A stretch of 64,000 nt of DNA from an uncultured Bacteroidota bacterium. GTDB taxonomy: Bacteria; Bacteroidota; Bacteroidia; Flavobacteriales; Flavobacteriaceae. A program made the position numbers and the translations under genes. The DNA lies in NCBI GenBank assembly GCA_902613595.1, contig CACMHY010000002.1, positions 62,001-126,000 of the forward strand. Direction: 5' to 3'. Under the pieces are notes generated by a model that did not search any database, had not been told where the DNA came from, and saw only the letters and a list, made by a program, of their open reading frames with translations. Positions 1 through 64,000 of the stretch are shown one piece after another (within the stretch, counting starts at the first letter, position 1; every line of letters begins with the position of its first letter).

Positions 1-1
1 T

Positions 2-550
2 TCAGACGACCCTTTTTTTGTTACTCTTGTTGAGGCATTACATTCGCTAGATCCATCGGCAGATTCAGCATATTATCTTGGTTTACTTAATGATAAAAGA
101 GGAAATGCCAATGAGGCTCTTAAATATTATGAAGAATCAATTTCTTTAGAAACTGATAATTATAAAAAAGCAAAAATCCTACTTAAAATTGCTAATAAAT
201 TTAAGTTAGCTGGAAGAAAATCCTCCGCACGAAACTACGCAAATAAAGCTCTTAGCTTTCAGCCCTCTCTAGGCAGAGCTTACCTATTAATTGCTAATAT
301 GTATGCTGACAGTGCAAATGACTGTGGAGATTCTCAATTTAATAAAAGAGCAGTTTATTGGTTGGCTGCTGATATTGCAAAAAAAGCTGCAAGTGTAGAT
401 AATTCCCTTTCCAAGATTGCAAAGAAAACAGCTGACAGTTACAAAGGTAGGGCTCCTAGCAAAACTGATATTTTCACAGAGGGTAATGAGGGGACTACAA
501 TTAAATTTGATTGTTGGATTAAAAGATCAATTAAGGTTCCAAAGCTTTAA
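2..550 (+). CDS. TPR-repeat protein, C-terminal part (5' end outside window)
   Basis: An open frame runs in from the left edge and gives 182 visible residues. The first part reads as helical repeats of TPR type, with alternating small and aromatic residues (for example Ala-Leu-Lys-Tyr-Tyr-Glu-Glu-Ser). The last ~90 residues are less repeat-like and contain two cysteines. It ends 6 bases before lptC, so the two are probably co-transcribed. In Flavobacteriaceae a TPR protein commonly precedes lptC, which supports the assignment. The N-terminus, including any signal peptide, is not visible, so location in the cell cannot be judged. No specific function is claimed. Confidence 0.75.
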   Translation, partial: SDDPFFVTLVEALHSLDPSADSAYYLGLLNDKRGNANEALKYYEESISLETDNYKKAKILLKIANKFKLAGRKSSARNYANKALSFQPSLGRAYLLIANMYADSANDCGDSQFNKRAVYWLAADIAKKAASVDNSLSKIAKKTADSYKGRAPSKTDIFTEGNEGTTIKFDCWIKRSIKVPKL

Positions 551-556
551 ATTAAA

Positions 557-1132
557 TTGAAAATTAATTTTTTTTTAAGGTTAGTTTTGTTCACATGTAT
601 CATATTGGTCTCTTGCGAAGACAACTCACAGGCTTTAAAAGAGATTAACACCAATAGACAGGACCCTTTGGGTATAGCCAAAAACATAAGAATGGTATAT
701 AGTGACTCATTAAAAATACAAGCTATTTTGACAGCTCCCAAGCATGTAGATTATTCAAATCTAGAATTTAAATTTGCAGAATTCCCAGAAGGTCTAGAGG
801 TATTATTTTTCGATAAATTAGGAAATAAAAACAAAGTTGTTGCTGATTACGGAATTTTATACACAGAAACTAAACTAATAGATCTAAAAGGCAATGTGGA
901 GCTGAAATCTCATGATGGATCATTATTAAAGACAAATCAACTTTACTGGGATTCTGAAAATGAATGGTTATTTACCGAGCAGGAATTTACATTTCAGGAT
1001 GAAAAATATGATTTTTATGCAAAGAGATTGGATGGAAATAAAGATTTTACTAAATTTTTAACGGGAAACCTTATTGGAACGGTTGCTGTTTCTGAAGAAC
1101 AAGACAAAGACACATTGAACATAAATCAATGA
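557..1132 (+). CDS. lptC: LPS export ABC transporter periplasmic protein LptC
   Basis: This 191-residue protein begins with a lipoprotein-type signal ending Leu-Val-Ser-Cys (Cys20), followed by a single beta-rich LptC/OstA-like domain. The reading of residues 40-180 (repeated strand-like stretches, a 'LKGNVEL' segment) fits the LptC jellyroll that bridges the inner-membrane LptBFG complex to the LptA/LptD bridge. The start is TTG at 557. No in-frame ATG lies before the signal sequence, so TTG is needed to keep the lipobox. Many LptC proteins are membrane-anchored rather than lipidated, but a lipobox form is common in Bacteroidota. It overlaps the next gene by 4 bases (ATGA). Confidence 0.85.
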   Translation: MKINFFLRLVLFTCIILVSCEDNSQALKEINTNRQDPLGIAKNIRMVYSDSLKIQAILTAPKHVDYSNLEFKFAEFPEGLEVLFFDKLGNKNKVVADYGILYTETKLIDLKGNVELKSHDGSLLKTNQLYWDSENEWLFTEQEFTFQDEKYDFYAKRLDGNKDFTKFLTGNLIGTVAVSEEQDKDTLNINQ

Positions 1133-1326
1133 AAACATATAAAATTTCTGAAATATTATATTTGGTTATAGCAGGAATATCACTTTTCAAAACAATTTCA
1201 CTATGGCAGACAGACAATACTCGAGCATACTACTTCTTTGGATTTGCAATTTTGTCAGTGTTAATGGCTCTTTTTCGGAGACATTACAGGAAAAAATTTA
1301 ATCGAAGAGATAATACCTCTAAATGA
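1129..1326 (+). CDS. Small two-helix membrane protein, unknown function
   Basis: This 65-residue protein has two hydrophobic segments (about residues 8-20 and 32-47) and a strongly basic C-terminus rich in Arg and Lys, which should face the cytoplasm. It starts inside the stop of lptC (ATGA) and its own stop overlaps the start of the CNNM/CBS gene by 4 bases, so it is translationally coupled on both sides. That coupling is the best evidence that the short frame is a real gene. I do not recognise a named family. Its position suggests an accessory role in the envelope operon, but this is inference. Confidence 0.7.
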   Translation: MKTYKISEILYLVIAGISLFKTISLWQTDNTRAYYFFGFAILSVLMALFRRHYRKKFNRRDNTSK

Positions 1327-2600
1327 TTCTATCTGACCTAGTAATTTTAATATGTTTAATATTTTCAGCTTTTTTTTCTGGGATGGAAATTGCATTTGTC
1401 TCTTCAAATAGAATTTATTTAGAAATTGAAAAATCACAAAGCAGTAAAACCTCTAGAGTTTTAAAAAATATAACTCAGAACCCCTCTAGATTTATAGCTA
1501 CGATGCTTTTAGGAAACAATATTGCACTTGTTGTTTATGGAATTTTTGCAGGAGATAGAATTTTACAATTATTTTTTTCGCAAAGTGTTTTAATCGGACA
1601 AGATCCTAACATACTTATAGTTTTTTATCAAACATTGATATCTACTATTGTAATACTTCTTACAGCAGAGTTTATACCAAAAGTTTTTTTTCAAATTTAT
1701 TCCAATTTAAGCATAAAGATATTTGCCATACCTGTAGCTTTCTTTTTCTATTTATTCTATCCAATTACTTATTTAATTATTCGTTTTACTGATGTTATCT
1801 TAAGAAGATTTTTAAAAACTGAATCAGATCAAATTCAGCTTTCGTTTTCAAAAGTAGAACTAGGCAATTACATAGAGGAGCAGATAGAATCAACAGATGA
1901 TAAAGAAAGTTTAGATTCTGAAATTCAAATTTTTCAAAATGCTTTAGATTTTTCCGAAGTCAGAGCGAAGGAAGCTATGGTTCCTAGGGCAGAGCTTGTT
2001 GCAGTTGAAGAAAATACTCCAATTAAAGATGTAAAGAACCTTTTTATAGAAACAGGATTTTCCAAATTACCAATTTATAAAAATACAATTGATAAAATTA
2101 TGGGATATGTTCATGTTTTTGATATGATGAAAAACCCTTTATCAATTCAAAATATACTTTTACCTCTTGCTTATGTCCCTGAAACTATGCTAATTAATGA
2201 TGTATTGAAGATTCTGACACGTCAACAAAAGAGCATATCTGTTGTAATTGACGAATATGGAGGTATTTCTGGGATAATTACAGTAGAGGATATCGTAGAA
2301 GAACTTTTCGGGGAAATTGAAGATGAGTACGATTCAACAAATCATGTAGAAAAAAAATTAAATTCTACAACTTTTAACTTTTCGGCGCGCCTAGAGGTTG
2401 ATTATATAAATCAGAAATATGGCTTGTCTCTTCCAGAGACTGAATTCTATGAGACTATAGGTGGTTTAGTTGCATATAATACAGGTGAGATTCCAAAAAA
2501 AGGAGAGCAAATTGAAATTTCCAATTATGTACTAACAATAAAAAAAGTTTCTGCAACTAAAATCGAAGAAGTAGTTATTAACGAAATCAACGAAATTTAA
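1323..2600 (+). CDS. CNNM/CBS-pair membrane protein (hemolysin C/CorC family)
   Basis: The 425-residue protein has the order expected of the CNNM/CorC family. An N-terminal DUF21 membrane domain has hydrophobic stretches near residues 3-20, 60-80, 95-120 and 130-155. A pair of CBS domains follows (about 205-325, with 'AMVPRAELVAV' at its start and 'VVIDEYGGISGIITVEDIVEELFGE' read in pieces at its end). A CorC_HlyC domain makes up the C-terminus (about 340-420). Members are linked to Mg2+/Co2+ efflux or homeostasis. The related GldE belongs to the same superfamily but normally sits beside gldD, which is not here, so I do not call it GldE. Confidence 0.85.
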   Translation: MILSDLVILICLIFSAFFSGMEIAFVSSNRIYLEIEKSQSSKTSRVLKNITQNPSRFIATMLLGNNIALVVYGIFAGDRILQLFFSQSVLIGQDPNILIVFYQTLISTIVILLTAEFIPKVFFQIYSNLSIKIFAIPVAFFFYLFYPITYLIIRFTDVILRRFLKTESDQIQLSFSKVELGNYIEEQIESTDDKESLDSEIQIFQNALDFSEVRAKEAMVPRAELVAVEENTPIKDVKNLFIETGFSKLPIYKNTIDKIMGYVHVFDMMKNPLSIQNILLPLAYVPETMLINDVLKILTRQQKSISVVIDEYGGISGIITVEDIVEELFGEIEDEYDSTNHVEKKLNSTTFNFSARLEVDYINQKYGLSLPETEFYETIGGLVAYNTGEIPKKGEQIEISNYVLTIKKVSATKIEEVVINEINEI

Positions 2601-2694
2601 AAAAATTGAATTTTTAATGATTTTAAAATTACATTAATTGACTTTCTTAATTCGATGGAAAAGACTAATTTCGCTCACCAACAAATTTTAGCAT

Positions 2695-4809
2695 ATGGCC
2701 ATTTTGGGGAAAATTAGAGAACGTTCTATTTTTTTGATCCTAGTCATTGGTATGGCATTATTTGCATTTGTGATTTCTGGAGTAATTGATGGCAATTCTC
2801 AAAATACTGCGTCATCTGACCCGGTTGGCATAATCAATGAAGAAAAGATTGAATCAGAATTTTTTCGCCAAATGGTAGATCAAACAGAAAGGACATATAA
2901 TTTTTCTACTATAAAGTCTTTAAATCTAGTCTGGAATCAAACATTAAGAAACACAATTTTTGAACAGGAATTTAAAAAACTTGGTATAGACGCAGGTAAG
3001 GATCAATTGGAGCAAATTATTTCCTCAGATGACAACTTAATTAATAACCCAAATTTTCAAAATGAAACAGGTTTTTTTGACTTCGAAATATTCTCAAATT
3101 ATATTTCTCAATTGAAAACACAAAATCCACAAGCATATGAGAATTGGAAGTTTCAGGAAAAAAGTATTATTGGCGTTGCAAAACAGAGAATTTATTTAGA
3201 TCTAATCAAGTCAAGTAACTCAATGACCGATGTTGAAGCAAAAAAGCAATATCATCTTGAGAATGATAATGTAAACATCAAGTATGCTTTAATTCCATAT
3301 GATATTATTGAAGATAGTCTCGTAGATATTAATGATAATGAGATAAAAAAATACATTAGGAATAATAAGAAGAATTATGAAAAAGATAAAACTTCAAGCA
3401 TCCAATATGTAATTTTTGAAGAAAAACCTACTGAAGCTGATTTACTTGAAATAAGGTCAAAATTAGAGGTTTTGAAAAAAAGACAAGTAGTTTACAATGA
3501 TGTTTCAAAATTAACTGACACCATAGGAGGTTTTAAAGAAATATTAAACAATAGAGAGTTTATAGAACAGTATTCGGAAGTCCCTTTTGATTCAGTATAT
3601 AAATCACGTGGGAGATTCAATAATGAATATGCTGACATCTTATTTGGCTTAAAGGAGGGAGAAATATTTGGACCCTATCGAGACAATAATAATTTTAAAT
3701 TATCAAAAGTTATTGATATCAAAAAAAATGCTTCAATAAGAGCGAGTCACATATTAATATCTTATAAAGGTGCAACAAGATCAAACTCAGATATTTCCAG
3801 AACTGAAAAAGAGGCTAAAAGTTTGGCTAATGATGTTTACAGAGAGGTAAGAAGGTCTTCATCAGATTTTGCAGCACTTGCACTAAAATATTCTGATGGT
3901 CCCACAAAAAATAGAGGTGGTGATTTGGGATTTTTTCAAGAAGGAGAAATGGCTGACGAGTTCTTCGCCTTTGCCAGTAAAAATAGAGTTGGTAAGATAG
4001 GGATTGTGAAAACTGAATTCGGATATCACATCGTAAAAATTACTGATAAAGATGATTTAGCGTTAATCGCAGATATTGTTCTTAAGGCAGTAGCTTCTGA
4101 GAAAACATCAAATGACGTATTTAGAAAAGCTACACAATTTGAAATGGACTCTAAAAAGGGTAAAGATTTTTCTAAAATTGCTGAAAATGAAAAATACAAG
4201 GTTCGTCAAGTCACTCAAATTGCTCAATTAGAGGAAAACTTACCAGGACTTCCAAAACAAAGGAATATAGTTCGTTGGACTTTTGAAGACGACTCAAAGG
4301 AAGGCGATGTGAAAAGGTTTGCATTAAATGGAGGTGGTTATGTTATAGTTCAGCTTACTGGAAAAATTGATAAGGGTCTTGCTTCTATTCAAGATGTAGG
4401 TAAAGAAGTTAGAAAAACTATTTTGAAATCAAAGAAAGAGGCTTTAATAAAAAAACGTTTTCAAAAAAATCAAAGTTTTGATTCTTTGGCTAAAAATAAA
4501 AATATAATTATTGAAACAGCATCTGCTATCAATCAAATAAATCCAACATTACCAGCCTCTGGCAACGAACCTACAATCATAGGAACTGCCTTTGCTCTAA
4601 ATGAAGGCGAAACTTCTGAACTTATTGCTGGTGAAAAAGGAGTTTATAAAATTATCTTAATAAAAAAGAATGTAGTGGCTGACTTGGATGATTATTCTAA
4701 TTATTCAAAATTAATCCTACAAAAATCTAGTCAGAATCTTGCTGAAAACATTTTTAAAGCCCTTGAATCTGTTTCTAATATAAAAGACAACAGATCCTTA
4801 TATTATTAG
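2695..4809 (+). CDS. ppiD: PpiD/SurA-type peptidyl-prolyl cis-trans isomerase
   Basis: This 704-residue protein has one membrane anchor near the N-terminus (about residues 11-30), a SurA_N-like chaperone region, and a parvulin domain at about 350-455. The parvulin domain shows 'ASHILIS', 'SDGPTKNRGGDLGFF' and 'FGYHIVKI'. This layout matches PpiD, an inner-membrane foldase that assists proteins emerging from the Sec translocon. A second, degenerate parvulin-like stretch may lie at about 230-345 ('LKEGEIFGPYRDNNNFKL'). The ATG at 2695 follows an A-rich leader. The stop overlaps the convergent GHMP kinase stop by 4 bases. The gene order with the neighbouring kinase and HMG-CoA reductase is usual in flavobacteria. 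Confidence 0.88.
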   Translation: MAILGKIRERSIFLILVIGMALFAFVISGVIDGNSQNTASSDPVGIINEEKIESEFFRQMVDQTERTYNFSTIKSLNLVWNQTLRNTIFEQEFKKLGIDAGKDQLEQIISSDDNLINNPNFQNETGFFDFEIFSNYISQLKTQNPQAYENWKFQEKSIIGVAKQRIYLDLIKSSNSMTDVEAKKQYHLENDNVNIKYALIPYDIIEDSLVDINDNEIKKYIRNNKKNYEKDKTSSIQYVIFEEKPTEADLLEIRSKLEVLKKRQVVYNDVSKLTDTIGGFKEILNNREFIEQYSEVPFDSVYKSRGRFNNEYADILFGLKEGEIFGPYRDNNNFKLSKVIDIKKNASIRASHILISYKGATRSNSDISRTEKEAKSLANDVYREVRRSSSDFAALALKYSDGPTKNRGGDLGFFQEGEMADEFFAFASKNRVGKIGIVKTEFGYHIVKITDKDDLALIADIVLKAVASEKTSNDVFRKATQFEMDSKKGKDFSKIAENEKYKVRQVTQIAQLEENLPGLPKQRNIVRWTFEDDSKEGDVKRFALNGGGYVIVQLTGKIDKGLASIQDVGKEVRKTILKSKKEALIKKRFQKNQSFDSLAKNKNIIIETASAINQINPTLPASGNEPTIIGTAFALNEGETSELIAGEKGVYKIILIKKNVVADLDDYSNYSKLILQKSSQNLAENIFKALESVSNIKDNRSLYY

Positions 4810-5702
4810 AGACACATTTTACTGTACGGTATAATTGTTGAAAACCCTTTTTTAGAAAAATATTTCATTTCACGCCTTTCCCCTGTAGCTAAGAAAAAAT
4901 CTCCACCCCAAGCTCCTAGACTTTTTACACCTCCATTGAAGTCTGAGAAAAGAGAACTTTTTATAGGTTTTTTATTAATTAATTCTCCTATTAAAAATTC
5001 ATGTTTTTCAATTAATATCTCAAATTCATTAAGTTTCTTTGTTTGTGCAATTTTATCAGTTAGAGTATTTAATTTAGAAATGATAGAATGGGTAATTAAT
5101 TTTAAATCAAAATTTTTAACAGCATTCTGGCTATTCATTTTCCTATTAAGATTTACAAAAAATAATTTATCGGTGAAAGGTGGTGAAAAATTAACTTTTT
5201 CAATTATAGGTTTGTAAGAATTGCGTGTGAAAAAAATTGGGCCTTTAGCCAAGCTACAGGCAATATCGTATCCACTTCCACCAAATGAAGACTCACCCAA
5301 AATATAAGGATTTATTTTAGACCATAATGCTATGTTAGAAATAAGTGTTGAGGAACTCCCTAGGCCCCACTTAAAATCAAATTCAAGAGAAGTTTTTACT
5401 TCACCTCCAAAATTCAAAAATGACTTATTTAGACTTTTTGCAGTATTCAGAATATTTTCAAGACGTTTAGCAATTATAGAGTCTGAAGTTTCTTTTATTT
5501 TTATTTCAGGGACGATAAAAGTTGCTTCAAACCACAAAGAATTTTTATTATCATAACTTTTCCAAGATAAAATTCTTGTTCTATTTTTTTTAAATTCAAG
5601 ATTTTGCCCTTTTCTGCACGGCAATGCTAAAGCCTTTGCTCCCCCCAAAACAGCGTATTCAGAGGTAAGTAATAATTTGCCATTACTAAAATATGAATTC
5701 AT
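4806..5702 (-). CDS. GYDIA-family GHMP kinase
   Basis: This 298-residue GHMP-superfamily protein shows the phosphate-binding motif Gly-Leu-Gly-Ser-Ser-Ser-Thr (about 113-119), the family signature Gly-Tyr-Asp-Ile-Ala (about 144-148), and a third motif near 265 reading Gly-Ala-Trp-Gly-Gly-Asp. I place the start at the ATG at 5702, which overlaps the HMG-CoA reductase stop as TGATG; a TTG one codon upstream is less likely. Close coupling to HMG-CoA reductase suggests a kinase of the mevalonate route, such as mevalonate or phosphomevalonate kinase. The family itself is uncharacterised as far as I know, so the substrate is inference. Confidence 0.85.
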   Translation of the reverse strand: MNSYFSNGKLLLTSEYAVLGGAKALALPCRKGQNLEFKKNRTRILSWKSYDNKNSLWFEATFIVPEIKIKETSDSIIAKRLENILNTAKSLNKSFLNFGGEVKTSLEFDFKWGLGSSSTLISNIALWSKINPYILGESSFGGSGYDIACSLAKGPIFFTRNSYKPIIEKVNFSPPFTDKLFFVNLNRKMNSQNAVKNFDLKLITHSIISKLNTLTDKIAQTKKLNEFEILIEKHEFLIGELINKKPIKSSLFSDFNGGVKSLGAWGGDFFLATGERREMKYFSKKGFSTIIPYSKMCL

Positions 5703-7021
5703 CAAGAGACATTTTTATCTAAAAATTTTTCAACTGCATCTATAGATATTGGCCTTTTTTCAAAATATTTTAAAGCAGCCAATTTTTGATTTTCACTAGC
5801 TTGAAGCTGATTTAATATGTTGGTTAAATGCATTTTCATATGGCCTTGTTGTATGCCAGAAGTAATAAGAGAACGAAGAGCAGCAAAATTTTGAGCTAAA
5901 CCTGCTACAGCGACTATTTCCATTAATTCTTCTGCACTAGGATTACCTAACAACTCTAGACACCAATTAGCCATTGGATGAAGTTTTGTAAGCCCACCGA
6001 CAGTACCTAATGAAATTGGTAGGGTAAGTTCCATGCAAAATTTTTCATCCTTTATGTAAGCATTACTTAATGATTTATATCCGCCTGAGCGAGCAGCATA
6101 TGCGTGTACTCCTGCTTCAATAGCTCTAAAATCGTTCCCAGTAGCAATTATCAATGCATCAACTCCATTCATTATACCCTTGTTGTGAGTAACAGCCCTA
6201 TACGGTTCAATATTCGCAATTTCAACAGCATTAATAAAACGTTTTGCATAATCAATTCCCTTACTACCATTTTTCTGAAGTGTAAAATTTTCAACACTAC
6301 AATTTATTGAGGCGCGCACGATACATTCAGGGGTATAATTTGAAAGTATACTCATAATTATCTCCAATCTTTTATTTGTTTTTTCAGAAAGATTCTCTTT
6401 TTCAGAGAGGTCAAGAAATTTTTTAGCAATGTGCTCAAGACAAGAATTAATAAAATTAGCACCCATTGCATTATCGGTTTTAAAACGCAAATGGAGCTGA
6501 AAGTAGTTATTCATTCTATTGGTTTTATCAATAAGTTCGATGCTCTGAATTCCTCCACCACGCCTGTCCATATTTTTTGTTATACTCTCAGTACTTCTTA
6601 ATAATTCTTCTTTTTTATCATTAAAAAAATCATATAGCTTGTTTGAGTCACCGTAAAATAAGAAATGGACTTGGCCTACTTTTACAGTCTCAATGATTTC
6701 TGTTTTAAATCCTCCGCGTGTACTCCAAAATTTTGCTGAATTACTAGCTGCTGCGACTACTGAACTTTCTTCAATTGCCATTGGCAAGGAGTAAAGTTTT
6801 TTGTTTATTAAAAAATTTGGAGCAACACCAAGAGGTATATAGAAATTAGAAATGGTATTTTCTATAAATTCATCGTGGCTTTTTTGTAATTCTGAGTTGT
6901 TATTCCAATATTGCTCAAGTTTTTTCTTGGCCAGTTTTGGATCTTTAAAATGAGTTTTAGTAATCCAATCTATTTTTTCAGATTTTGATAATTTAGAAAA
7001 GCTTTCGATAACTTTGCCCAT
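5702..7021 (-). CDS. mvaA: Hydroxymethylglutaryl-CoA reductase (class II type)
   Basis: This 439-residue protein is the size of class II HMG-CoA reductase, which converts HMG-CoA to mevalonate (or the reverse). Visible signatures are the substrate-loop Glu in 'MAIEESSVVAAAS' (Glu84), the nucleotide-site motif Asp-Asn-Ala-Met-Gly-Ala-Asn (183-189), 'GTVGGLTKLHP', and the flap His in 'GIQQGHM' near residue 388. Bacteroidota make isoprenoids through mevalonate, so a biosynthetic role is more likely than the 'degradative' label often attached to class II. It is the first gene of a two-gene operon with the GYDIA kinase. Confidence 0.92.
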   Translation of the reverse strand: MGKVIESFSKLSKSEKIDWITKTHFKDPKLAKKKLEQYWNNNSELQKSHDEFIENTISNFYIPLGVAPNFLINKKLYSLPMAIEESSVVAAASNSAKFWSTRGGFKTEIIETVKVGQVHFLFYGDSNKLYDFFNDKKEELLRSTESITKNMDRRGGGIQSIELIDKTNRMNNYFQLHLRFKTDNAMGANFINSCLEHIAKKFLDLSEKENLSEKTNKRLEIIMSILSNYTPECIVRASINCSVENFTLQKNGSKGIDYAKRFINAVEIANIEPYRAVTHNKGIMNGVDALIIATGNDFRAIEAGVHAYAARSGGYKSLSNAYIKDEKFCMELTLPISLGTVGGLTKLHPMANWCLELLGNPSAEELMEIVAVAGLAQNFAALRSLITSGIQQGHMKMHLTNILNQLQASENQKLAALKYFEKRPISIDAVEKFLDKNVS

Positions 7022-7105
7022 TAAAACTTTTTAATAAATATACTCAATTTCAATCCCTTCTAGGATTAAGGTTGTACCAATTTTCATAAATTGCTTGAAA
7101 AAATT

Positions 7106-9322
7106 ATGAGAGCTAATCATTCCTTATTAAAATTATATTTCGAAAAAGTTTCAGGGTATTTTATCAATTGCAAACCTCAATATTTGCTAATTTTTTCAAT
7201 TAACTTTTTTTTTATAAATGCACAAAATTCGAATCTAGATTTTGGGGAATTGTGGCAAGGAAAGTTCGAACCAGAAAGATTAGAAATGATTAGATCTATG
7301 AATGATGGAGAGCATTACACTTTGATAGAACAGGATAAAAATTCAAAAAAAATAGTTTCCTACTCTTATGAAAAAGTAAAAGAAAAAAATATAGTTTTTG
7401 ATTCAAATGATTTTTCAGAGATATCAGATATTTCAGATTATTCCTTTTCTCAAGATGAAAATAAAGTTTTACTTGAAACAAATAAAGATCAGATTTACAG
7501 AAGGTCAAAACAAGCATTTTATTGGGTTTATAACTTAAAAACTAAAAAATTAGATAAAGTATTCAAAGAGAAAATTCAAGAGCCACTTCTCTCTCCTGAT
7601 GGAGATAAAGTTGCTTTTGTATTTAAAAGAAATCTTTTTGTAAAAAATTTAAATTCTCAAAAAATTTTGCAAATAACCTTTGATGGTGACTATCAAACAA
7701 TAAATGGCATCACTGATTGGGTGTATGAGGAGGAGTTTGGTTTTGTAAGAGCATTTGATTGGAGTAAGGATTCAAATCATATTGCGTATATGCGATTTGA
7801 TGAATCAAAGGTTCCATTATTTTCAATGGATGTTTACGGAAGAGAAACTTATCCTTTTCCATACATGTTCAGATATCCAAAGGCTGGAGAAGAAAATTCA
7901 ACTATAACACTTTATACCTTTAACTTGCAGAGTGGCTCAAAAGAAACTATTCTTTTTCAAGATAAGCCTTACTATATACCCAGAATTAAATTTGAAGGTG
8001 GAGAAAAAAGTTTAATTATACAAACATTAAATAGACATCAAAATGATCTAAAACTATGGCGATGGGATATAGAAAAAAAAGAATTTCAACTTTTATTAAG
8101 GGAGCAGGACAAAGCCTATGTAAGTATTTATGATGACCTAATTTTTTTGGAAGACAACAGCTTTCTATGGACAAGTGAGCGGGATGGCTACAAACACATT
8201 TACCATTACAATAAAAATGGAAAATTACTAAAACAACTTACCAGTGGCAATTGGGAGGTAACAACATTATATACATTTAATCCAAATACTAAAGAAGTTT
8301 ACTATCAGTCAGTCGAAGGAAGTTCAATTGAAAGAGGGATTTATGCTGTTAAGCTCTCAGGAGAAGGTAAAAGAAAACTGCAACCAACCAAAGGGACTAA
8401 TGGAGCTACGTTCAGTAAACAAGGCACTTATTACATACATTCATATTCTGATGAAAAGACACCTCCTTTGTATTCTTTGAATAAGACAAAAAACAACAAA
8501 ATTGTTAGAGAATTACTTGAAAATTCTGAACTTTTAAACACTTTGAAACCTTTTAATTTTTCAAGTAAAGAATTTTCAAAAATTGAAATCAATGGGAATG
8601 AATTAAATACTTGGATTATTAAACCTAGAAATTTTAATCCAAAAAAGAAATATCCATTGCTTATGTTCCAATATTCTGGGCCAGGCTCCCAACAGGTTGC
8701 AAATAGGTGGGGAGATCCTAGAACGCTTTGGCACAAATATCTTGCAAATCAGGGATATATAATAGCATGTGTAGATGGAATTGGAACAGGTTATAAAGGG
8801 GCTAAATTTAAAAAATCTACTTACTTAAATTTAGTCAAATTTGAGACATTAGATCAAATTGATGTTGCTAAATATTTTAGTTCTTTACCTTACATTGATG
8901 ACAAAAGAATAGGAATATGGGGGTGGAGTTTTGGTGGACATATGGCAGCACATTGTTTGTTAACAGGAAAAGAAATATTTTCTCTTGCCATAGCTGTGGC
9001 TCCTGTTACAAACTGGCGTTTTTATGACACTATATACACAGAAAGATTTTTAAGAACACCGCAAGAAAACCCAGAAGGCTATGATTTGAACTCACCCCTA
9101 AATTACGCTGATCAATTAGAGGGTAAATTTCTTATTATCCATGGTTCGGGGGATGACAATGTTCATGTTCAAAATACTATGCGTATGGTTGAGGAATTAA
9201 TACAATCAGACAAACAGTTTGAATGGATGATTTATCCAGATAAAAATCACGGTATATATGGTGGGAATACTAGAAAGCACCTTTACAAGAAGATGACAAA
9301 ATTTATTCTTCAAAACCTATAA
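7106..9322 (+). CDS. S9 family dipeptidyl peptidase IV-like protease
   Basis: About 738 residues: an N-terminal beta-propeller (DPPIV_N) and a C-terminal alpha/beta-hydrolase domain. The catalytic triad is readable as Ser in 'GWSFGGH' (about 608), Asp in 'GDDNVHVQ' (about 681) and His in 'KNHGIYGG' (about 714). The double-Glu motif in 'DWVYEEEF' (about 204-211), which holds the substrate N-terminus, is diagnostic for DPP IV. A hydrophobic stretch ending 'FFFINAQN' looks like a signal peptide with a long N-region, so it should act in the periplasm. ATG 7106 is preferred to an in-frame TTG at 7091. It is followed by a peptide symporter, consistent with peptide scavenging. Confidence 0.9.
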   Translation: MRANHSLLKLYFEKVSGYFINCKPQYLLIFSINFFFINAQNSNLDFGELWQGKFEPERLEMIRSMNDGEHYTLIEQDKNSKKIVSYSYEKVKEKNIVFDSNDFSEISDISDYSFSQDENKVLLETNKDQIYRRSKQAFYWVYNLKTKKLDKVFKEKIQEPLLSPDGDKVAFVFKRNLFVKNLNSQKILQITFDGDYQTINGITDWVYEEEFGFVRAFDWSKDSNHIAYMRFDESKVPLFSMDVYGRETYPFPYMFRYPKAGEENSTITLYTFNLQSGSKETILFQDKPYYIPRIKFEGGEKSLIIQTLNRHQNDLKLWRWDIEKKEFQLLLREQDKAYVSIYDDLIFLEDNSFLWTSERDGYKHIYHYNKNGKLLKQLTSGNWEVTTLYTFNPNTKEVYYQSVEGSSIERGIYAVKLSGEGKRKLQPTKGTNGATFSKQGTYYIHSYSDEKTPPLYSLNKTKNNKIVRELLENSELLNTLKPFNFSSKEFSKIEINGNELNTWIIKPRNFNPKKKYPLLMFQYSGPGSQQVANRWGDPRTLWHKYLANQGYIIACVDGIGTGYKGAKFKKSTYLNLVKFETLDQIDVAKYFSSLPYIDDKRIGIWGWSFGGHMAAHCLLTGKEIFSLAIAVAPVTNWRFYDTIYTERFLRTPQENPEGYDLNSPLNYADQLEGKFLIIHGSGDDNVHVQNTMRMVEELIQSDKQFEWMIYPDKNHGIYGGNTRKHLYKKMTKFILQNL

Positions 9323-9341
9323 TGTAATACTTACACCAACT

Positions 9342-10688
9342 ATGGGAGAAAATAAAAAGTTAATTGGACCTAAATCAACGTTTGGACATCCTCCAGGACT
9401 CTATGTTTTATTTTTTACTGAATTGTGGGAGCGATTTTCTTATTATGGTATGAGAGCTTTGTTTACTCTCTTTCTTGTAGCTAAAACAGATTCTGAAAAT
9501 CCAGGATTTGGATGGACCAATTCAGAGGCTATTACTCTTTATGGATGGTATACTATGTTGGTTTATCTAGCATCTTTGCCTGGTGGATGGATTGCGGATA
9601 AAATATTAGGTCAAAAGAAAACGGTAATGTTAGGTGGTATTTTACTTTGTATTGGACATACAATTTTGGCTTTTGATAACGAGCTTAGTTTTTATTTAGG
9701 ATGTTTTTTTGTCATTTTAGGTGTAGGAGGTCTCAAACCAAATATTTCAAGTATGGTTGGGGGTCTATACCCAAAAGGAGACGAGAGAAGGGACCTAGGA
9801 TTTTACATATTTTACATGGGGATTAACATTGGTGGATTTGTGGCACCTATTTTATGTGGATGGATTGGAGAGACATACAATTGGCATTATGGTTTTGGTT
9901 TGGCAGCAATTGGAATGTTTTTTGGACAATTAACTTATTTTTATGGGCAGAGATATTTAGTAGGTGTAGGAGATTTTATCGGTGAAAGTTCTCATCCGGA
10001 TAATAAATTAATAAAGCACAAACTCACACAAGTTGAGAAGGACAGAATAAAAGTTTTACTAATCTCCTTTTTATTAATAATCATTTTTTGGGGTGCTTTT
10101 GAACAAGCCGGTGGTTTAATGAATCTTTATGCAAAACAAAAAACAGATCGGATGCTTTTAGGGATTGAAATTCCAGCTTCATGGTTTCAATCTCTAAATT
10201 CATTTTTTATAATTACTCTTGCTGTTTCTGTTGGGGGATTTTGGATGCGTTGGAAATTAAAAGGTAAAGAAGCATCGTCATTATATAAAATCGCAGTTGG
10301 AATTTTGATTATGGGATTGGGTTTTATGTTTATGCGTTTTGCTTCGTCAGATTATGAGGTTTTTGGTAAATCAGCTATGTACTGGCTAGTATTAGCCTAT
10401 CTGTTTCATACCATTGGAGAATTGTGTGCCTCACCTGTATCCCTGTCATTTATAACCAAATTAGCTCCATTGAAGTATTCCTCATCAATAATGGGTATAT
10501 ATTGGGCCGCTACTGGCCTAGGCAATAAACTTGCTGCTGCAATTGGAGGTTTTGCTGAAAAAGCAGGAGAAAAGCAAATCTTCACAGGGATATTTATTTT
10601 TTGTACACTTACTGCTTTATTAGTTATTTTACTTCTTAAACAGTTGAAAAAACTCACACATGGTGCTGAAGAACTCCAAAAAATTTAA
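9342..10688 (+). CDS. Peptide/H+ symporter of the POT (PTR2) family
   Basis: This 448-residue polytopic protein carries the POT signature Glu-x-x-Glu-Arg in 'ELWERFSYYG' (residues 27-31), which couples proton and peptide movement. It also has the family block 'LGVGGLKPNISSMVGGLY' and a GxxYFxxxN-like 'FYIFYMGINIGGF'. It sits 20 bases after the DPP IV gene, giving a plausible secrete-cleave-import unit in which DPP IV releases dipeptides and this symporter takes them up across the inner membrane. About 450 residues is short for the family; some bacterial members reach about 500, so the cytoplasmic loops are compact. Confidence 0.9.
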   Translation: MGENKKLIGPKSTFGHPPGLYVLFFTELWERFSYYGMRALFTLFLVAKTDSENPGFGWTNSEAITLYGWYTMLVYLASLPGGWIADKILGQKKTVMLGGILLCIGHTILAFDNELSFYLGCFFVILGVGGLKPNISSMVGGLYPKGDERRDLGFYIFYMGINIGGFVAPILCGWIGETYNWHYGFGLAAIGMFFGQLTYFYGQRYLVGVGDFIGESSHPDNKLIKHKLTQVEKDRIKVLLISFLLIIIFWGAFEQAGGLMNLYAKQKTDRMLLGIEIPASWFQSLNSFFIITLAVSVGGFWMRWKLKGKEASSLYKIAVGILIMGLGFMFMRFASSDYEVFGKSAMYWLVLAYLFHTIGELCASPVSLSFITKLAPLKYSSSIMGIYWAATGLGNKLAAAIGGFAEKAGEKQIFTGIFIFCTLTALLVILLLKQLKKLTHGAEELQKI

Positions 10689-10728
10689 TTGTTTTGTAAC
10701 TTTACGGTGATTTAATAAGTTTTTAATT

Positions 10729-11271
10729 TTGGTTCGTACAATATTCACATTAATTTTCCTGATTCACTCAGTCAATTTATGCGCTCAAAAGATTAATTGG
10801 ATGACCTTAGATGAGGCAAGGGCAGCTCAAAAAAAAGAGCCAAAGAAAATTTTTATGGATGTTTACACTAACTGGTGCGGACCTTGTAAACTATTAGATA
10901 AAAACACTTTCCAAAACCCAGATGTGTCTCGTTATATTAGTGAGCATTTTTATGCAGTAAAATTTAATGCTGAAGGAACAGAAGAAATAACCTTTTATAA
11001 TAAAAAATTTACAAACCCAAATTACGACCCTAACAGAAATGGAAGAAATGCTACTCATCAATTTACACAATTTCTTGGAGTAAGGGGATATCCAACGATG
11101 GTTTTTTTAAGTGAAGATGGAGATCCAATCATGCCATTAGTTGGTTATTATAAACCAAAACAAATTGAACTTTATTTGAAAATGATAAAACAAGGCGACT
11201 ACCAAATTTTTTCAAAACCAGAAGACTTTGAAAATTACAAGAAAAACTTTGTACCGCGTTTTAGAGGGTAA
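10729..11271 (+). CDS. Secreted thioredoxin-fold protein
   Basis: This 180-residue protein has an N-terminal signal peptide ('TIFTLIFLIHSVNLCAQ') and a thioredoxin-like domain with Trp-Cys-Gly-Pro-Cys (Cys50, Cys53), followed by the cis-Pro region 'RGYPTMVFL'. It should act in the periplasm as a thiol-disulfide oxidoreductase. Insertions around residues 85-105 make it longer than classical thioredoxin and resemble the DUF255-like/thioredoxin_7 group. TTG at 10729 is the start that keeps the signal peptide; the next ATG lies after it. It is convergent with lpxB, 4 bases apart. Confidence 0.85.
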   Translation: MVRTIFTLIFLIHSVNLCAQKINWMTLDEARAAQKKEPKKIFMDVYTNWCGPCKLLDKNTFQNPDVSRYISEHFYAVKFNAEGTEEITFYNKKFTNPNYDPNRNGRNATHQFTQFLGVRGYPTMVFLSEDGDPIMPLVGYYKPKQIELYLKMIKQGDYQIFSKPEDFENYKKNFVPRFRG

Positions 11272-11275
11272 TTAT

Positions 11276-12388
11276 TCATTTAGATTTTATTGAATTAAAA
11301 ATTAATCTGGCAGTTTTCATGCTAGCCCCTGGTTTACCTAATTTTAATTTCAATTTTATATAGTCATTTTGCATGTTTTCTAATTCTCTTTCTTCTAATA
11401 GCCTATTTAAGCTTGAAGTTAGGTTTTCAAAATTTAATTCTTTTTGTATTAGTTCAACCAAACTTTTTTTATTCAAAATCAAGTTTACAAGAGATACATA
11501 TTTAACTTTAACAAACTTCCTTGCAATCCAGTAATTTATAGGATTAGTTTTGTAGCAAACAATCTGAGGAGTGTTAAAAAGAGCTGCCTCTAAAGTTGCT
11601 GTACCACTCGTAACTAAAGCAAATATGCTGCAATTTAAAAGATTGTATGTTTGGTTGTAAACAATCTTAATATTTGAATTTTCAATGAAAGAGTCATACT
11701 TTTCAGAAGGTATTCCAGAAGCTCCAGCTATAACAAATTGATATCCATTAAATTTCTTTGCAACCTTAATAAAGACAGGTAAAATTTTATTTATTTCTTG
11801 TATTCTGCTACCAGGCAATAGGGCAATAATTTTTTCCTGATCTAAATTATATTTCTTTTTAAAAAGAGGATTTTCAATAAAATTTTTGTGTAGATCTAAT
11901 TGAGGATGACCAACAAAGTGAACAGGGAAATTATATTTTTTTTCAAAAAATTTTTTCTCAAATTCAAGAATTACATAAAGTGCATCTAAATTTTGTTTAA
12001 TCTGTTTTACCCTCCACTCTTTCCAAGCCCAAATTTTAGGACTTATATAATAATGGTTCTTAAACCCCTTTTTCTTGGCCCATTTAGCTATTCTTAAGTT
12101 AAAACTAGGATAATCAATGTAAATTATTGTATCTGGATTAAAATCTTTAATGTCTTTTTTACAAAACTTTATATACTTAATGATTTTTGGAATATTGAGA
12201 AAAATATCAACGAATCCCATAATTGCAAGTTCCTTATAATGCTTTACATCAATTGGCCCCTCCTTTTTCATTAAATCACCCCCCCATCCTCGAAATTTTG
12301 CTTTTTTATCAAAAGATTTAAGAGCTTTAATTAATAATGAACCGTAAAGATCCCCTGATGCTTCTCCTGAAATAATATAATATTTCAC
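11276..12388 (-). CDS. lpxB: Lipid-A-disaccharide synthase
   Basis: This 370-residue glycosyltransferase of family GT19 has the N-terminal signature 'ISGEASGDLYG', then 'IDYPSFNLR', 'YYISPKIWAW' and 'LLPGSRIQEI', all classic LpxB segments. It joins UDP-2,3-diacylglucosamine and lipid X to make the disaccharide of lipid A at the inner face of the inner membrane. It follows surE and a small membrane protein on the same strand with short gaps, an order usual in flavobacteria. Together with lptC and lptE elsewhere in the window it shows a complete-type LPS pathway. Confidence 0.93.
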   Translation of the reverse strand: MKYYIISGEASGDLYGSLLIKALKSFDKKAKFRGWGGDLMKKEGPIDVKHYKELAIMGFVDIFLNIPKIIKYIKFCKKDIKDFNPDTIIYIDYPSFNLRIAKWAKKKGFKNHYYISPKIWAWKEWRVKQIKQNLDALYVILEFEKKFFEKKYNFPVHFVGHPQLDLHKNFIENPLFKKKYNLDQEKIIALLPGSRIQEINKILPVFIKVAKKFNGYQFVIAGASGIPSEKYDSFIENSNIKIVYNQTYNLLNCSIFALVTSGTATLEAALFNTPQIVCYKTNPINYWIARKFVKVKYVSLVNLILNKKSLVELIQKELNFENLTSSLNRLLEERELENMQNDYIKLKLKLGKPGASMKTARLIFNSIKSK

Positions 12389-12401
12389 GGGTTAAAAATT
12401 T

Positions 12402-12695
12402 TTAAATTTTTATTCTTAAAACTCCTATAACAAAAACTAGGATCAAAGAAATCGCGACTAAACCAGCTGCAAAATCATATTTATTTTTTCTGAGTGCAAT
12501 AAAAAAAATAGGTAAATTGATAAGTGCTGCGAGTGAAATCACCCCCCCCAATTTTTGTTTTTTGTATAGTTTTAAAATACTTTCCTCAAGCGGAACTTCA
12601 GATAGGAAAAATAATAATATTAATACACCAAAACTTGTCCACAATAATCCCGCAAATAGTCCCCAGAAAAAATATTTACTTTTTACAAATTCCAT
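12402..12695 (-). CDS. Small membrane protein between surE and lpxB
   Basis: This 97-residue protein has three hydrophobic segments (about 8-30, 50-67 and 74-93) separated by short Lys-rich loops. Its start lies 13 bases inside the end of surE and its stop lies 13 bases before the lpxB start, so it is translationally linked to both. I do not recognise a functional family. Its fixed place in the lipid-A operon hints at a membrane or lipid role, but nothing in the sequence proves it. Confidence 0.7.
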   Translation of the reverse strand: MEFVKSKYFFWGLFAGLLWTSFGVLILLFFLSEVPLEESILKLYKKQKLGGVISLAALINLPIFFIALRKNKYDFAAGLVAISLILVFVIGVLRIKI

Positions 12696-13453
12696 TTTTT
12701 CAGTGTCTGAATCATATTGTGATCAGTTAAATCATATTGTGTAGGTACTATCGAAATATAGCCATGATCCAGTGCCCATTCATCAGTATCCATACCATTA
12801 TCATTATTTAAAAAAGTTCCTGTCAACCAATAATAATTTTCACCCATGGGATTTGAACGTTTATCAAATTTTTCTAACCATGTCGTATTGGCTTGTCTAC
12901 AAATTTTGATTCCTTTAATTTGATTTTCTTTTAGCTTTGGCAAATTAACATTTAGGATTAAATTTTTAGGTGTGGGATTATTTATAACTTCAAGAGTTAT
13001 CTTTTCAATATAATTTTTAAATGGTTCAAAATCAGCATTCCATTTAAAATCCAATAACGAAAAACCAATTGCAGGAACTCCCTGAATCCCTGCTTCAATA
13101 GCTGCACTCATCGTACCTGAATAAACTACATTTATTGATGAATTTGATCCATGATTAATTCCTGAAACACAAATATTGGGTTTTCGATCTAAGATCTCAT
13201 TTATTGCTAATTTGACACAATCAGCAGGTGTTCCTGAGCAGCTATATTCAATTATATTGATATTATCTGATTTTATTTTTTTGCAATGTAGTATTGAGTT
13301 TATTGTGATTGCGTGTCCCATAGCTGATCGCGGTGAATCTGGCGCTACAACCAAAACTTCCCCAATATCACTCATCACATTTATAAGCGCTCGAAGTCCA
13401 GGTGCATTAATTCCGTCATCATTTGTAACTAGAATGAGTGGTTTTTTATTCAT
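12683..13453 (-). CDS. surE: 5'/3'-nucleotidase SurE
   Basis: This 256-residue protein carries the metal-site motif Thr-Asn-Asp-Asp-Gly near the N-terminus (Asp12, Asp13) and the family blocks 'GTPADCVKLA' and 'SGINHGSN'. SurE removes phosphate from nucleoside monophosphates and is often linked to stress survival. It is the first gene of surE-membrane protein-lpxB and is divergent from the processing protease gene. No clear TAnnTTTG element is visible on its own strand in the 95-base divergent gap. Confidence 0.93.
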   Translation of the reverse strand: MNKKPLILVTNDDGINAPGLRALINVMSDIGEVLVVAPDSPRSAMGHAITINSILHCKKIKSDNINIIEYSCSGTPADCVKLAINEILDRKPNICVSGINHGSNSSINVVYSGTMSAAIEAGIQGVPAIGFSLLDFKWNADFEPFKNYIEKITLEVINNPTPKNLILNVNLPKLKENQIKGIKICRQANTTWLEKFDKRSNPMGENYYWLTGTFLNNDNGMDTDEWALDHGYISIVPTQYDLTDHNMIQTLKKWNL

Positions 13454-13534
13454 AAATAATTTTCGCAGTAAATTTATAAAATCTTTTTCCGCAATCTTCC
13501 ATATAACACTAATAATAGTATTTTAGAATATCCT

Positions 13535-13542
13535 TATATTTG
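13535..13542 (+). promoter_or_regulatory. Bacteroidota -7 promoter element for the S41 protease gene
   Basis: The octamer TATATTTG is a full match to the TAnnTTTG -7 element of the primary sigma factor of Bacteroidota. It ends 6 bases before the ATG at 13549, so transcription would begin at or next to the start codon, giving a leaderless or nearly leaderless mRNA. No convincing TTG -33 element is seen at the expected distance. Confidence 0.5.
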
Positions 13543-13548
13543 CTCGCA

Positions 13549-15690
13549 ATGAAAAAGAAATTCAAAACTATCTTTTTACGGAATCGTATTTCACTAGTAA
13601 TTTTAATTTCTTTAAGTACGCTTGTTTTTGGATTTAGTCCAAAAGAACAAGATCCAAATAAAGACAAGTTACTTATTGAGATAATCTCCTACGTTATTAA
13701 CCGTGGGCATTACGACCCTAGAGAAATAAACGATTCTTTTTCTGAAAATGCTTTCATGAATTATTTAGAAAGCTTAGATGGCCAACATAGATTTTTCCTT
13801 CAATCTGATATTAGGACCTTTGAATCCTTTCGTTTCAAAATTGATGATGAGATAAAAAATGCACAAATCAATTTTTTTGACCTTACTTTTTTAAGGCTCA
13901 AGAAACGAATGAAACAAGTTGAAAGTTTTTATTCAGAAGTTTTGAGTAAGCCCTTTGATTTTAATATAAAAGAGGAAATTAGTTTAGATTTTAAAACTAT
14001 ACCTTATGCTAAATCAGTTGACGAGTTAAAAGCTTTTTGGAGAAAGCGCTTTAAGCTAAATGCTCTTGAAACATTTATAGGAAAAAAAGATGAGGAAATT
14101 GAAAAAAAGAAGGCAGATAATAATTACACCATGATTTCTGACATAGAATTAGAAGAAAATATAAGGGAAGAAATTGAGGAAAATATCAAAAATTTATTTG
14201 AAATTTACAACGATCAGAAAAGAAAAGATTGGTTCTCTATATATTTAAACTCTATAGTACTTCAATTTGACCCTCATACTTACTATTTTGCCCCGAGAGA
14301 TAAAGATAGATTTGATATGTCTATGTCTGGTAAATTTGAAGGTATTGGAGCAAGACTTAGTAAAAGAAACCAACAAATAAAAGTCGTAGAAATTATTTCT
14401 GGCGGTCCTGTTTGGAGACAAGAAAATCTTCAGGTTGGCGATGCAATTCTAAAAGTTAGACAGGAAAATCAAATTGAGGCTGTTGATATTTCAGGAATGG
14501 TAATTGATGAGGCTGTTAAGTTAATTAAAGGTCCTAAGGGGACAAAAGTTTTTTTGACCATTAAACGAGTTGAGGGAAATATTGAAGAAATATCAATTGT
14601 AAGAGACGTTGTTGAGCTTGAGGAGACATATGCAAAATCAACCCTGATTAAAGATGTTTCGGGAGATTATGGGTTAATTGAATTACCAAAGTTTTATATC
14701 AATTTTGAAAATTATAATGAACGTAATGCAGCAATAGATGTTAAAAAAGAATTACAGCAACTCAAACAAAAAAATGTTAAAGGAATTATTCTTGATTTGA
14801 GGAATAATGGGGGAGGTTCATTAAAAACAGTTGTTGATATGACAGGATATTTTATCGACAAAGGACCAGTTGTACAGGTAAAGAGTACCGGGGGTAGAAA
14901 AGAGGTCTTAAAAGATGTTGATCCTTCAATAATTTGGGATGGCCCTTTGGTAGTATTAGTTAATGAGTTTTCAGCATCAGCATCTGAAATTATTGCCGCA
15001 GCCCTGCAAGACTATAAAAGGGCAATTGTCTTAGGAAGTAAACAAACCTTCGGTAAGGGAACAGTTCAAAACGTCATCGACTTGAATAAAATGATAACTG
15101 GAGGCACCTATGGTGATTTAGGAGCTTTAAAAGTGACGACAGACAAGTTTTATCGCGTTAATGGTAAATCAACTCAGCTTGAAGGTGTTAAAAGTGATAT
15201 CGTTTTTCCAGATCGTTACGCTTATGTTGAAATGGGTGAGAAAGATCAAGATAATCCATTAGCATGGGACCGTATAACACCCGCAAATTATAAACCATCT
15301 GTTATGAATAATTATGATTATGCACTAGAAAAGAGTAAAAAAAGGTTGGAAGAAAACCCTATCGTTTCCTTGATTGATGAACAGGCTTTGTGGGTAAAAA
15401 GTCAACAAAATGACTTCTCATACTTTTTAGATTATGATTCTTTTAAGACAGAAATGGAAACAAAGAAAAAATTTGCAGAACGTTTTGACAAATTATCAGA
15501 GTTTGAGTCACCTTTCGAATTCAAGTGGCTCCCTGAAGCTGGACAAAAAATTCCACCAAATGACACTACAATTGAAAAGAGAAACAGAGGGCTTGAATCT
15601 TTAAAAAAAGATTTTTATATAACAGAAGCAGTAAGAATCCTTGAAGACCTTTCTTCTATAGAACCTAAACGTACTATTGCAAAAAAATAA
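13549..15690 (+). CDS. prc: Carboxy-terminal processing protease (S41A, Tsp/Prc type)
   Basis: About 713 residues. The order is a signal segment ('ISLVILISLSTLVFGF'), a long N-terminal helical region, a PDZ domain around 255-340 ('GIGARLS', 'LQVGDAIL'), the S41 catalytic core, and a C-terminal DUF3340-like tail. The Ser-Lys dyad can be seen: Ser in 'NEFSASASEI' (about 475-480) and Lys in 'SKQTFGKGTVQ' (about 498-503). Tsp-type proteases cut periplasmic proteins from exposed C-termini. ATG 13549 is preferred over an upstream in-frame TTG that falls inside the promoter element. It is followed 15 bases later by a DppC-like permease. Confidence 0.92.
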   Translation: MKKKFKTIFLRNRISLVILISLSTLVFGFSPKEQDPNKDKLLIEIISYVINRGHYDPREINDSFSENAFMNYLESLDGQHRFFLQSDIRTFESFRFKIDDEIKNAQINFFDLTFLRLKKRMKQVESFYSEVLSKPFDFNIKEEISLDFKTIPYAKSVDELKAFWRKRFKLNALETFIGKKDEEIEKKKADNNYTMISDIELEENIREEIEENIKNLFEIYNDQKRKDWFSIYLNSIVLQFDPHTYYFAPRDKDRFDMSMSGKFEGIGARLSKRNQQIKVVEIISGGPVWRQENLQVGDAILKVRQENQIEAVDISGMVIDEAVKLIKGPKGTKVFLTIKRVEGNIEEISIVRDVVELEETYAKSTLIKDVSGDYGLIELPKFYINFENYNERNAAIDVKKELQQLKQKNVKGIILDLRNNGGGSLKTVVDMTGYFIDKGPVVQVKSTGGRKEVLKDVDPSIIWDGPLVVLVNEFSASASEIIAAALQDYKRAIVLGSKQTFGKGTVQNVIDLNKMITGGTYGDLGALKVTTDKFYRVNGKSTQLEGVKSDIVFPDRYAYVEMGEKDQDNPLAWDRITPANYKPSVMNNYDYALEKSKKRLEENPIVSLIDEQALWVKSQQNDFSYFLDYDSFKTEMETKKKFAERFDKLSEFESPFEFKWLPEAGQKIPPNDTTIEKRNRGLESLKKDFYITEAVRILEDLSSIEPKRTIAKK

Positions 15691-15705
15691 AAAGTATAAA
15701 TTGAA

Positions 15706-16782
15706 TTGGATTTAAAACGTGCTTTAAAACTTTTAAAAAAGGACGTTTGGGCACTAATTAGTGCGGCTTACATATCTCTTGTGATTTTCATTGCAGTTTT
15801 TGCATACCAGTTATCTCCTGACAAAACTGAGAATGCAAATCAAATGCATTTATCTATCCATTCTCAGGAGCCTGGCTTTACCTGCTTATTACTTACAATT
15901 CCAAGAAATAATTCGATAGTCAGCAATAGTTTTTTTAATGGCAAAATTAATACCAATGACGAAGTTCCTGTCAAAGAAATAAGTTGGGGAATTGATGGAA
16001 TTTTATTTAAAAGATATGGAAATGCTACAGATTACTACGAGAAAGTCAGCTATAAAGAATTCCCAATTGGGATAGATAAGAATGAGATAGAAAGAAAGTA
16101 TCTAAAAAAAAAGACTTTTATTTTAGGCACAGATAAATTTGGAAGAGATTTCTTAAGCCGCTTAATTATTGGCTCAAGAGTATCAATTTCTATTGGGTTT
16201 ATCGCAGTTATTATTTCTTTAGTTCTGGGTATTTTTTTTGGTGCTGTTGCTGGTTTTTATGGAGGGTGGCTCGATAAACTTATAATTGGATTCATAAATA
16301 TAATTTGGTCAGTTCCAACTCTATTGATGGTTATAGCTATCACTTTAGCCCTTGGCAAAGGATTTTGGCAAGTATTTGTTGCTGTTGGAATTAGTATGTG
16401 GGTTGAAGTAGCTAGGTTAGTAAGAGGCCAAGTTAAATCAACTAAAGAAGAATTCTACATTAAAGCAGGTGAAGTTTTAGGATTTTCGAAAAGAAGATTG
16501 TTAATTAATCATATACTTCCCACTACTATAGGGCCCCTTATTATTATTTCGGCTGCTAATTTTGCGAGTGCTATATTAATGGAAAGTGGTCTTGGATTTT
16601 TAGGGATAGGAGCCCAGCCGCCAACCCCTACTTGGGGAGGAATGGTAAAAAACAACTTTAATTATCTACTTCTTGGCAAGTCATACTTGACTATTTTACC
16701 TGGCTTTGCAATTATGACTCTGGTTTTATCTTTTATGACTTTGGGTAATAGACTTCGTGATGCACTAGATGTAAAAAGTTAA
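15706..16782 (+). CDS. DppC/OppC-like ABC transporter permease
   Basis: This 358-residue permease has one membrane segment near residues 15-35, a soluble insert of about 100 residues, then five or so hydrophobic segments from residue 150 on. The EAA loop that contacts the ATPase is readable ('EEFYIKAGEVLGFSKRR', about 248-265), as is 'ESGLGFLGIGAQPPTPTWGG', typical of DppC/OppC. No partner DppB, ATPase or binding protein lies nearby, so the rest of the transporter must be encoded elsewhere. The start is TTG at 15706. The stop overlaps the convergent rodA stop by 4 bases. Confidence 0.87.
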   Translation: MDLKRALKLLKKDVWALISAAYISLVIFIAVFAYQLSPDKTENANQMHLSIHSQEPGFTCLLLTIPRNNSIVSNSFFNGKINTNDEVPVKEISWGIDGILFKRYGNATDYYEKVSYKEFPIGIDKNEIERKYLKKKTFILGTDKFGRDFLSRLIIGSRVSISIGFIAVIISLVLGIFFGAVAGFYGGWLDKLIIGFINIIWSVPTLLMVIAITLALGKGFWQVFVAVGISMWVEVARLVRGQVKSTKEEFYIKAGEVLGFSKRRLLINHILPTTIGPLIIISAANFASAILMESGLGFLGIGAQPPTPTWGGMVKNNFNYLLLGKSYLTILPGFAIMTLVLSFMTLGNRLRDALDVKS

Positions 16783-18032
16783 TTCAATCTATTTGCATCT
16801 AAGTTTAAATAGATAAAAAACATTAAACTAAAAGCCAAAAGATTTGTACCACCATAACTAATATAAGGAAGTGGAATTCCAACTGTTGGTAATAAACCAA
16901 GGGTCATACCAATATTTATAAAGAAGTGGATAAATAGCATGCCAACAAAGCTGTATGAAAAAATCCTTGGGAACGGCTGAGTATGTTTTTCACCTCGAGA
17001 TAATATCCTGATTATTAAAAATACATATAAAATAATGAGAGAACTACTTCCGATAAACCCCCATTCTTCTCCAACTGTACTAAATATGTAATCTGTATGC
17101 TGTTCTGGGACAAACCCCCCCTTAGTTTGAGTCCCATTTAAAAACCCTTTTCCAATGAATCCACCTGATCCTATGGCAATTTTAGATTGGTTAATGTTGT
17201 AACCTATGCCTTTAGAATCGACTTCTAAACCAAGAATTACATTAAATCTATCACGATGTCTTTGTTCGAAAATAGAATTAAAAATAAAGTCGACTGAAAA
17301 TGAAAAAAAAATTGATGCAAATAAAATTATCAAAAAAGGTGATTTATTCGTTTTAGGATATTTACCTATTATATATCGATACATTATAATAAAGGTCAAT
17401 ATTAAAATAAGACTTAAAAGTAAAGGTTTTAGGAGTAAGGTTAACACGAAAATGATCAATGATAAAATACTAAAGTAGAGAAATCTTATATCTAAGCCTT
17501 CCCTAAATAAGGCAAAAACTATTCCTAGAAAAACTAATGCTGACCCTGCGTCTGATTGAAGAATTATGAGACACATTGGAATTAAAACTATTCCAAATAA
17601 CTTTAAAATATCTTTAACTTTTTTAATATCTGTTTGTATAGAACTTAATTTTGTAGAAATTAGCAAAGCAGTTGTTATTTTCGCAAATTCAGAGGGTTGA
17701 ATGGTAAATCCACCGACTGAATACCATGAGGTTGCTCCAGAAATTTTTTGGCCAAAGAATAGTAAACCGATCAAACTAATTAATGAAATTATATAAAACA
17801 CACTTGATAAATGCTCAAAGAAACTTGCATTAACAAATAAAATAAATGGAAGAATTATTAAACATATTATAAAAATCCAAAATTGTTTACCAGCAAGATT
17901 TTGCATATTAAAAATTGAAATAGAGAATTCTGAAAATGTAGCTGAATAAATATTTGAAATGCCAAAGCTAACAAGTATCAAAAAAATTAAGATACTTATC
18001 CAATCAAGTCTTAAAAGAAAAATTTTATTCAT
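16779..18032 (-). CDS. rodA: Rod-shape peptidoglycan polymerase RodA (SEDS family)
   Basis: About 417 residues with ten hydrophobic segments and the SEDS signature 'VPEQHTDYIF...EEWGF' near residues 310-330, plus 'AIGSGGFIGKGF'. RodA is the glycosyltransferase of the elongasome and works with PBP2. I choose ATG at 18032, which overlaps the mrdA stop by 8 bases. An open frame continues upstream to 18092 inside mrdA, but the extra residues are not RodA-like and the ATG gives the usual N-terminus. It is the last gene of mreB-mreC-mreD-mrdA-rodA. Confidence 0.93.
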   Translation of the reverse strand: MNKIFLLRLDWISILIFLILVSFGISNIYSATFSEFSISIFNMQNLAGKQFWIFIICLIILPFILFVNASFFEHLSSVFYIISLISLIGLLFFGQKISGATSWYSVGGFTIQPSEFAKITTALLISTKLSSIQTDIKKVKDILKLFGIVLIPMCLIILQSDAGSALVFLGIVFALFREGLDIRFLYFSILSLIIFVLTLLLKPLLLSLILILTFIIMYRYIIGKYPKTNKSPFLIILFASIFFSFSVDFIFNSIFEQRHRDRFNVILGLEVDSKGIGYNINQSKIAIGSGGFIGKGFLNGTQTKGGFVPEQHTDYIFSTVGEEWGFIGSSSLIILYVFLIIRILSRGEKHTQPFPRIFSYSFVGMLFIHFFINIGMTLGLLPTVGIPLPYISYGGTNLLAFSLMFFIYLNLDANRLN

Positions 18033-19887
18033 TAATATTGAAGGGTTTACCAAGAAAAGGTTTTTCGTATTCTGCAATAAGGCTTCCCTCAACTATTTTT
18101 TTTTCAAGCCATTTACGTTTGACTTCTTTTTTCAAATATTTTTCTATTATTAGACTTGCTATTGGAGCTGCCCATCTAGCACCCCAATATCCGTTCTCTA
18201 TAAATACAGCTATTGCAATTTTAGGTTTTTCTTTGGGTGCAAATGCTATAAAAATTGAATGATCAGTAAGCTGAGTTTTTTCATTATTAAGACGAATAAA
18301 GTTTTCCACAGTTCCAGTTTTACCACAAATTTTAAGTCCATTTATTTTTGCTATTCGTGCAGTTCCTCTTTCAACTACTTGATGCATCGCTTCAATAACA
18401 GTTTCAAAATGTTCGGAATCAATCAATGTTCTATTAATTGGATATAATGAATCATTCATCTTGCTGTCAGCGGATTTTTTAAAATGCGGTTTTCTGTAAA
18501 ATCCACGATTTGCAATAGCAGCAGTAAAATTTGCCATTTGAATTGGGGTTGTAAGAATCTCCCCTTGGCCTATAGCATTAGATATAACTGTAGTAGAGCT
18601 CCAATTTTTTTCTGGATACCAGGTGTTGTAATAATTACTATCAGGAATAAATCCTGGTTTCCCAACAGGTAAGTCATAACCTAAATAATTTCCTAATCCA
18701 AATCGTAACAAGTGAGTTTTCCATAGGTCTATGCCCATATCTGGAGTTGATTGGCTCTCAATTATTCTAACAAAAGTCTTCGCAAAATAACTATTGCAAG
18801 ATTTGTAAATTCCTTTAACAAGATTACTCTTTGTACCGATACCATTGTGGCATTTCATAAAAGCTCCTTTTGCGTAATAATGACCTTTGTCACAAGAAAA
18901 AACAGTTTCTGGAGTAATAACCTTCTCCTGAAGACCTATAAGAGCATTTAATAATTTAAAGGGAGATCCAGGTGAATATTCTGCTTGTAGACTTCTATCA
19001 AAAAGAGGTTTTGAAATAGTATCATTTACCAATTTATTAAAGGACTTTGACCTATTTCTTCCTATTAGAATGTTAGGATTGTAACTAGGTGCAGTAACAA
19101 GAGCCAGTACTTCACCAGTTTCTGGCTCTATAGCAACTATTCCACCTCTTTTGTTTTGCATCAAAGATTCACCATAATTTTGTAAATCAGAGTCCAGAGT
19201 CAAAGTCAAATTTTCAGCAGCTTCAGGAGTTGTATCATAATTTCCATACTCATAGGGACCAATTATTCTGTTAAAACGGTCTTTTTGAAAAATTTTAATA
19301 CCCTTTTTACCCCTAAGAATTTTTTCGTATGTTTTTTCAATTCCTTGTCGACCTATCATTTCTCCAAGGTCATAATCAGGCTTCATTTTTAATTCTCTCT
19401 TATTTGTTTCACTGGTATAACCCAATACATTTCCTCCGATAGGTAAAAGATAATCTCTAGTTGTTTTTTTTTGAAAATAAAAACCTGGAAACTTCCACAT
19501 TTTTTCTTGAAAAATTGATATTTCAGATAATGAAAGCTGACGTTCTATTACAGATGGTAATTTTTTTGAAAATTGTTTAGCATTTCTAATTTTTTCAGTA
19601 AGCTCTTTCTTTGATATTTTCAAATTTTGAATTAGTTCAAGTGTGTCAAATACTTTCAAATTTTCAGGGACCACCATCAAATCATATACAGGTTTATTAC
19701 TAACCCAAAGTTTACCATTTCTGTCATAAATAAGTCCTCGAGGAGGGTAAATTGTGCGTTCTAAAGTCGCATTGCTTAGAGACCGCTCCGAATATTCAGA
19801 GTTAAATAGTTGTAATCTTATCAGTTGAAAAATAAATATCACTGAGACTCCAAGGGTGAAATAAAATAAAATATTTTTACGAATCAT
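18025..19887 (-). CDS. mrdA: Penicillin-binding protein 2 (elongasome transpeptidase)
   Basis: This 620-residue protein has one N-terminal membrane anchor (about 7-25), a dimerisation/pedestal domain ('YPPRGLIYDRNG' at its start), and a transpeptidase domain. Active-site motifs are Ser-Pro-Phe-Lys (Ser308, Lys311), Ser-Cys-Asn (363-365) and Lys-Thr-Gly-Thr near 530. It crosslinks lateral-wall peptidoglycan with RodA. The residue after the active Ser is Pro rather than the more usual Thr or Val (Ser-Thr-Phe-Lys). This is unusual but keeps the SxxK pattern. It overlaps mreD by 11 bases upstream. Confidence 0.94.
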   Translation of the reverse strand: MIRKNILFYFTLGVSVIFIFQLIRLQLFNSEYSERSLSNATLERTIYPPRGLIYDRNGKLWVSNKPVYDLMVVPENLKVFDTLELIQNLKISKKELTEKIRNAKQFSKKLPSVIERQLSLSEISIFQEKMWKFPGFYFQKKTTRDYLLPIGGNVLGYTSETNKRELKMKPDYDLGEMIGRQGIEKTYEKILRGKKGIKIFQKDRFNRIIGPYEYGNYDTTPEAAENLTLTLDSDLQNYGESLMQNKRGGIVAIEPETGEVLALVTAPSYNPNILIGRNRSKSFNKLVNDTISKPLFDRSLQAEYSPGSPFKLLNALIGLQEKVITPETVFSCDKGHYYAKGAFMKCHNGIGTKSNLVKGIYKSCNSYFAKTFVRIIESQSTPDMGIDLWKTHLLRFGLGNYLGYDLPVGKPGFIPDSNYYNTWYPEKNWSSTTVISNAIGQGEILTTPIQMANFTAAIANRGFYRKPHFKKSADSKMNDSLYPINRTLIDSEHFETVIEAMHQVVERGTARIAKINGLKICGKTGTVENFIRLNNEKTQLTDHSIFIAFAPKEKPKIAIAVFIENGYWGARWAAPIASLIIEKYLKKEVKRKWLEKKIVEGSLIAEYEKPFLGKPFNINE

Positions 19888-20386
19888 TAGGTTTTCTGTA
19901 TAAATTTAAAACCATAATACTTAAAGTTAAAGAAAACATAAACGTCAAAAAAGTGTACTTTAAAATTAGATGTACTGCACTCAAGTCAAAAAATACAATT
20001 GAAAAATAAATTAGATGATGTAAAATAAATAAAAGTGATAAAAATGTGTATTTATTAATTCTTCTTGTATCATTATGAAAACTTATTGGAATTTCAGATG
20101 TAACTCCGTAAGAATTTCTTATTAAAATTGGTCTAAGAAAAGACATTGTCAAAGTAGCAATAGTATGTGCTCCACCGGATTGAGAAAAAAAATCAGTTGA
20201 AAACCCTAAAAGGAAACAAATCAGAATAAAAAGAGTTTGATCACTGTCAAAATTATAGATTACTAAAAAAACGATATATATCATCGGGTTTACAAAACCA
20301 AAAATATTCATATTGTTAAAAACAAAAATTTGAAAAAATAAAAGGCTAAAAAAAGAAATTAAAAGGATTAAGCTTTTTCTATTCAT
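19877..20386 (-). CDS. mreD: Rod-shape determining protein MreD
   Basis: This 169-residue protein has five hydrophobic segments covering most of its length, as expected for MreD, the small integral membrane part of the elongasome. 'FSTDFFSQSGGAHTIATL' resembles the conserved central loop of Bacteroidota MreD. It overlaps mreC by 8 bases at its start and mrdA by 11 bases at its end. The sequence is poorly conserved in general, so the assignment leans on position as well as topology. Confidence 0.88.
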   Translation of the reverse strand: MNRKSLILLISFFSLLFFQIFVFNNMNIFGFVNPMIYIVFLVIYNFDSDQTLFILICFLLGFSTDFFSQSGGAHTIATLTMSFLRPILIRNSYGVTSEIPISFHNDTRRINKYTFLSLLFILHHLIYFSIVFFDLSAVHLILKYTFLTFMFSLTLSIMVLNLYRKPNDS

Positions 20387-21203
20387 TTTGAAAATTCTCT
20401 TGTAATTTTAAAATTTCTTCTCTATCCTCATTAGATAAAACATAAACATAGTTTACTAAAGAGGGATCTTCGAATAGCCTTGCATCTATTGAATAATATC
20501 CATTTTGTGAATTACTTTCGAAATCTACTATTTCTCCCAACGGAATTCCATACGGAAAGTAAGAAGACATTCCTCCTGTAATTATTGTATCTCCTTTTTT
20601 GAATGAAACATTATCAACAACGTCATCGATTTTAAACTCCAATGGATTTAATCCTCTCCAAAACATGGAACCCAATGCATTACTTTTTTTTAAACGAACA
20701 TTGATTTTTATGTCCTGATTTAAAATTGAAATTACACTAGAATAATTTTTAGAAACAGAATTAATAATACCAACAACTCCATTTCTTGAAATTACCCCCA
20801 TATCACTTTTAATTCCATCACTAGTACCTATGTCTATTATAAGATTATTTCTTTGGTTTAAAAAACTATTTTTTATTACGTTAGCCTCTTTTAGTTTAAA
20901 TGGGAAATGTTTTTTTTTTGCAAAAGCATTTGGATAAAGAGCCAAACTTTTTGATTTTAGATAAAGTTCTCTTAATTTTTTATTCTCTTTTAATAACTCC
21001 TCATTTTTCTTTTTCAACTTAAAATAATTAGATAATTTATGATTAATATCATAAAGTTCTTTTGTTACATACATTCCATATTCTTCTAATTGAGTTTTGT
21101 GATATTTACTTTTTTTAGTAAGGAAAAGTATTGAACAACCCATTAAAAAAAAATATAAAATGGGATTTCTGTATTGTATGAGCGCATTTATTATTCGCTG
21201 CAT
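20379..21203 (-). CDS. mreC: Rod-shape determining protein MreC
   Basis: This 274-residue protein has a single N-terminal membrane segment (about 13-28), a Lys/Glu-rich coiled coil (about 45-80), then the beta-barrel MreC domain with 'NLIIDIGTSDGIKSDMGVIS' and 'GVVGIINSVS'. MreC links MreB filaments to PBP2 across the inner membrane. It starts 6 bases after the mreB stop. Confidence 0.93.
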   Translation of the reverse strand: MQRIINALIQYRNPILYFFLMGCSILFLTKKSKYHKTQLEEYGMYVTKELYDINHKLSNYFKLKKKNEELLKENKKLRELYLKSKSLALYPNAFAKKKHFPFKLKEANVIKNSFLNQRNNLIIDIGTSDGIKSDMGVISRNGVVGIINSVSKNYSSVISILNQDIKINVRLKKSNALGSMFWRGLNPLEFKIDDVVDNVSFKKGDTIITGGMSSYFPYGIPLGEIVDFESNSQNGYYSIDARLFEDPSLVNYVYVLSNEDREEILKLQENFQNE

Positions 21204-21209
21204 ACCAGA

Positions 21210-22229
21210 TTATTTAATTAGAACAGTTTTAAAACGGTCAGTATTTTTAAGGGCAATACCTGTACCTCTTACAACAGCCTGAAGTGGGTCTTCAGCTACA
21301 TAAATTGGCAGGTCAGTTTTTTGAGATAATCTTTTGTCTAAACCCCTTAATAATGCCCCGCCACCGGCTAGGTAAATTCCAGTATTATAAATGTCTGCAG
21401 AAAGTTCAGGTGGAGTTTGAGAAAGGGCATCCATAATTGCATCCTCTATACGGATTACTGATTTATCTAGTGCTTTAGCTACTTCAGCGTGGCTAATTAT
21501 TACCTGTTTGGGCTTACCTGTTAATAGATCTCTTCCTTGAACTGACATTTCCTCTGGAGGATTATCTAGGTCTTCAATAACACTACCAACAAGAATTTTA
21601 ATTTTTTCCGCAGTCCTATCCCCAATATATAAATTGTGCTTGCTTCTCATATAATTTATTATATCTCCTGTAAAAACATCTCCTGCAATTTTAATTGATT
21701 TGTCACAAACAATTCCTGAAAGTGCAATTACAGCGATTTCTGTAGTGCCACCTCCAATGTCAACAACCATATTTCCTTTAGGTTGCATTATGTCTATCCC
21801 AATACCAATTGCTGCTGCCATAGGTTCGTGAATAAGATAGACCTCCTTTCCATTAACTCTTTCAGCAGATTCTTTTACTGCACGCATTTCTACTTCCGTA
21901 ATACCTGAAGGAATGCAGATAACCATTCTAAGGGAAGGCGAAAAAAATTTACGGTGTAATGTTGGTATACTTTTAATTAAACGATTAATCATTTGTTCTG
22001 AAGCGTTAAAGTCAGCAATTACGCCGTCTTTGAGTGGACGCACGGTTTTAATATTTTCATGTGTCTTACCCTGCATCATATTTGCCTCTTCGCCAATTGC
22101 GATTACTTTGTTAGTAGTTCTGTCAATAGCTACTATAGAAGGACTATTAACTACAACTTTATCGTTGTGTATAATAAGAGTGTTAGCAGTTCCTAAATCT
22201 ATTGCTATGTCTTCTGTGAATAAACCCAT
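21210..22229 (-). CDS. mreB: Rod-shape determining actin homologue MreB
   Basis: This 339-residue actin-fold ATPase has the phosphate-1 motif 'AIDLGTANTLI', the phosphate-2 motif 'MVVDIGGGTTEIAVI' and the adenosine motif 'GIYLAGGGALLRGL'. It forms membrane-bound filaments that guide the elongasome. The gene lies 28 bases after purH. A TAATTTTG promoter element in that gap (22246-22253) suggests that mreB can be expressed apart from purH. Confidence 0.96.
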   Translation of the reverse strand: MGLFTEDIAIDLGTANTLIIHNDKVVVNSPSIVAIDRTTNKVIAIGEEANMMQGKTHENIKTVRPLKDGVIADFNASEQMINRLIKSIPTLHRKFFSPSLRMVICIPSGITEVEMRAVKESAERVNGKEVYLIHEPMAAAIGIGIDIMQPKGNMVVDIGGGTTEIAVIALSGIVCDKSIKIAGDVFTGDIINYMRSKHNLYIGDRTAEKIKILVGSVIEDLDNPPEEMSVQGRDLLTGKPKQVIISHAEVAKALDKSVIRIEDAIMDALSQTPPELSADIYNTGIYLAGGGALLRGLDKRLSQKTDLPIYVAEDPLQAVVRGTGIALKNTDRFKTVLIK

Positions 22230-22245
22230 TGTTGATAATATTTTG

Positions 22246-22253
22246 CAAAATTA
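22246..22253 (-). promoter_or_regulatory. Candidate -7 promoter element for mreB
   Basis: Read on the minus strand the bases are TAATTTTG, a full TAnnTTTG match, ending 16 bases before the mreB ATG and lying just beyond the purH stop. It sits within an ATTTTGCAAAAT palindrome. No clear TTG -33 element is present, so strength is uncertain. Confidence 0.4.
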
Positions 22254-22257
22254 ACAA

Positions 22258-23781
22258 TTAATGTTTAAAATGACGTATTCCTGTTAAAACCATACTCATT
22301 TCGTTTGAATCACAATAATCTATAGATAAATTGTCTTTTATAGAACCTCCAGGTTGTATTACAGAATTGATACCCTCATAATTAGCAATTTCAACACAAT
22401 CTGGGAAGGGGAAAAAAGCATCACTTGCCATTACAGCGTTTTTTAAGCCAAAACCAAAGTTTTTGGCTTTTTTAATTGCTTGGTGTAATGCATCCACTCG
22501 TGAAGTTTGACCAGTACCAGAACCTATAAGTTGTTTGTTTTTTGCAAGTACAATAGTGTTTGATTTTGTGTGTTTACAAATTTTTGATGCGAATAACAAA
22601 TCTTCAATTTCATTGGGGAGAGGTGATTTTTTTGTAACATACTTTAAATCATTTTTTTTGTCGGTTTCAAGGTCTTTATCTTGCACTAAAACACCATTTA
22701 GGCAACTTCTTAATACTTGATTTGACTGCATGTTTTCTTTTTGGACAAGAATAATGCGGTTCTTTTTTACCTTTAATAATTCAAGAGCTTTAAAATCATA
22801 ACCTGGTGCAACTACTATTTCAAAAAAAAGTTTGTTAATTTCTGTTGCTGTTATTAAATCAATTACTTTATTGCTTATTAAAACTCCTCCAAAAGCTGAT
22901 ATTGGGTCGCCATCTAAAGATGCGAGATATGCTTCATTTAATTTATCTCTTACAGCAAAACCACATGCATTGTTATGTTTAAAAATTCCAAAGGCAGGCT
23001 TGCCTTGGTAAAATTCTGACATTAGATTTATCGCTGAATCAATATCAAGTAGGTTATTATATGATATTTCTTTACCATTGATCTGGTCCAATAAATTCGA
23101 GAACGACCCATAAAAATATCCTTTCTGGTGGGGGTTTTCACCATAACGAAGAACCTTAGCATTACTTATACTTATTTTTAAATGATTTTGATCTTTATTG
23201 AAATAATTAAAAATAGCAGTATCGTAATTTGATGACATATGGAAAGCTTTTATAGAAAAATCTTTTCTTTCTTCAAGTGAAGGCGCACCATTAGATTTCT
23301 TAAAAAGTGAAATAAAATTCATGTAATCATCTTTATCAGAGATACAGAATACATCATTAAAGTTTTTTGCAGCAGCTCTGATTAGAGCAATTCCACCAAT
23401 ATCAATTTTTTCAATAATATCACTTTCTGAGGCATTTTCTGCTACAGTTTTTTCAAATGGATATAAATCAACAACAACTAAATCGAATGATGGGATTTGG
23501 AATTTTTCAATCTCTCTGGAATCATTTTCATTATTTGATCTTTTAAGAATTCCACCAAAAATTTTAGGGTGCAATGTTTTAACTCTTCCCCCAAGTATAG
23601 AGGGATAGCCTGTTGTGTCTTCAACAGCAAATACTTGGTATCCTAAATTTTGAATAAAATCTTTTGTTCCTCCTGTGGAATAGAGTGTCACATCTTTGTT
23701 GACTAATTCTTTAATTAATGGCTCAAGATTATTTTTATCAAATACAGAAATTAAGGCTGAGGTTATTTTTTTATTTTCCAT
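22258..23781 (-). CDS. purH: Bifunctional AICAR transformylase/IMP cyclohydrolase
   Basis: This 507-residue enzyme catalyses the last two steps of IMP synthesis. The N-terminal MGS-like cyclohydrolase domain shows 'LYSTGGTKDFIQNLG' and 'GGRVKTLHPKIFGGIL'. The C-terminal transformylase domain shows the catalytic Lys-His pair in 'FKHNNACGFA' and 'DAFFPFPDCVE'. The length is normal. It lies 6 bases after the fRMsr gene and 28 bases before mreB. Confidence 0.95.
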   Translation of the reverse strand: MENKKITSALISVFDKNNLEPLIKELVNKDVTLYSTGGTKDFIQNLGYQVFAVEDTTGYPSILGGRVKTLHPKIFGGILKRSNNENDSREIEKFQIPSFDLVVVDLYPFEKTVAENASESDIIEKIDIGGIALIRAAAKNFNDVFCISDKDDYMNFISLFKKSNGAPSLEERKDFSIKAFHMSSNYDTAIFNYFNKDQNHLKISISNAKVLRYGENPHQKGYFYGSFSNLLDQINGKEISYNNLLDIDSAINLMSEFYQGKPAFGIFKHNNACGFAVRDKLNEAYLASLDGDPISAFGGVLISNKVIDLITATEINKLFFEIVVAPGYDFKALELLKVKKNRIILVQKENMQSNQVLRSCLNGVLVQDKDLETDKKNDLKYVTKKSPLPNEIEDLLFASKICKHTKSNTIVLAKNKQLIGSGTGQTSRVDALHQAIKKAKNFGFGLKNAVMASDAFFPFPDCVEIANYEGINSVIQPGGSIKDNLSIDYCDSNEMSMVLTGIRHFKH

Positions 23782-23787
23782 GTTAAT

Positions 23788-24273
23788 TTAAATTTTTAAT
23801 AGTCTTGATCCATAAGCTTTCGAAATGAAATCGCAACATAATACTAGTAAACTTTCATCTTCTTTTGAAAACGCATCAATTTTATTAGAGTCAATATCAA
23901 TTTGACCAATATTTCTTCCTTCAAAAAACATTGGGACAACTAATTCTGAGCGAACATTAATATTGCATGATATATAATTGTCCTGCTCCTTAACATTGGG
24001 CACAATAAAGTTTTTATTAGTCATTGCAACCTGACCGCATATTCCTTTTCCGAAAGGTATAGTTATATGTTCTGTTGGATCTCCAGAAAAGGCTTTGAGG
24101 TGAAGTGTTTTGGTGTTAAAATTTGAAAAGTAGAAGCCCACCCAATCATAATGAGAAATATTATTTCTGAGGACCTTACAACAAGTCTCTAAACCCATTA
24201 AAGCTTCTTTTTTAAAAGGGTTCAAAGAAGTTTTGATTTTTTTAAATATTGAAGAGTAAGTTGCTGCTAACAT
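23788..24273 (-). CDS. msrC: GAF-domain free methionine-(R)-sulfoxide reductase
   Basis: This 161-residue single GAF domain matches the fRMsr family (E. coli YebR/MsrC). 'PFGKGICGQVA' carries Cys79 and 'YISCNINVRSELVVP' carries Cys103, 24 residues apart like the two downstream cysteines of YebR (the second being catalytic). The position of the first YebR cysteine is a His here, so the three-cysteine set is incomplete. The enzyme reduces free methionine-R-sulfoxide with thioredoxin. ATG 24273 is preferred to the in-frame TTG at 24282. It is the first gene before purH. Confidence 0.85.
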   Translation of the reverse strand: MLAATYSSIFKKIKTSLNPFKKEALMGLETCCKVLRNNISHYDWVGFYFSNFNTKTLHLKAFSGDPTEHITIPFGKGICGQVAMTNKNFIVPNVKEQDNYISCNINVRSELVVPMFFEGRNIGQIDIDSNKIDAFSKEDESLLVLCCDFISKAYGSRLLKI

Positions 24274-24303
24274 TTTAAACAAAATTAAGTAATCTGTTAC
24301 TTA

Positions 24304-24311
24304 CAAAGTTA
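24304..24311 (-). promoter_or_regulatory. -7 promoter element for the fRMsr-purH(-mre) genes
   Basis: On the minus strand the octamer reads TAACTTTG, a full match to TAnnTTTG. A TTG (+ strand CAA at 24334-24336) lies 22 bases upstream, within the usual -33 spacing. It faces leftward toward the fRMsr gene starting at 24273. Confidence 0.55.
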
Positions 24312-24344
24312 AATTTAGTGTATCATTTATGTACAAAATGTGAT

Positions 24345-24352
24345 TAACTTTG
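24345..24352 (+). promoter_or_regulatory. -7 promoter element for the metal-module operon
   Basis: TAACTTTG on the plus strand fully matches TAnnTTTG and lies 56 bases before the ATG at 24409. It forms the right half of a 10-bp inverted repeat with the divergent fRMsr promoter (24303-24312 and 24344-24353). Confidence 0.5.
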
Positions 24353-24408
24353 TTAAGGACTTTAAAAATTTTGAAATTGAATTTTACGATTTAACAGCTT
24401 AAAACCCT

Positions 24409-25119
24409 ATGAAAAGTAAATTCTACATTTCTGGCATGATATGCTCGAATTGTCAAAAGACAGTTTCGGATAAAATCAAAGCATATGAAGGGGTATTGGA
24501 TGTAAAAGTTAGCTTAGAAACAGGACTTGCAGAAATTGATTCCAAACAATATCTTGAAGTTTTCGAAATTTCAAAGCTTTTAGGGACAAAATATACTGTT
24601 AAACGTGATATATCCAGATCCAAAAAAGAAACGAAGTCAAAATTAAAACAGTTGACTCCTCTTTTTCTAATATTTTCATATCTAATTATGGGGACTTTTT
24701 ATATTTCCAGTCAAATTAATGCCAACTATGGAAAATCTATGCAAATTTTTATGGGATTATTTTTTCTAATATTCAGTTTATTCAAATTTCTAGATTATAG
24801 TAGTTTCCCTAACTCATTTATGCGTTACGACCCATTAGCAAAAAAAATTCCATTTTATGCAAATTTGTACCCTTTTCTTGAGACAGCTTTAGGTATTGCT
24901 TTTTTAATCGGATGGAATCTCCCAGTAATTCTTTCCATCACATTATTGGTTTTATCTATTACTTCTATAGGTGTAATTAAGACTTTAGTTAATAAAACTG
25001 AGATTGATTGTGCCTGTTTAGGAACTTCGTTGAAACTACCCATGACAGAAGCAACCTTAATTGAAAATGTAATAATGCTAAGTATGTCATGCATTCTATT
25101 GATCTCTTATTTTAATTAA
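24409..25119 (+). CDS. HMA domain fused to MauE/DoxX-like membrane domain
   Basis: This 236-residue fusion has an N-terminal heavy-metal-associated domain of about 65 residues with Cys-Ser-Asn-Cys (Cys12, Cys15), followed by a four-helix membrane domain (about 80-235) of MauE type. A second cysteine cluster, Asp-Cys-Ala-Cys-Leu-Gly, lies in a loop near residue 197. The HMA CxxC binds Cu(I) or similar soft metals, and MauE-like domains usually handle thiol chemistry in the membrane. It heads a run of four genes that all carry Cys pairs, so a role in metal trafficking is likely. The direction of transport is not clear. Confidence 0.82.
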   Translation: MKSKFYISGMICSNCQKTVSDKIKAYEGVLDVKVSLETGLAEIDSKQYLEVFEISKLLGTKYTVKRDISRSKKETKSKLKQLTPLFLIFSYLIMGTFYISSQINANYGKSMQIFMGLFFLIFSLFKFLDYSSFPNSFMRYDPLAKKIPFYANLYPFLETALGIAFLIGWNLPVILSITLLVLSITSIGVIKTLVNKTEIDCACLGTSLKLPMTEATLIENVIMLSMSCILLISYFN

Positions 25120-25125
25120 AATAAG

Positions 25126-25133
25126 TATCTTTG
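25126..25133 (+). promoter_or_regulatory. -7 promoter element for the HYC_CC_PP gene
   Basis: TATCTTTG is a full TAnnTTTG match ending 4 bases before the ATG at 25138. A TTG lies at 25099-25101, 24 bases upstream. The start site would fall on or next to the start codon. Confidence 0.5.
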
Positions 25134-25137
25134 AATA

Positions 25138-25560
25138 ATGAAAATTAAAAGTTTAGTAAGTTTATTTTTGACGCTAATTATTTTGACAACAAGAGTTGGT
25201 TATGCGTTAAATGTTCATTATTGTGATGACAAAATAGCGAAGATTTCGTTGGCATATAATTCATCGAAATGTGCTATGGAGTCCAATTTTGATTCTGAAC
25301 TTAATCCAATAGATAAACTTACAAATAAGTCATGCTGTGAAGATGAAATTCAACTATTTCAAAACCATGAACCCCAAAAAATTGATCAAGAGTACTTCTT
25401 AAAAGTTACTATTATCAATAATATACCTCTTAGACATTCGAATATCAAAACTCTAAAATCATATTTTTTGTCTAAGTTAAACTTATTTAATCCACCTTCA
25501 CCTCCTACTAAAACTTGTAAATTATTTCTAAAGAACAATTCATTTATATTTTATGGTTAA
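25138..25560 (+). CDS. HYC_CC_PP family secreted protein
   Basis: This 140-residue protein has a signal peptide ('LVSLFLTLIILTTRVGYA') followed by the three marks that name the family: His-Tyr-Cys (27-29), Cys-Cys (66-67) and Pro-Pro (119-120, again at 122-123), with another Cys at 127. No enzyme domain is visible. The Cys/His content and the place between an HMA-MauE protein and a TonB receptor suggest metal binding in the periplasm. Biochemical function is unknown. Confidence 0.8.
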   Translation: MKIKSLVSLFLTLIILTTRVGYALNVHYCDDKIAKISLAYNSSKCAMESNFDSELNPIDKLTNKSCCEDEIQLFQNHEPQKIDQEYFLKVTIINNIPLRHSNIKTLKSYFLSKLNLFNPPSPPTKTCKLFLKNNSFIFYG

Positions 25561-25610
25561 TCTGTCTTTTCAAATAAAAAAAGAACTAAGACAATTCATA
25601 AAAATTTAAA

Positions 25611-27839
25611 GTGAAAAAATATATCTTAATACTATTAAGCCTATTAGGTTTTAAACTTTCAGCACAGGAAAATCTTCAAGGAAGATTATTAACTAAAGAC
25701 GGTAGTGAAACAATACCTCTTGTTGGCGCCAATATTTTTTGGTTAAATACACAAACAGGAACTGTAACTGATCAAGAAGGTAAATTTACAATTCCTTATT
25801 TAGGTCCAGAAAGAAAACTTATACTCAGTTATATTGGTTTTAAATCAGATACATTGAGTGTTCAAAATAACAAGATATTAATCAGATTTTTAAAGCCTAG
25901 CGATACAGAATCACTGGATGAAGTAACAATTTTTCAAAGGAGAAAAGCTTTACAGAAAGCCTATTTTGAGGCACAAAATATCATAAACATAAATAGTGAA
26001 GAATTATTAAAAGCAGCATGTTGCAATCTCTCAGAAAGCTTCGAGACGAATCCTTCTATTGATGTTAATTTTTCAGATGCACTCACTGGCACTAAGCAAA
26101 TAAAAATGTTAGGACTAACCAGTCCATATTTGTTGATTAGCGAGGAAAATATTCCTATGGTTCGCGGAGCTTCTCAAGCTTATGGTCTTACTTTTACACC
26201 AGGAACATGGATTGAAAGTATTCAAATAACTAAGGGAACAGGAAGTGTAATAAATGGCTTCGAAAGTATTGCGGGTCAAATAAATACTGAAATAAAAAAA
26301 CCCTTTTCAAGTGATCCACTATTTTTTAATCTGTTCAGTTCTAATATGGGCAGACGAGAAGCAAATTTTCAAGGGAGTTTGAAACTAAATAATAAGTGGA
26401 GCACGAGTCTATTTATTCATGGTAATTTACGTAATCAAGAGATGGATAATAATGGTGACTCATTTTTAGATGCTCCACTTGGTCAGCAGGTGAATATTTT
26501 GAATCGTTGGCAATACACTGATTCAAAAAAAGGGTGGGTTGGTTTTGGGAGTATCCGTTTAATGCAAGATGAAAAGCAAGTTGGTGAATTAGGTTTTATG
26601 CCGGAAGGCGATAGATATGAAAATTTCTTTTGGGGTAGTCAGATTAATACCACTAGAATAGATACTTCTTTGAAAATCGGATATGTATTTCCTGAGTTAT
26701 CTTATAAAAGTTTTGGCTTTCAATCTGCATATAGTAATCATAGACAAGAGGCTTTTTATGGTTTTAGAAATTATGATATAGACCATCAGAGTTTTTATAG
26801 TAATCTTTTATATAACTCAATTATTGGGAATACCAAAAATAAATTCAAATTAGGATTTAATTTCTCATATGACAGTTATTTAGAAACCGTGGATGCTTTT
26901 TATTTTAATAGAAATGATATTTCGGTTGGTAGTTTCTTCGAATATAGCTATGATAGTTTGGAAAACTTTAATTTAATAGCCGGTATTAGAATTGATTCAC
27001 ATAACCGTTTGGGAACTTTTGTTACTCCTCGATTGCACCTGAGGTATCTTCCCAATGAGACTACAATATTCAGAATTTCAGGAGGAAGTGGAAGAAAAGC
27101 GGCAAATATTTTTGCTGAAAATCAAACTCTTTTTGGTACAAACCGCAAGATTAATATTTTAGAGAGCGGAGGATCTATTTATGGCTTGAATCCCGAGAAA
27201 GCTTGGAATTATGGAATTAGTATACGTCAGATTTTTAAACTTTTTGGAAGGGGTGGAGATATAACGGTGGATTATTATGTTACCAACTTTACTGATCAAG
27301 TAGTTGTAGACTGGGAATCGGAAGGTCAAATCTCATTTTATAATTTAAAGGGTTTAAGCCGCGCGAATAGCTTTCAATTTTCAATTGATTACAATCCGTA
27401 CGAGCTGATAAGTCTTCGTTTTGCTTATAAAAATTATGACGTAAAAACAACATACAATTCAGGGTTTCTGCAGAGACCATTACAAGCTCAAAATAGATTT
27501 TTTGGAAATTTTGGATGGGAAACAAAACGAAAAAATAAGGGAGCTCAATGGCGATGGGATTTAACTTACCATTATTTAGGACAACAACGATTAGTCTCTA
27601 CCATTCGAGATCCTGAAGGGGGCTACTCTCCATCTTACGGACTTTGGAATAGTCAAATAACTTATGCTTTTACTAATAAATTTGAAGTTTATAGTGGGGT
27701 TGAAAATTTAGGAAATTTTAGACAATTGAATCCAATTATTGCAGCTGATGATCCATTTGGAATTAATTTTGATTCTGCCCAGGTTTATGCACCAATTTTT
27801 GGAAGAATGATTTATGTTGGTTTACGTTTAAATTTATAA
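25611..27839 (+). CDS. TonB-dependent outer-membrane receptor of a metal module
   Basis: This 742-residue receptor has a signal peptide ending 'KLSAQ', a carboxypeptidase-regulatory-like domain (about 22-95), a TonB-box-like 'SLDEVTIF' (101-108), a plug and a beta-barrel ending in the hydrophobic-aromatic strand 'MIYVGLRLNL'. The start of the plug has adjacent cysteines (137-138), which is rare in TonB receptors. The gene begins with GTG at 25611; no ATG is available before the signal peptide. Neighbours with HMA domains point to a copper or other soft-metal ligand. No SusD partner is present, which argues against a glycan role. Confidence 0.88.
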   Translation: MKKYILILLSLLGFKLSAQENLQGRLLTKDGSETIPLVGANIFWLNTQTGTVTDQEGKFTIPYLGPERKLILSYIGFKSDTLSVQNNKILIRFLKPSDTESLDEVTIFQRRKALQKAYFEAQNIININSEELLKAACCNLSESFETNPSIDVNFSDALTGTKQIKMLGLTSPYLLISEENIPMVRGASQAYGLTFTPGTWIESIQITKGTGSVINGFESIAGQINTEIKKPFSSDPLFFNLFSSNMGRREANFQGSLKLNNKWSTSLFIHGNLRNQEMDNNGDSFLDAPLGQQVNILNRWQYTDSKKGWVGFGSIRLMQDEKQVGELGFMPEGDRYENFFWGSQINTTRIDTSLKIGYVFPELSYKSFGFQSAYSNHRQEAFYGFRNYDIDHQSFYSNLLYNSIIGNTKNKFKLGFNFSYDSYLETVDAFYFNRNDISVGSFFEYSYDSLENFNLIAGIRIDSHNRLGTFVTPRLHLRYLPNETTIFRISGGSGRKAANIFAENQTLFGTNRKINILESGGSIYGLNPEKAWNYGISIRQIFKLFGRGGDITVDYYVTNFTDQVVVDWESEGQISFYNLKGLSRANSFQFSIDYNPYELISLRFAYKNYDVKTTYNSGFLQRPLQAQNRFFGNFGWETKRKNKGAQWRWDLTYHYLGQQRLVSTIRDPEGGYSPSYGLWNSQITYAFTNKFEVYSGVENLGNFRQLNPIIAADDPFGINFDSAQVYAPIFGRMIYVGLRLNL

Positions 27840-27858
27840 TTAACTTTACAATAAAATT

Positions 27859-28197
27859 ATGAAAAAACTTATTTTCCTTTTTTTGTTTTTCATTTCGACA
27901 TCTGTTTCTGCTCAAAACGCAAAGAATAAAAAATCAAATTTCGAAGTAATTGGCAATTGTGAAATTTGTAAAAAACGAATTGAGAAAGCAGCTTTATCTT
28001 TGAAAGGAGTTAAAATGGCTTCATGGGATATACCATCAAATATTCTATCTGTTACATATAATTCAAACAAAATATCGCCAGACCAAATTCAAAGTGCTGT
28101 TGCTGATGTAGGACATGATACCCCATTATTTAAGGCTCCTGATAATGTATATAATGAGCTTCCTATGTGTTGCATTTACGAAAGAAAACCTAAATAA
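27859..28197 (+). CDS. Secreted HMA-domain metal-binding protein
   Basis: This 112-residue protein has a clear signal peptide ('LIFLFLFFISTSVSAQ') and one HMA-like domain with Asn-Cys-Glu-Ile-Cys-Lys (Cys34, Cys37). A Cys-Cys pair lies near the C-terminus (104-105). It should be a periplasmic soft-metal chaperone or scavenger that hands metal from, or to, the TonB receptor. It is the last gene before the terminator at 28200-28227. Confidence 0.85.
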   Translation: MKKLIFLFLFFISTSVSAQNAKNKKSNFEVIGNCEICKKRIEKAALSLKGVKMASWDIPSNILSVTYNSNKISPDQIQSAVADVGHDTPLFKAPDNVYNELPMCCIYERKPK

Positions 28198-28199
28198 AA

Positions 28200-28227
28200 A
28201 AAAGACCCTCTTTTATGAGGGTCTTTT
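28200..28227. terminator. Bidirectional intrinsic terminator between the metal module and groEL
   Basis: An 11-bp perfect stem (AAAAGACCCTC / GAGGGTCTTTT) with a 6-base loop has A-tracts on the left and T-tracts on the right. It can therefore stop transcription from both the convergent HMA gene and groEL. Confidence 0.9.
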
Positions 28228-28237
28228 AAAATAGTTA

Positions 28238-29887
<1,650 letters not shown>

Positions 29888-30157
29888 TTAAACGATAGCG
29901 AAAATATCGCTCTCTTTCATTATTAAATAATCCTTACCATCGTGTTGTAGTTCAGTTCCAGAATATTTTCCATAAAGAACATTATCTCCGACTTTAACAG
30001 TAATTGGATTTTCTTTTGTTCCAGAACCGACAGCGACAACAGTTCCTTTTTGTGGCTTTTCTTTTGCACTGTCTGGAATTATGATTCCAGATGACGTTTT
30101 GGTTTCAGCTGCAGCGGGTTCAACTAGAACGCGATCTGCTAAAGGTTTAATACTCAT
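29888..30157 (-). CDS. groES: Co-chaperonin GroES
   Basis: This 89-residue Hsp10 has '[11 protein letters not shown]' at its start, the mobile loop region '[12 protein letters not shown]' and '[14 protein letters not shown]'. ATG 30157 gives the normal N-terminus; an in-frame TTG at 30166 would add three residues and is less likely. The 113 bases up to secG hold candidate promoter signals: AATATTTG six bases before the ATG, a TTGGCAC, and a 16-bp element shared with the miaB upstream region. Confidence 0.97.
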
Positions 30158-30190
30158 ATTATTCAAATATTTTATTTTAAATTTTACTTT

Positions 30191-30206
30191 TCATAAATTG
30201 TGCCAA
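30191..30206 (-). promoter_or_regulatory. Possible partial sigma-54-like site upstream of groES
   Basis: The minus strand reads TTGGCAC followed after five bases by ATGA. The -24 half (TGGCAC) is perfect but the -12 half lacks the GC of TTGC. A chance match is quite possible. The gene for a sigma-54-type activator is in the same gene run. Confidence 0.2.
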
Positions 30207-30238
30207 CATCTTTATTAGTCTAAAAATTTTAAATTAAG

Positions 30239-30254
30239 TGTCAGCTTGTCAGTC
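30239..30254 (-). promoter_or_regulatory. Shared 16-bp element upstream of groES
   Basis: The minus strand reads GACTGACAAGCTGACA, a repeat of TGACA eight bases apart. The same element with 14 of 16 bases identical lies upstream of miaB (34669-34684) in the same orientation. It is 82 bases before groES and just after the secG stop. A stress-promoter or regulator site is inferred, not known. Confidence 0.4.
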
Positions 30255-30270
30255 AATTATAAACAAAAAA

Positions 30271-30648
30271 TTACTTATTAGCTCCAGGAATTTCTGGTAT
30301 TGGAACTTGATTTGGATTAGCTTCTGGTATTTCTTGTATGGGTTGTTCAATTGGATTTTCAAAATTTTCAGGAATACTAGAATCTTCTATTAATTTTGAA
30401 TCATTAAGGTCATTGCCTGAAGATAGTGTAATATTTGATACCAATATTAGAGCCAAAAGTAACGTAGCCAATATCCAAGTACTACGATCCAAAAAATCTG
30501 AAGTTTTTTGAACACCACCTAATTGTTGTGTTCCACCTCCAAAGGATGAGGACAAGCCTCCACCTTTAGGATTTTGAACCATAATTACCAATACAAGCAA
30601 AAAGCATACAATAATAATCAATGCAACAAAAATAGAAAATGTGCTCAT
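30271..30648 (-). CDS. secG: Preprotein translocase subunit SecG
   Basis: This 125-residue protein has two membrane helices (about 4-23 and 55-75) around the conserved SecG loop 'MVQNPKGGGLSSSFGGGTQQLGG'-like segment at 23-45. The Pro/Asn/Glu-rich C-terminal tail of about 45 residues is longer than in E. coli and is common in Bacteroidota. SecG assists SecYEA export. Its ATG overlaps the stop of the upstream TPR gene (TGATG). Confidence 0.93.
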   Translation of the reverse strand: MSTFSIFVALIIIVCFLLVLVIMVQNPKGGGLSSSFGGGTQQLGGVQKTSDFLDRSTWILATLLLALILVSNITLSSGNDLNDSKLIEDSSIPENFENPIEQPIQEIPEANPNQVPIPEIPGANK

Positions 30649-31367
30649 CAGCTATTTTTTTGTTTTTTTAGTTTTTTAATTTCTTTAATTTGGTTTGCAA
30701 ATAAACTATTTTTTTCTGGATATTTCAAACCCAATATTTGGTATGCTTCGATAGCCTTTCTGTATTTTTTTTGTTTTACAAAGACTTTTGCCAGTGTTTC
30801 AGTCATGAGCTCGTCATTTGGCGACCAACTTTTTTCACTGAGATCTTCTATGTTTTTGTAGTTTTTATCTGGGATTATTCTTTCAGGGATTTTTAAAAAA
30901 TCATCTAATAGTTGAAAATTTTCAAGATTATCATTTTTTCCAGATAATTTTTTATCGGAGTTTAAAAAAATGGCCCATTCAGAAAATTTGAGAGTTTTCG
31001 ATGAAATGTCAAGGCTTTTTGTATTTGCATCAATGTTTTTTTCTTCGTTGACTTGACTTCCATCATGAGAAGTAAGCTTATCCTTAGTCGATCTACTTTT
31101 CTTTTTAGAAGATTTTCTGGCAATCAAATCAGTTTCAATAAATTGATATAATAAATCTCTATCATATGTTGCAACTGAAGTATGTGATAGAATTTTATCA
31201 AATGACGAAACCTTTCGCTTTTGAAGGGCTTTGAGATAATATGCTCTTACAAGATGAAAGTTTGGATAATTCTTAGAAAGCTCTTCAAGTTTTAATAAGT
31301 GATCCTGATTATTTGGATTAAAATTATCAATTAATGAAAATAAACTTTTTGAATCATTTACTACCAT
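30648..31367 (-). CDS. TPR-containing protein between lptE and secG
   Basis: This 239-residue protein is acidic and Lys-rich with no signal peptide or membrane segment. One clear TPR unit lies near the C-terminus (about 190-225: 'LAKVFVKQKKYRKAIEAYQILGLKYPEK'-like, read in parts), and a helical repeat-like region lies at the N-terminus. The middle is low-complexity and probably disordered. It overlaps lptE by 7 bases and is coupled to secG. A cytoplasmic scaffold linked to export is a guess from position only. Confidence 0.8.
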   Translation of the reverse strand: MVVNDSKSLFSLIDNFNPNNQDHLLKLEELSKNYPNFHLVRAYYLKALQKRKVSSFDKILSHTSVATYDRDLLYQFIETDLIARKSSKKKSRSTKDKLTSHDGSQVNEEKNIDANTKSLDISSKTLKFSEWAIFLNSDKKLSGKNDNLENFQLLDDFLKIPERIIPDKNYKNIEDLSEKSWSPNDELMTETLAKVFVKQKKYRKAIEAYQILGLKYPEKNSLFANQIKEIKKLKKQKNS

Positions 31368-31885
31368 TTTGCTAGTGTATCATTAAATATATCTTGTGTA
31401 ATTCTATCGAAAATCTCTTTGTGTGCTGTGTCAATCACATCATAGACTTGAAGTTCAGCAGGGAAATCATAGAAAAATGAATATGTTCTTTCAAAATTAT
31501 CATCTTCACTTTTTACATTAAAAAAACGAAAAGCAACTGCCATTCTTAGTCGATTTTGAGCAGCTGTATTTTCAGCAGTCGCAGACATCGGAGTAACACT
31601 ATATTCAGTAATTTCTCCTTCATAAATAAGTTGACCTTCTTTACTCACTAGGTTTAAGTTTGTCTGATTCATTATAATATCTTGAAGTGCGTTAGTAAAA
31701 TCATTATCTAATCCTGGTTCTACTATTGATCCAGGACGATTACCAGCAAGATTTTCAAAAAAATTAACCTGAAAAGTTGTTACACCCGGAGGGATAGACG
31801 CACCTGTGAAGGAATAAATTCCACATTTACATTGCAAAACTAAAAATGTAAATAAAACCAAAAGCTTAAATTTTTTCAGGTTCAT
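31361..31885 (-). CDS. lptE: LPS-assembly lipoprotein LptE
   Basis: This 174-residue protein matches flavobacterial LptE: 'CGIYSFTGASIPPG' after the signal, 'LQDIIMNQTNLNLVS', and 'GEITEYSVTPMSA'. LptE plugs the LptD barrel that inserts LPS in the outer membrane. The lipobox is unusual: the cysteine aligned with the family lipid-Cys (Cys21) is preceded by Lys, not Gly/Ala/Ser, and another Cys lies at 19. It overlaps the upstream activator gene by 20 bases. Confidence 0.9.
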   Translation of the reverse strand: MNLKKFKLLVLFTFLVLQCKCGIYSFTGASIPPGVTTFQVNFFENLAGNRPGSIVEPGLDNDFTNALQDIIMNQTNLNLVSKEGQLIYEGEITEYSVTPMSATAENTAAQNRLRMAVAFRFFNVKSEDDNFERTYSFFYDFPAELQVYDVIDTAHKEIFDRITQDIFNDTLAKW

Positions 31886-33134
31886 TAAGATCGAATTGTT
31901 TTATTTTTCTATATAATGTTCTTTCAGATATACCCAATTCTTTGGCCGCCAATTTACGTTTACCCTTACTTCGGATTAATGCTTGCTTAATCATCTCGAG
32001 TTCATTCTCGTGTAGGGAAAGAGGTTCCTCTTCTTCCTCTATTGTTTCGGCATAGGAATATTTATCTAAAGGCTCAACTTTATTAATTTTTTCATGGGTA
32101 TTATTGATTGGCACCGAATCTATTGTGCTTTTTTCCAGGTTAGTCTCTTTGCCATAAATTTTTTCAATTAGACTTTGATTTTTCTCATTTATTTCACTTT
32201 GACTACCATTTTTTATTAAATCAAGTGTTAGTTTCTTTAAATCATTTAGATCATTTTTCATATCAAAAAGGACTTTGTAAAGTATTTCCCTCTCAGAGCC
32301 AAAATCACTTTCACTATTTTTTTTGTTTATCAACGCTGGTAGTTGAGACTTGCGATCAGGTAGATAAGTGCCTAAGCAAGACGCATTAATTTCCCTTTCT
32401 TTTTCCAAAACAGAAATCTGTTCAGCAACGTTACGAAGCTGTCTTATATTTCCACTCCACTTGAAGTTCATTAACAATTCTTGTGAGTGTTTATCGAGTT
32501 TTATAGGTGGCATATGATATTTTTGAGCAAAGTCAGATGCAAATTTTCTAAAAAGTAAAATAATATCTTCTTTTCTCTCTCTAAGAGGTGGCAGTCCTAT
32601 TTCAACCGTGCTTAATCTGTAATATAAATCTTCTCTAAATCTTTCTCTAGATATAGCTTCAGTGATATTAACATTTGTTGCTGCTACTATTCTAACATTT
32701 GTCTTTTGAACTTTCGAAGATCCTACTTTTATAAATTCACCGCTTTCAAGAATTCTAAGTAACCGTACTTGAGTTTGCATTGGTAATTCACCTACCTCGT
32801 CAAGGAAAATAGTCCCACCATCTGCAACTTCAAAATAACCTGCTCTTGTTTGAGATGCTCCTGTAAATGCACCTTTTTCGTGACCAAAAAGTTCACTATC
32901 TATTGTCCCCTCTGGTATAGCACCACAATTCACAGCTATGTATTTATTATGTTTCCTATGTGAATATTGATGTATAATTTTTGGAATACTTTCTTTCCCA
33001 ACACCACTTTCCCCTATTACTAGAACCGAAATATCGGTATTAGAAACACGTAGGCTCTTTTCTAAAGCACGATTCAACCCAATGTTATTCCCTATGATTC
33101 CAAAACGTTGTTTAACTGATTGTAATGAATCCAT
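31866..33134 (-). CDS. Sigma-54-type AAA+ transcriptional activator without sensor domain
   Basis: About 422 residues. The AAA+ domain begins almost at once, with Walker A 'GESGVGKE' (41-48), the sigma-54 loop 'GAFTGA' (88-93), Walker B-like 'GGTIFLDEVGE' and the Arg-finger region. A long acidic linker (about 270-380) leads to a Fis-type helix-turn-helix ('LAAKELGISERTLYRKIKQ'). There is no receiver, GAF or PAS domain, so activity is not controlled in the usual way. I use ATG 33134, next to the miaB stop; the open frame continues to 33170 inside miaB. Target promoters are not known. Confidence 0.92.
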   Translation of the reverse strand: MDSLQSVKQRFGIIGNNIGLNRALEKSLRVSNTDISVLVIGESGVGKESIPKIIHQYSHRKHNKYIAVNCGAIPEGTIDSELFGHEKGAFTGASQTRAGYFEVADGGTIFLDEVGELPMQTQVRLLRILESGEFIKVGSSKVQKTNVRIVAATNVNITEAISRERFREDLYYRLSTVEIGLPPLRERKEDIILLFRKFASDFAQKYHMPPIKLDKHSQELLMNFKWSGNIRQLRNVAEQISVLEKEREINASCLGTYLPDRKSQLPALINKKNSESDFGSEREILYKVLFDMKNDLNDLKKLTLDLIKNGSQSEINEKNQSLIEKIYGKETNLEKSTIDSVPINNTHEKINKVEPLDKYSYAETIEEEEEPLSLHENELEMIKQALIRSKGKRKLAAKELGISERTLYRKIKQFDLNEPEKI

Positions 33135-33135
33135 A

Positions 33136-34605
33136 TTAAATTCGATTTGAGATTTTGATTGCTTTTCCAATTAGCGTTGCAGAAGTACAACTTTTAATTT
33201 TCACCTCAACAAATTCACCTGTTTTGTAATTTTCTTTAGGGAAAACAACAACTGTGTTTTGTTGAGTCCTTCCACTCCAAAAATATTCTGATTTTTTAGA
33301 AATCTTTTCAATTAAAACACAAACTATTTTACCTAAGTATTGCTGACTTCTATAGAGGCTATGTTTTTGTTGTTTTTTAATAATTTCATTTAAGCGTTCT
33401 TTTTTAATGTTATCCTCAATATCATCAGATATTTTTTTTGCAGCTAAAGTTCCAGGTCGTTCTGAATATGCAAACATAAATCCAAAGTCATATTTTACAT
33501 AATCCATTAGTTTTAGTGTGTTTAGGTGATCTTCAGTAGTTTCAGTTGGAAATCCTGCAATCATATCATGTGAAATTCCACAATCAGGAAGAATTTCGCG
33601 AATTGAATCTATTAGCTTAAAATATTCTTGTATTGTATGCTGGCGATTCATTTTTTTCAAAATTCTATTACTACCTGATTGAACTGGTAGGTGAATATGA
33701 TTGCAAATATTTTTGTATTTGGCCATTATTTTTATTACCTCAACAGACATATCCTGAGGATTAGATGTGGAAAATCTAATCCTAATCTTTGGAAATGCCT
33801 CGGCAACTATGCTTAATAAGTTGTGAAATCTTAATGCAGTTTTACGCTGAATGATGGAAGCCTTTTTAAAGTCTTTTTTTAAGCCACCACCATACCAGAG
33901 ATAGCTATCTACATTTTGTCCTAGCAAGGTAACTTCTTTATATCCTTTGCATTTCAGATCTTCAATTTCTTTTAAGATACTTTTAGGATCACGACTTCTT
34001 TCTCTACCTCTAGTGAATGGCACAACACAAAAGGTGCACATATTATCACAACCTCGTGTAATAGAAACGAATGCAGATATTCCATTAGAGTTTAATCTTA
34101 TTGGAGATATATCTCCATATGTTTCGTCTTTTGACAAAAGCACATTTACAGCTTCATTTTCGTTTTCAACCTCTTGTAATAGCCTAGGAATATCTTTGTA
34201 AGCATCTGGACCTACGACTAAGTCAACAATTTTTTCCTCTTCAAGAAACTTCCTTTTTAATCGTTCTGCCATACATCCCATTACACCTACCTTCATTTTA
34301 GAATTTTTTTCTTTAATCGACTCAAAAACTTCTAATCTTTTGCGAACTGTTTTTTCAGCTTTCTCTCTAATTGAGCATGTATTTATAAGAATCAAGGAAG
34401 CTTTATCTAACTTTTTAGTTATGGTATAACCATCTTTGATCAAAATAGAGGCCACTATTTCACTATCAGCAAAATTCATTTGACAACCATAGCTTTCAAT
34501 ATATACCCTTTTCGAGGTTTTCTTAATTAATTTATTTGAATAGTGATTATTTGGAATTTCCGATACAAGGTTTTTGTCCAAAGATTTAAATTCATTCGCT
34601 CCCAT
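33136..34605 (-). CDS. miaB: tRNA-2-methylthio-N6-dimethylallyladenosine synthase MiaB
   Basis: This 489-residue radical-SAM methylthiotransferase has the N-terminal UPF0004 domain with Cys in 'YGCQMNFADS', 'NTCSIREKAE' and 'GCMAER'. The radical-SAM cluster motif Cys-x3-Cys-x2-Cys is in 'RGCDNMCTFCVVP', and the C-terminus is a TRAM domain. It modifies A37 of tRNAs reading UNN codons. It is about 30-40 residues longer than E. coli MiaB because of its N-terminus. It is the first gene of the run to groEL, with the shared 16-bp element 64 bases upstream. Confidence 0.95.
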   Translation of the reverse strand: MGANEFKSLDKNLVSEIPNNHYSNKLIKKTSKRVYIESYGCQMNFADSEIVASILIKDGYTITKKLDKASLILINTCSIREKAEKTVRKRLEVFESIKEKNSKMKVGVMGCMAERLKRKFLEEEKIVDLVVGPDAYKDIPRLLQEVENENEAVNVLLSKDETYGDISPIRLNSNGISAFVSITRGCDNMCTFCVVPFTRGRERSRDPKSILKEIEDLKCKGYKEVTLLGQNVDSYLWYGGGLKKDFKKASIIQRKTALRFHNLLSIVAEAFPKIRIRFSTSNPQDMSVEVIKIMAKYKNICNHIHLPVQSGSNRILKKMNRQHTIQEYFKLIDSIREILPDCGISHDMIAGFPTETTEDHLNTLKLMDYVKYDFGFMFAYSERPGTLAAKKISDDIEDNIKKERLNEIIKKQQKHSLYRSQQYLGKIVCVLIEKISKKSEYFWSGRTQQNTVVVFPKENYKTGEFVEVKIKSCTSATLIGKAIKISNRI

Positions 34606-34652
34606 AAATTACTAAAAGGTGAAATTTTTAATTTTAAATTAATAAAATTACA

Positions 34653-34687
34653 AAAAAGACAATCATGTTGTCATTTTGTCAGTCTTT
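34653..34687 (-). promoter_or_regulatory. miaB upstream region: shared 16-bp element within a hairpin
   Basis: The 192-base gap before miaB contains GACTGACAAAATGACA (minus strand, 34669-34684), nearly identical to the element upstream of groES. It is flanked by AAAAAGAC / GTCTTTTT arms, so the same bases could also fold into a weak terminator for the upstream MBL gene. The rest of the gap is AT-rich without an evident gene. Confidence 0.4.
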
Positions 34688-34797
34688 TTATTTGAGGCTT
34701 TGTACCTTGATAATATAATTAACAGGTAAAAATATTATACATCATTCTCAATTTTTTTGGTTTTTTATGTTTGCAAAATTTATTTAACTCAAGATTT

Positions 34798-36171
34798 CTA
34801 AACCTGTTTTCTTAAAGCATTAAATCCTCCTTTAATATCTTTGAAATTGTGAATACCTTTGCTTTTTAAAATTGAAGCAGCTATCATACTTCTATAACCT
34901 CCTGCACAATGGGTGTAAAAAGTTTCATTTAAACGGAAACTGTTAATTTTTTTATTTAAAAAGTCGAGTGGAATATTTTGAGCATTCGGAATATATCCTG
35001 AACTGTATTCATCTGATTTGCGCAAGTCGAATACGTTCAATTTCTCATTTTGAATCAATTTTTTAAAAACAACTGAGTCAATTTGATCTACACTAGTTGT
35101 CAACTTACCTTGCATTTTCCAGTTTTTTATCCCCCCTTTGAGGTACCCAAGACTATTGTCAAAACCTACGCGTGCCAATCTTGTAACAGTCTCTTCAACT
35201 CTATCATCGGGCGTTACAAGTAAAATAGGCTTTGTTACATCTTCTACAATTGTTCCAACCCAAGGTGCAAAGCTACCATCAATACCAATAAATATAGAAT
35301 TTGGTATGTGTTCTTCAGCAAAATTGTCCTGATGCCTAACATCAAGTATTAGAGCATTTTTCTTTTTTACAATATTCTCGAACAAATTTGGATCTAAAGG
35401 GGTTGTTCCAGATAAAATAATTTTATCTATATCATCATAACCCTCTTTATTCATTTTTACATTTAAAGGGAAATAATTAGGGGGTGGGTTTAATCCATCT
35501 GTTACCTCTTTAATAAATTCATCCTTAGTCATATCAGACCTAAGGGCATAATTTGTTTTCTTTTGCTCTCCAATTGTACTTACTGTTTCATCACTTAAAT
35601 TTTTTCCGCATGCAGAACCAGCACCATGCGCCGGGTAAACCAATACATCATCATTCAAAGGCATGATTTTTTTTCTAAGGCTGTCATAAAGAGTTCCTGC
35701 AAGGTCTTCTTGAGTAATGTTGTTGGCTTTTTGAGCTAGATCTGGACGTCCAACATCCCCAATAAAAAGTGTATCTCCACTAAAGATCGCGATATCTTTT
35801 TTCGAGGAATCGATTAATAAATAAGTTGTGCTTTCCATTGTATGGCCTGGTGTATGCAAAGCCTTGATGGTGATTTCACCAATTTTAAACTCTTGTCCAT
35901 CTTTTGCAATAAGTGCATCAAACTTAGTATTAGCGTTTGGACCGAAAATAATTTTAGCACCTGTCTTTTTTGCAAGTGTAAGATGACCACTAACAAAGTC
36001 AGCATGAAAATGCGTTTCGAAAATAAATCTTATTTTTGCATTTGCTTCTTCAGCTTTTTGCATATAGGGATCAATTTCCCTTAACGGGTCAATAATAGCT
36101 ACTTCATTTCCACTTTGAATATAATATGCCCCTTGAGATAAACATCCAGTATAGATTTGTTCAATAATCAT
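34798..36171 (-). CDS. MBL-fold hydrolase with two rhodanese domains (persulfide dioxygenase-like)
   Basis: About 457 residues. The metallo-beta-lactamase domain has 'THFHADFVSGH' (His54, His56, Asp58, His63), 'HTPGHT' and 'SGDTLFIGDVGRPDL', which is the ETHE1/persulfide-dioxygenase type. Two rhodanese domains follow. The second keeps a catalytic Cys in 'THCAGGYRS' (about 430), while the first has Pro/Asp where the Cys would be ('LVTPDDR') and is probably inactive. ATG 36171 is preferred to the in-frame TTG at 36177. With the adjacent SulP gene it may handle persulfide or sulfite/sulfate, by inference. Confidence 0.87.
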   Translation of the reverse strand: MIIEQIYTGCLSQGAYYIQSGNEVAIIDPLREIDPYMQKAEEANAKIRFIFETHFHADFVSGHLTLAKKTGAKIIFGPNANTKFDALIAKDGQEFKIGEITIKALHTPGHTMESTTYLLIDSSKKDIAIFSGDTLFIGDVGRPDLAQKANNITQEDLAGTLYDSLRKKIMPLNDDVLVYPAHGAGSACGKNLSDETVSTIGEQKKTNYALRSDMTKDEFIKEVTDGLNPPPNYFPLNVKMNKEGYDDIDKIILSGTTPLDPNLFENIVKKKNALILDVRHQDNFAEEHIPNSIFIGIDGSFAPWVGTIVEDVTKPILLVTPDDRVEETVTRLARVGFDNSLGYLKGGIKNWKMQGKLTTSVDQIDSVVFKKLIQNEKLNVFDLRKSDEYSSGYIPNAQNIPLDFLNKKINSFRLNETFYTHCAGGYRSMIAASILKSKGIHNFKDIKGGFNALRKQV

Positions 36172-36193
36172 TTTCAAATTTAATTTTAATTTT

Positions 36194-37954
36194 TTAATCC
36201 ATCGGATTGTATTGTCTGCTTAGTTTTTTCTGAAGAGGAGTTTTTTTAGAAATACCATCAAAGCTATTAGTTGCATCTCCAGAAGTAACAAACAAATTCT
36301 GTCTTTTTAATACATCTATCAGCTTACTATTAATTATAATGTCTCTAGAAGGATCAATTGCTCCTACTATCATTACTCGTATATCTTTTTTTTGAAGCTT
36401 TTTAATTATTACCACTAATTCTTCAGCAGCTGTACTATCGATATAATTTATTGATCGTGCATTTATTATAAAGCCTTTAATTTTTTTTGAATTTTTTTCG
36501 ACAGCGTCAAAAACCAATTGTTTGAAAAATTCAATATTTCCAAAAAATAGTTGTGCATCAAATTTGAGTATAATTAGATCCTCCCTTACAGTAACTTCAT
36601 CAGGGAACCTCTCAATATTTTGGAAATAATTTGTGCTTCCGATTCTACCAAGAAATGCATAGTGAGGCTTTGAAGCCCTATATACAAGTAACAGAAGTGA
36701 CAAAATAATTCCATAAATTATACCTTGAGAAATTCCAACAAATAAAGTCAGAATAAAAGTAAATAATAAAATAGCAAATTCATCCTTCCTTGAATTGTAA
36801 AGTCTAATGGCATATTTAATATCAATTAATTGAATAACAGCTACAATAATTATTGATCCCAGTACAGCTTTAGGCAGATAAAAAAACCACTGAGTAAAAA
36901 AACTAACTGTAATTGCGACTACAAGAGCGCATATTAATGAGGCGACACCAGACCTTGCACCTGCTTGATCGTTTACAGCTGTTCTCGAAAATCCACCTGT
37001 TGTTGGGTATGACTGAAATAAAGAACCAATAATATTTGAACTCCCTAAGGCGATTAGTTCTTGATTGGGATTAAGTTGATAATATTTATATTTCTCTGCA
37101 ATTGTTTTTGATATTGAAATTGATTCTAAATAACCAACAATTGCTAATGTTAATGAAATTGGGATCAAATTTTTAATAGTTTCAATATTAAAATTAGGAG
37201 TATTAAATGATGGAAGTCCACCAGGAACCAGGCCAACTACCGCAACACCCTCTTGATATTGTTTCCCAAAATAAACCCATAATGAACTTAAAATAACTAC
37301 AACCAAAGCAGATGGAATTTTCGGAGTCCATTTTTTTAAAATTAAAAGAATAAAAATACTTATTAAACCAATCATTAAAGTGGGAAAATGAATTGATATT
37401 TCTGAATTCACAAGTGAAATTGCAAATAGTTGGATTTTATTACTTTGATGTAAAGAAATTCCCAACATATGTTTAACCTGGCTCAACCCAATAATTATAG
37501 CAGCACCAGATGTAAATCCTTTTATGAGTGGTTTAGACAAAAAAGAAACCAAAAACCCCATTTTGAAAAGCCCTAATAAAAATTGTATTGTACCCGATAG
37601 AAAAGCTAATAATATTGCTGATTGAATGTACTCTTCAGGTCCTAAAATACTAATTGTTCCCAATCCTGCGGCAACAAGGAGAGAATCCATCGCAACAGGT
37701 CCTACTGCGAGTTGTTTCGAAGTTCCTAGCAGAGCATAAATAATCTGGGGTGAAAGAGCGGCATAAAGTCCATATATTGGCGGTAGTCCAGCAATAAGCG
37801 CATAAGCCATTCCTTGTGGAATTAATAAGAATGAAACAGTAATTCCAGCAATAAAATCACTTTTGAAAGTTGAGCCACTATAATTAGGCAACCATGTTAA
37901 TATGGGAAAGAATTTTTTCAGTATACCTTTTTTACAAAAGTAAGTTTCTTGCAT
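36194..37954 (-). CDS. SulP (SLC26) family anion transporter with STAS domain
   Basis: This 586-residue protein has an N-terminal membrane domain of about 14 segments with the SulP signature 'AVGPVAMDSLL', 'PQGMAYALIAGLPPIYGLYA' (read in parts) and 'YPTTGGFSRTAVNDQAGARSG'. A cytoplasmic STAS domain lies at about 450-560 ('INARSINYIDSTAAEEL'). Substrates of the family include sulfate, bicarbonate and other anions. Co-direction with the MBL-rhodanese gene 22 bases downstream favours sulfate or sulfite, but this is not proven. Confidence 0.9.
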   Translation of the reverse strand: MQETYFCKKGILKKFFPILTWLPNYSGSTFKSDFIAGITVSFLLIPQGMAYALIAGLPPIYGLYAALSPQIIYALLGTSKQLAVGPVAMDSLLVAAGLGTISILGPEEYIQSAILLAFLSGTIQFLLGLFKMGFLVSFLSKPLIKGFTSGAAIIIGLSQVKHMLGISLHQSNKIQLFAISLVNSEISIHFPTLMIGLISIFILLILKKWTPKIPSALVVVILSSLWVYFGKQYQEGVAVVGLVPGGLPSFNTPNFNIETIKNLIPISLTLAIVGYLESISISKTIAEKYKYYQLNPNQELIALGSSNIIGSLFQSYPTTGGFSRTAVNDQAGARSGVASLICALVVAITVSFFTQWFFYLPKAVLGSIIIVAVIQLIDIKYAIRLYNSRKDEFAILLFTFILTLFVGISQGIIYGIILSLLLLVYRASKPHYAFLGRIGSTNYFQNIERFPDEVTVREDLIILKFDAQLFFGNIEFFKQLVFDAVEKNSKKIKGFIINARSINYIDSTAAEELVVIIKKLQKKDIRVMIVGAIDPSRDIIINSKLIDVLKRQNLFVTSGDATNSFDGISKKTPLQKKLSRQYNPMD

Positions 37955-38108
37955 CTAAAATGTTTTAGACATAAGCTACTTTTTTAATAATTCATTTTAA
38001 ATGATTACATATTTTGATTTTTTAAAAAAAATGGTTTTAGAATATGTCATACTCGCATCAATTTAAACAACAAGGTTTAAAAATTTTAAAGATCAGAAAA
38101 AACTTACA

Positions 38109-38116
38109 TACTTTTG
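38109..38116 (+). promoter_or_regulatory. -7 promoter element for topA
   Basis: TACTTTTG is a full TAnnTTTG match, 19 bases before the topA ATG. No clear TTG -33 element lies at the expected spacing. The rest of the 181-base divergent gap (37955-38135) is AT-rich, with no gene or DnaA-box cluster seen. Confidence 0.45.
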
Positions 38117-38135
38117 TGTCCAAAATCAATGTGTC

Positions 38136-40610
38136 ATGGCTAAAAATTTAGTTATTGTAGAGTCACCTGCTAAAGCTAAAACAATTGAAAAATTTTTGGG
38201 TAAAGATTACAAGGTAGCTTCGAGTTTTGGTCACATAGCCGATTTGCCATCTAAAGAGCTAGGTGTAAACGTAAATGGAGATTTCTCAGCAAAATATATT
38301 GTAAACGATGACAAGAAAAAAATTGTTAATGAACTTAAAAGCCTAGCAAAAAAGGCAGAAATAATCTGGCTAGCGAGTGATGAAGATAGAGAAGGAGAGG
38401 CTATAGCATGGCATCTAGCCAATACTTTAGAATTAACTGATTCCAATTCTAAAAGAATAGTCTTTTCAGAAATCACAAAAAATGCAATTTTGAATGCTAT
38501 AAAAAATCCTAGAGATATTAATTATAACCTTGTTAATGCCCAACAAGCTAGAAGAATTTTAGATAGATTGGTTGGATATGAGCTTTCTCCAGTATTATGG
38601 AGAAAGGTCAAAGGAGGACTCTCAGCAGGACGCGTTCAATCAGTTGCAGTAAGATTATTGGTTGAAAGAGAAAGAGAGATAAGAGCTTTTTCTCCTGAAA
38701 GTAGTTTCAAAACAACAGCTATTTTTAAAACAAACAGTAATAAAACTATTTCTTCTCAGCTTCAAAAAACTTTTAAAAATAAAGAAGAGGCATATAAATT
38801 TTTAGAAAAAAATATTTCTTCAAAATTTAGTGTAATAGAAATAAGAAAAAGGCCCGCAAAAAAAACACCAGCTCCACCTTTTACAACATCTACTTTGCAA
38901 CAAGAAGCTTCGAGGAAGTTATATTTTTCGGTAAGTAAAACAATGAATGTTGCTCAAAGGCTTTATGAGGCAGGATATATCACTTATATGCGAACAGACA
39001 GTGTGAACTTATCTGAGGAGGCAAAGAATAATATAAAAAATCAAATTAAATTATCTTTTGGGGATAAATATCTGAAACAAAGGCATTTTAAAACAAAAAA
39101 TAAAGGCGCTCAGGAGGCCCACGAAGCAATTCGTCCAACAGATTTCTCAAAAAATCAATTAGATATAGACTATGACCAAGCTCGTTTGTATGAATTAATT
39201 TGGCGAAGGACAGTCGCTTCTCAAATGAAAGAGGCTGAACTTGAAAAATCTCAAATATTTATAAAAAATGATAATTACGATGACAGCTTTACAGCTAGCG
39301 GTGAGATAATCACTTTCGACGGATTTCTCAAAATCTACTTAGAGGGAGTAGATGATGAAGTTGACAACGATAATACAATCTTGCCACAAGTAAAAGTTGG
39401 TGAATATCTTGAATTAAATAATATTACAGCTACAGAGCGTTTCTCAAGATCTCCATTTAGATATTCTGAGGCTTCTTTGGTAAAAAAAATGGAGGACCTA
39501 GGGATCGGAAGACCCTCCACGTATGCCCCAACAATAACTACTATTCAAAACAGAAAATACGTGGAAAAAGGTTCATCAGATGGAAATGAAAGAAATTACG
39601 TTAAATTAACTCTTTATAAAGGAAAAATTAAATCAGAAAAGCTTACTGAGAGATTTGGAATGGATAAGGGTAAATTGGTCCCAACTGATATTGGCATGAT
39701 TGTAAATGACTTTCTTGTTGAAAATTTCAAAGCAATTCTTGATTTTAATTTTACCGCAGAGGTTGAGAGAAATTTTGATGACATTGCTAGAGGCAGCAAA
39801 GATTGGTCAGAAATGTTAAAGGTTTTTTACAATAAATTCCATAACACTGTAGAGGATGTCAAACAAAATGCTCAGCGAGAGTCAGGTGAAAGAGTACTCG
39901 GAGTAGATCCAAACACCGGGAGGACAGTTAAAGTTCGTTTAGGAAAATTTGGGCCTATGGCTCAGATTGGAGAACAGGATGACGAAAATAAACCAATCTT
40001 TGCAAGTCTTGGTCCCAACCAGCAATTGGAAAATATTACATTTAAAGAAGTTCTTAAGCTTTTTGAAATGCCAAAAAGTTTAGGATCTTATCAAGATGAA
40101 GAGATTACCATAAACAATGGAAGATTTGGACCATATTTGAAGCATAAAGGTATTTTTATTTCAATCCCCAGAGATTTTGTAGCAAATGAAATTAATTTAT
40201 CTACGGCGATAAGTCTAATCGATGAAAAACAAAAAGCTAATGCGCCGGTTTTTGTTTACAATAAACTTCCTGTTACAAAAGGAGTAGGACGTTTTGGGCC
40301 TTACCTCAAATGGAATAATCTTTTTATTAATGTTAATAAAAAATATGATTTCGATAATTTAAGTAATGATAACATTGTCTTTTTGATTAAAGAGAAAATT
40401 CAAAAAGAAAAGGATAAGATTGTTCAAAGTTGGAAAGATGCAGGAATAAGAGTTGAAAAAGCTCGCTGGGGGAGACACTACATTATAAGAGGGAAACAAA
40501 AAATTGAGATTGGAAAAGAAATAAATGCATCAGAATTAACACTTTCACAGGCAGAAAAATTTCTTGGAAAATCTAATACTAAAAACAAAAGGAAATCATC
40601 TAAAAAATGA
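38136..40610 (+). CDS. topA: DNA topoisomerase I
   Basis: This 824-residue type IA topoisomerase has a Toprim domain ('NLVIVESPAKAKTIEKFLG' at the N-terminus, 'DEDREGEAIAWHL'), the catalytic Tyr in 'YITYMRTDS' (about residue 285), and 'GIGRPSTYAPTI'. The C-terminal part holds repeat domains with 'GRFGPYLK', but no Cys4 zinc ribbons such as those of E. coli TopA. It relaxes negative supercoils. Its stop overlaps the next start by 4 bases. Confidence 0.97.
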   Translation: MAKNLVIVESPAKAKTIEKFLGKDYKVASSFGHIADLPSKELGVNVNGDFSAKYIVNDDKKKIVNELKSLAKKAEIIWLASDEDREGEAIAWHLANTLELTDSNSKRIVFSEITKNAILNAIKNPRDINYNLVNAQQARRILDRLVGYELSPVLWRKVKGGLSAGRVQSVAVRLLVEREREIRAFSPESSFKTTAIFKTNSNKTISSQLQKTFKNKEEAYKFLEKNISSKFSVIEIRKRPAKKTPAPPFTTSTLQQEASRKLYFSVSKTMNVAQRLYEAGYITYMRTDSVNLSEEAKNNIKNQIKLSFGDKYLKQRHFKTKNKGAQEAHEAIRPTDFSKNQLDIDYDQARLYELIWRRTVASQMKEAELEKSQIFIKNDNYDDSFTASGEIITFDGFLKIYLEGVDDEVDNDNTILPQVKVGEYLELNNITATERFSRSPFRYSEASLVKKMEDLGIGRPSTYAPTITTIQNRKYVEKGSSDGNERNYVKLTLYKGKIKSEKLTERFGMDKGKLVPTDIGMIVNDFLVENFKAILDFNFTAEVERNFDDIARGSKDWSEMLKVFYNKFHNTVEDVKQNAQRESGERVLGVDPNTGRTVKVRLGKFGPMAQIGEQDDENKPIFASLGPNQQLENITFKEVLKLFEMPKSLGSYQDEEITINNGRFGPYLKHKGIFISIPRDFVANEINLSTAISLIDEKQKANAPVFVYNKLPVTKGVGRFGPYLKWNNLFINVNKKYDFDNLSNDNIVFLIKEKIQKEKDKIVQSWKDAGIRVEKARWGRHYIIRGKQKIEIGKEINASELTLSQAEKFLGKSNTKNKRKSSKK

Positions 40611-41758
40611 GTTTAGAACTTCTTTTACCTGTTGATGAGGAAAACCTCAAATGGCAATCAATTTTACCTAAACAAATTTTGGGAAAAAACATTCTGATAC
40701 ACACCAAAAACTCTGGATTACCAGACCTTAAAGGCCTCAAGATAGTAATTGTAGGTTTATCAGAAACAAGAAATAGTTTTTTTGAAAGCGATAACTATAA
40801 AGTAGACAACTTCAGAAAAGTTTTTTATGAATTGTACCCAGGAAATTGGAGTTTAAAAATCGCAGATTTAGGAAATCTTCCTAACGGAGCTAAAATTGAA
40901 GATACTTATTTTGCCATAAAAGAAATTGGATATCATTTAAAACAAATGAATATTATTCCGATTTTTATCGGTGGAAGTCATGACTTAATATTCCCATTAT
41001 ATCAAGTTTATCAAGAATTTGAACAATTGGTTAACATGGTATCAGTAGATCGCTCTTTCGATTTTTCACAAGAAGATGAATTAATCTCCGGAAGGTCTTA
41101 CATGAGCAAAATAATCATGGATAAACCAAATGTTTTAAATAATTATACAAATTTAGGTTATCAAAGCTATTATTGTGCTGTAGAGGAGAAAGATCTGATG
41201 GATAAATTATATTTTGATGGAATACGTTTAGGTCAGCTACTAGATAAAATTAAAATATCGGAACCAGTGCTTCGTGATGCTGATATCGTAGGTTTTGATA
41301 TGAAATGTTTGTCATGGGATGCTATTGCAGATCCCTTAAAGGGTCAGCCTAACGGAATTGACTCGAGATCTATCTGTGCTTTGAGTAGATATGCAGGAAT
41401 TAGTGATAGAGTTAGTTTTTTTGGAATTTATGAAATTTCTCCAACCCCAATGATGAATCAATTACTTGCTCAAATTGTTTGGTATTTTATTGAGGGTGTA
41501 TACTATAGGTTTAATGAATACCCAATTAGTGTAAGTAACGGATTTTTGAAATATTCAGTAACTCTTTCAAATCAAAACCTAACATTTTATAGAAGCGAGA
41601 AAAGTCAGAGGTGGTGGATGGAATTAACAAATGATTCATATTTAGATAATAAAACAAAAACTACAACGTTATTAGCATGCACAAAAGAAGATTATGATTC
41701 TGCTATTTTAGACATTATACCGCAAAGATGGTACAATGCCATAAAAAGGTTAAACTAA
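40607..41758 (+). CDS. Arginase/formimidoylglutamase-fold protein with degenerate metal site
   Basis: This 383-residue protein has the ureohydrolase fold signatures 'GGSHD' (His125) and a second block 'VDRSFDF' where true arginases read Asp-Ala-His-x-Asp, so the His is Ser150. The third block, Asp-Met-Lys (231-233), replaces Asp-x-Asp. Thus several Mn ligands are absent and catalysis is doubtful. Relatives beside gldK in flavobacteria are often annotated as formimidoylglutamase; I would not accept that name on this sequence. It overlaps topA by 4 bases and is followed by gldK. Confidence 0.8.
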   Translation: MSLELLLPVDEENLKWQSILPKQILGKNILIHTKNSGLPDLKGLKIVIVGLSETRNSFFESDNYKVDNFRKVFYELYPGNWSLKIADLGNLPNGAKIEDTYFAIKEIGYHLKQMNIIPIFIGGSHDLIFPLYQVYQEFEQLVNMVSVDRSFDFSQEDELISGRSYMSKIIMDKPNVLNNYTNLGYQSYYCAVEEKDLMDKLYFDGIRLGQLLDKIKISEPVLRDADIVGFDMKCLSWDAIADPLKGQPNGIDSRSICALSRYAGISDRVSFFGIYEISPTPMMNQLLAQIVWYFIEGVYYRFNEYPISVSNGFLKYSVTLSNQNLTFYRSEKSQRWWMELTNDSYLDNKTKTTTLLACTKEDYDSAILDIIPQRWYNAIKRLN

Positions 41759-41887
41759 AATTAAGGGATACATGATTAGCAATTGTCGTTTAAATATCTT
41801 GTTTTTAAAGAAATTTAAACTAAAGTGAAAAATTTAACTAGTTTTATGTTATCAAAGCATATGGGTCTGGTTTTAACAAAAATATTG

Positions 41888-43267
41888 ATGAAAAGACTTT
41901 TATTTTTATCTACACTCTTGTTTTTAGTGTTATCATGTGGTGCTCCAAGTAACAGAGGAGAACTTATAGGGGTAAAACAAAAAAAGTGGTTTGGAGAAAA
42001 ACCATATGGGATGGTTCTCGTGGAGGGTGGAGCATACATAATGGGAAAGTCCGACGAAGATCTTGCTCAACTTCAAAACGCGCCGGCTAAAACAGTTACT
42101 GTTCCCTCTTTTTACATGGATGAAACAGAAATTACAAACAGTGAGTATCGTCAATTTATATATTGGGTTAAAGATTCAATTGCACTGTCACTACTTGCAA
42201 GAAAAGCAGATGAATTAGAATTGGGTGAAGATAATAAAGATGGTATAGGTCAATTTGCGTTTAAAGACGCCGATACAACAAAATTAAGTGAGTTTCAAAA
42301 ATACATGCGAGAAAACTATTACGACTTGGCAGAGGATCCATATGCGGGGCGAGCATTGAATTGGGATGCAGATTTAGCTTGGGATACTGAAGATTATTAT
42401 GATAGTAACTATGCAGAAGTTATGGATTCACTTTATTTACCTCCTGAATTATGGTATAATGGTGAAGTAAAAATTGATGTTGAAAAACTTGTTTACTCTT
42501 ACACATGGTTCGATGCAGAGAGTGCTGCTGCAGAGTCAAAAAGAACAAGAAAACAATTTATTGATAGAAAACCTTTCATCAAAAAAGAAAAAATTCAAAT
42601 ATATCCAGATACTACAGTTTGGATAAAAGATTTTACATACTCCTATAATGAGCCCATGCACAATGATTATTTTTCTCATCCCGCATATCAAGATTATCCT
42701 GTTGTAGGGATATCATGGAATCAAGCTGTAGCATTTTGTAATTGGAGAACAAATTTTAAAAACGGATATCAAAGGGAAAAGGGAAAGCCTAATGTTAGCA
42801 GATTTAGATTACCAAATGAAGCTGAATGGGAATATGCTGCTCGTGGAGGAATCCCATCTGGGACTTATCCCTGGGGATCCCCTTATTTGCTAAACGATCG
42901 TGCGTGTTTTCTTGCAAACTTTAAACCATTAAGAGGAGATTATGCTGTTGATCAAGCAGTCTACACGGTTGAGGCAAAGTCTTATTTTCCTAATGATTTT
43001 AATCTTTATAATATGGCAGGGAATGTGGCAGAGTGGACAAACTCTTCATATAATGCTGAAGCATATGATTATGTGGCTACACTTAATCCAAATATGTCCT
43101 TCGATGATGAGAATAGAAAAGTTGTAAGAGGAGGATCTTGGAAAGACGTTGCTTATTTTTTGAGAGTAAGTTCAAGAGATTACGAATATTCTGATACATC
43201 AAGAAGCTATATTGGCTTTAGAACAGTTCAAGACTACCTGGGTTCTCAAAAAGTTAAGATGAAATAA
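41888..43267 (+). CDS. gldK: Gliding motility/T9SS lipoprotein GldK
   Basis: About 459 residues. A lipoprotein signal ends Val-Leu-Ser-Cys, and an FGE-sulfatase-like domain follows, with 'DETEITNSEYRQF', 'VGISWNQAVAFCNW', 'RLPNEAEWEYAARGG', 'GNVAEWTNSSY' and 'VRGGSWKD'. GldK (PorK) forms the periplasmic ring of the type IX secretion system with GldN. The ATG at 41888 places the signal sequence correctly; the frame is open back to a GTG at 41825, but that would bury the signal. It is the first of gldKLMN. Confidence 0.95.
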   Translation: MKRLLFLSTLLFLVLSCGAPSNRGELIGVKQKKWFGEKPYGMVLVEGGAYIMGKSDEDLAQLQNAPAKTVTVPSFYMDETEITNSEYRQFIYWVKDSIALSLLARKADELELGEDNKDGIGQFAFKDADTTKLSEFQKYMRENYYDLAEDPYAGRALNWDADLAWDTEDYYDSNYAEVMDSLYLPPELWYNGEVKIDVEKLVYSYTWFDAESAAAESKRTRKQFIDRKPFIKKEKIQIYPDTTVWIKDFTYSYNEPMHNDYFSHPAYQDYPVVGISWNQAVAFCNWRTNFKNGYQREKGKPNVSRFRLPNEAEWEYAARGGIPSGTYPWGSPYLLNDRACFLANFKPLRGDYAVDQAVYTVEAKSYFPNDFNLYNMAGNVAEWTNSSYNAEAYDYVATLNPNMSFDDENRKVVRGGSWKDVAYFLRVSSRDYEYSDTSRSYIGFRTVQDYLGSQKVKMK

Positions 43268-43271
43268 ACAA

Positions 43272-43279
43272 TATATTTG
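43272..43279 (+). promoter_or_regulatory. -7 promoter element upstream of gldL
   Basis: TATATTTG, a full TAnnTTTG match, lies just after the gldK stop and 41 bases before the gldL ATG. It could drive gldLMN apart from gldK. A second looser copy (TATATTTA) follows 12 bases downstream. Confidence 0.4.
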
Positions 43280-43320
43280 AATATATCTTTATATTTATTC
43301 AATTAATAAATCAACAAAAA

Positions 43321-43938
43321 ATGACAGATAAAGCTTTAAACAAAAGATTACGTAGTAAAGTAGCGATGCATATGCTATTTGGACTTGGAGGTGCAGTTGT
43401 AATTATAGGTGCACTATTTAAAATTTTACACCTTGAAATAGGACCAATTACAGGTGGACTCGTTTTAGGTTTAGGACTTGGGACAGAAGCACTTATTTTT
43501 ACTGTAGCTGCATTAAATACTGGTGAAATAAAAGAGGAGCACCAGGATTTTGTAAAAAAATTAAAAGGTTCTGGTTCAGCGTCTTCATCTAGCGCAGGAG
43601 ATGGTGGTCTTTCCTCTAAAATCGACGCTTTAATGGCGGAAGCTAAACTTGATGTTAACTTGATGAACTCATTAGCAAAAAGTATTAAAAATCTTGAATC
43701 TTCAGCTAAAGCACTTAGTCCTGCTTCAGAAGCAGCATCAGCTTCTCAAAATTATTCACAGGAATTAGCTAAGGCCGCATCACAGCTTGAACAATTGAAT
43801 GCAAATTATCAAAAACAAATTTCCGTGAATCAAAATGCGGATCAGCTCAGGAAGCAAATGGAAAGTTTATCTGCCAATCTTGCTGCCCTTAACAATGTTT
43901 ATGGTGGAATGTTAAATGCAATGTCAAAAAATAACTAG
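43321..43938 (+). CDS. gldL: T9SS/gliding motor membrane protein GldL
   Basis: This 205-residue protein has two membrane helices (about 16-36 and 42-63) and a long cytoplasmic helical, Ala/Ser/Gln-rich tail. GldL with GldM forms the proton-driven motor of the T9SS. Charged residues in or next to the helices are Lys34, His37 and Glu56 ('GLGTEALIF'); a protonatable Glu in helix 2 is known to matter in the family. An A-rich leader (CAACAAAAA) precedes the ATG. Confidence 0.95.
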   Translation: MTDKALNKRLRSKVAMHMLFGLGGAVVIIGALFKILHLEIGPITGGLVLGLGLGTEALIFTVAALNTGEIKEEHQDFVKKLKGSGSASSSSAGDGGLSSKIDALMAEAKLDVNLMNSLAKSIKNLESSAKALSPASEAASASQNYSQELAKAASQLEQLNANYQKQISVNQNADQLRKQMESLSANLAALNNVYGGMLNAMSKNN

Positions 43939-43940
43939 TA

Positions 43941-45518
43941 ATGGCAGGTGCAAAAGAGACCCCTAGACAAAAACTAATTAGTTTAATGTATTTGGTATTT
44001 ATTACCATGTTAGCATTAAATGTAAGTAAAGAGGTTCTAGACGGCTTTGGGCAAATGTTTGAAAAAATAACGGATGCGAATGAAAGAGTCTTAGAAAGTA
44101 ATAACCTTCTTTTGGAGAATATAATTGTAAATGCTGAAGAGAAAGGTGGTAAATGGATAGGCCATAAAAGAACAGCTGAACAAATTAAACAAGAGTCAGA
44201 TGCCTTCTATAATGAAATAGAAGGATTAAAAAAACGTATTACTGAAAAACAAAGAGAAAAAGATCCAGATCTTAAGGAATTTGCTCAGATGGATAAAGGA
44301 GAAACTTTAGATGTAATATGGTTTAAGGAGGGATCAACAGATGAAAAATCTAAATTTATTGAAATGATTCAGGAATACAAAATGCATGTCATACAAGTAT
44401 TCGGAAGCCAATATCCTGAGTCAATTGAAATGGTTGAGGCACGATTTTTCACTGGAGATATGAATAACAATATAAAAAATAGAGATGACGTTGACGAGCC
44501 ATGGCTAGATGCGAATTTTAAGGGATTCCCATTAATTTCGTCTTTAGCAAAATTAACTATGATGCAGAACGACATCAGGCAAACTGAACATGACGTGTTA
44601 ACTACACTTATGGGTAAAGAATTAAAAATGTCGTCAAAGGTAAATCAATCCAATTATACAAGTTTGTTAGTAACAGAAAAAGGAGCTTACTATCCTGGTG
44701 AGAAATTTGATGGAAGTGTCATCCTTGGAAGAAAAGGTGGTGCTCAAAATCCAAATGGAGTTGATTTAAAGATAGATGGGCGAAAACTCACTGACAAAGA
44801 CTATGAGTTGATACCGGGTGGAATTAAATTAAACGTAAGCTCTGGAAACCCAGGAGATCACACCATCGAAGGCGATCTAATATTTCTTAATGATGGTGAA
44901 GAATCAAAAATTAAAGTAAGTCAAATATATACTGTTATTTCTAAACCAAATTCTGCTGTTATATCTGCGGATAAGATGAATGTAGTTTATAGAGGGGTCC
45001 AAAACCCAATTACTATATCAATTCCTGGGGTAATAGATAGCAAAGTAAGAGCCTCTGCGCCTGGATTGAGAAGGGTTAGGGGAAGTAAATACAACCTTTT
45101 TCCAGGTAAAGGGAGAGAAGTAAAAATTAACGTTTCTGGGACATTACCTGACGGTAACCGAGTTTCTTCTGTATCTACATTTAGAATTAAAGATATACCA
45201 AAACCTGCGGGTTACTTCAGAGGACAATCAGGTTCTTTTACAATTCCTAAGTCAAGTTTAGAAAGAGGTACTGTCGAGGCAAGACTTGAAGACTTTGACT
45301 TTGATTTACCTCTAGAAACGAAATCATTTAGATTTAGAGCGCCTGGGCAACCTAGTGTCGTAGTAAACGGAAATAGACTTGATTCCAAGGCAAGACAAAT
45401 GCTAAGTAGAATTAAAAATGGTCAAACTGTAATTATTTCTGATATTGATGTAATAATTCCAACAAATCCGAGTTATAAGTTAAAACAAACATCTCCAATA
45501 TCAATCACAATTAACTAA
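43941..45518 (+). CDS. gldM: T9SS/gliding motor protein GldM
   Basis: This 525-residue protein has one N-terminal membrane helix ('LISLMYLVFITMLALNVS', about 11-30) with a long periplasmic part of four beta-rich domains that reach the GldK/GldN ring. 'SKEVLDGFGQMFEKI' just after the helix is typical. GldM threads through the GldL pentamer as an asymmetric dimer in the known structures. It begins 2 bases after gldL, so the two are made together. Confidence 0.95.
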   Translation: MAGAKETPRQKLISLMYLVFITMLALNVSKEVLDGFGQMFEKITDANERVLESNNLLLENIIVNAEEKGGKWIGHKRTAEQIKQESDAFYNEIEGLKKRITEKQREKDPDLKEFAQMDKGETLDVIWFKEGSTDEKSKFIEMIQEYKMHVIQVFGSQYPESIEMVEARFFTGDMNNNIKNRDDVDEPWLDANFKGFPLISSLAKLTMMQNDIRQTEHDVLTTLMGKELKMSSKVNQSNYTSLLVTEKGAYYPGEKFDGSVILGRKGGAQNPNGVDLKIDGRKLTDKDYELIPGGIKLNVSSGNPGDHTIEGDLIFLNDGEESKIKVSQIYTVISKPNSAVISADKMNVVYRGVQNPITISIPGVIDSKVRASAPGLRRVRGSKYNLFPGKGREVKINVSGTLPDGNRVSSVSTFRIKDIPKPAGYFRGQSGSFTIPKSSLERGTVEARLEDFDFDLPLETKSFRFRAPGQPSVVVNGNRLDSKARQMLSRIKNGQTVIISDIDVIIPTNPSYKLKQTSPISITIN

Positions 45519-45531
45519 CCAAAAAAGACTG

Positions 45532-46437
45532 ATGAAGAACTTAATATTTTTTGCCTTATTGTTAGTTTTTTTGTTTTTCAATACCTTGAGTGCACAATCA
45601 AATTTATTGAATGCAAAAGTTCCACAAGAAGTTGGTCAAATGAATGAACAACAAATTGAGGCAGAAAATGTTACACCAGTCGAATATGGATATGTCGATG
45701 ATAGAGATATTTTGTGGTCTAAGACCATATGGGAAATAGTTGATTTAGATGAAAGAATAAACTTTCCTTACTATTATCCTACTATAAACAATGGATATCT
45801 TTCAAGTAACCGAAAGTCTTTATTTAGAGTTTTAATGGATGGTATTATTGAAGGTAATATTACTGAAGTTTATTCTACAGACTATTTTAACGATAAACTT
45901 ACATATGAGGACCTACAAGAAGTACTTGAGCTAAGAAGACTTTCTCCAGAGGGAATTTCAAAACAAAATGCTGGAGAAAATGTAACAGAAGACGATTATG
46001 ATATTTATAAGATTGAATCTGACAAAGTAATCCAGTATAGAATCAAAGGAACTTGGTATTTCAATAAAAGATTGGGAGAATTAAGATATAGAATGCTTGG
46101 AATAGCCCCTGTAGCTCCAGATGTGTCTACATTAAGTGAAGGACCAGAAGCTATGGCAAATGCATTGGTCCCTTTATTTTGGATTTGGTTTCCTGATGCT
46201 AGGGAAGAATTAAATAAAAACAAAGTTTTTAATTCAAGAAACTCATCACAACCTATTACTTATGACATGATGTTAAATTCTAGACGTTTTAACTCAACTA
46301 TCTACAAAGAAGAAAATGTTTATGAGGATAGAGAGGTAAAGGAATATATTTATGAAGATGCTTTACGCCAACTGTTAGAATCTGATAGAATAAAATCTGT
46401 TATAAGAGATTTCGAACAAGACCAGTGGAATAATTAA
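45532..46437 (+). CDS. gldN: T9SS/gliding protein GldN
   Basis: This 301-residue periplasmic protein has a signal peptide ending 'TLSAQ' and the family blocks 'DDRDILWSKTIWEIVDLDE' (in parts), 'PLFWIWFPDARE' and 'RRFNSTIYKEENVY'. GldN (PorN) binds GldK to build the ring under the outer membrane. It is the last gene of gldKLMN and is followed by a strong terminator. Confidence 0.95.
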   Translation: MKNLIFFALLLVFLFFNTLSAQSNLLNAKVPQEVGQMNEQQIEAENVTPVEYGYVDDRDILWSKTIWEIVDLDERINFPYYYPTINNGYLSSNRKSLFRVLMDGIIEGNITEVYSTDYFNDKLTYEDLQEVLELRRLSPEGISKQNAGENVTEDDYDIYKIESDKVIQYRIKGTWYFNKRLGELRYRMLGIAPVAPDVSTLSEGPEAMANALVPLFWIWFPDAREELNKNKVFNSRNSSQPITYDMMLNSRRFNSTIYKEENVYEDREVKEYIYEDALRQLLESDRIKSVIRDFEQDQWNN

Positions 46438-46454
46438 TTTTTAAATTAAATTCT

Positions 46455-46487
46455 AAAAAGCGTTTTAGGAAACTAAAGCGCTTTTTT
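46455..46487 (+). terminator. Intrinsic terminator after gldN
   Basis: A 14-bp stem with one G-U pair (left arm 46455-46468, right arm 46473-46486) encloses a GAAA tetraloop and ends in a T-run. It closes the gldKLMN unit and, read from the other strand, may also serve trxB. Confidence 0.9.
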
Positions 46488-46583
46488 ATTTCACTTGCAA
46501 GATATATATATTTGAACAACCTTTAAGATGGATTTAACCTTTAGTTTGAAGATAAAAAATTACTTAGAATTCATAAGGCAAGC

Positions 46584-47525
46584 CTACAAATCCTTGACAT
46601 TTTGTAGATAGCGTTCAGCATCTAGAGCTGCCATACATCCTGTTCCAGCTGCCGTTACTGCCTGACGGTATTCTTTATCTTGAACATCTCCCGAGGCAAA
46701 AACACCTGGTATATTTGTGTGAGTAGTTTTATTCTTAGTGATTAGATAACCAGACTCATCCATTTCTATTTGCCCTCTAAATAGGTCAGTGTTTGGTCTG
46801 TGACCTATGGCAATAAATAAACCAGAAACTAAAATTTCTTCCTTAGTATCTGTCAGATTATTCTTAATACGAATTCCCTCAACCACTTGATCACCTAAAA
46901 CTTCTTCAATTTCAGAATTATACCTTAAATCAATATTAGCTGTTTTTGTGACTCGGTGTTGCATTGCTTTGGAGGCTCTCATCTTATTTTTTCTAACTAA
47001 CATTGTAACTTTAGAACATATTTTTGCAAGATAAGTAGCTTCTTCAGCAGCAGTGTCTCCTCCACCAACGATAGCAACCTCTTGGCCCTTAAAAAAAAAC
47101 CCGTCACAAACGGCGCATGCCGAAACACCACCCCCTCTTAGTCTTTGCTCGCTAGGGATTCCAAGATATTTCGCTGAAGCTCCTGTGCTTATTATTATAG
47201 TTTTTGTATTAATTTCAGTTCCGTCCTCAGTAAATGCTTTGTGAATTCCTCCGCGATTTTTTGAAAATTCTACTCTATTTATAAAACCATTATTGACTTT
47301 TGTTCCAAAACGCTCAGCTTGCTTTTGTAAGTGAATCATCATTGTTGGCCCATCCACTCCTTCTGGATACCCAGGAAAATTATCAACCTCAGTTGTAGTA
47401 GTTAATTGACCGCCAGGTTCCATCCCAGTATAAAGTACTGGCTCTAAATCAGCGCGGGCTGCATATATAGCAGCAGTGTATCCCGCAGGACCACTTCCAA
47501 TGATTAAAGTATTAAGTATTTGCAT
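46584..47525 (-). CDS. trxB: Thioredoxin reductase
   Basis: This 313-residue FAD/NADPH enzyme has the FAD motif 'IIGSGPAGYTAAIYAARA', redox pair Cys-Ala-Val-Cys ('SACAVCDG', about 139-142), NADPH motif 'VAIVGGGDTAAEEA' and C-terminal 'GVFASGDV'. It recycles thioredoxin in the cytoplasm and would serve the fRMsr and other thiol enzymes. A promoter element lies at 47541-47548. Confidence 0.96.
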   Translation of the reverse strand: MQILNTLIIGSGPAGYTAAIYAARADLEPVLYTGMEPGGQLTTTTEVDNFPGYPEGVDGPTMMIHLQKQAERFGTKVNNGFINRVEFSKNRGGIHKAFTEDGTEINTKTIIISTGASAKYLGIPSEQRLRGGGVSACAVCDGFFFKGQEVAIVGGGDTAAEEATYLAKICSKVTMLVRKNKMRASKAMQHRVTKTANIDLRYNSEIEEVLGDQVVEGIRIKNNLTDTKEEILVSGLFIAIGHRPNTDLFRGQIEMDESGYLITKNKTTHTNIPGVFASGDVQDKEYRQAVTAAGTGCMAALDAERYLQNVKDL

Positions 47526-47540
47526 TTATTTGATTTAAAT

Positions 47541-47548
47541 CAAAAGTA
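47541..47548 (-). promoter_or_regulatory. -7 promoter element for trxB
   Basis: The minus strand reads TACTTTTG, a full TAnnTTTG match, 15 bases before the trxB ATG. A TTG (+ strand CAA at 47573-47575) lies 24 bases upstream as a possible -33 element. Confidence 0.5.
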
Positions 47549-47613
47549 AATTATATCTTTTATTTGTTTTCTCAATTTCTATTAGATTTATCAATAATTT
47601 ATTAAAGTTATTT

Positions 47614-48345
47614 ATGGAACGCGGATTTTTTTTAATGTATATATTTCTTTTAAGTTGTTCTTCTGAATACTCAAAAGAAAAAAAAATCATTGAAAAATCA
47701 GTGCAGGCATATGGATGGAATCAAAAAGAATTTTCTATTGTTTTTGATTTTCGTGACTATAGATATAAATTGACTCGTGAACCAGATTTTTTTTCTTATC
47801 AAAGGACAACGGTTAAGAAAGGAGTTTTAGTTAGAGATGTAATGACTTCTAATTCAAAGTTAAGACGATATCAAGATGAAATTCCTTTAAAACTTAGTGA
47901 TAGTTTAAAGGATATTTATTCAAATTCGCTCAACTCAGTTATGTATTTTTTCCAACTACCAAGACCGTTAAATGATCCAGCAGTTATAGCAGATTATGAT
48001 GGTGAAAAAATTATCTCAAATAAAGTTTATTGGACACTAAAGGTGAAATTTCAAGAGAAAGATGGAGGTAAAGATTTCCAGGATGAATTTCGTTATTGGA
48101 TAGATCCTAAAACTGGATATATAGACTATTTGGCGTATAGTTATTTAACTGACGGAGGGGGTACCAGATTCCGGAAGGCCAAAAATATAAGAGAAAATAA
48201 TGGATTTATTTTCCAGGATTATACAAATTTAAGGCCAGCAAAAAAATTTACATCTTTAGATTCACTTCCAATACTTTATGAAAATGGAAAATTAATTTTA
48301 GTTTCTGAAATTGAAAATAAAAATATTAAAGTACTTAACAGGTAG
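47614..48345 (+). CDS. DUF6503-like lipoprotein, unknown function
   Basis: This 243-residue protein has a short lipoprotein signal ending Leu-Leu-Ser-Cys (Cys15). The body is beta-rich, with 'YFFQLPRPLNDPAV' and 'FRYWIDPKTGYIDYLAYSY', which I associate with the flavobacterial DUF6503 group. It resembles LolA/LolB-like half-barrel proteins in its strand pattern, but that is a loose impression. It is divergent from trxB and stands alone. Confidence 0.7.
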   Translation: MERGFFLMYIFLLSCSSEYSKEKKIIEKSVQAYGWNQKEFSIVFDFRDYRYKLTREPDFFSYQRTTVKKGVLVRDVMTSNSKLRRYQDEIPLKLSDSLKDIYSNSLNSVMYFFQLPRPLNDPAVIADYDGEKIISNKVYWTLKVKFQEKDGGKDFQDEFRYWIDPKTGYIDYLAYSYLTDGGGTRFRKAKNIRENNGFIFQDYTNLRPAKKFTSLDSLPILYENGKLILVSEIENKNIKVLNR

Positions 48346-48426
48346 ACGAGATGACACTATTTGCATACTATTTAATTTAATGAATAAAAAAAATGAAATA
48401 TAAAAGTTCTTACCAAACATAAATCT

Positions 48427-48434
48427 TAAATTTG
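48427..48434 (+). promoter_or_regulatory. -7 promoter element for the nagB fusion gene
   Basis: TAAATTTG is a full TAnnTTTG match, 19 bases before the ATG at 48454. No clear -33 element is seen. Confidence 0.45.
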
Positions 48435-48453
48435 AGCTTGCAATAATTTTTTT

Positions 48454-50385
48454 ATGGTCGATCAAGAAAAAATAAAAATACTTGATTATAAGTCTCCAGG
48501 AAGTTTTGAGGAAACCCGTTACGAAAAACTTCATAGTGTTATTCTAGATAGTTCTGCCGAGGGCTCAATAATTATAGCAAATTATATTGCCAATTTAATT
48601 TTGGAAAAACAGAGAAAAAATGAAAAATGTGTTTTAGGTCTTGCAACTGGCTCAAGCCCACTTAGTATCTACAAAGAATTAATCCGCATGCATAAAGAAG
48701 ATGGATTAAGTTTTCACAATGTAATTACTTTCAATCTTGATGAATATTACCCTATATCAAAAGATAGTAATCAAAGTTATTACTACTTTATGCATGATAA
48801 TCTTTTCGATTCCATTGACATAAAGCCAGAAAATATTAATATTCCAAATGGAGAGATTGATCAAAAAAATCTTCGATCTCATTGTATTTCGTATGAAAAG
48901 AAAATTAAAAAGCTAGGAGGAATTGATCTTCAAATTTTAGGTATTGGGAGGACTGGTCATATTGGTTTTAACGAGCCAGGATCTCATTTGAATTCTCAAA
49001 CTCGAACTATTACACTACATCATTTAACACGTTTTGATGCCAGCTCTTCATTTAATGGAATTGAGAATGTTCCTAGAAAAGCCATAACCATGGGTATAAA
49101 TACTATTCTAGATGCTAAAAAAATTATTTTAATGGCATGGGGTAGTTATAAGGCTGAAATCATTCAAAAAGCAGTTGAAGGCGAAATATCAGACAATATT
49201 CCTACTACATATTTACAAAACCACAAGAATACAAGCTTAATTCTTGACAATGAAGCTGCATCTGAATTAACAAGAATAAAATCTCCATGGCTAGTGAATA
49301 ATCTAGACTGGAATAATGAAAATCGTTTCAAAGCAATTGCTTGGCTCTGTAAAAAAACAAAAAAATCAATATTGAAGTTAACAGATGAAGATTATAATCA
49401 AAATGGAATGTCTGATTTGTTAGCCCAATACGGCTCATCATATGATTTGAATATAGAGATGTTTAATCGCTTGCAGCACACTATAACAGGTTGGCCTGGC
49501 GGTAAACCAAATGCAGAGGATTCCAATCGTCCAGAAAGGAAGGAACCTAGTAAAAAAAGAGTTATTATTTTTAGTCCTCATCCCGATGATGATGTGATAT
49601 CAATGGGTGGAACTTTTGATCGATTGGTCTCACAGGGACATGAGGTTCATGTAGCTTATCAAACATCTGGCAATATTGCTGTCTCTGATCAAGACGCATT
49701 AAAATTTATTGAAGTAAATAGCGACATTATGGGGGCTGATCAGTCTAAAACAGTAAGTGATTTAAAAAATGCTATTCAGAGTATTAATACTCGTAAACCT
49801 GCTCCTAAATCAATCTGTGATCTAAAAGCCAGCATTAGGAAGCGTGAGTCACTTGCAGCAACAAGATATATTGGAATACCTGATAGTCAGGTACATTTCA
49901 TGAACCTTTCATTTTATGAAACAGGTACTATTAAAAAAAATCCTTACTCAAAAAAAGATATTGATGAGACAATTTCATTAATTGAATCCATAAAACCGCA
50001 CCAAATATTTGCTGCCGGTGACCTTTCAGATCCACATGGAACTCACAGAGTTTGCCTAAATATTATCTTTGAATCATTAAAACTTCTCAAACCAAAGGAG
50101 TTCATGAATGATTGTTGGGTTTGGTTGTATAGAGGTGCTTGGCATGAATGGGATATTCACGAAATTGAAATGGCTGTTCCTATGAGCCCAGATCAAGTTT
50201 TGAGAAAAAGAAAAGCTATTTTTTACCATCAATCTCAAAAGGATGGTGTAATGTTTAAAGGAGAGGACAATCGTGAATTTTGGGTACGTGCAGAGGAGCG
50301 TAATGCAAGTACTGCAAGGGATTATAAATCTTTAGGTCTTGCTGACTATGCTGCTATGGAAGCTTTTAAAAGGTATTTTTATTAG
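48454..50385 (+). CDS. nagB: Glucosamine-6-phosphate deaminase fused to a PIG-L/LmbE deacetylase domain
   Basis: 643 residues. The N-terminal NagB domain (about 25-270) has 'GLATGSSPL', the general-base Asp in 'NLDEYY' (Asp96) and 'GIGRTGHIGFNEPGS'. The C-terminal domain (about 365-635) is PIG-L-like, with the zinc motif 'SPHPDDDVISMGG' (about 374) and 'DLSDPHGTHR'. NagB turns GlcN-6-P to fructose-6-P plus ammonia; PIG-L enzymes remove N-acetyl groups from sugars. The fused form is typical of Bacteroidota and could perform deacetylation and deamination in one chain, though the second activity is inferred. Confidence 0.93.
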   Translation: MVDQEKIKILDYKSPGSFEETRYEKLHSVILDSSAEGSIIIANYIANLILEKQRKNEKCVLGLATGSSPLSIYKELIRMHKEDGLSFHNVITFNLDEYYPISKDSNQSYYYFMHDNLFDSIDIKPENINIPNGEIDQKNLRSHCISYEKKIKKLGGIDLQILGIGRTGHIGFNEPGSHLNSQTRTITLHHLTRFDASSSFNGIENVPRKAITMGINTILDAKKIILMAWGSYKAEIIQKAVEGEISDNIPTTYLQNHKNTSLILDNEAASELTRIKSPWLVNNLDWNNENRFKAIAWLCKKTKKSILKLTDEDYNQNGMSDLLAQYGSSYDLNIEMFNRLQHTITGWPGGKPNAEDSNRPERKEPSKKRVIIFSPHPDDDVISMGGTFDRLVSQGHEVHVAYQTSGNIAVSDQDALKFIEVNSDIMGADQSKTVSDLKNAIQSINTRKPAPKSICDLKASIRKRESLAATRYIGIPDSQVHFMNLSFYETGTIKKNPYSKKDIDETISLIESIKPHQIFAAGDLSDPHGTHRVCLNIIFESLKLLKPKEFMNDCWVWLYRGAWHEWDIHEIEMAVPMSPDQVLRKRKAIFYHQSQKDGVMFKGEDNREFWVRAEERNASTARDYKSLGLADYAAMEAFKRYFY

Positions 50386-50391
50386 ATTTAT

Positions 50392-50838
50392 ATGAAAATA
50401 CATTTAACTATATTTTTTTTTACATCTTTTAACATATTAGTTTTTTCTCAACAAAAACTAAAAGTGAAAGATTCTCTTGCAATTATTGATATACTTTATA
50501 AACAACAAAACGATTGGAATAGAGGTGATATAGATGAATTTATGAAGGGTTATCTAAAATCTGACAAACTTATTTTTTCAGGATCAAGTGGGCCAATTTA
50601 TGGATGGAAAGCAACTCTAGATCGCTATAAGAAAACTTATTCAGATCAAGAAACAATGGGAAAGTTAAAGTTTGAGATTTTAAATGTTATTGCTTTAAGT
50701 CCAAAAGTTGTTCAATTACAAGGTAAGTTTAATTTAACTAGATCCATCGGAGATGCTTTTGGTTATTTTACCCTCAATTGGATAAAGGTTAAAAATAAAT
50801 GGTACATCATCTCAGACCACACGTCTGGCTCAAATTAA
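50392..50838 (+). CDS. Secreted NTF2-like (DUF4440/SgcJ-type) protein
   Basis: This 148-residue protein has a signal peptide ('LTIFFFTSFNILVFSQ') and an NTF2-like domain: 'ILYKQQNDWNRGDIDEFMKGY' near the start (in parts), 'TLDRYKKTY', and a terminal strand 'WIKVKNKWYIISDH'. Such domains bind small ligands or act as cone-shaped scaffolds; no catalytic residues are clear. It lies 6 bases after the nagB fusion and 4 bases before the DASS gene, so it is in the same operon. Confidence 0.8.
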   Translation: MKIHLTIFFFTSFNILVFSQQKLKVKDSLAIIDILYKQQNDWNRGDIDEFMKGYLKSDKLIFSGSSGPIYGWKATLDRYKKTYSDQETMGKLKFEILNVIALSPKVVQLQGKFNLTRSIGDAFGYFTLNWIKVKNKWYIISDHTSGSN

Positions 50839-50842
50839 TAGA

Positions 50843-52282
50843 ATGCAAAAAAAAACAGGCTTTATTCTAGGCCCTTTAACATTTATAACTTTAATGTTAA
50901 TTGGTCCTTTTGAAGGTTTATCTCACTCTGCACATTCAATTTTATCATCAACACTATGGATAGCAATCTGGTGGATTACAGAGACTATTCCAATTGCAGC
51001 AACTGCTTTAATTCCAATAGTTCTTTTTCCTCTTTCAGGGGGATTAGATTTATCAGCTACAACAGCATCCTATGGACACAAATTTGTTTTTCTGTATTTA
51101 GGAGGATTTTTAATTGCAATAGGTATTGAAAAATGGAACTTACATAAAAGGATTGCAATAAATATAATTTCCTTCATTGGAGTTGATGCACGAAGAGTGA
51201 TACTTGGATTTATGTTAGCAACTGCATTTTTATCAATGTGGATTTCAAATACGGCTACTTCAGTTATGATGCTTCCAATAGGAATAGCAATTATAAAGCA
51301 ATTAAGTGAAAACAAAACTTTTGGAAAGGCGTTAATGCTAGGCATAGCTTATAGTGCATCAATAGGAGGAGTAGCCACTTTGATTGGCACTCCCCCTAAT
51401 TTAGTTTTAGCAGGAGTTGTTTCTGAAATCTATGGGTATGAAATCACTTTTTCACAATGGTTTTTGTTTGGATTTCCAATTTCAATTATACTTTTATTTT
51501 TTTGTTGGATTTATTTGACAAGAGTGGCATACAAATTTGAAAGTAAAATTTTCCTAGAAGGAAATACAGAAATTAAAAGATTAAAAAAAGAGTTGGGTCC
51601 TATATCTTATGAAGAAAAATTAGTTGGAATTATTTTTACTCTAGCAGGTTTGTGTTGGATTAGTAGATCATTTTTTTTGCAGAAAATTTTACCATCATTA
51701 GACGATACCATCATAGCAATAAGCTTTGGTCTGTTATTATTCATTTTACCATCAAAACAAAAAAGTACTGCATTATTAAGTTGGAGAGATACTATTAATT
51801 TACCATGGGGAATTATAATTCTTTTTGGAGGAGGAATGGCATTAGCAAGAGCATTTGAAATTAGCGGGTTGGCTCTTTGGCTAGGAGAGCTAATGACCTC
51901 ATTTAGCGTTTTACCTCTGTTTTTACTTATTCTTTTATTAATTGCGGCAGTAAATTTTTTAACTGAAATAACGTCAAATTTGGCTACAACTGCAATGCTT
52001 TTACCTGTATTAGCTCCTTTATCTTTAGAGATCAATATTCATCCTTTTGGACTAATGTTTGGGGCTGCTGTTGCGGCTTCTTGCGCATTCATGCTTCCCG
52101 TAGCTACACCCCCAAATGCAGTCGTTTTTGGTTCGGGATATTTAAAAATACAAGATATGGTTACACGAGGTGTTATTATGAACATATTTTCAATTATCTT
52201 AATTACACTAATGGTATATCTAATATTGCCTATTGTTTGGGGTATAGAATTATCTTATTTTCCTGATGCACTAAAACCTTAA
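50843..52282 (+). CDS. DASS (SLC13) family sodium/anion symporter
   Basis: This 479-residue polytopic protein has the two Ser-Asn-Thr-type hairpin motifs of the family: 'ISNTATSVMMLPIG' in the first half and 'ITSNLATTAMLLPVL' in the second. It also has 'IGTPPNLVLAGV' and 'VATPPNAVVFGSGY'. It imports di- or tricarboxylates, or sulfate, with sodium. A marine host would fit sodium coupling. Substrate cannot be fixed from the sequence. Confidence 0.92.
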   Translation: MQKKTGFILGPLTFITLMLIGPFEGLSHSAHSILSSTLWIAIWWITETIPIAATALIPIVLFPLSGGLDLSATTASYGHKFVFLYLGGFLIAIGIEKWNLHKRIAINIISFIGVDARRVILGFMLATAFLSMWISNTATSVMMLPIGIAIIKQLSENKTFGKALMLGIAYSASIGGVATLIGTPPNLVLAGVVSEIYGYEITFSQWFLFGFPISIILLFFCWIYLTRVAYKFESKIFLEGNTEIKRLKKELGPISYEEKLVGIIFTLAGLCWISRSFFLQKILPSLDDTIIAISFGLLLFILPSKQKSTALLSWRDTINLPWGIIILFGGGMALARAFEISGLALWLGELMTSFSVLPLFLLILLLIAAVNFLTEITSNLATTAMLLPVLAPLSLEINIHPFGLMFGAAVAASCAFMLPVATPPNAVVFGSGYLKIQDMVTRGVIMNIFSIILITLMVYLILPIVWGIELSYFPDALKP

Positions 52283-52301
52283 TTAAATTTTTAAGTTGTA
52301 A

Positions 52302-52337
52302 ACTTTACAGAAACAATTACTTACTCAACTGTAAAGT
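52302..52337. terminator. Weak inverted repeat between convergent genes
   Basis: ACTTTACAG (52302-52310) pairs with CTGTAAAGT (52329-52337) across an 18-base loop that includes the end of the dipeptidase gene. An AT-rich run follows on the minus-strand reading. It may act as a terminator, but the loop is long. Confidence 0.3.
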
Positions 52338-53007
52338 CAAAGTATTTATTTGTGTAGGGTTCATTGATTAAAGTAAAATGCCACCATTCTTTTTCATAGG
52401 GTTTAAATCCAGATGCTGTCATCACATCTCGAAGTTTTTTTCGATTTTGTTTTTGATTTTTATTAAGATCTTCAAATCCATAATTTGAAAGATCTCCAAA
52501 AAAATCCCAATTCCCTCCCATGTCTAATTTTTTTCCTCTGCATTCTCTAGATAAATAAACTAAAGTTAAATCAACAGTACTTCCCCTGCTATGTCCACTT
52601 TTACTTGCTATGAATCCTAACTCGAATAACTTGGCTTTAGATAAATAAGGATAATATTTTGATTTTTTTAATGTGTCATTTTTTACTCTAGACCAAGCGA
52701 TGAAATTATTTACGGCGCGTTGAGGTCTATAAGCATCGTAGATTTTTAGACCTAGACCTTCGGGCTCCAATTTTTTTTGAACTTGCTTTAAAGCTTTAGC
52801 TAATTCTAAAGTCCCTATAGCTTTCTGTCCACTCTTATAGCCTTCGACCTTTTTACCCAAGAAATTATCATCCTTGGAATAGCGAAGGTCAACTATCAAA
52901 TTTGGAATTTCATTTTCTAAGAATACAAATCCTTCTGGAAGTGTTTGCCCACTTAAATGAATAAATGACATAGATATAACTAATACAACATTAATTCTGA
53001 ACAGCAT
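52321..53007 (-). CDS. ddpX: D-alanyl-D-alanine dipeptidase (VanX/DdpX, M15D)
   Basis: This 228-residue secreted zinc peptidase has the signal 'VVLVISMSFIHLSGQ', Zn ligands in 'SGHSRGSTVDLTL' (His and Asp) and the catalytic Glu-Trp-Trp-His motif in 'KEWWHFT'. It cuts D-Ala-D-Ala, either to salvage it from peptidoglycan or as food. Nothing suggests vancomycin resistance genes nearby. Its start overlaps the end of the serine hydrolase gene by 17 bases, so they form a wall-related pair. Confidence 0.92.
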   Translation of the reverse strand: MLFRINVVLVISMSFIHLSGQTLPEGFVFLENEIPNLIVDLRYSKDDNFLGKKVEGYKSGQKAIGTLELAKALKQVQKKLEPEGLGLKIYDAYRPQRAVNNFIAWSRVKNDTLKKSKYYPYLSKAKLFELGFIASKSGHSRGSTVDLTLVYLSRECRGKKLDMGGNWDFFGDLSNYGFEDLNKNQKQNRKKLRDVMTASGFKPYEKEWWHFTLINEPYTNKYFDFTVE

Positions 53008-54259
53008 AATCTAGTATTGATGATCTAATATTTAAATCATATAATCCTCTTTGAGTTCTATATGGATACACTCTATTAGTTAAAAGAATAAGAAAAAATT
53101 TATTTGTAGGATCGACCCAAACCATTGTTCCAGTATAACCAGAATGGCCAAAGCTATCAGGACTAACCTTTGCGGATGGGTATCGCTCCTTGTCATATTC
53201 TACAGAAGGTTTATTAAATCCAAGACCTCTTGGGTTAGTTCCATTTGGGCAGGCCCTTTTTGTAAAAAGCGAAATAGTTTCAGAATTTAAATAACGTTTT
53301 CCATCAAAGAGCCCATCTTGCATTAGCATCTTGGCTAAAGGGAAAATGGATTTAGTATTAGCAAAAAGACCAGCATTTCCAGATATTCCACCCATAAGGG
53401 ATGCAGCTTCGTCATGAACCCAACCGTGAACAAGTTGCTTTCTAAAAATACTATCTTTTTCTGTGGGAACTATCTCAATTTTTGAAAACTTTTGAGTTGG
53501 TAAAAAAGTTATTCGATTTAATCCCATAGGCTCAAAAAAATGATAATTTAAAAATCTAGGAAATGATAAGCCACTTATCTTTTTTACAAGTGCTGGTATA
53601 AAAAAATAGATTAATCCAGAATAAACCATTTCACCTTGATCTGTAATATTTGTTTTTTTAATTCTCTTAAAAATTTTATTTTGATAATCTTTATGAACGA
53701 ATAAACAGTCAATAACTTGATCTGGGAAATCAAAACTTTTAGAGTGAGAAAGTGTTTTTTTTCTAAATCTTCCATTTTTTTTATAAACTAAATTTTGATG
53801 AGTTAAATATGGAATCCAACCGGCACTATGACTCAAAATTTGTTTTAGACTGTGATTTTTTTTATTACTTCTTTTAAGGAATGGCAACAAATTTGAAAAT
53901 GGAGCTTCTAAGTCAATGTTATAGAGTTCATAGAGTTTCATTAAAGCGAGTGTACTTGCTAAAATTTTAGTTACAGATGCTAAATCGTAAAGATCGTTTG
54001 TTTTAACAGGAATCAAAGAATCATATGTATGATACCCATAGGATTTATTAATAAGAACAGAATCTCTTTTATAAATTAAAACTTGAGCCCCTGGGAAAGC
54101 CTTTTTTTGTATTCCATAATTTATAATACTATCAATTTTTTGACTAAAAGGTGAGTCAATTTTTCTTTCAAATTCTTGAGAGAAACATGTTATATAAGCA
54201 AACAAGAAAAAATTATATATTAAAACTCCTCGAGTCATCATAATCTTTGGTTTAGACAT
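52991..54259 (-). CDS. Beta-lactamase-fold serine hydrolase (class C-like)
   Basis: This 422-residue protein has a signal ending 'ITCFSQ', the nucleophile motif Ser-Val-Thr-Lys in 'DLASVTKILAS' and 'HSGYTGT' as the third motif. The middle motif is Tyr-Ser-Gly ('MVYSGLIYFF') rather than Tyr-x-Asn. Such proteins include D,D-peptidases, esterases and amidohydrolases. In many Bacteroidota a similar module is fused behind a GH3 glucosaminidase; here it is separate. ATG 54259 is used; Met-Met at about residues 7-8 is an alternative. The dipeptidase downstream suggests a shared cell-wall peptide role. Confidence 0.85.
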   Translation of the reverse strand: MSKPKIMMTRGVLIYNFFLFAYITCFSQEFERKIDSPFSQKIDSIINYGIQKKAFPGAQVLIYKRDSVLINKSYGYHTYDSLIPVKTNDLYDLASVTKILASTLALMKLYELYNIDLEAPFSNLLPFLKRSNKKNHSLKQILSHSAGWIPYLTHQNLVYKKNGRFRKKTLSHSKSFDFPDQVIDCLFVHKDYQNKIFKRIKKTNITDQGEMVYSGLIYFFIPALVKKISGLSFPRFLNYHFFEPMGLNRITFLPTQKFSKIEIVPTEKDSIFRKQLVHGWVHDEAASLMGGISGNAGLFANTKSIFPLAKMLMQDGLFDGKRYLNSETISLFTKRACPNGTNPRGLGFNKPSVEYDKERYPSAKVSPDSFGHSGYTGTMVWVDPTNKFFLILLTNRVYPYRTQRGLYDLNIRSSILDYAVQN

Positions 54260-54350
54260 AAAATTATGAATCTATTCATTTTAATCAATTAAATAAATCT
54301 CCATATCTTTAATTAAATACTAATACCTGTTTTTCAAGACTTGGCTATTT

Positions 54351-55289
54351 ATGTTTCCTAAACGTATATTTCTAATTTCTTTATTTTTTTTAGGGCAAGC
54401 ACTTTCGGTTTATTCTCAAGACGAGGAGGAAGACACAACTGAAGATGCGATTCCTTTTGATGCAGTTATTCAATCTGAAATGGGTGGAAAGAGAGTTAAA
54501 TTTTATGGAAATACAAGTTTAAATTTCAACCAGGCATATTTTTCAAATTGGATTTCAGGTGGTGAAAGCTCTCTAACAGTTTTATATAGACTAAATTACA
54601 ATTTCAATTATTCAGACAGAACAGGTCTTGTTTGGGACACTAATATTTTATTTTCACTAGGAACCACCTACATATCAGGGAATAAATTTTTAAAAAAAGC
54701 GGACGATAGAATTGAAGTGTCTTCTCTTTTAGGTAAACAAATAAATCAATACTGGAGTTACTCTTCATTATTTAATATTAAAACACAACTACTTCCAGGA
54801 TATAGATATTACTTTGAAGATGGCGTTGAGGCTAGAGAAAAAGTTTCTCAATTTTTATCTCCCGGGATTGTTCAAACTGGTTTAGGATTGTACTATAAAA
54901 GGAGTGCAGATTTTAGGTTAAATCTTTCACCACTTTCTGCAAGAGCTATTATAGTCTCTAAAAATTTTACTAGTGTTCTATCAGAAGAAGCTCAATATTT
55001 TGGAGTAGATAAAGATAGAGGGATAAAATATTTTTTTGGGGCTTTAATATCTGGGTATTACAGAAAACAGATAATGAAAAATGTAATTTGGGAAAATAAT
55101 TATAGCGTATATGTCAATTATCTTGAAAAAACTAAAAATGTGGATTTTGACTGGAATTCAAATATTAGATTTAAAGTAAATAACCAGATTTCTGGAAATT
55201 TTGTACTTCACTTACTTTATGATGACGATTTAATTGGAGACCTACAAGTAAGAGAATTACTTGGTCTTGGAATAAATATCGATTTATAG
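54351..55289 (+). CDS. DUF3078 outer-membrane-like protein
   Basis: This 312-residue protein has a signal ending 'SVYSQ', then the DUF3078 pattern: 'NTSLNFNQAYFSNWISGGESSL' (in parts) near residue 65, repeated amphipathic strands with aromatic ends, and 'ELLGLGINIDL' at the C-terminus. This looks like an outer-membrane beta-barrel of about 10-12 strands. No function is established for the family to my knowledge. It is divergent from the serine hydrolase gene. Confidence 0.83.
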   Translation: MFPKRIFLISLFFLGQALSVYSQDEEEDTTEDAIPFDAVIQSEMGGKRVKFYGNTSLNFNQAYFSNWISGGESSLTVLYRLNYNFNYSDRTGLVWDTNILFSLGTTYISGNKFLKKADDRIEVSSLLGKQINQYWSYSSLFNIKTQLLPGYRYYFEDGVEAREKVSQFLSPGIVQTGLGLYYKRSADFRLNLSPLSARAIIVSKNFTSVLSEEAQYFGVDKDRGIKYFFGALISGYYRKQIMKNVIWENNYSVYVNYLEKTKNVDFDWNSNIRFKVNNQISGNFVLHLLYDDDLIGDLQVRELLGLGINIDL

Positions 55290-55293
55290 GTTT

Positions 55294-55797
55294 TTACTTA
55301 CCACTAGCCCTTTTGATAAACCAATCGTAATTGTAAAATGTAACAAAAACATTATAAACAGTTCCTTGCCCCCTAGGATATAATTCAATTAAAACAGTTT
55401 TATCTTCATCCACAAATCGGACTCCTGGAAGATTTTTCATAATTAAATTAGGATTTGACCAATTTTCTTGAGCGTAAACAACTTTATAGTTTTGTGATTC
55501 AAAATGTGATCTAGTATTTTTTAAATAATTTGTGGCTTCTAGAAGTGTTAAATTTTGCTTACTCCAGATATTTATACTTACTAATTTATTGTCTCTCTCT
55601 ACAAAAGATCTATTCCTGAAGGCGTAATTAGTTCCACTTCCAAAAGAAAGTTTTTTCAGCGTCTTTGAATTTTTATTTAATATGGCTTTTGCATCATTTA
55701 TTGGCATTTGAAAATAAAATGATTTGAAAAGATTTTGCGCAGATAAATCAGAAAAAGATAGAAAACAAAAGATGGTAAATAGACAAGAATACTTCAT
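55294..55797 (-). CDS. Secreted protein of unknown function
   Basis: This 167-residue protein has a signal peptide ('LFTIFCFLSFSDLSAQ') and a small mixed domain: a helix ('MPINDAKAILNKNSKTL', in parts) and several strands ending 'GTVYNVFVTFYNYDW'. I recognise no family. It has its own promoter element (55818-55825) and converges on the DUF3078 gene with a 4-base gap. Confidence 0.75.
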   Translation of the reverse strand: MKYSCLFTIFCFLSFSDLSAQNLFKSFYFQMPINDAKAILNKNSKTLKKLSFGSGTNYAFRNRSFVERDNKLVSINIWSKQNLTLLEATNYLKNTRSHFESQNYKVVYAQENWSNPNLIMKNLPGVRFVDEDKTVLIELYPRGQGTVYNVFVTFYNYDWFIKRASGK

Positions 55798-55817
55798 CCG
55801 TTATATTATGGCTAATA

Positions 55818-55825
55818 CAAAGATA
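55818..55825 (-). promoter_or_regulatory. -7 promoter element for the 167-residue secreted protein
   Basis: The minus strand reads TATCTTTG, a full TAnnTTTG match, 20 bases before the ATG at 55797. No -33 TTG is visible. Confidence 0.45.
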
Positions 55826-55874
55826 AATAAGTTTAATAATTTATTTTTTAAATTGAAAAAAATACAGAATTCAA

Positions 55875-56675
55875 ATGATAAATGAATATGCATTAGTGAC
55901 TGGAGCATCTTCGGGAATAGGACTGGAGATATCAAAATGTTTGGCACTAAGAGGCTATTCATTAATTCTTGTTTCTCGGAGAAAGCAAAAACTAGATGAG
56001 ATTAGGAATGACTTAACTAATCAATTCAAAGTTAAGGTAGATATAATTGCTGTCGATCTAGAGGATATGAAAACACCAGAATTAATTTATAATTATTGTA
56101 AAGGCAAGGGATATTTTGTCCATTTATTAGTTAATAATGCAGGCTATGCTTTACCAAAACCATTTCACGAGACCCCAATGGAAGATGAAGAGAAATTTCT
56201 TCGTGTTTTAGGTATTTCAGTAGTAGCACTTACCAAGCTATTTATAAAAGATATGATAAAAGAAAAAACAGGTAAAATCATGATGATTTCATCTGTGGCT
56301 GCATTTGCACCTCCATCTTCTATTCAAACACTTTATGGTCCCGTAAAAACATTTATTAATAGATTTAGTGAAGGTTTAAATCTTTCATATAATTCGTTAG
56401 GAATTACTTCAACCGCAATTTGTCCTGGATATACCATAACAAATTTTCACACCGCAAGTGGTGTCCAGAATGAAATTGACCGCGTTCCTTCATTTATGAA
56501 AAAAAAGGCCTCCCGTATTGCTCAAGAGGCAGTTGTAGAAACATTAAAAGGTAAAAAAGTTTATGTACCTACTTTAACTTTTAAAATAATAGTTTTTTTG
56601 TTAAAGGTAACGCCTCAATTTTTATTTCGGTTTTTCAGTAAAAGATTAGCCCCTGGGCGATATGAGAAAATATAG
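55875..56675 (+). CDS. Short-chain dehydrogenase/reductase
   Basis: This 266-residue Rossmann enzyme has the cofactor motif 'TGASSGIGLEI', an Arg-Arg after the second strand ('LVSRRKQKL') that favours NADPH, 'LVNNAGYALP', catalytic Ser in 'MISSVAAF' and Tyr-x-x-x-Lys in 'LYGPVKTF'. A hydrophobic C-terminal stretch ('IIVFLLKVTPQFLFRFF') could attach it to the membrane. It resembles the DltE/YqjQ-type SDRs. Substrate is unknown. It converges on the methyltransferase gene with one base between. Confidence 0.9.
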   Translation: MINEYALVTGASSGIGLEISKCLALRGYSLILVSRRKQKLDEIRNDLTNQFKVKVDIIAVDLEDMKTPELIYNYCKGKGYFVHLLVNNAGYALPKPFHETPMEDEEKFLRVLGISVVALTKLFIKDMIKEKTGKIMMISSVAAFAPPSSIQTLYGPVKTFINRFSEGLNLSYNSLGITSTAICPGYTITNFHTASGVQNEIDRVPSFMKKKASRIAQEAVVETLKGKKVYVPTLTFKIIVFLLKVTPQFLFRFFSKRLAPGRYEKI

Positions 56676-56676
56676 T

Positions 56677-57288
56677 TTATTTAATTCCAGTAATAATTAG
56701 TGTTCCTTTCCAATCTTCTTTTTCACCGTATCTCCATGATTTAATGTCATTATATCCTGCACCTTTAAAAAAATTTATCCAGTCTTTTTCACTAAACAAC
56801 TTCATATCCTTTATCCCGCAACTTTCAGGCCAGCTATGAGAAATTTTATTTTCAAAATAGAAATCAATACCAATAATTAACCTTCCATTAGGTTTTAGCC
56901 AATAGTTATAAATCTCATTTATCAGTTTTTTGGGGTTTTCAACATAGTAAAGAACTTCCATCGAATGAACTATATTTACCTTTTTATCTGGTTTCCATGT
57001 CATTAAATCAGCACAGTGATATTCGTAACTAGGGAGTATATTTTTTGCTTTTGAAATCATTTTTTTTGAGCCATCTACTCCAATAGCTTTTTCACATTTA
57101 TCATTTTCAGACACTTTTCTTATCACCCAACCATTTCCACAACCAGCATCTATAAATGTAAAATGATCTAGATTTCTTGTTGAATAATTAATCATATTAT
57201 TTACTGAATCTTTGTGATTTTTTTCCATACCAAAATCCTTATCTAAGTCAGCCCATTCTCCAAATACCTCAATTGCATTTTTTTTCAT
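56677..57288 (-). CDS. Class I SAM-dependent methyltransferase
   Basis: This 203-residue protein has motif I 'FIDAGCGNGWVIRKV' (about 50-65), motif II-like 'GVDGSKKMISKAK', 'HCADLMTW' and 'VHSMEVLYYVENP'. It is soluble with no extra domain. The length and motifs fit the Methyltransf_11/25 group acting on a small molecule. Substrate is not predictable. The YqaA gene ends 19 bases downstream of... its right-hand neighbour on the same strand, so they may be co-transcribed. Confidence 0.88.
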   Translation of the reverse strand: MKKNAIEVFGEWADLDKDFGMEKNHKDSVNNMINYSTRNLDHFTFIDAGCGNGWVIRKVSENDKCEKAIGVDGSKKMISKAKNILPSYEYHCADLMTWKPDKKVNIVHSMEVLYYVENPKKLINEIYNYWLKPNGRLIIGIDFYFENKISHSWPESCGIKDMKLFSEKDWINFFKGAGYNDIKSWRYGEKEDWKGTLIITGIK

Positions 57289-57307
57289 TTTATTAAACTA
57301 CGAAATG

Positions 57308-57760
57308 TTAAAAGAAAAAATTATAACCTAAAATAGTGATTAAGGCCCAAATGACATATCGTATCATTTTACCTACGAACATCCAAAGACTAACTTTTAT
57401 AAAATTAATTTTATAAAACCCTAATCCAACAGCAAAAATATCACCTACCAAGGGTAACCAACAGAAAAATGCCAAAGGGCTTTTCCATTTATTAATCTTC
57501 TCTCTAACTTTTTTAATTTTTGTTTTATCCAAACCTGTAAAATATTTTATGTACGTCCATTCTCCCAATCTTCCCAAACCATAACTACTTATTCCTCCAA
57601 GCCAGTTTCCCAGAGTTGCTATAAATAGACACATTTCAAGTGGATATTGATTTGCAAGAAGAAAACTCAAAACCAATTCAGAACTGAAAGGGATTATAGT
57701 AGCAGCAATAAAACTCGAAATAAAAAGGCCTAATAGACCCAGTTCTAAAAAACTCTCCAT
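57308..57760 (-). CDS. YqaA-type small VTT/DedA-like membrane protein
   Basis: This 150-residue protein has about four hydrophobic segments and the VTT signature 'TLGNWLGGISSYGLGRLGEW' (in parts, about 48-68) and 'PLVGDIFAVGLGFYKI'. It belongs to the short YqaA branch of the DedA/SNARE-associated superfamily. Such proteins are suspected lipid scramblases or transporters in the inner membrane. It lies just upstream (transcription sense) of the methyltransferase gene. Confidence 0.87.
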   Translation of the reverse strand: MESFLELGLLGLFISSFIAATIIPFSSELVLSFLLANQYPLEMCLFIATLGNWLGGISSYGLGRLGEWTYIKYFTGLDKTKIKKVREKINKWKSPLAFFCWLPLVGDIFAVGLGFYKINFIKVSLWMFVGKMIRYVIWALITILGYNFFF

Positions 57761-57882
57761 TTATTTCTATTTAGTCTGATCATTAACTTATATATTAATA
57801 CTGCAACTATTGATTAATTTAATATTTATTAAGAATCAAATTTGATTATATTTATGTGTCAATTTATTCAAATTAATTTATA

Positions 57883-60800
57883 ATGAGACTGACCATAAAC
57901 TTATCATTACAGCTTTTTTTCTCATTATTTTTTGTTGTTGCCCAAGAACAAGAGACCTCTAATATTAACGATAAAAAACTTGGCAACCTTGAGATTAAAA
58001 ATTATACAAATAAGTTTTTAGAAAGGCCTGAGTCGGTATGGTCAGTTCTACGTTCTAGCAAGTCAAAAAAAGTATTTTATGGAACCTATGGAGGAGTTCT
58101 TGAATATGACGGGATAAATGTAGAGGCAATTGAAATTGATGGTCCAATAGAGAATGAAATTAGAACATCATTCACAAGGACATTATTGGAGGATCAAAAC
58201 AATAACATTTATGCTGCAGGAGGAGGGTTTTTTGGAAAAATTATAGATAGTGATTTTGGTGGATCTGAATATGTTTCATTGATGGGAAAAATTCCTGACA
58301 CGATTAATCCATATATTCAAGTTTTTTGGGGAGGTGTAAACAAAGAAGATGACATTTATTTGTATACACGGGATTTGATTTTTAAATATAATGGACAAGA
58401 GTTCGACAAAGTATGGAAGATTTCAGATAGAGAAGAAGGTGTTGATTCGTATGGGTCAATCCAAACAATATTAAAAGTTGATGAAAGAATTTTTGCAAGG
58501 ATTTGGGGGATAGGTCTTTTTGAACTGGTAAATGACAACTTCCAATTTGTAGAAAATTCCGAGCTTTTTTCATCAAATAGGATTGAATCAATGGTTTCTT
58601 TAGATGACAATAATATTGCTGTATTTAGCAGTAAACTGGGTGTTGTAATTTTTGATAGTCTAAATAATTTCAAACTACTTAATAAGCAACAGGTAAATAA
58701 ATGGTTAAAAGAGAAACTTATATACAATGTATCAGAAGTAAAAAAACTTTCCGATGGTAAAATACCCTTAATTTCCTTTGAGGGAGGAGTTTTGGTACTT
58801 AATAAAAATTTAGATGTGGTAGATTTAATCGACCAAAGCGATGGATTACTTTCCAATACTATAACCTCAATTCATGTAGATCAAAACGATGATATTTATT
58901 CTACTAGTCTTTTATCTGCCTCAAAAATTAAATTAAGTAATTCTGTAACTAGCTTTACAGAAGCAAATGGTATAAAAGGTCTTGTCCAGAAAATTAAAAA
59001 AATTGATAACAAGATTTATTTTAGTACTACAGAGGATATTTTCCGTGTTGACGAAAGTGCATCCTCACTAAATAATAATAAAATTGTAGACCTTCAAATA
59101 AATGATATTCCCAAAGACTTTATATCATTTGGGGGAAATATACTATCAGTAAATAATTTAAATTCCTTGCTTATTCGAAAGCAAAATAAAAGTTTAGTAT
59201 CAAATGATAGACTTTTAGAATCGCCTGTAAAAAGCTTATTGGATGATAAGCTCTTAATTATGGCACATCCTATTGATGGGATTATTTTCTTTAAGCTACT
59301 TAATGATAAAAGAATAATAAAAATAAATAGTAGTAGGATATTTAATAAACTAGGAGTTTTAGGTATCAAGGAAATTGCAAAAGGAGTTTTATTCGTTGAA
59401 ACCATAAATAATGAAGGTTCTTTTGTGTGTAGTTACGACAAAAAAGGTAATATAAAATCTAAAAGATTACTTATTCCGGATAATCAAAAGGTATTTAATT
59501 CTGAGAATTTTCCAAAAGAACAAAAATTTAATTCACAAATAGATCAAGAAGAATTTTTTATTCCATTAGAGTTAAATCTAATTAATACAGGTGCAGGATA
59601 TTTTATTTTTGATCAAAATCTCGATTTATACAGTTTTACTGACAAATTTGATTTAAATTCAACAGGACAGAATTTACTTTCAATTTTTGAGAAAAATCTA
59701 ACTAACTTTGACCCGATAACAAGACTTGCCAACATATCTGGAAGGCAACAGTTCACCTCTGTAAATCCCTTAACAAAAAATAATTGGTTTCTATCCAGTC
59801 AAGGTTTAATTGAAGTGAGTTTTAAAGAAGATGGTCAATATGATATCGTTGGAGAATACCCATATGGAGTTATCGATATAAATGAATTATCTGGAGCTAT
59901 TTTTGCAGATAATATTGGTTCTGAAAATCTTTTATGGTTAGGTTCTAAGGACTCAAAACTAATCAGCTATCTTCCAAATAAATATTTAAATGAGAAAAAA
60001 ATAAATGTAAAACCAATAATTAATAGTGCTGCTTTTAACGGTGAAATTATTAATTTATTTCAAAGTGATTTTTCCTATGATGATTCTAGAAATATAAAAA
60101 TAGATTTTAGTTTTCCTTCACTTGAAAAGGTTGAGGAAAATCTTTTCAGATATAGACTTCTTGGTTTAAATGAAAATTGGACAGATTGGTCTGCAACAAC
60201 TGAAGGTATTTTTACAAACCTTTATGAGGGGGATTATATTTTCGAAGTACAAGCTCTGGATGCAAACTTTAATGAAAGTGAAATCGAAAGCTTTTTATTT
60301 TCTATTAGTCCACCTTGGTATAGATCATATTTAGCCTACTTTATTTACGTTCTTGTTATAGCCGCATTAATATGGTTCTTTGGAAAATACCAAGCTAAGC
60401 GTTCGTTAGTTAAAGCTGAAAATGAAAGAAGAGAAAAGGATCTTGAAGAAGCAAAACAAATTCAGGAAAGTATGCTCCCTAAATCATACCCACAAATCGA
60501 TGGTTTAAGTATAACAGCTGGTCTTATAACTTCCACAGAGGTTGGAGGTGATTATTATGATTTTTTTGAAAGTACTGACAAAAGTAATAGTATTCATGTT
60601 ATTTGTGGAGATGCTACTGGTCACGGAACTGCTGCAGGAATGATGGTTTCAATAATTAAATCTGCGCTTAACGGGCTTCCAAATCTTCCAGTTAACGAAA
60701 TACTCGAGAGGTTAAATAATATTGTTAAGAAAATCAACTTGGGTAGATTAAGGATGAGTTTAAATGTAGCGAGAATAGACAAAAATGAAATCCAAATTAG

Positions 60801-61152
60801 TGCTGCTGCAATGCCACCAACTTATCTATTTAAGGCAAAATCAAATACTTGCGAAGAAATTATGATTGAAGGATTACCCTTAGGAGGCTTGAAAAACGAA
60901 AAATTTACAATGCTTAAAAAGAACTTTCAAAAAGGTGATGTATTAGTTATGCTTTCAGATGGATTACCTGAAGCTTCAAATGAAAAGAAGGAGATGTATG
61001 ATTATGATAGAATAAAAGAATTAATATCTAAGAATCATACAAAGGAGCCTAAAGAGATTAAAAAACAGTTGTTTGACAGCTTAAATCTTTGGATTAATGG
61101 TGGTGTACCAGACGATGACGTAACATTAGTTATTGTTAAAAAAGTGGCTTAA
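57883..61152 (+). CDS. Membrane sensor with beta-propeller, Y_Y_Y domain and SpoIIE phosphatase
   Basis: 1089 residues. A signal peptide ('LQLFFSLFFVVAQ') is followed by a long periplasmic region (about 40-705) with repeated strand pairs like those of HTCS propellers. A Y_Y_Y domain lies at about 715-805 ('YRLLGLNENWTDWS'), one membrane helix at 817-838, a linker helix ('EEAKQIQESMLP'), and a PP2C/SpoIIE domain at about 865-1088 with 'VGGDYYDFF', 'GDATGHGTAAGMM' and 'DDDVTLVI'. It should dephosphorylate a cytoplasmic Ser/Thr target, such as an anti-sigma antagonist, in response to an outside ligand. No partner kinase or STAS protein is next to it. It converges on the lipoprotein array 17 bases away. 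Confidence 0.88.
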   Translation: MRLTINLSLQLFFSLFFVVAQEQETSNINDKKLGNLEIKNYTNKFLERPESVWSVLRSSKSKKVFYGTYGGVLEYDGINVEAIEIDGPIENEIRTSFTRTLLEDQNNNIYAAGGGFFGKIIDSDFGGSEYVSLMGKIPDTINPYIQVFWGGVNKEDDIYLYTRDLIFKYNGQEFDKVWKISDREEGVDSYGSIQTILKVDERIFARIWGIGLFELVNDNFQFVENSELFSSNRIESMVSLDDNNIAVFSSKLGVVIFDSLNNFKLLNKQQVNKWLKEKLIYNVSEVKKLSDGKIPLISFEGGVLVLNKNLDVVDLIDQSDGLLSNTITSIHVDQNDDIYSTSLLSASKIKLSNSVTSFTEANGIKGLVQKIKKIDNKIYFSTTEDIFRVDESASSLNNNKIVDLQINDIPKDFISFGGNILSVNNLNSLLIRKQNKSLVSNDRLLESPVKSLLDDKLLIMAHPIDGIIFFKLLNDKRIIKINSSRIFNKLGVLGIKEIAKGVLFVETINNEGSFVCSYDKKGNIKSKRLLIPDNQKVFNSENFPKEQKFNSQIDQEEFFIPLELNLINTGAGYFIFDQNLDLYSFTDKFDLNSTGQNLLSIFEKNLTNFDPITRLANISGRQQFTSVNPLTKNNWFLSSQGLIEVSFKEDGQYDIVGEYPYGVIDINELSGAIFADNIGSENLLWLGSKDSKLISYLPNKYLNEKKINVKPIINSAAFNGEIINLFQSDFSYDDSRNIKIDFSFPSLEKVEENLFRYRLLGLNENWTDWSATTEGIFTNLYEGDYIFEVQALDANFNESEIESFLFSISPPWYRSYLAYFIYVLVIAALIWFFGKYQAKRSLVKAENERREKDLEEAKQIQESMLPKSYPQIDGLSITAGLITSTEVGGDYYDFFESTDKSNSIHVICGDATGHGTAAGMMVSIIKSALNGLPNLPVNEILERLNNIVKKINLGRLRMSLNVARIDKNEIQISAAAMPPTYLFKAKSNTCEEIMIEGLPLGGLKNEKFTMLKKNFQKGDVLVMLSDGLPEASNEKKEMYDYDRIKELISKNHTKEPKEIKKQLFDSLNLWINGGVPDDDVTLVIVKKVA

Positions 61153-61169
61153 ATTTTTAATTGAAGACT

Positions 61170-61532
61170 TTAGTTAGTAGAATAAGCTGAAAATACTCTG
61201 TTGTTTGAAGATTTTTTAAAGTTTACTGTCCTAGTTTTTTTCTTCTTATCTGTATCTTTTTCTTTATTCGTAAAATTTGGGCTCTTTTTTTTTGAGGAAC
61301 CGTATCCGCTGTATTTATAATTACTTTCTAAGGAAGATTTAAGATTCTCTGAGTTTGCAGTTGAGTTTTTGTAGTTATTAATTCTCGCCTCTTTATTAAA
61401 AAGACCTTTACTTTTTTCAGTAATCTTTAAAAATGCATCTGCCCTATCAGGCTTTTTTTCTATACCATTACTGCAGCGTAAAAGCACCAATAGAATAAAG
61501 AATATACCTAAAAAGGGAAACAATTTATTCAT
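61170..61532 (-). CDS. Small Lys-rich lipoprotein, copy A (YSTN tail)
   Basis: This 120-residue protein has a signal ending Leu-Leu-Arg-Cys (Cys20; Arg at -1 is atypical), then a helical segment with 'LFNKEARINNYKNS', a 'YSGYGSS' motif (about 74-80), a Lys/Ser/Asn-rich disordered stretch and the exact end Ala-Tyr-Ser-Thr-Asn. It is a paralogue of the genes at 62538 and 63839. It starts 6 bases after the large lipoprotein copy A. No known family is recognised; a surface or periplasmic lipoprotein is inferred. Confidence 0.75.
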   Translation of the reverse strand: MNKLFPFLGIFFILLVLLRCSNGIEKKPDRADAFLKITEKSKGLFNKEARINNYKNSTANSENLKSSLESNYKYSGYGSSKKKSPNFTNKEKDTDKKKKTRTVNFKKSSNNRVFSAYSTN

Positions 61533-61538
61533 ATAGGA

Positions 61539-62522
61539 CTATTTAACCCGACTGTAGACTACACCTCTATAAATATTACCTAAGCTGTCTAATTGGGTTT
61601 GTAAAAACAAATCGTCGTTGTAAAAATCAAAATTTCTAGTTCCAGTATCTGCCCCGAAGGGGGATCCCTCCTGTCTACGCTCTCTTTTTGGGAAATATTG
61701 TCCTCCTGAAAAAAATTCACCGTACTCTTTGATGCTGTTTTCACCAATAAATCCATATTCGCCATATCCTCCGTGTCCCCACCATAAAATATCATCTGGG
61801 TCAGACATTCCTGTATTATCTACTTGATAAATAAATCTTCCGTTTAACCTAAAGTGTATATCGAGTTTCCCGTCGTTTGGAACACTAATCGTATCTATTG
61901 GAATATTATTTACATATTGAATTTCAAAAGTTCTTTTCCAGATGCCGTCAATTTTTGACGTATTTGGGGTCACATCAGGTAATCTTTTCCATAATTCTAT
62001 ATAGTTTTCTCCAAATTCAGTTTGTAAACTCTCACCCTCTTGATCATCGTTTACAAAGTCATATAATAGTAAATCATTATCAATGGAAAATTTAAACGGT
62101 GTGGGTCTTACATCCTTTTTATCATCAATTTCAACCACTCCGTCAATGCCGCCACCCCATAACCAACTAATTGCACCTCCAGTTGCGTGAGATATGGTTT
62201 CTGTAATTATATTATCATCGATTTTAAACTTTCCATACATTCCACTACCGCTTTTCCAATCATTCGATGGGTCGTACACATTGTTAATCCAAGCCACATT
62301 TCCTTTATGAAAAACTTTTATTTGTCTGTATTCAGGATCTGTGTCTTTTATATAAACCGTATCAACTGCCTTCCCTTTCACTGTTTGGATAGTTCCAATT
62401 CTTTCCCAAAAACCGTTCAACTTATCTTCTATAGTTAAAACTTTTTCTTGGGTTTTCTTAACTTCTCCACAACTAATAATTATAAGCAAAGAAGCTAAGA
62501 CTAAATGAAGTTTGCAATACAT
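61539..62522 (-). CDS. Two-domain large lipoprotein, copy A
   Basis: This 327-residue protein has a lipobox ending Ile-Ile-Ser-Cys (Cys18). Two related halves follow: one at about 35-175 starting 'LNGFWERIGTIQ', and one at about 190-325 starting 'IDGIWKRTFEIQ'. Each then has a Val/Ile-Asp-Thr, a strand block and a Gly-Tyr-Gly or Met-Tyr-Gly segment. The 'GxW' opening and strand pattern resemble lipocalin-like (calycin) domains, but this is a guess. It is paralogous to the gene at 62905. It lies 15 bases after small copy B and 6 bases before small copy A. Confidence 0.8.
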   Translation of the reverse strand: MYCKLHLVLASLLIIISCGEVKKTQEKVLTIEDKLNGFWERIGTIQTVKGKAVDTVYIKDTDPEYRQIKVFHKGNVAWINNVYDPSNDWKSGSGMYGKFKIDDNIITETISHATGGAISWLWGGGIDGVVEIDDKKDVRPTPFKFSIDNDLLLYDFVNDDQEGESLQTEFGENYIELWKRLPDVTPNTSKIDGIWKRTFEIQYVNNIPIDTISVPNDGKLDIHFRLNGRFIYQVDNTGMSDPDDILWWGHGGYGEYGFIGENSIKEYGEFFSGGQYFPKRERRQEGSPFGADTGTRNFDFYNDDLFLQTQLDSLGNIYRGVVYSRVK

Positions 62523-62537
62523 AATTAATAAAGATTT

Positions 62538-62903
62538 TTAGTTTGTTGAATATGTTGAATAAGTCTGAGGAGAATTATTTTGATAAGAGTAATTCACTTT
62601 CTTAGTTTTAGTATCCTTTTTGGATTTTTTGTTGTTGGAAGTATTACCTTTTTTGGATGGTGTTGATCCGTAACCATTGTACGAAACATTTTTGCTTAGT
62701 GATTCTTTTTTGTCAAGGTTTCTTACAATTGAGTTTTTGAACTTGTTTTTTCTATCCTCTTGAGTAAAAAGATTTTCATTTTTTTTATCGATTTTTGAGA
62801 ATGCTTCTAATGCATCTTCGCCAGAAGAACCCTTATTTTCAGTGCTGCACGAAAAGAGTCCCAAAACAAAAAAACCGATTAAAACATGATGTTTCCCAAA
62901 CAT
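62538..62903 (-). CDS. Small Lys-rich lipoprotein, copy B (YSTN tail)
   Basis: This 121-residue protein has a signal ending Leu-Phe-Ser-Cys (Cys19). A helical part 'AFSKIDKKNENLFTQEDR' parallels copy A ('AFLKITEKSKGLFNKEAR'), and 'YNGYGST' is followed by a Lys/Asn/Ser-rich stretch and the same end Thr-Tyr-Ser-Thr-Asn. It begins 1 base after the stop of large copy B, so translation of the pair is coupled. Function unknown. Confidence 0.75.
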   Translation of the reverse strand: MFGKHHVLIGFFVLGLFSCSTENKGSSGEDALEAFSKIDKKNENLFTQEDRKNKFKNSIVRNLDKKESLSKNVSYNGYGSTPSKKGNTSNNKKSKKDTKTKKVNYSYQNNSPQTYSTYSTN

Positions 62904-62904
62904 T

Positions 62905-63831
62905 TTATTTAACTCTTTTGTAAACTAAACCTCTTCCTGTCATCTCGTTGTTTGGATTATTTCCTGAAAACGATTTGTCAATTTGCAGAAAAAGATCGTC
63001 ATTGTAAAATGAAATTTCGTGAGTTGTTTTATTAGATTTAGGTTCTGATTCTGAAGTGAATGTACCGCTGCCCCATTCCCCATATTCATAAAGTTTATTG
63101 TTCTCCTCATCTAATACGAAAGTACCATATCCTCCATAACCACCATATCCTGGTTCGTCAGGATCAGCTAAACCGGTTTGGTCAACCTGATACATATATC
63201 TACCTCTATACATTACTTTCATATCTAAAATAACGTCACTTGGCAGAGACGTTGTATCAACCGGTATTTCGTTTACGTATGCAATTTCATAAACTCTTTT
63301 CCAAACTCCATCTATTCGCGACTTTGGTTCTAAATCTGGGAGTTTTTCAAAGAATTCAGCATATTCACTTTCAGGTGTATTTTTTTGTGAATAAATCCCA
63401 TCTCCTAAACTTATACTCATATTCCATGTTTGAGATTCTATGCTGTTTTCATCTTTATATTGTTTTAATCCAGCACCCATTAAACCTGTACCGTGCGACA
63501 TGAGTTCAGTAAGAGAGTCACGAGAGTAAATATTGAATTTTCCATATCCACCTGAGCCACCTTTCCATGGGGCCATCGAGTCTTTCCAAAAGTTGTTAAT
63601 CCACATAACTCTGTCATTTAAATAAACTTTAATCTGTTTATTATTTGGAGTTTGCGAATTCACGAATGCGAGAGTATCAACAGCAATTCCATTCATCAAT
63701 TGAATAGTACCGACTCTATTCCAAAAACCTAGAATATCTTCCTCATAGCTGTCTATGTTCTTATTTGTTTGGTTATTTCCACATGATACTAAGGAGATTA
63801 GTATTGAAACAAAAAGTATTTTTTTTAACAT
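62905..63831 (-). CDS. Two-domain large lipoprotein, copy B
   Basis: This is a 308-residue paralogue of the gene at 61539. The lipobox ends Leu-Val-Ser-Cys; the first half begins 'ILGFWNRVGTIQ' and the second 'IDGVWKRVYEIAYVN'. Blocks shared with copy A include 'QIKV', 'WINN', 'YGKF', 'RLPD', 'YQVD.TG', 'EYGE', 'FYNDDLFLQ' and the end Arg-Val-Lys. The first half is shorter than in copy A around the Gly-Trp-rich insert. The ATG at 63831 fits the signal; the frame is open to 63870 inside the upstream gene. It starts 7 bases after small copy C. Confidence 0.8.
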   Translation of the reverse strand: MLKKILFVSILISLVSCGNNQTNKNIDSYEEDILGFWNRVGTIQLMNGIAVDTLAFVNSQTPNNKQIKVYLNDRVMWINNFWKDSMAPWKGGSGGYGKFNIYSRDSLTELMSHGTGLMGAGLKQYKDENSIESQTWNMSISLGDGIYSQKNTPESEYAEFFEKLPDLEPKSRIDGVWKRVYEIAYVNEIPVDTTSLPSDVILDMKVMYRGRYMYQVDQTGLADPDEPGYGGYGGYGTFVLDEENNKLYEYGEWGSGTFTSESEPKSNKTTHEISFYNDDLFLQIDKSFSGNNPNNEMTGRGLVYKRVK

Positions 63832-63838
63832 AATATTT

Positions 63839-64000
63839 TTAATTTGTTGAGTAGGCTGAAAAACCTGCATTAGAGAATTTTGGCTTCGCTACTTTGTTTT
63901 TTTTAATTTTCTTATTTGATTCTTTCTTTTCTAAACTTTTTGCAGAACCATATCCACTGTAACCAGAGTTGGCAGTTAAAGATGCTTTTATTGATTCAGA
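63839..64000 (-). CDS. Small Lys-rich lipoprotein, copy C (N-terminus outside window)
   Basis: The last 53 codons of a third small paralogue are visible on the minus strand up to the window edge. They contain 'YSGYGSA', a Lys/Glu/Ser-rich middle and the end Phe-Ser-Ala-Tyr-Ser-Thr-Asn then TAA. The tail matches copies A and B. Its presence shows that the array continues to the right, presumably with another large copy. Confidence 0.75.
   Translation of the reverse strand, partial: SESIKASLTANSGYSGYGSAKSLEKKESNKKIKKNKVAKPKFSNAGFSAYSTN

Follow-up and report, generated by a model that had tools for sequence, protein, structure and literature searches.

Partner-switching systems of the SpoIIE / SpoIIAB-RsbW / SpoIIAA-RsbV type comprise a PP2C phosphatase, a HATPase kinase and a STAS protein with a serine in the corresponding context, and all three recur in the locus described here. 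In the Pycsar system a class III cyclase (PycC) is accompanied by PycTM, and our locus likewise has a class III cyclase beside a gene of the PycTM family; the residues by which three PycC enzymes are reported to recognize the base, in the accessible part of that literature, differ from those of our cyclase. The locus also encodes a large lipoprotein that resembles, in its predicted barrel fold, the likewise exported Bacteroides lipocalin-like group (4gzv, 4i95, 4qrl and 4iab; DUF4488, Lipocalin_4). For CapK/CapS, the available portion of the report describes a GHKL kinase that acts on a STAS protein and controls the associated immune pathway, CapS being a STAS-wHTH repressor and CapK responding to ssDNA (PMC13373217). 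The complete gene set was not found described in open-licence PMC papers, most of which were represented by their title and the start of the abstract.

Organization of the lipoprotein array

The window, i.e. the whole stretch of 64,000 nucleotides that was analyzed, ends within an array of lipoprotein genes. Five frames, all on the minus strand, fill positions 61170-64000 with intergenic gaps of 6, 15, 1 and 7 bases: the small lipoprotein S3 of 120 aa (61170..61532), the large lipoprotein L3 of 327 aa with two predicted lipocalin-like domains (61539..62522), the small S2 of 121 aa (62538..62903), the large L2 of ~308 aa as counted from the likely start at 63831 (62905..63831; the ORF opens at 63870) and the small S1 (63839..64000), which is truncated by the window end. 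The initial annotation had described these as an alternating array built from a large-small repeat unit, and had proposed extending the sequence and counting the units. Beyond the window edge on the same contig, S1 is completed to 112 aa (L004:5840-6178) and preceded by a further large gene, L1, of 315 aa (L004:6185-7132, also on the minus strand), giving a total of three large-small pairs.

Outside the window, a divergent intergenic region of 92 bases separates L1 from a plus-strand series consisting of a HATPase (L004:7225-7647), a STAS gene (L004:7640-7981) and a PAS-class III cyclase (L004:7983-9938), followed on the minus strand by a PycTM-like gene (L004:9939-10472). At the other end of the array, a plus-strand sensor phosphatase of 1089 aa (57883..61152) is convergent with it at a distance of 17 bases.

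The large and small lipoproteins

The division into two paralogous groups of lipoproteins was confirmed: with the first as reference, the other two large proteins show 43% and 37% identity and the other two small ones 41% and 43%, and the lipobox Cys is present in all 21 larges that were compared. These are also without exception acidic, with a net charge of -5 to -21. A feature absent from the initial annotation is that the large protein is duplicated internally, its halves aligning with an hhalign probability of 99.2 (E 3e-19). Two sets of strands are accordingly seen in the AF2 model of mature L2 (pLDDT 84.9, pTM 0.84), which Foldseek matches to the Bacteroides lipocalin-like group with probability 1.00 and E 7e-4 to 2e-3, a fold match to be read with caution at an rmsd of 5.8-6.5 A and a TM to target of 0.52-0.65. 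The three PDB matches at E<=0.001 are all named lipocalin or lipocalin-like, and one structural match, 4iab, is titled putative monosaccharide binding protein. As modeled, two lipocalin-like barrels of the Bacteroides lipocalin-like/DUF4488 kind are fused in the large protein, each domain being a predicted calycin-type antiparallel beta-barrel.

By sequence, the larges have no credible match among Pfam/NCBIfam models, DUF4488 or Lipocalin_4 is matched at E<=0.5 by 0 of 19, and the best solved relative lies at a non-credible E 0.29. Single-domain flavobacterial relatives align to the large with an hhalign probability of 99.5; among these, DUF4488 is matched by one of 15 (E 4e-4), while 4gzv is reached at E 0.017. 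The earlier designation as an unrecognised family is therefore correct as far as Pfam/NCBIfam goes, but an entirely unknown family has to be rejected for the large protein on account of its lipocalin-like fold and is retained for the small one, which also lacks a credible match in these databases.

The three small proteins share, as first observed, the motif Y-x-G-Y-G-S and the end YSTN. In looser form (Y.[GS]YG. and terminal [FY]S[AT]Y..N), both motifs are found in 20 of 20 smalls from 11 genomes, all of which also have a basic linker. The AF2 model of the small protein (pLDDT 62) contains helices at residues 11-17 and 28-51, the remainder being coil. The small protein can be summarized as a basic tail, tethered and largely without structure, that bears two conserved motifs.

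Joint duplication of the pairs, as originally suggested, is borne out as far as the trees resolve, with classes 2 and 3 forming clades in both the large and the small tree; class 1 is a clade among the smalls and unresolved among the larges. The assumption that every two-domain large has a small neighbor does not hold throughout, since this is so in 11 of the 12 distinct genomes where such a large was found. Larges lacking a small neighbor, which the initial annotation had named as refuting evidence if found in many genomes, were met once clearly, as a diverged two-domain protein in genome G249 (locus L057), and once in part, in locus L018, where two larges are accompanied by one diverged small.

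A conserved signaling cassette

The main omission of the initial annotation was the neighborhood, a partner-switching/cyclase cassette that includes the array as one of its modules. In all nine fetched loci (the contigs of L013 and L015 end within the cassette), the array lies between the propeller-SpoIIE phosphatase and the divergent operon of RsbW-like kinase, STAS and class III cyclase, and a free-standing surface array was consequently rejected. The PycTM-like gene is adjacent in seven of the nine. Genomes in which it is not adjacent include G183, where it is ~20 kb away, and the pair-less G137, where it is on another contig.

The sensor phosphatase has a propeller-like region, a Y_Y_Y domain, one predicted TM segment (residues 814-836) and a SpoIIE-type PP2C domain (residues 902-1086). 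Its GDATGHG motif, the N-S-I-G motif of the STAS protein and the E-A-C-x-N motif of the kinase were each found in 12 of 12 sequences, and the phosphatase motifs GGDYYD and SDG are kept also in loci missed by stricter patterns. Judging from these residues, the PP2C phosphatase, the HATPase kinase and the Ser-bearing STAS protein constitute a putative partner-switching module with intact catalytic motifs. The PAS-linked cyclase retains the Lys of KxxGD in 12 of 12 cases, a residue typical of adenylate cyclases that points to ATP. It matches the PADLOC PycC models (E 7e-25), which presumably pick up class III cyclases in general, and PycTM is hit by the membrane protein in both PADLOC (E 8e-21) and Pfam (E 2e-9).

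Out of 299 family genomes, the small was identified in four (E<=0.01), the same four that have the large in the cassette. The phosphatase was found in seven at E<=1e-60 and the cyclase in the same seven at E<=1e-160, or in ten at the looser E<=1e-40. A PycTM-like orthologue of at least 150 bits occurs in those seven and in G249, a genome with no HATPase match, the other 50 positive genomes scoring at most 69 bits. Scanning 395 genomes at the order level for the cyclase (E<=1e-60) returned only the window's own genome, a result that says little about absence because the sample is thin and spread. Tblastn of L2 against phage and plasmid collections gave no match in either, and an origin from such elements was rejected.

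Possible exchange of the input and divergence of the locus

Three genomes (G137, G272 and G099) carry the cassette without the pairs. Instead, a TPR lipoprotein of ~525 aa directly precedes each phosphatase gene, and G272 has two tandem copies of this arrangement. Sensors of different type share 12-19% identity, vs 40-68% among pair-type and 30-56% among TPR-type sensors, while the PP2C domains of the two types are still 46-54% identical; furthermore, two TPR subtypes match two sensor subtypes. Genome G290 has both a pair-type cassette and a separate TPR lipoprotein and phosphatase (L052). Descent alone fits the match between sensor and lipoprotein poorly, because in the pair-type genome G183 the phosphatase groups with the pair type (100/100) while the cyclase, which shares 47-49% identity with every other one, falls among the TPR-type genomes (94/95, slightly below the starred level). 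Linkage alone could nevertheless hold the sensor and lipoprotein genes together, as they adjoin, and since each type is one clade in the phosphatase tree the switch of type may have happened once.

The lipoprotein genes are the divergence hot spot of the locus relative to its nearest relative, and against L010 they are its most divergent part. Compared with L014, the sensor is 90.4% identical, vs 47.2% for L1, 59.5% for S1, 73.9% for L2 and 52.5% for S2. With the sensor so similar where the lipoproteins change so much, no co-evolving sensor interface with L1 or S1 is seen, and tight lipoprotein-sensor co-evolution is unsupported. That the lipoproteins would be the sole variable part holds in the comparison with L010. 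It does not hold for L011 and L014, which differ in genes next to PycTM as well (a 145 aa lipoprotein at 54% and a 525 aa gene at 64-65%). The 92-base intergenic region is 90-93% identical to those of L011, L014 and L015, pooled fourfold sites being at 45-57%, which suggests shared control. It contains two facing 12-base boxes, exact in the window's locus and four relatives; taken in one sequence alone they lack significance, as 44 of 300 shuffles do equally well, and a regulator site is kept here only as a lead.

Possible functions of the cassette

We put forward, with belief and doubt evenly balanced, that the large-small pairs serve, as an exchangeable extracytoplasmic arm, as the input to a relay in which partner switching leads to a cyclic-nucleotide cyclase. 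In such a relay, the acidic two-barrel large and the tail of the small (basic linker and conserved C-terminal [FY]S[AT]YSTN) would interact in the envelope with one another, with a ligand or with both, and the propeller sensor of the SpoIIE phosphatase would read their state. The RsbW-like kinase would phosphorylate STAS on its conserved Ser and the phosphatase would reverse this, upon which the freed STAS, or the freed kinase, would switch the cyclase, whose cyclic nucleotide would have the PycTM-like membrane protein as one of its targets. What was observed is the gene content with its synteny and co-occurrence, the intact motifs, the barrel fold of the large, the match of sensor and lipoprotein types and the fast lipoprotein divergence; the binding events, including that between large and small, are inferred, as are signal direction, ligand and messenger. 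Against this reading count the near-constant sensor beside much-changed lipoproteins, the presence of both types in G290, and G249 with its large but neither a small nor a HATPase match. The opposite charges of larges and small linkers are a weak argument, since acidity may be common to most exported Bacteroidota proteins.

The strongly conserved intergenic region with its facing boxes, from which the array is read, could also mean that the lipoproteins are output, with the cassette controlling their expression through the shared divergent promoter region and the propeller sensing something else, as might be expected from lipoproteins that diverge while the sensor stays. We regard this as rather unlikely: the cassette showed neither a sigma factor nor a DNA-binding protein, the boxes are insignificant on their own, lipoprotein type matches sensor type, and each TPR lipoprotein gene immediately precedes a phosphatase gene, the position expected of an input transcribed together with it. 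The matches to PycC and PycTM, together with the variability of the lipoproteins vs L010, instead bring to mind a Pycsar-like abortive infection triggered by an envelope event, in which the lipoproteins would sense or bait phages and the relay would activate the cyclase so that the PycTM-like protein harms the membrane; CapK/CapS, in which immune pathways are under the control of a kinase and a STAS protein, as far as the available text goes (PMC13373217), is in line with this.

Defence of that kind is improbable, however, as the PAS-linked cyclase keeps its Lys rather than the pyrimidine-type residues reported for PycC in the accessible sources, the PycC models are probably broad, synteny is vertical and conserved, and L2 is without matches on phages or plasmids. 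The lipocalin-like fold and the title of 4iab would also suit scavenging, i.e. two-barrel lipoproteins binding a hydrophobic ligand or sugar for uptake, with the signaling genes regulating that uptake, but such a role seems very improbable given that the conserved cassette holds no transporter or enzyme gene in the loci read and that the small tail partner is left unexplained.

Returning to the input-arm reading, the fast-changing, membrane-anchored pairs are probably the outer sensing end of a relay to a small messenger in some uncultured marine bacteria, which, if true, offers a testable route from envelope lipoproteins to cyclic-nucleotide signaling in Bacteroidota. More speculatively, and distinctly on the unlikely side, variable lipoprotein 'cartridges' (two barrels plus a tethered tail) would plug into the propeller-SpoIIE sensor, with sigma-factor-free partner switching controlling the cyclase and a PycTM-type effector; in flavobacteria that abound in the ocean, the whole would act as a switch for cell fate or defence that is triggered at the envelope. 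The tail peptide of the small may carry one docking motif per barrel.

Comparison with known systems

Unlike the Bacteroides lipocalin-like proteins, the large has two fused barrels as modeled, a small partner gene and a place in a signaling cassette. In contrast to SpoIIE/RsbW/RsbV, the cassette is without a visible sigma factor, the STAS gene is accompanied by that of a class III cyclase, the input would lie with lipoproteins and a propeller sensor, and the output of the partner switch appears to be the cyclase. CapK/CapS, as described in the part of the report available, differs in that the cassette's STAS protein is a STAS domain alone and its input a membrane phosphatase. The neighboring PycTM-like gene belongs to a family known from anti-phage defence, whereas the cassette's cyclase departs from Pycsar in bearing a PAS domain, in its predicted placement under a partner switch and in its adenylate-type Lys.

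Organization of the lipoprotein array

The window corresponds to G000:C2:62001-126000 in a 1.9 Mb assembly that is 85.3% complete, and this longer sequence allowed the array to be traced past the window edge. The five frames reported in the initial annotation were found as described, and the full array consists of three large-small lipoprotein pairs on a single strand, in the reading order L1-S1-L2-S2-L3-S3. L2 is situated at 62905..63831 and S3 at 61170..61532, both on the minus strand, and S1 is cut by the window end. With the L2 start taken as 63831, the successive gaps are 6, 7, 1, 15 and 6 bases. Identity to L1 is 43% and 37% for the remaining two larges, and identity to S1 is 41% and 43% for the remaining two smalls.

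One scan of named genomes gave nine related loci (L010-L018). Larges and smalls numbered three each in the window and in L010, two each in L011-L015, and one each in L016 and L017; L018 had two larges and one diverged small. The two pairs of L013, on the contig of genome G081, are oriented face to face. The single cell behind L011 was assigned to the NS5 marine group in PMC6013644. Genome G290 had one large, one small and a degraded small remnant with internal stops (G290:C3:7177-7311). The remnant adjoins the phosphatase gene, at a place where an intact pair is found in the related G081; besides being gained, pairs are thus apparently also lost.

When trees were built for the larges (21 sequences) and the smalls (20 sequences), pair classes 2 and 3 formed clades in both (92/91 for the class 2 smalls), and class 1 formed a clade among the smalls (98/96) and was unresolved among the larges. 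This matching pattern could be explained by linkage alone.

Properties of the large and small proteins

No credible match to the large was found in Pfam or NCBIfam among 19 members scanned. The protein is made up of two homologous halves (hhalign 99.2%, E 3e-19), and an AlphaFold2 model of L2, with 19 larges aligned, had its strands in two sets (mean pLDDT 84.9, pTM 0.84). PDB matches at E<=0.001 were 4gzv, 4i95 and 4qrl, all named lipocalin or lipocalin-like, followed by 5byp and 4iab (probability 1.00, TM to target 0.52-0.65, rmsd 5.1-6.5 A). All larges (21 of 21) are acidic. Some match to the large occurred in 121 of 299 genomes of the family, with one-domain relatives of about 150-180 aa being common; frames were read in 26 of the loci outside cassettes, the rest being classed from match span and frame length. 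The 15 of 27 single-domain relatives that were aligned matched the large (hhalign 99.5%, E 1.7e-22) and 4gzv (E 0.017), with DUF4488 identified in one (E 4e-4) and Lipocalin_4 in two. One single-domain relative, of 161 aa with a lipobox-like start, lies elsewhere in the window genome (G000:C10:19304-19783).

The small has a lipobox and a helical stretch, then the motif Y.[GS]YG. and a linker, and it ends in [FY]S[AT]Y..N; both motifs and the linker were present in 20 of 20 smalls. The linker spans 27-43 residues, of which 9-14 are Lys/Arg and 0-7 are Asp/Glu. An AlphaFold2 model of the small is for the most part coil (pLDDT 62). As the two motifs resemble each other (aromatic, x, small, Tyr), there is perhaps one for each barrel of the large.

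The large was found inside a cassette in four of the 299 genomes (G000, G081, G290 and G183), and the small, at E<=0.01, in the same four. A fifth genome, G249, has a diverged two-domain, lipocalin-like form of the large without any small.

The surrounding cassette

A 1089 aa phosphatase (Y_Y_Y/TM/SpoIIE) lies downstream of the array, convergent with it across 17 bases; its N-terminal part is propeller-like, the Reg_prop match reaching only E 0.056. Upstream, divergent across 92 bases, are an RsbW/SpoIIAB-like HATPase, a STAS protein and a PAS-class III cyclase, with a PycTM-family gene beyond the cyclase and facing it. Since the cyclase retains the Lys of adenylate-type enzymes, cAMP would be its likeliest product. 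All nine named loci have HATPase, STAS, cyclase and phosphatase genes on the flanks of the array, and in seven PycTM adjoins the cassette; L015 stops within the cyclase, and in L018 (G183) PycTM is about 20 kb off. The Ser context in STAS, the kinase motif, KxxGD in the cyclase and GDATGHG in the phosphatase were kept in 12 of 12 cases, some stricter patterns failing on L013, L018, L048, L049 or L050 because of conservative changes.

Seven of the 299 genomes had the phosphatase at E<=1e-60 and ten the cyclase at E<=1e-40, the latter being reduced to the same seven at E<=1e-160. A PycTM-like orthologue of at least 150 bits occurred in exactly eight, i.e. these seven and G249, and the other 50 positive genomes scored at most 69 bits.

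Three of the seven (G137, G272 and G099) lack pairs. Here, a lipoprotein of about 525 aa is found immediately upstream of every phosphatase gene, an arrangement present twice in tandem in G272; Pfam identified TPRs in the two such lipoproteins scanned. G137 bears the genus label of the window genome, so the cassette type varies inside that label. G290 combines a pair-type cassette with a separate TPR lipoprotein and phosphatase. The five TPR-type lipoproteins are 35-61% identical. Two more distant ones (19-25%) occur in G249, whose locus (L057:1-6131) also includes a PycTM-like gene, a DUF481-like protein and a propeller-like start truncated where the contig stops; a HATPase search of this genome was negative.

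In G272, G099, G183 and G249, a family of outer-membrane-type proteins occurs close to the gene for either the PycTM-like protein or the phosphatase (L049:18796-19632, L050:3333-4109, L053:4944-5714 and L057:5349-6131). Pfam places the L049 and L053 members in DUF481; identity to the L053 copy is 39-45%, and none was seen beside the cassette of the window.

Divergence across the locus

Between the window and L010, identity at fourfold sites was 0.87-0.97 in flanking genes, 0.87 in the cyclase and 0.79 in the phosphatase, versus 0.51-0.61 in the larges (p about 6e-17 against core genes, about 4e-7 against smalls); S1, S2 and S3 had 0.65, 0.95 and 0.88. Such silent-site divergence of the large genes suggests recombination or old alleles, beyond mere relaxed constraint. 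Amino-acid identity to L014 was 91.1% for the phosphatase, 91.2% for the cyclase and 98.3% for PycTM, and 47.2%, 59.5%, 73.9% and 52.5% for L1, S1, L2 and S2. Some genes past PycTM were diverged too (54-65%) when the window was compared with L011 and L014, which means that variation there extends beyond the array.

The divergent intergenic region was 90-93% identical to L011, L014 and L015 and 76% to L012, above the 45-57% at fourfold sites of the pooled cassette genes, lipoproteins included. On the continuation of the window contig (L004:7133-7224), this region has two facing copies of the 12-base box ATTGRTTTATGA, which has 12 exact copies in the genome, compared to 2 for a reversed control pattern.

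Sensor type and possible function

Phosphatase residues 30-740, the sensor part, were compared in five pair-type and five TPR-type sequences. Identity was 40-68% within the pair type, 30-56% within the TPR type and 12-19% across types, where the PP2C domain retained 46-54%. The pair-type G183 has a cyclase 47-49% identical to all others, which clusters with TPR-type genomes (94/95, just under the starred level, in an unrooted tree), and a phosphatase that clusters with the pair type (100/100). TPR lipoproteins form two subgroups, G272a/G290b (61%) and G137/G099/G272b (50-58%), with 35-38% between them, and their sensors divide into the same two. This match of sensor and lipoprotein type is the best evidence that the two work together. 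Against this, linkage may keep neighboring genes together, and the main type switch may have been one event.

We favor a reading, with about even confidence, in which the lipoproteins form the input arm of the cassette. That they are instead its output seems unlikely, though this ranks next, and ligand carriage, the last in order, is more doubtful still. Searches of open-licence PMC papers, among them PMC11224242 and PMC13373217, the latter on the CapK/CapS regulators of immune operons, brought up no description of this gene set. That the cassette serves in defense, as does the anti-phage system Pycsar with its cyclase PycC and effector PycTM, appears improbable, ranking below an output role and marginally above ligand carriage.
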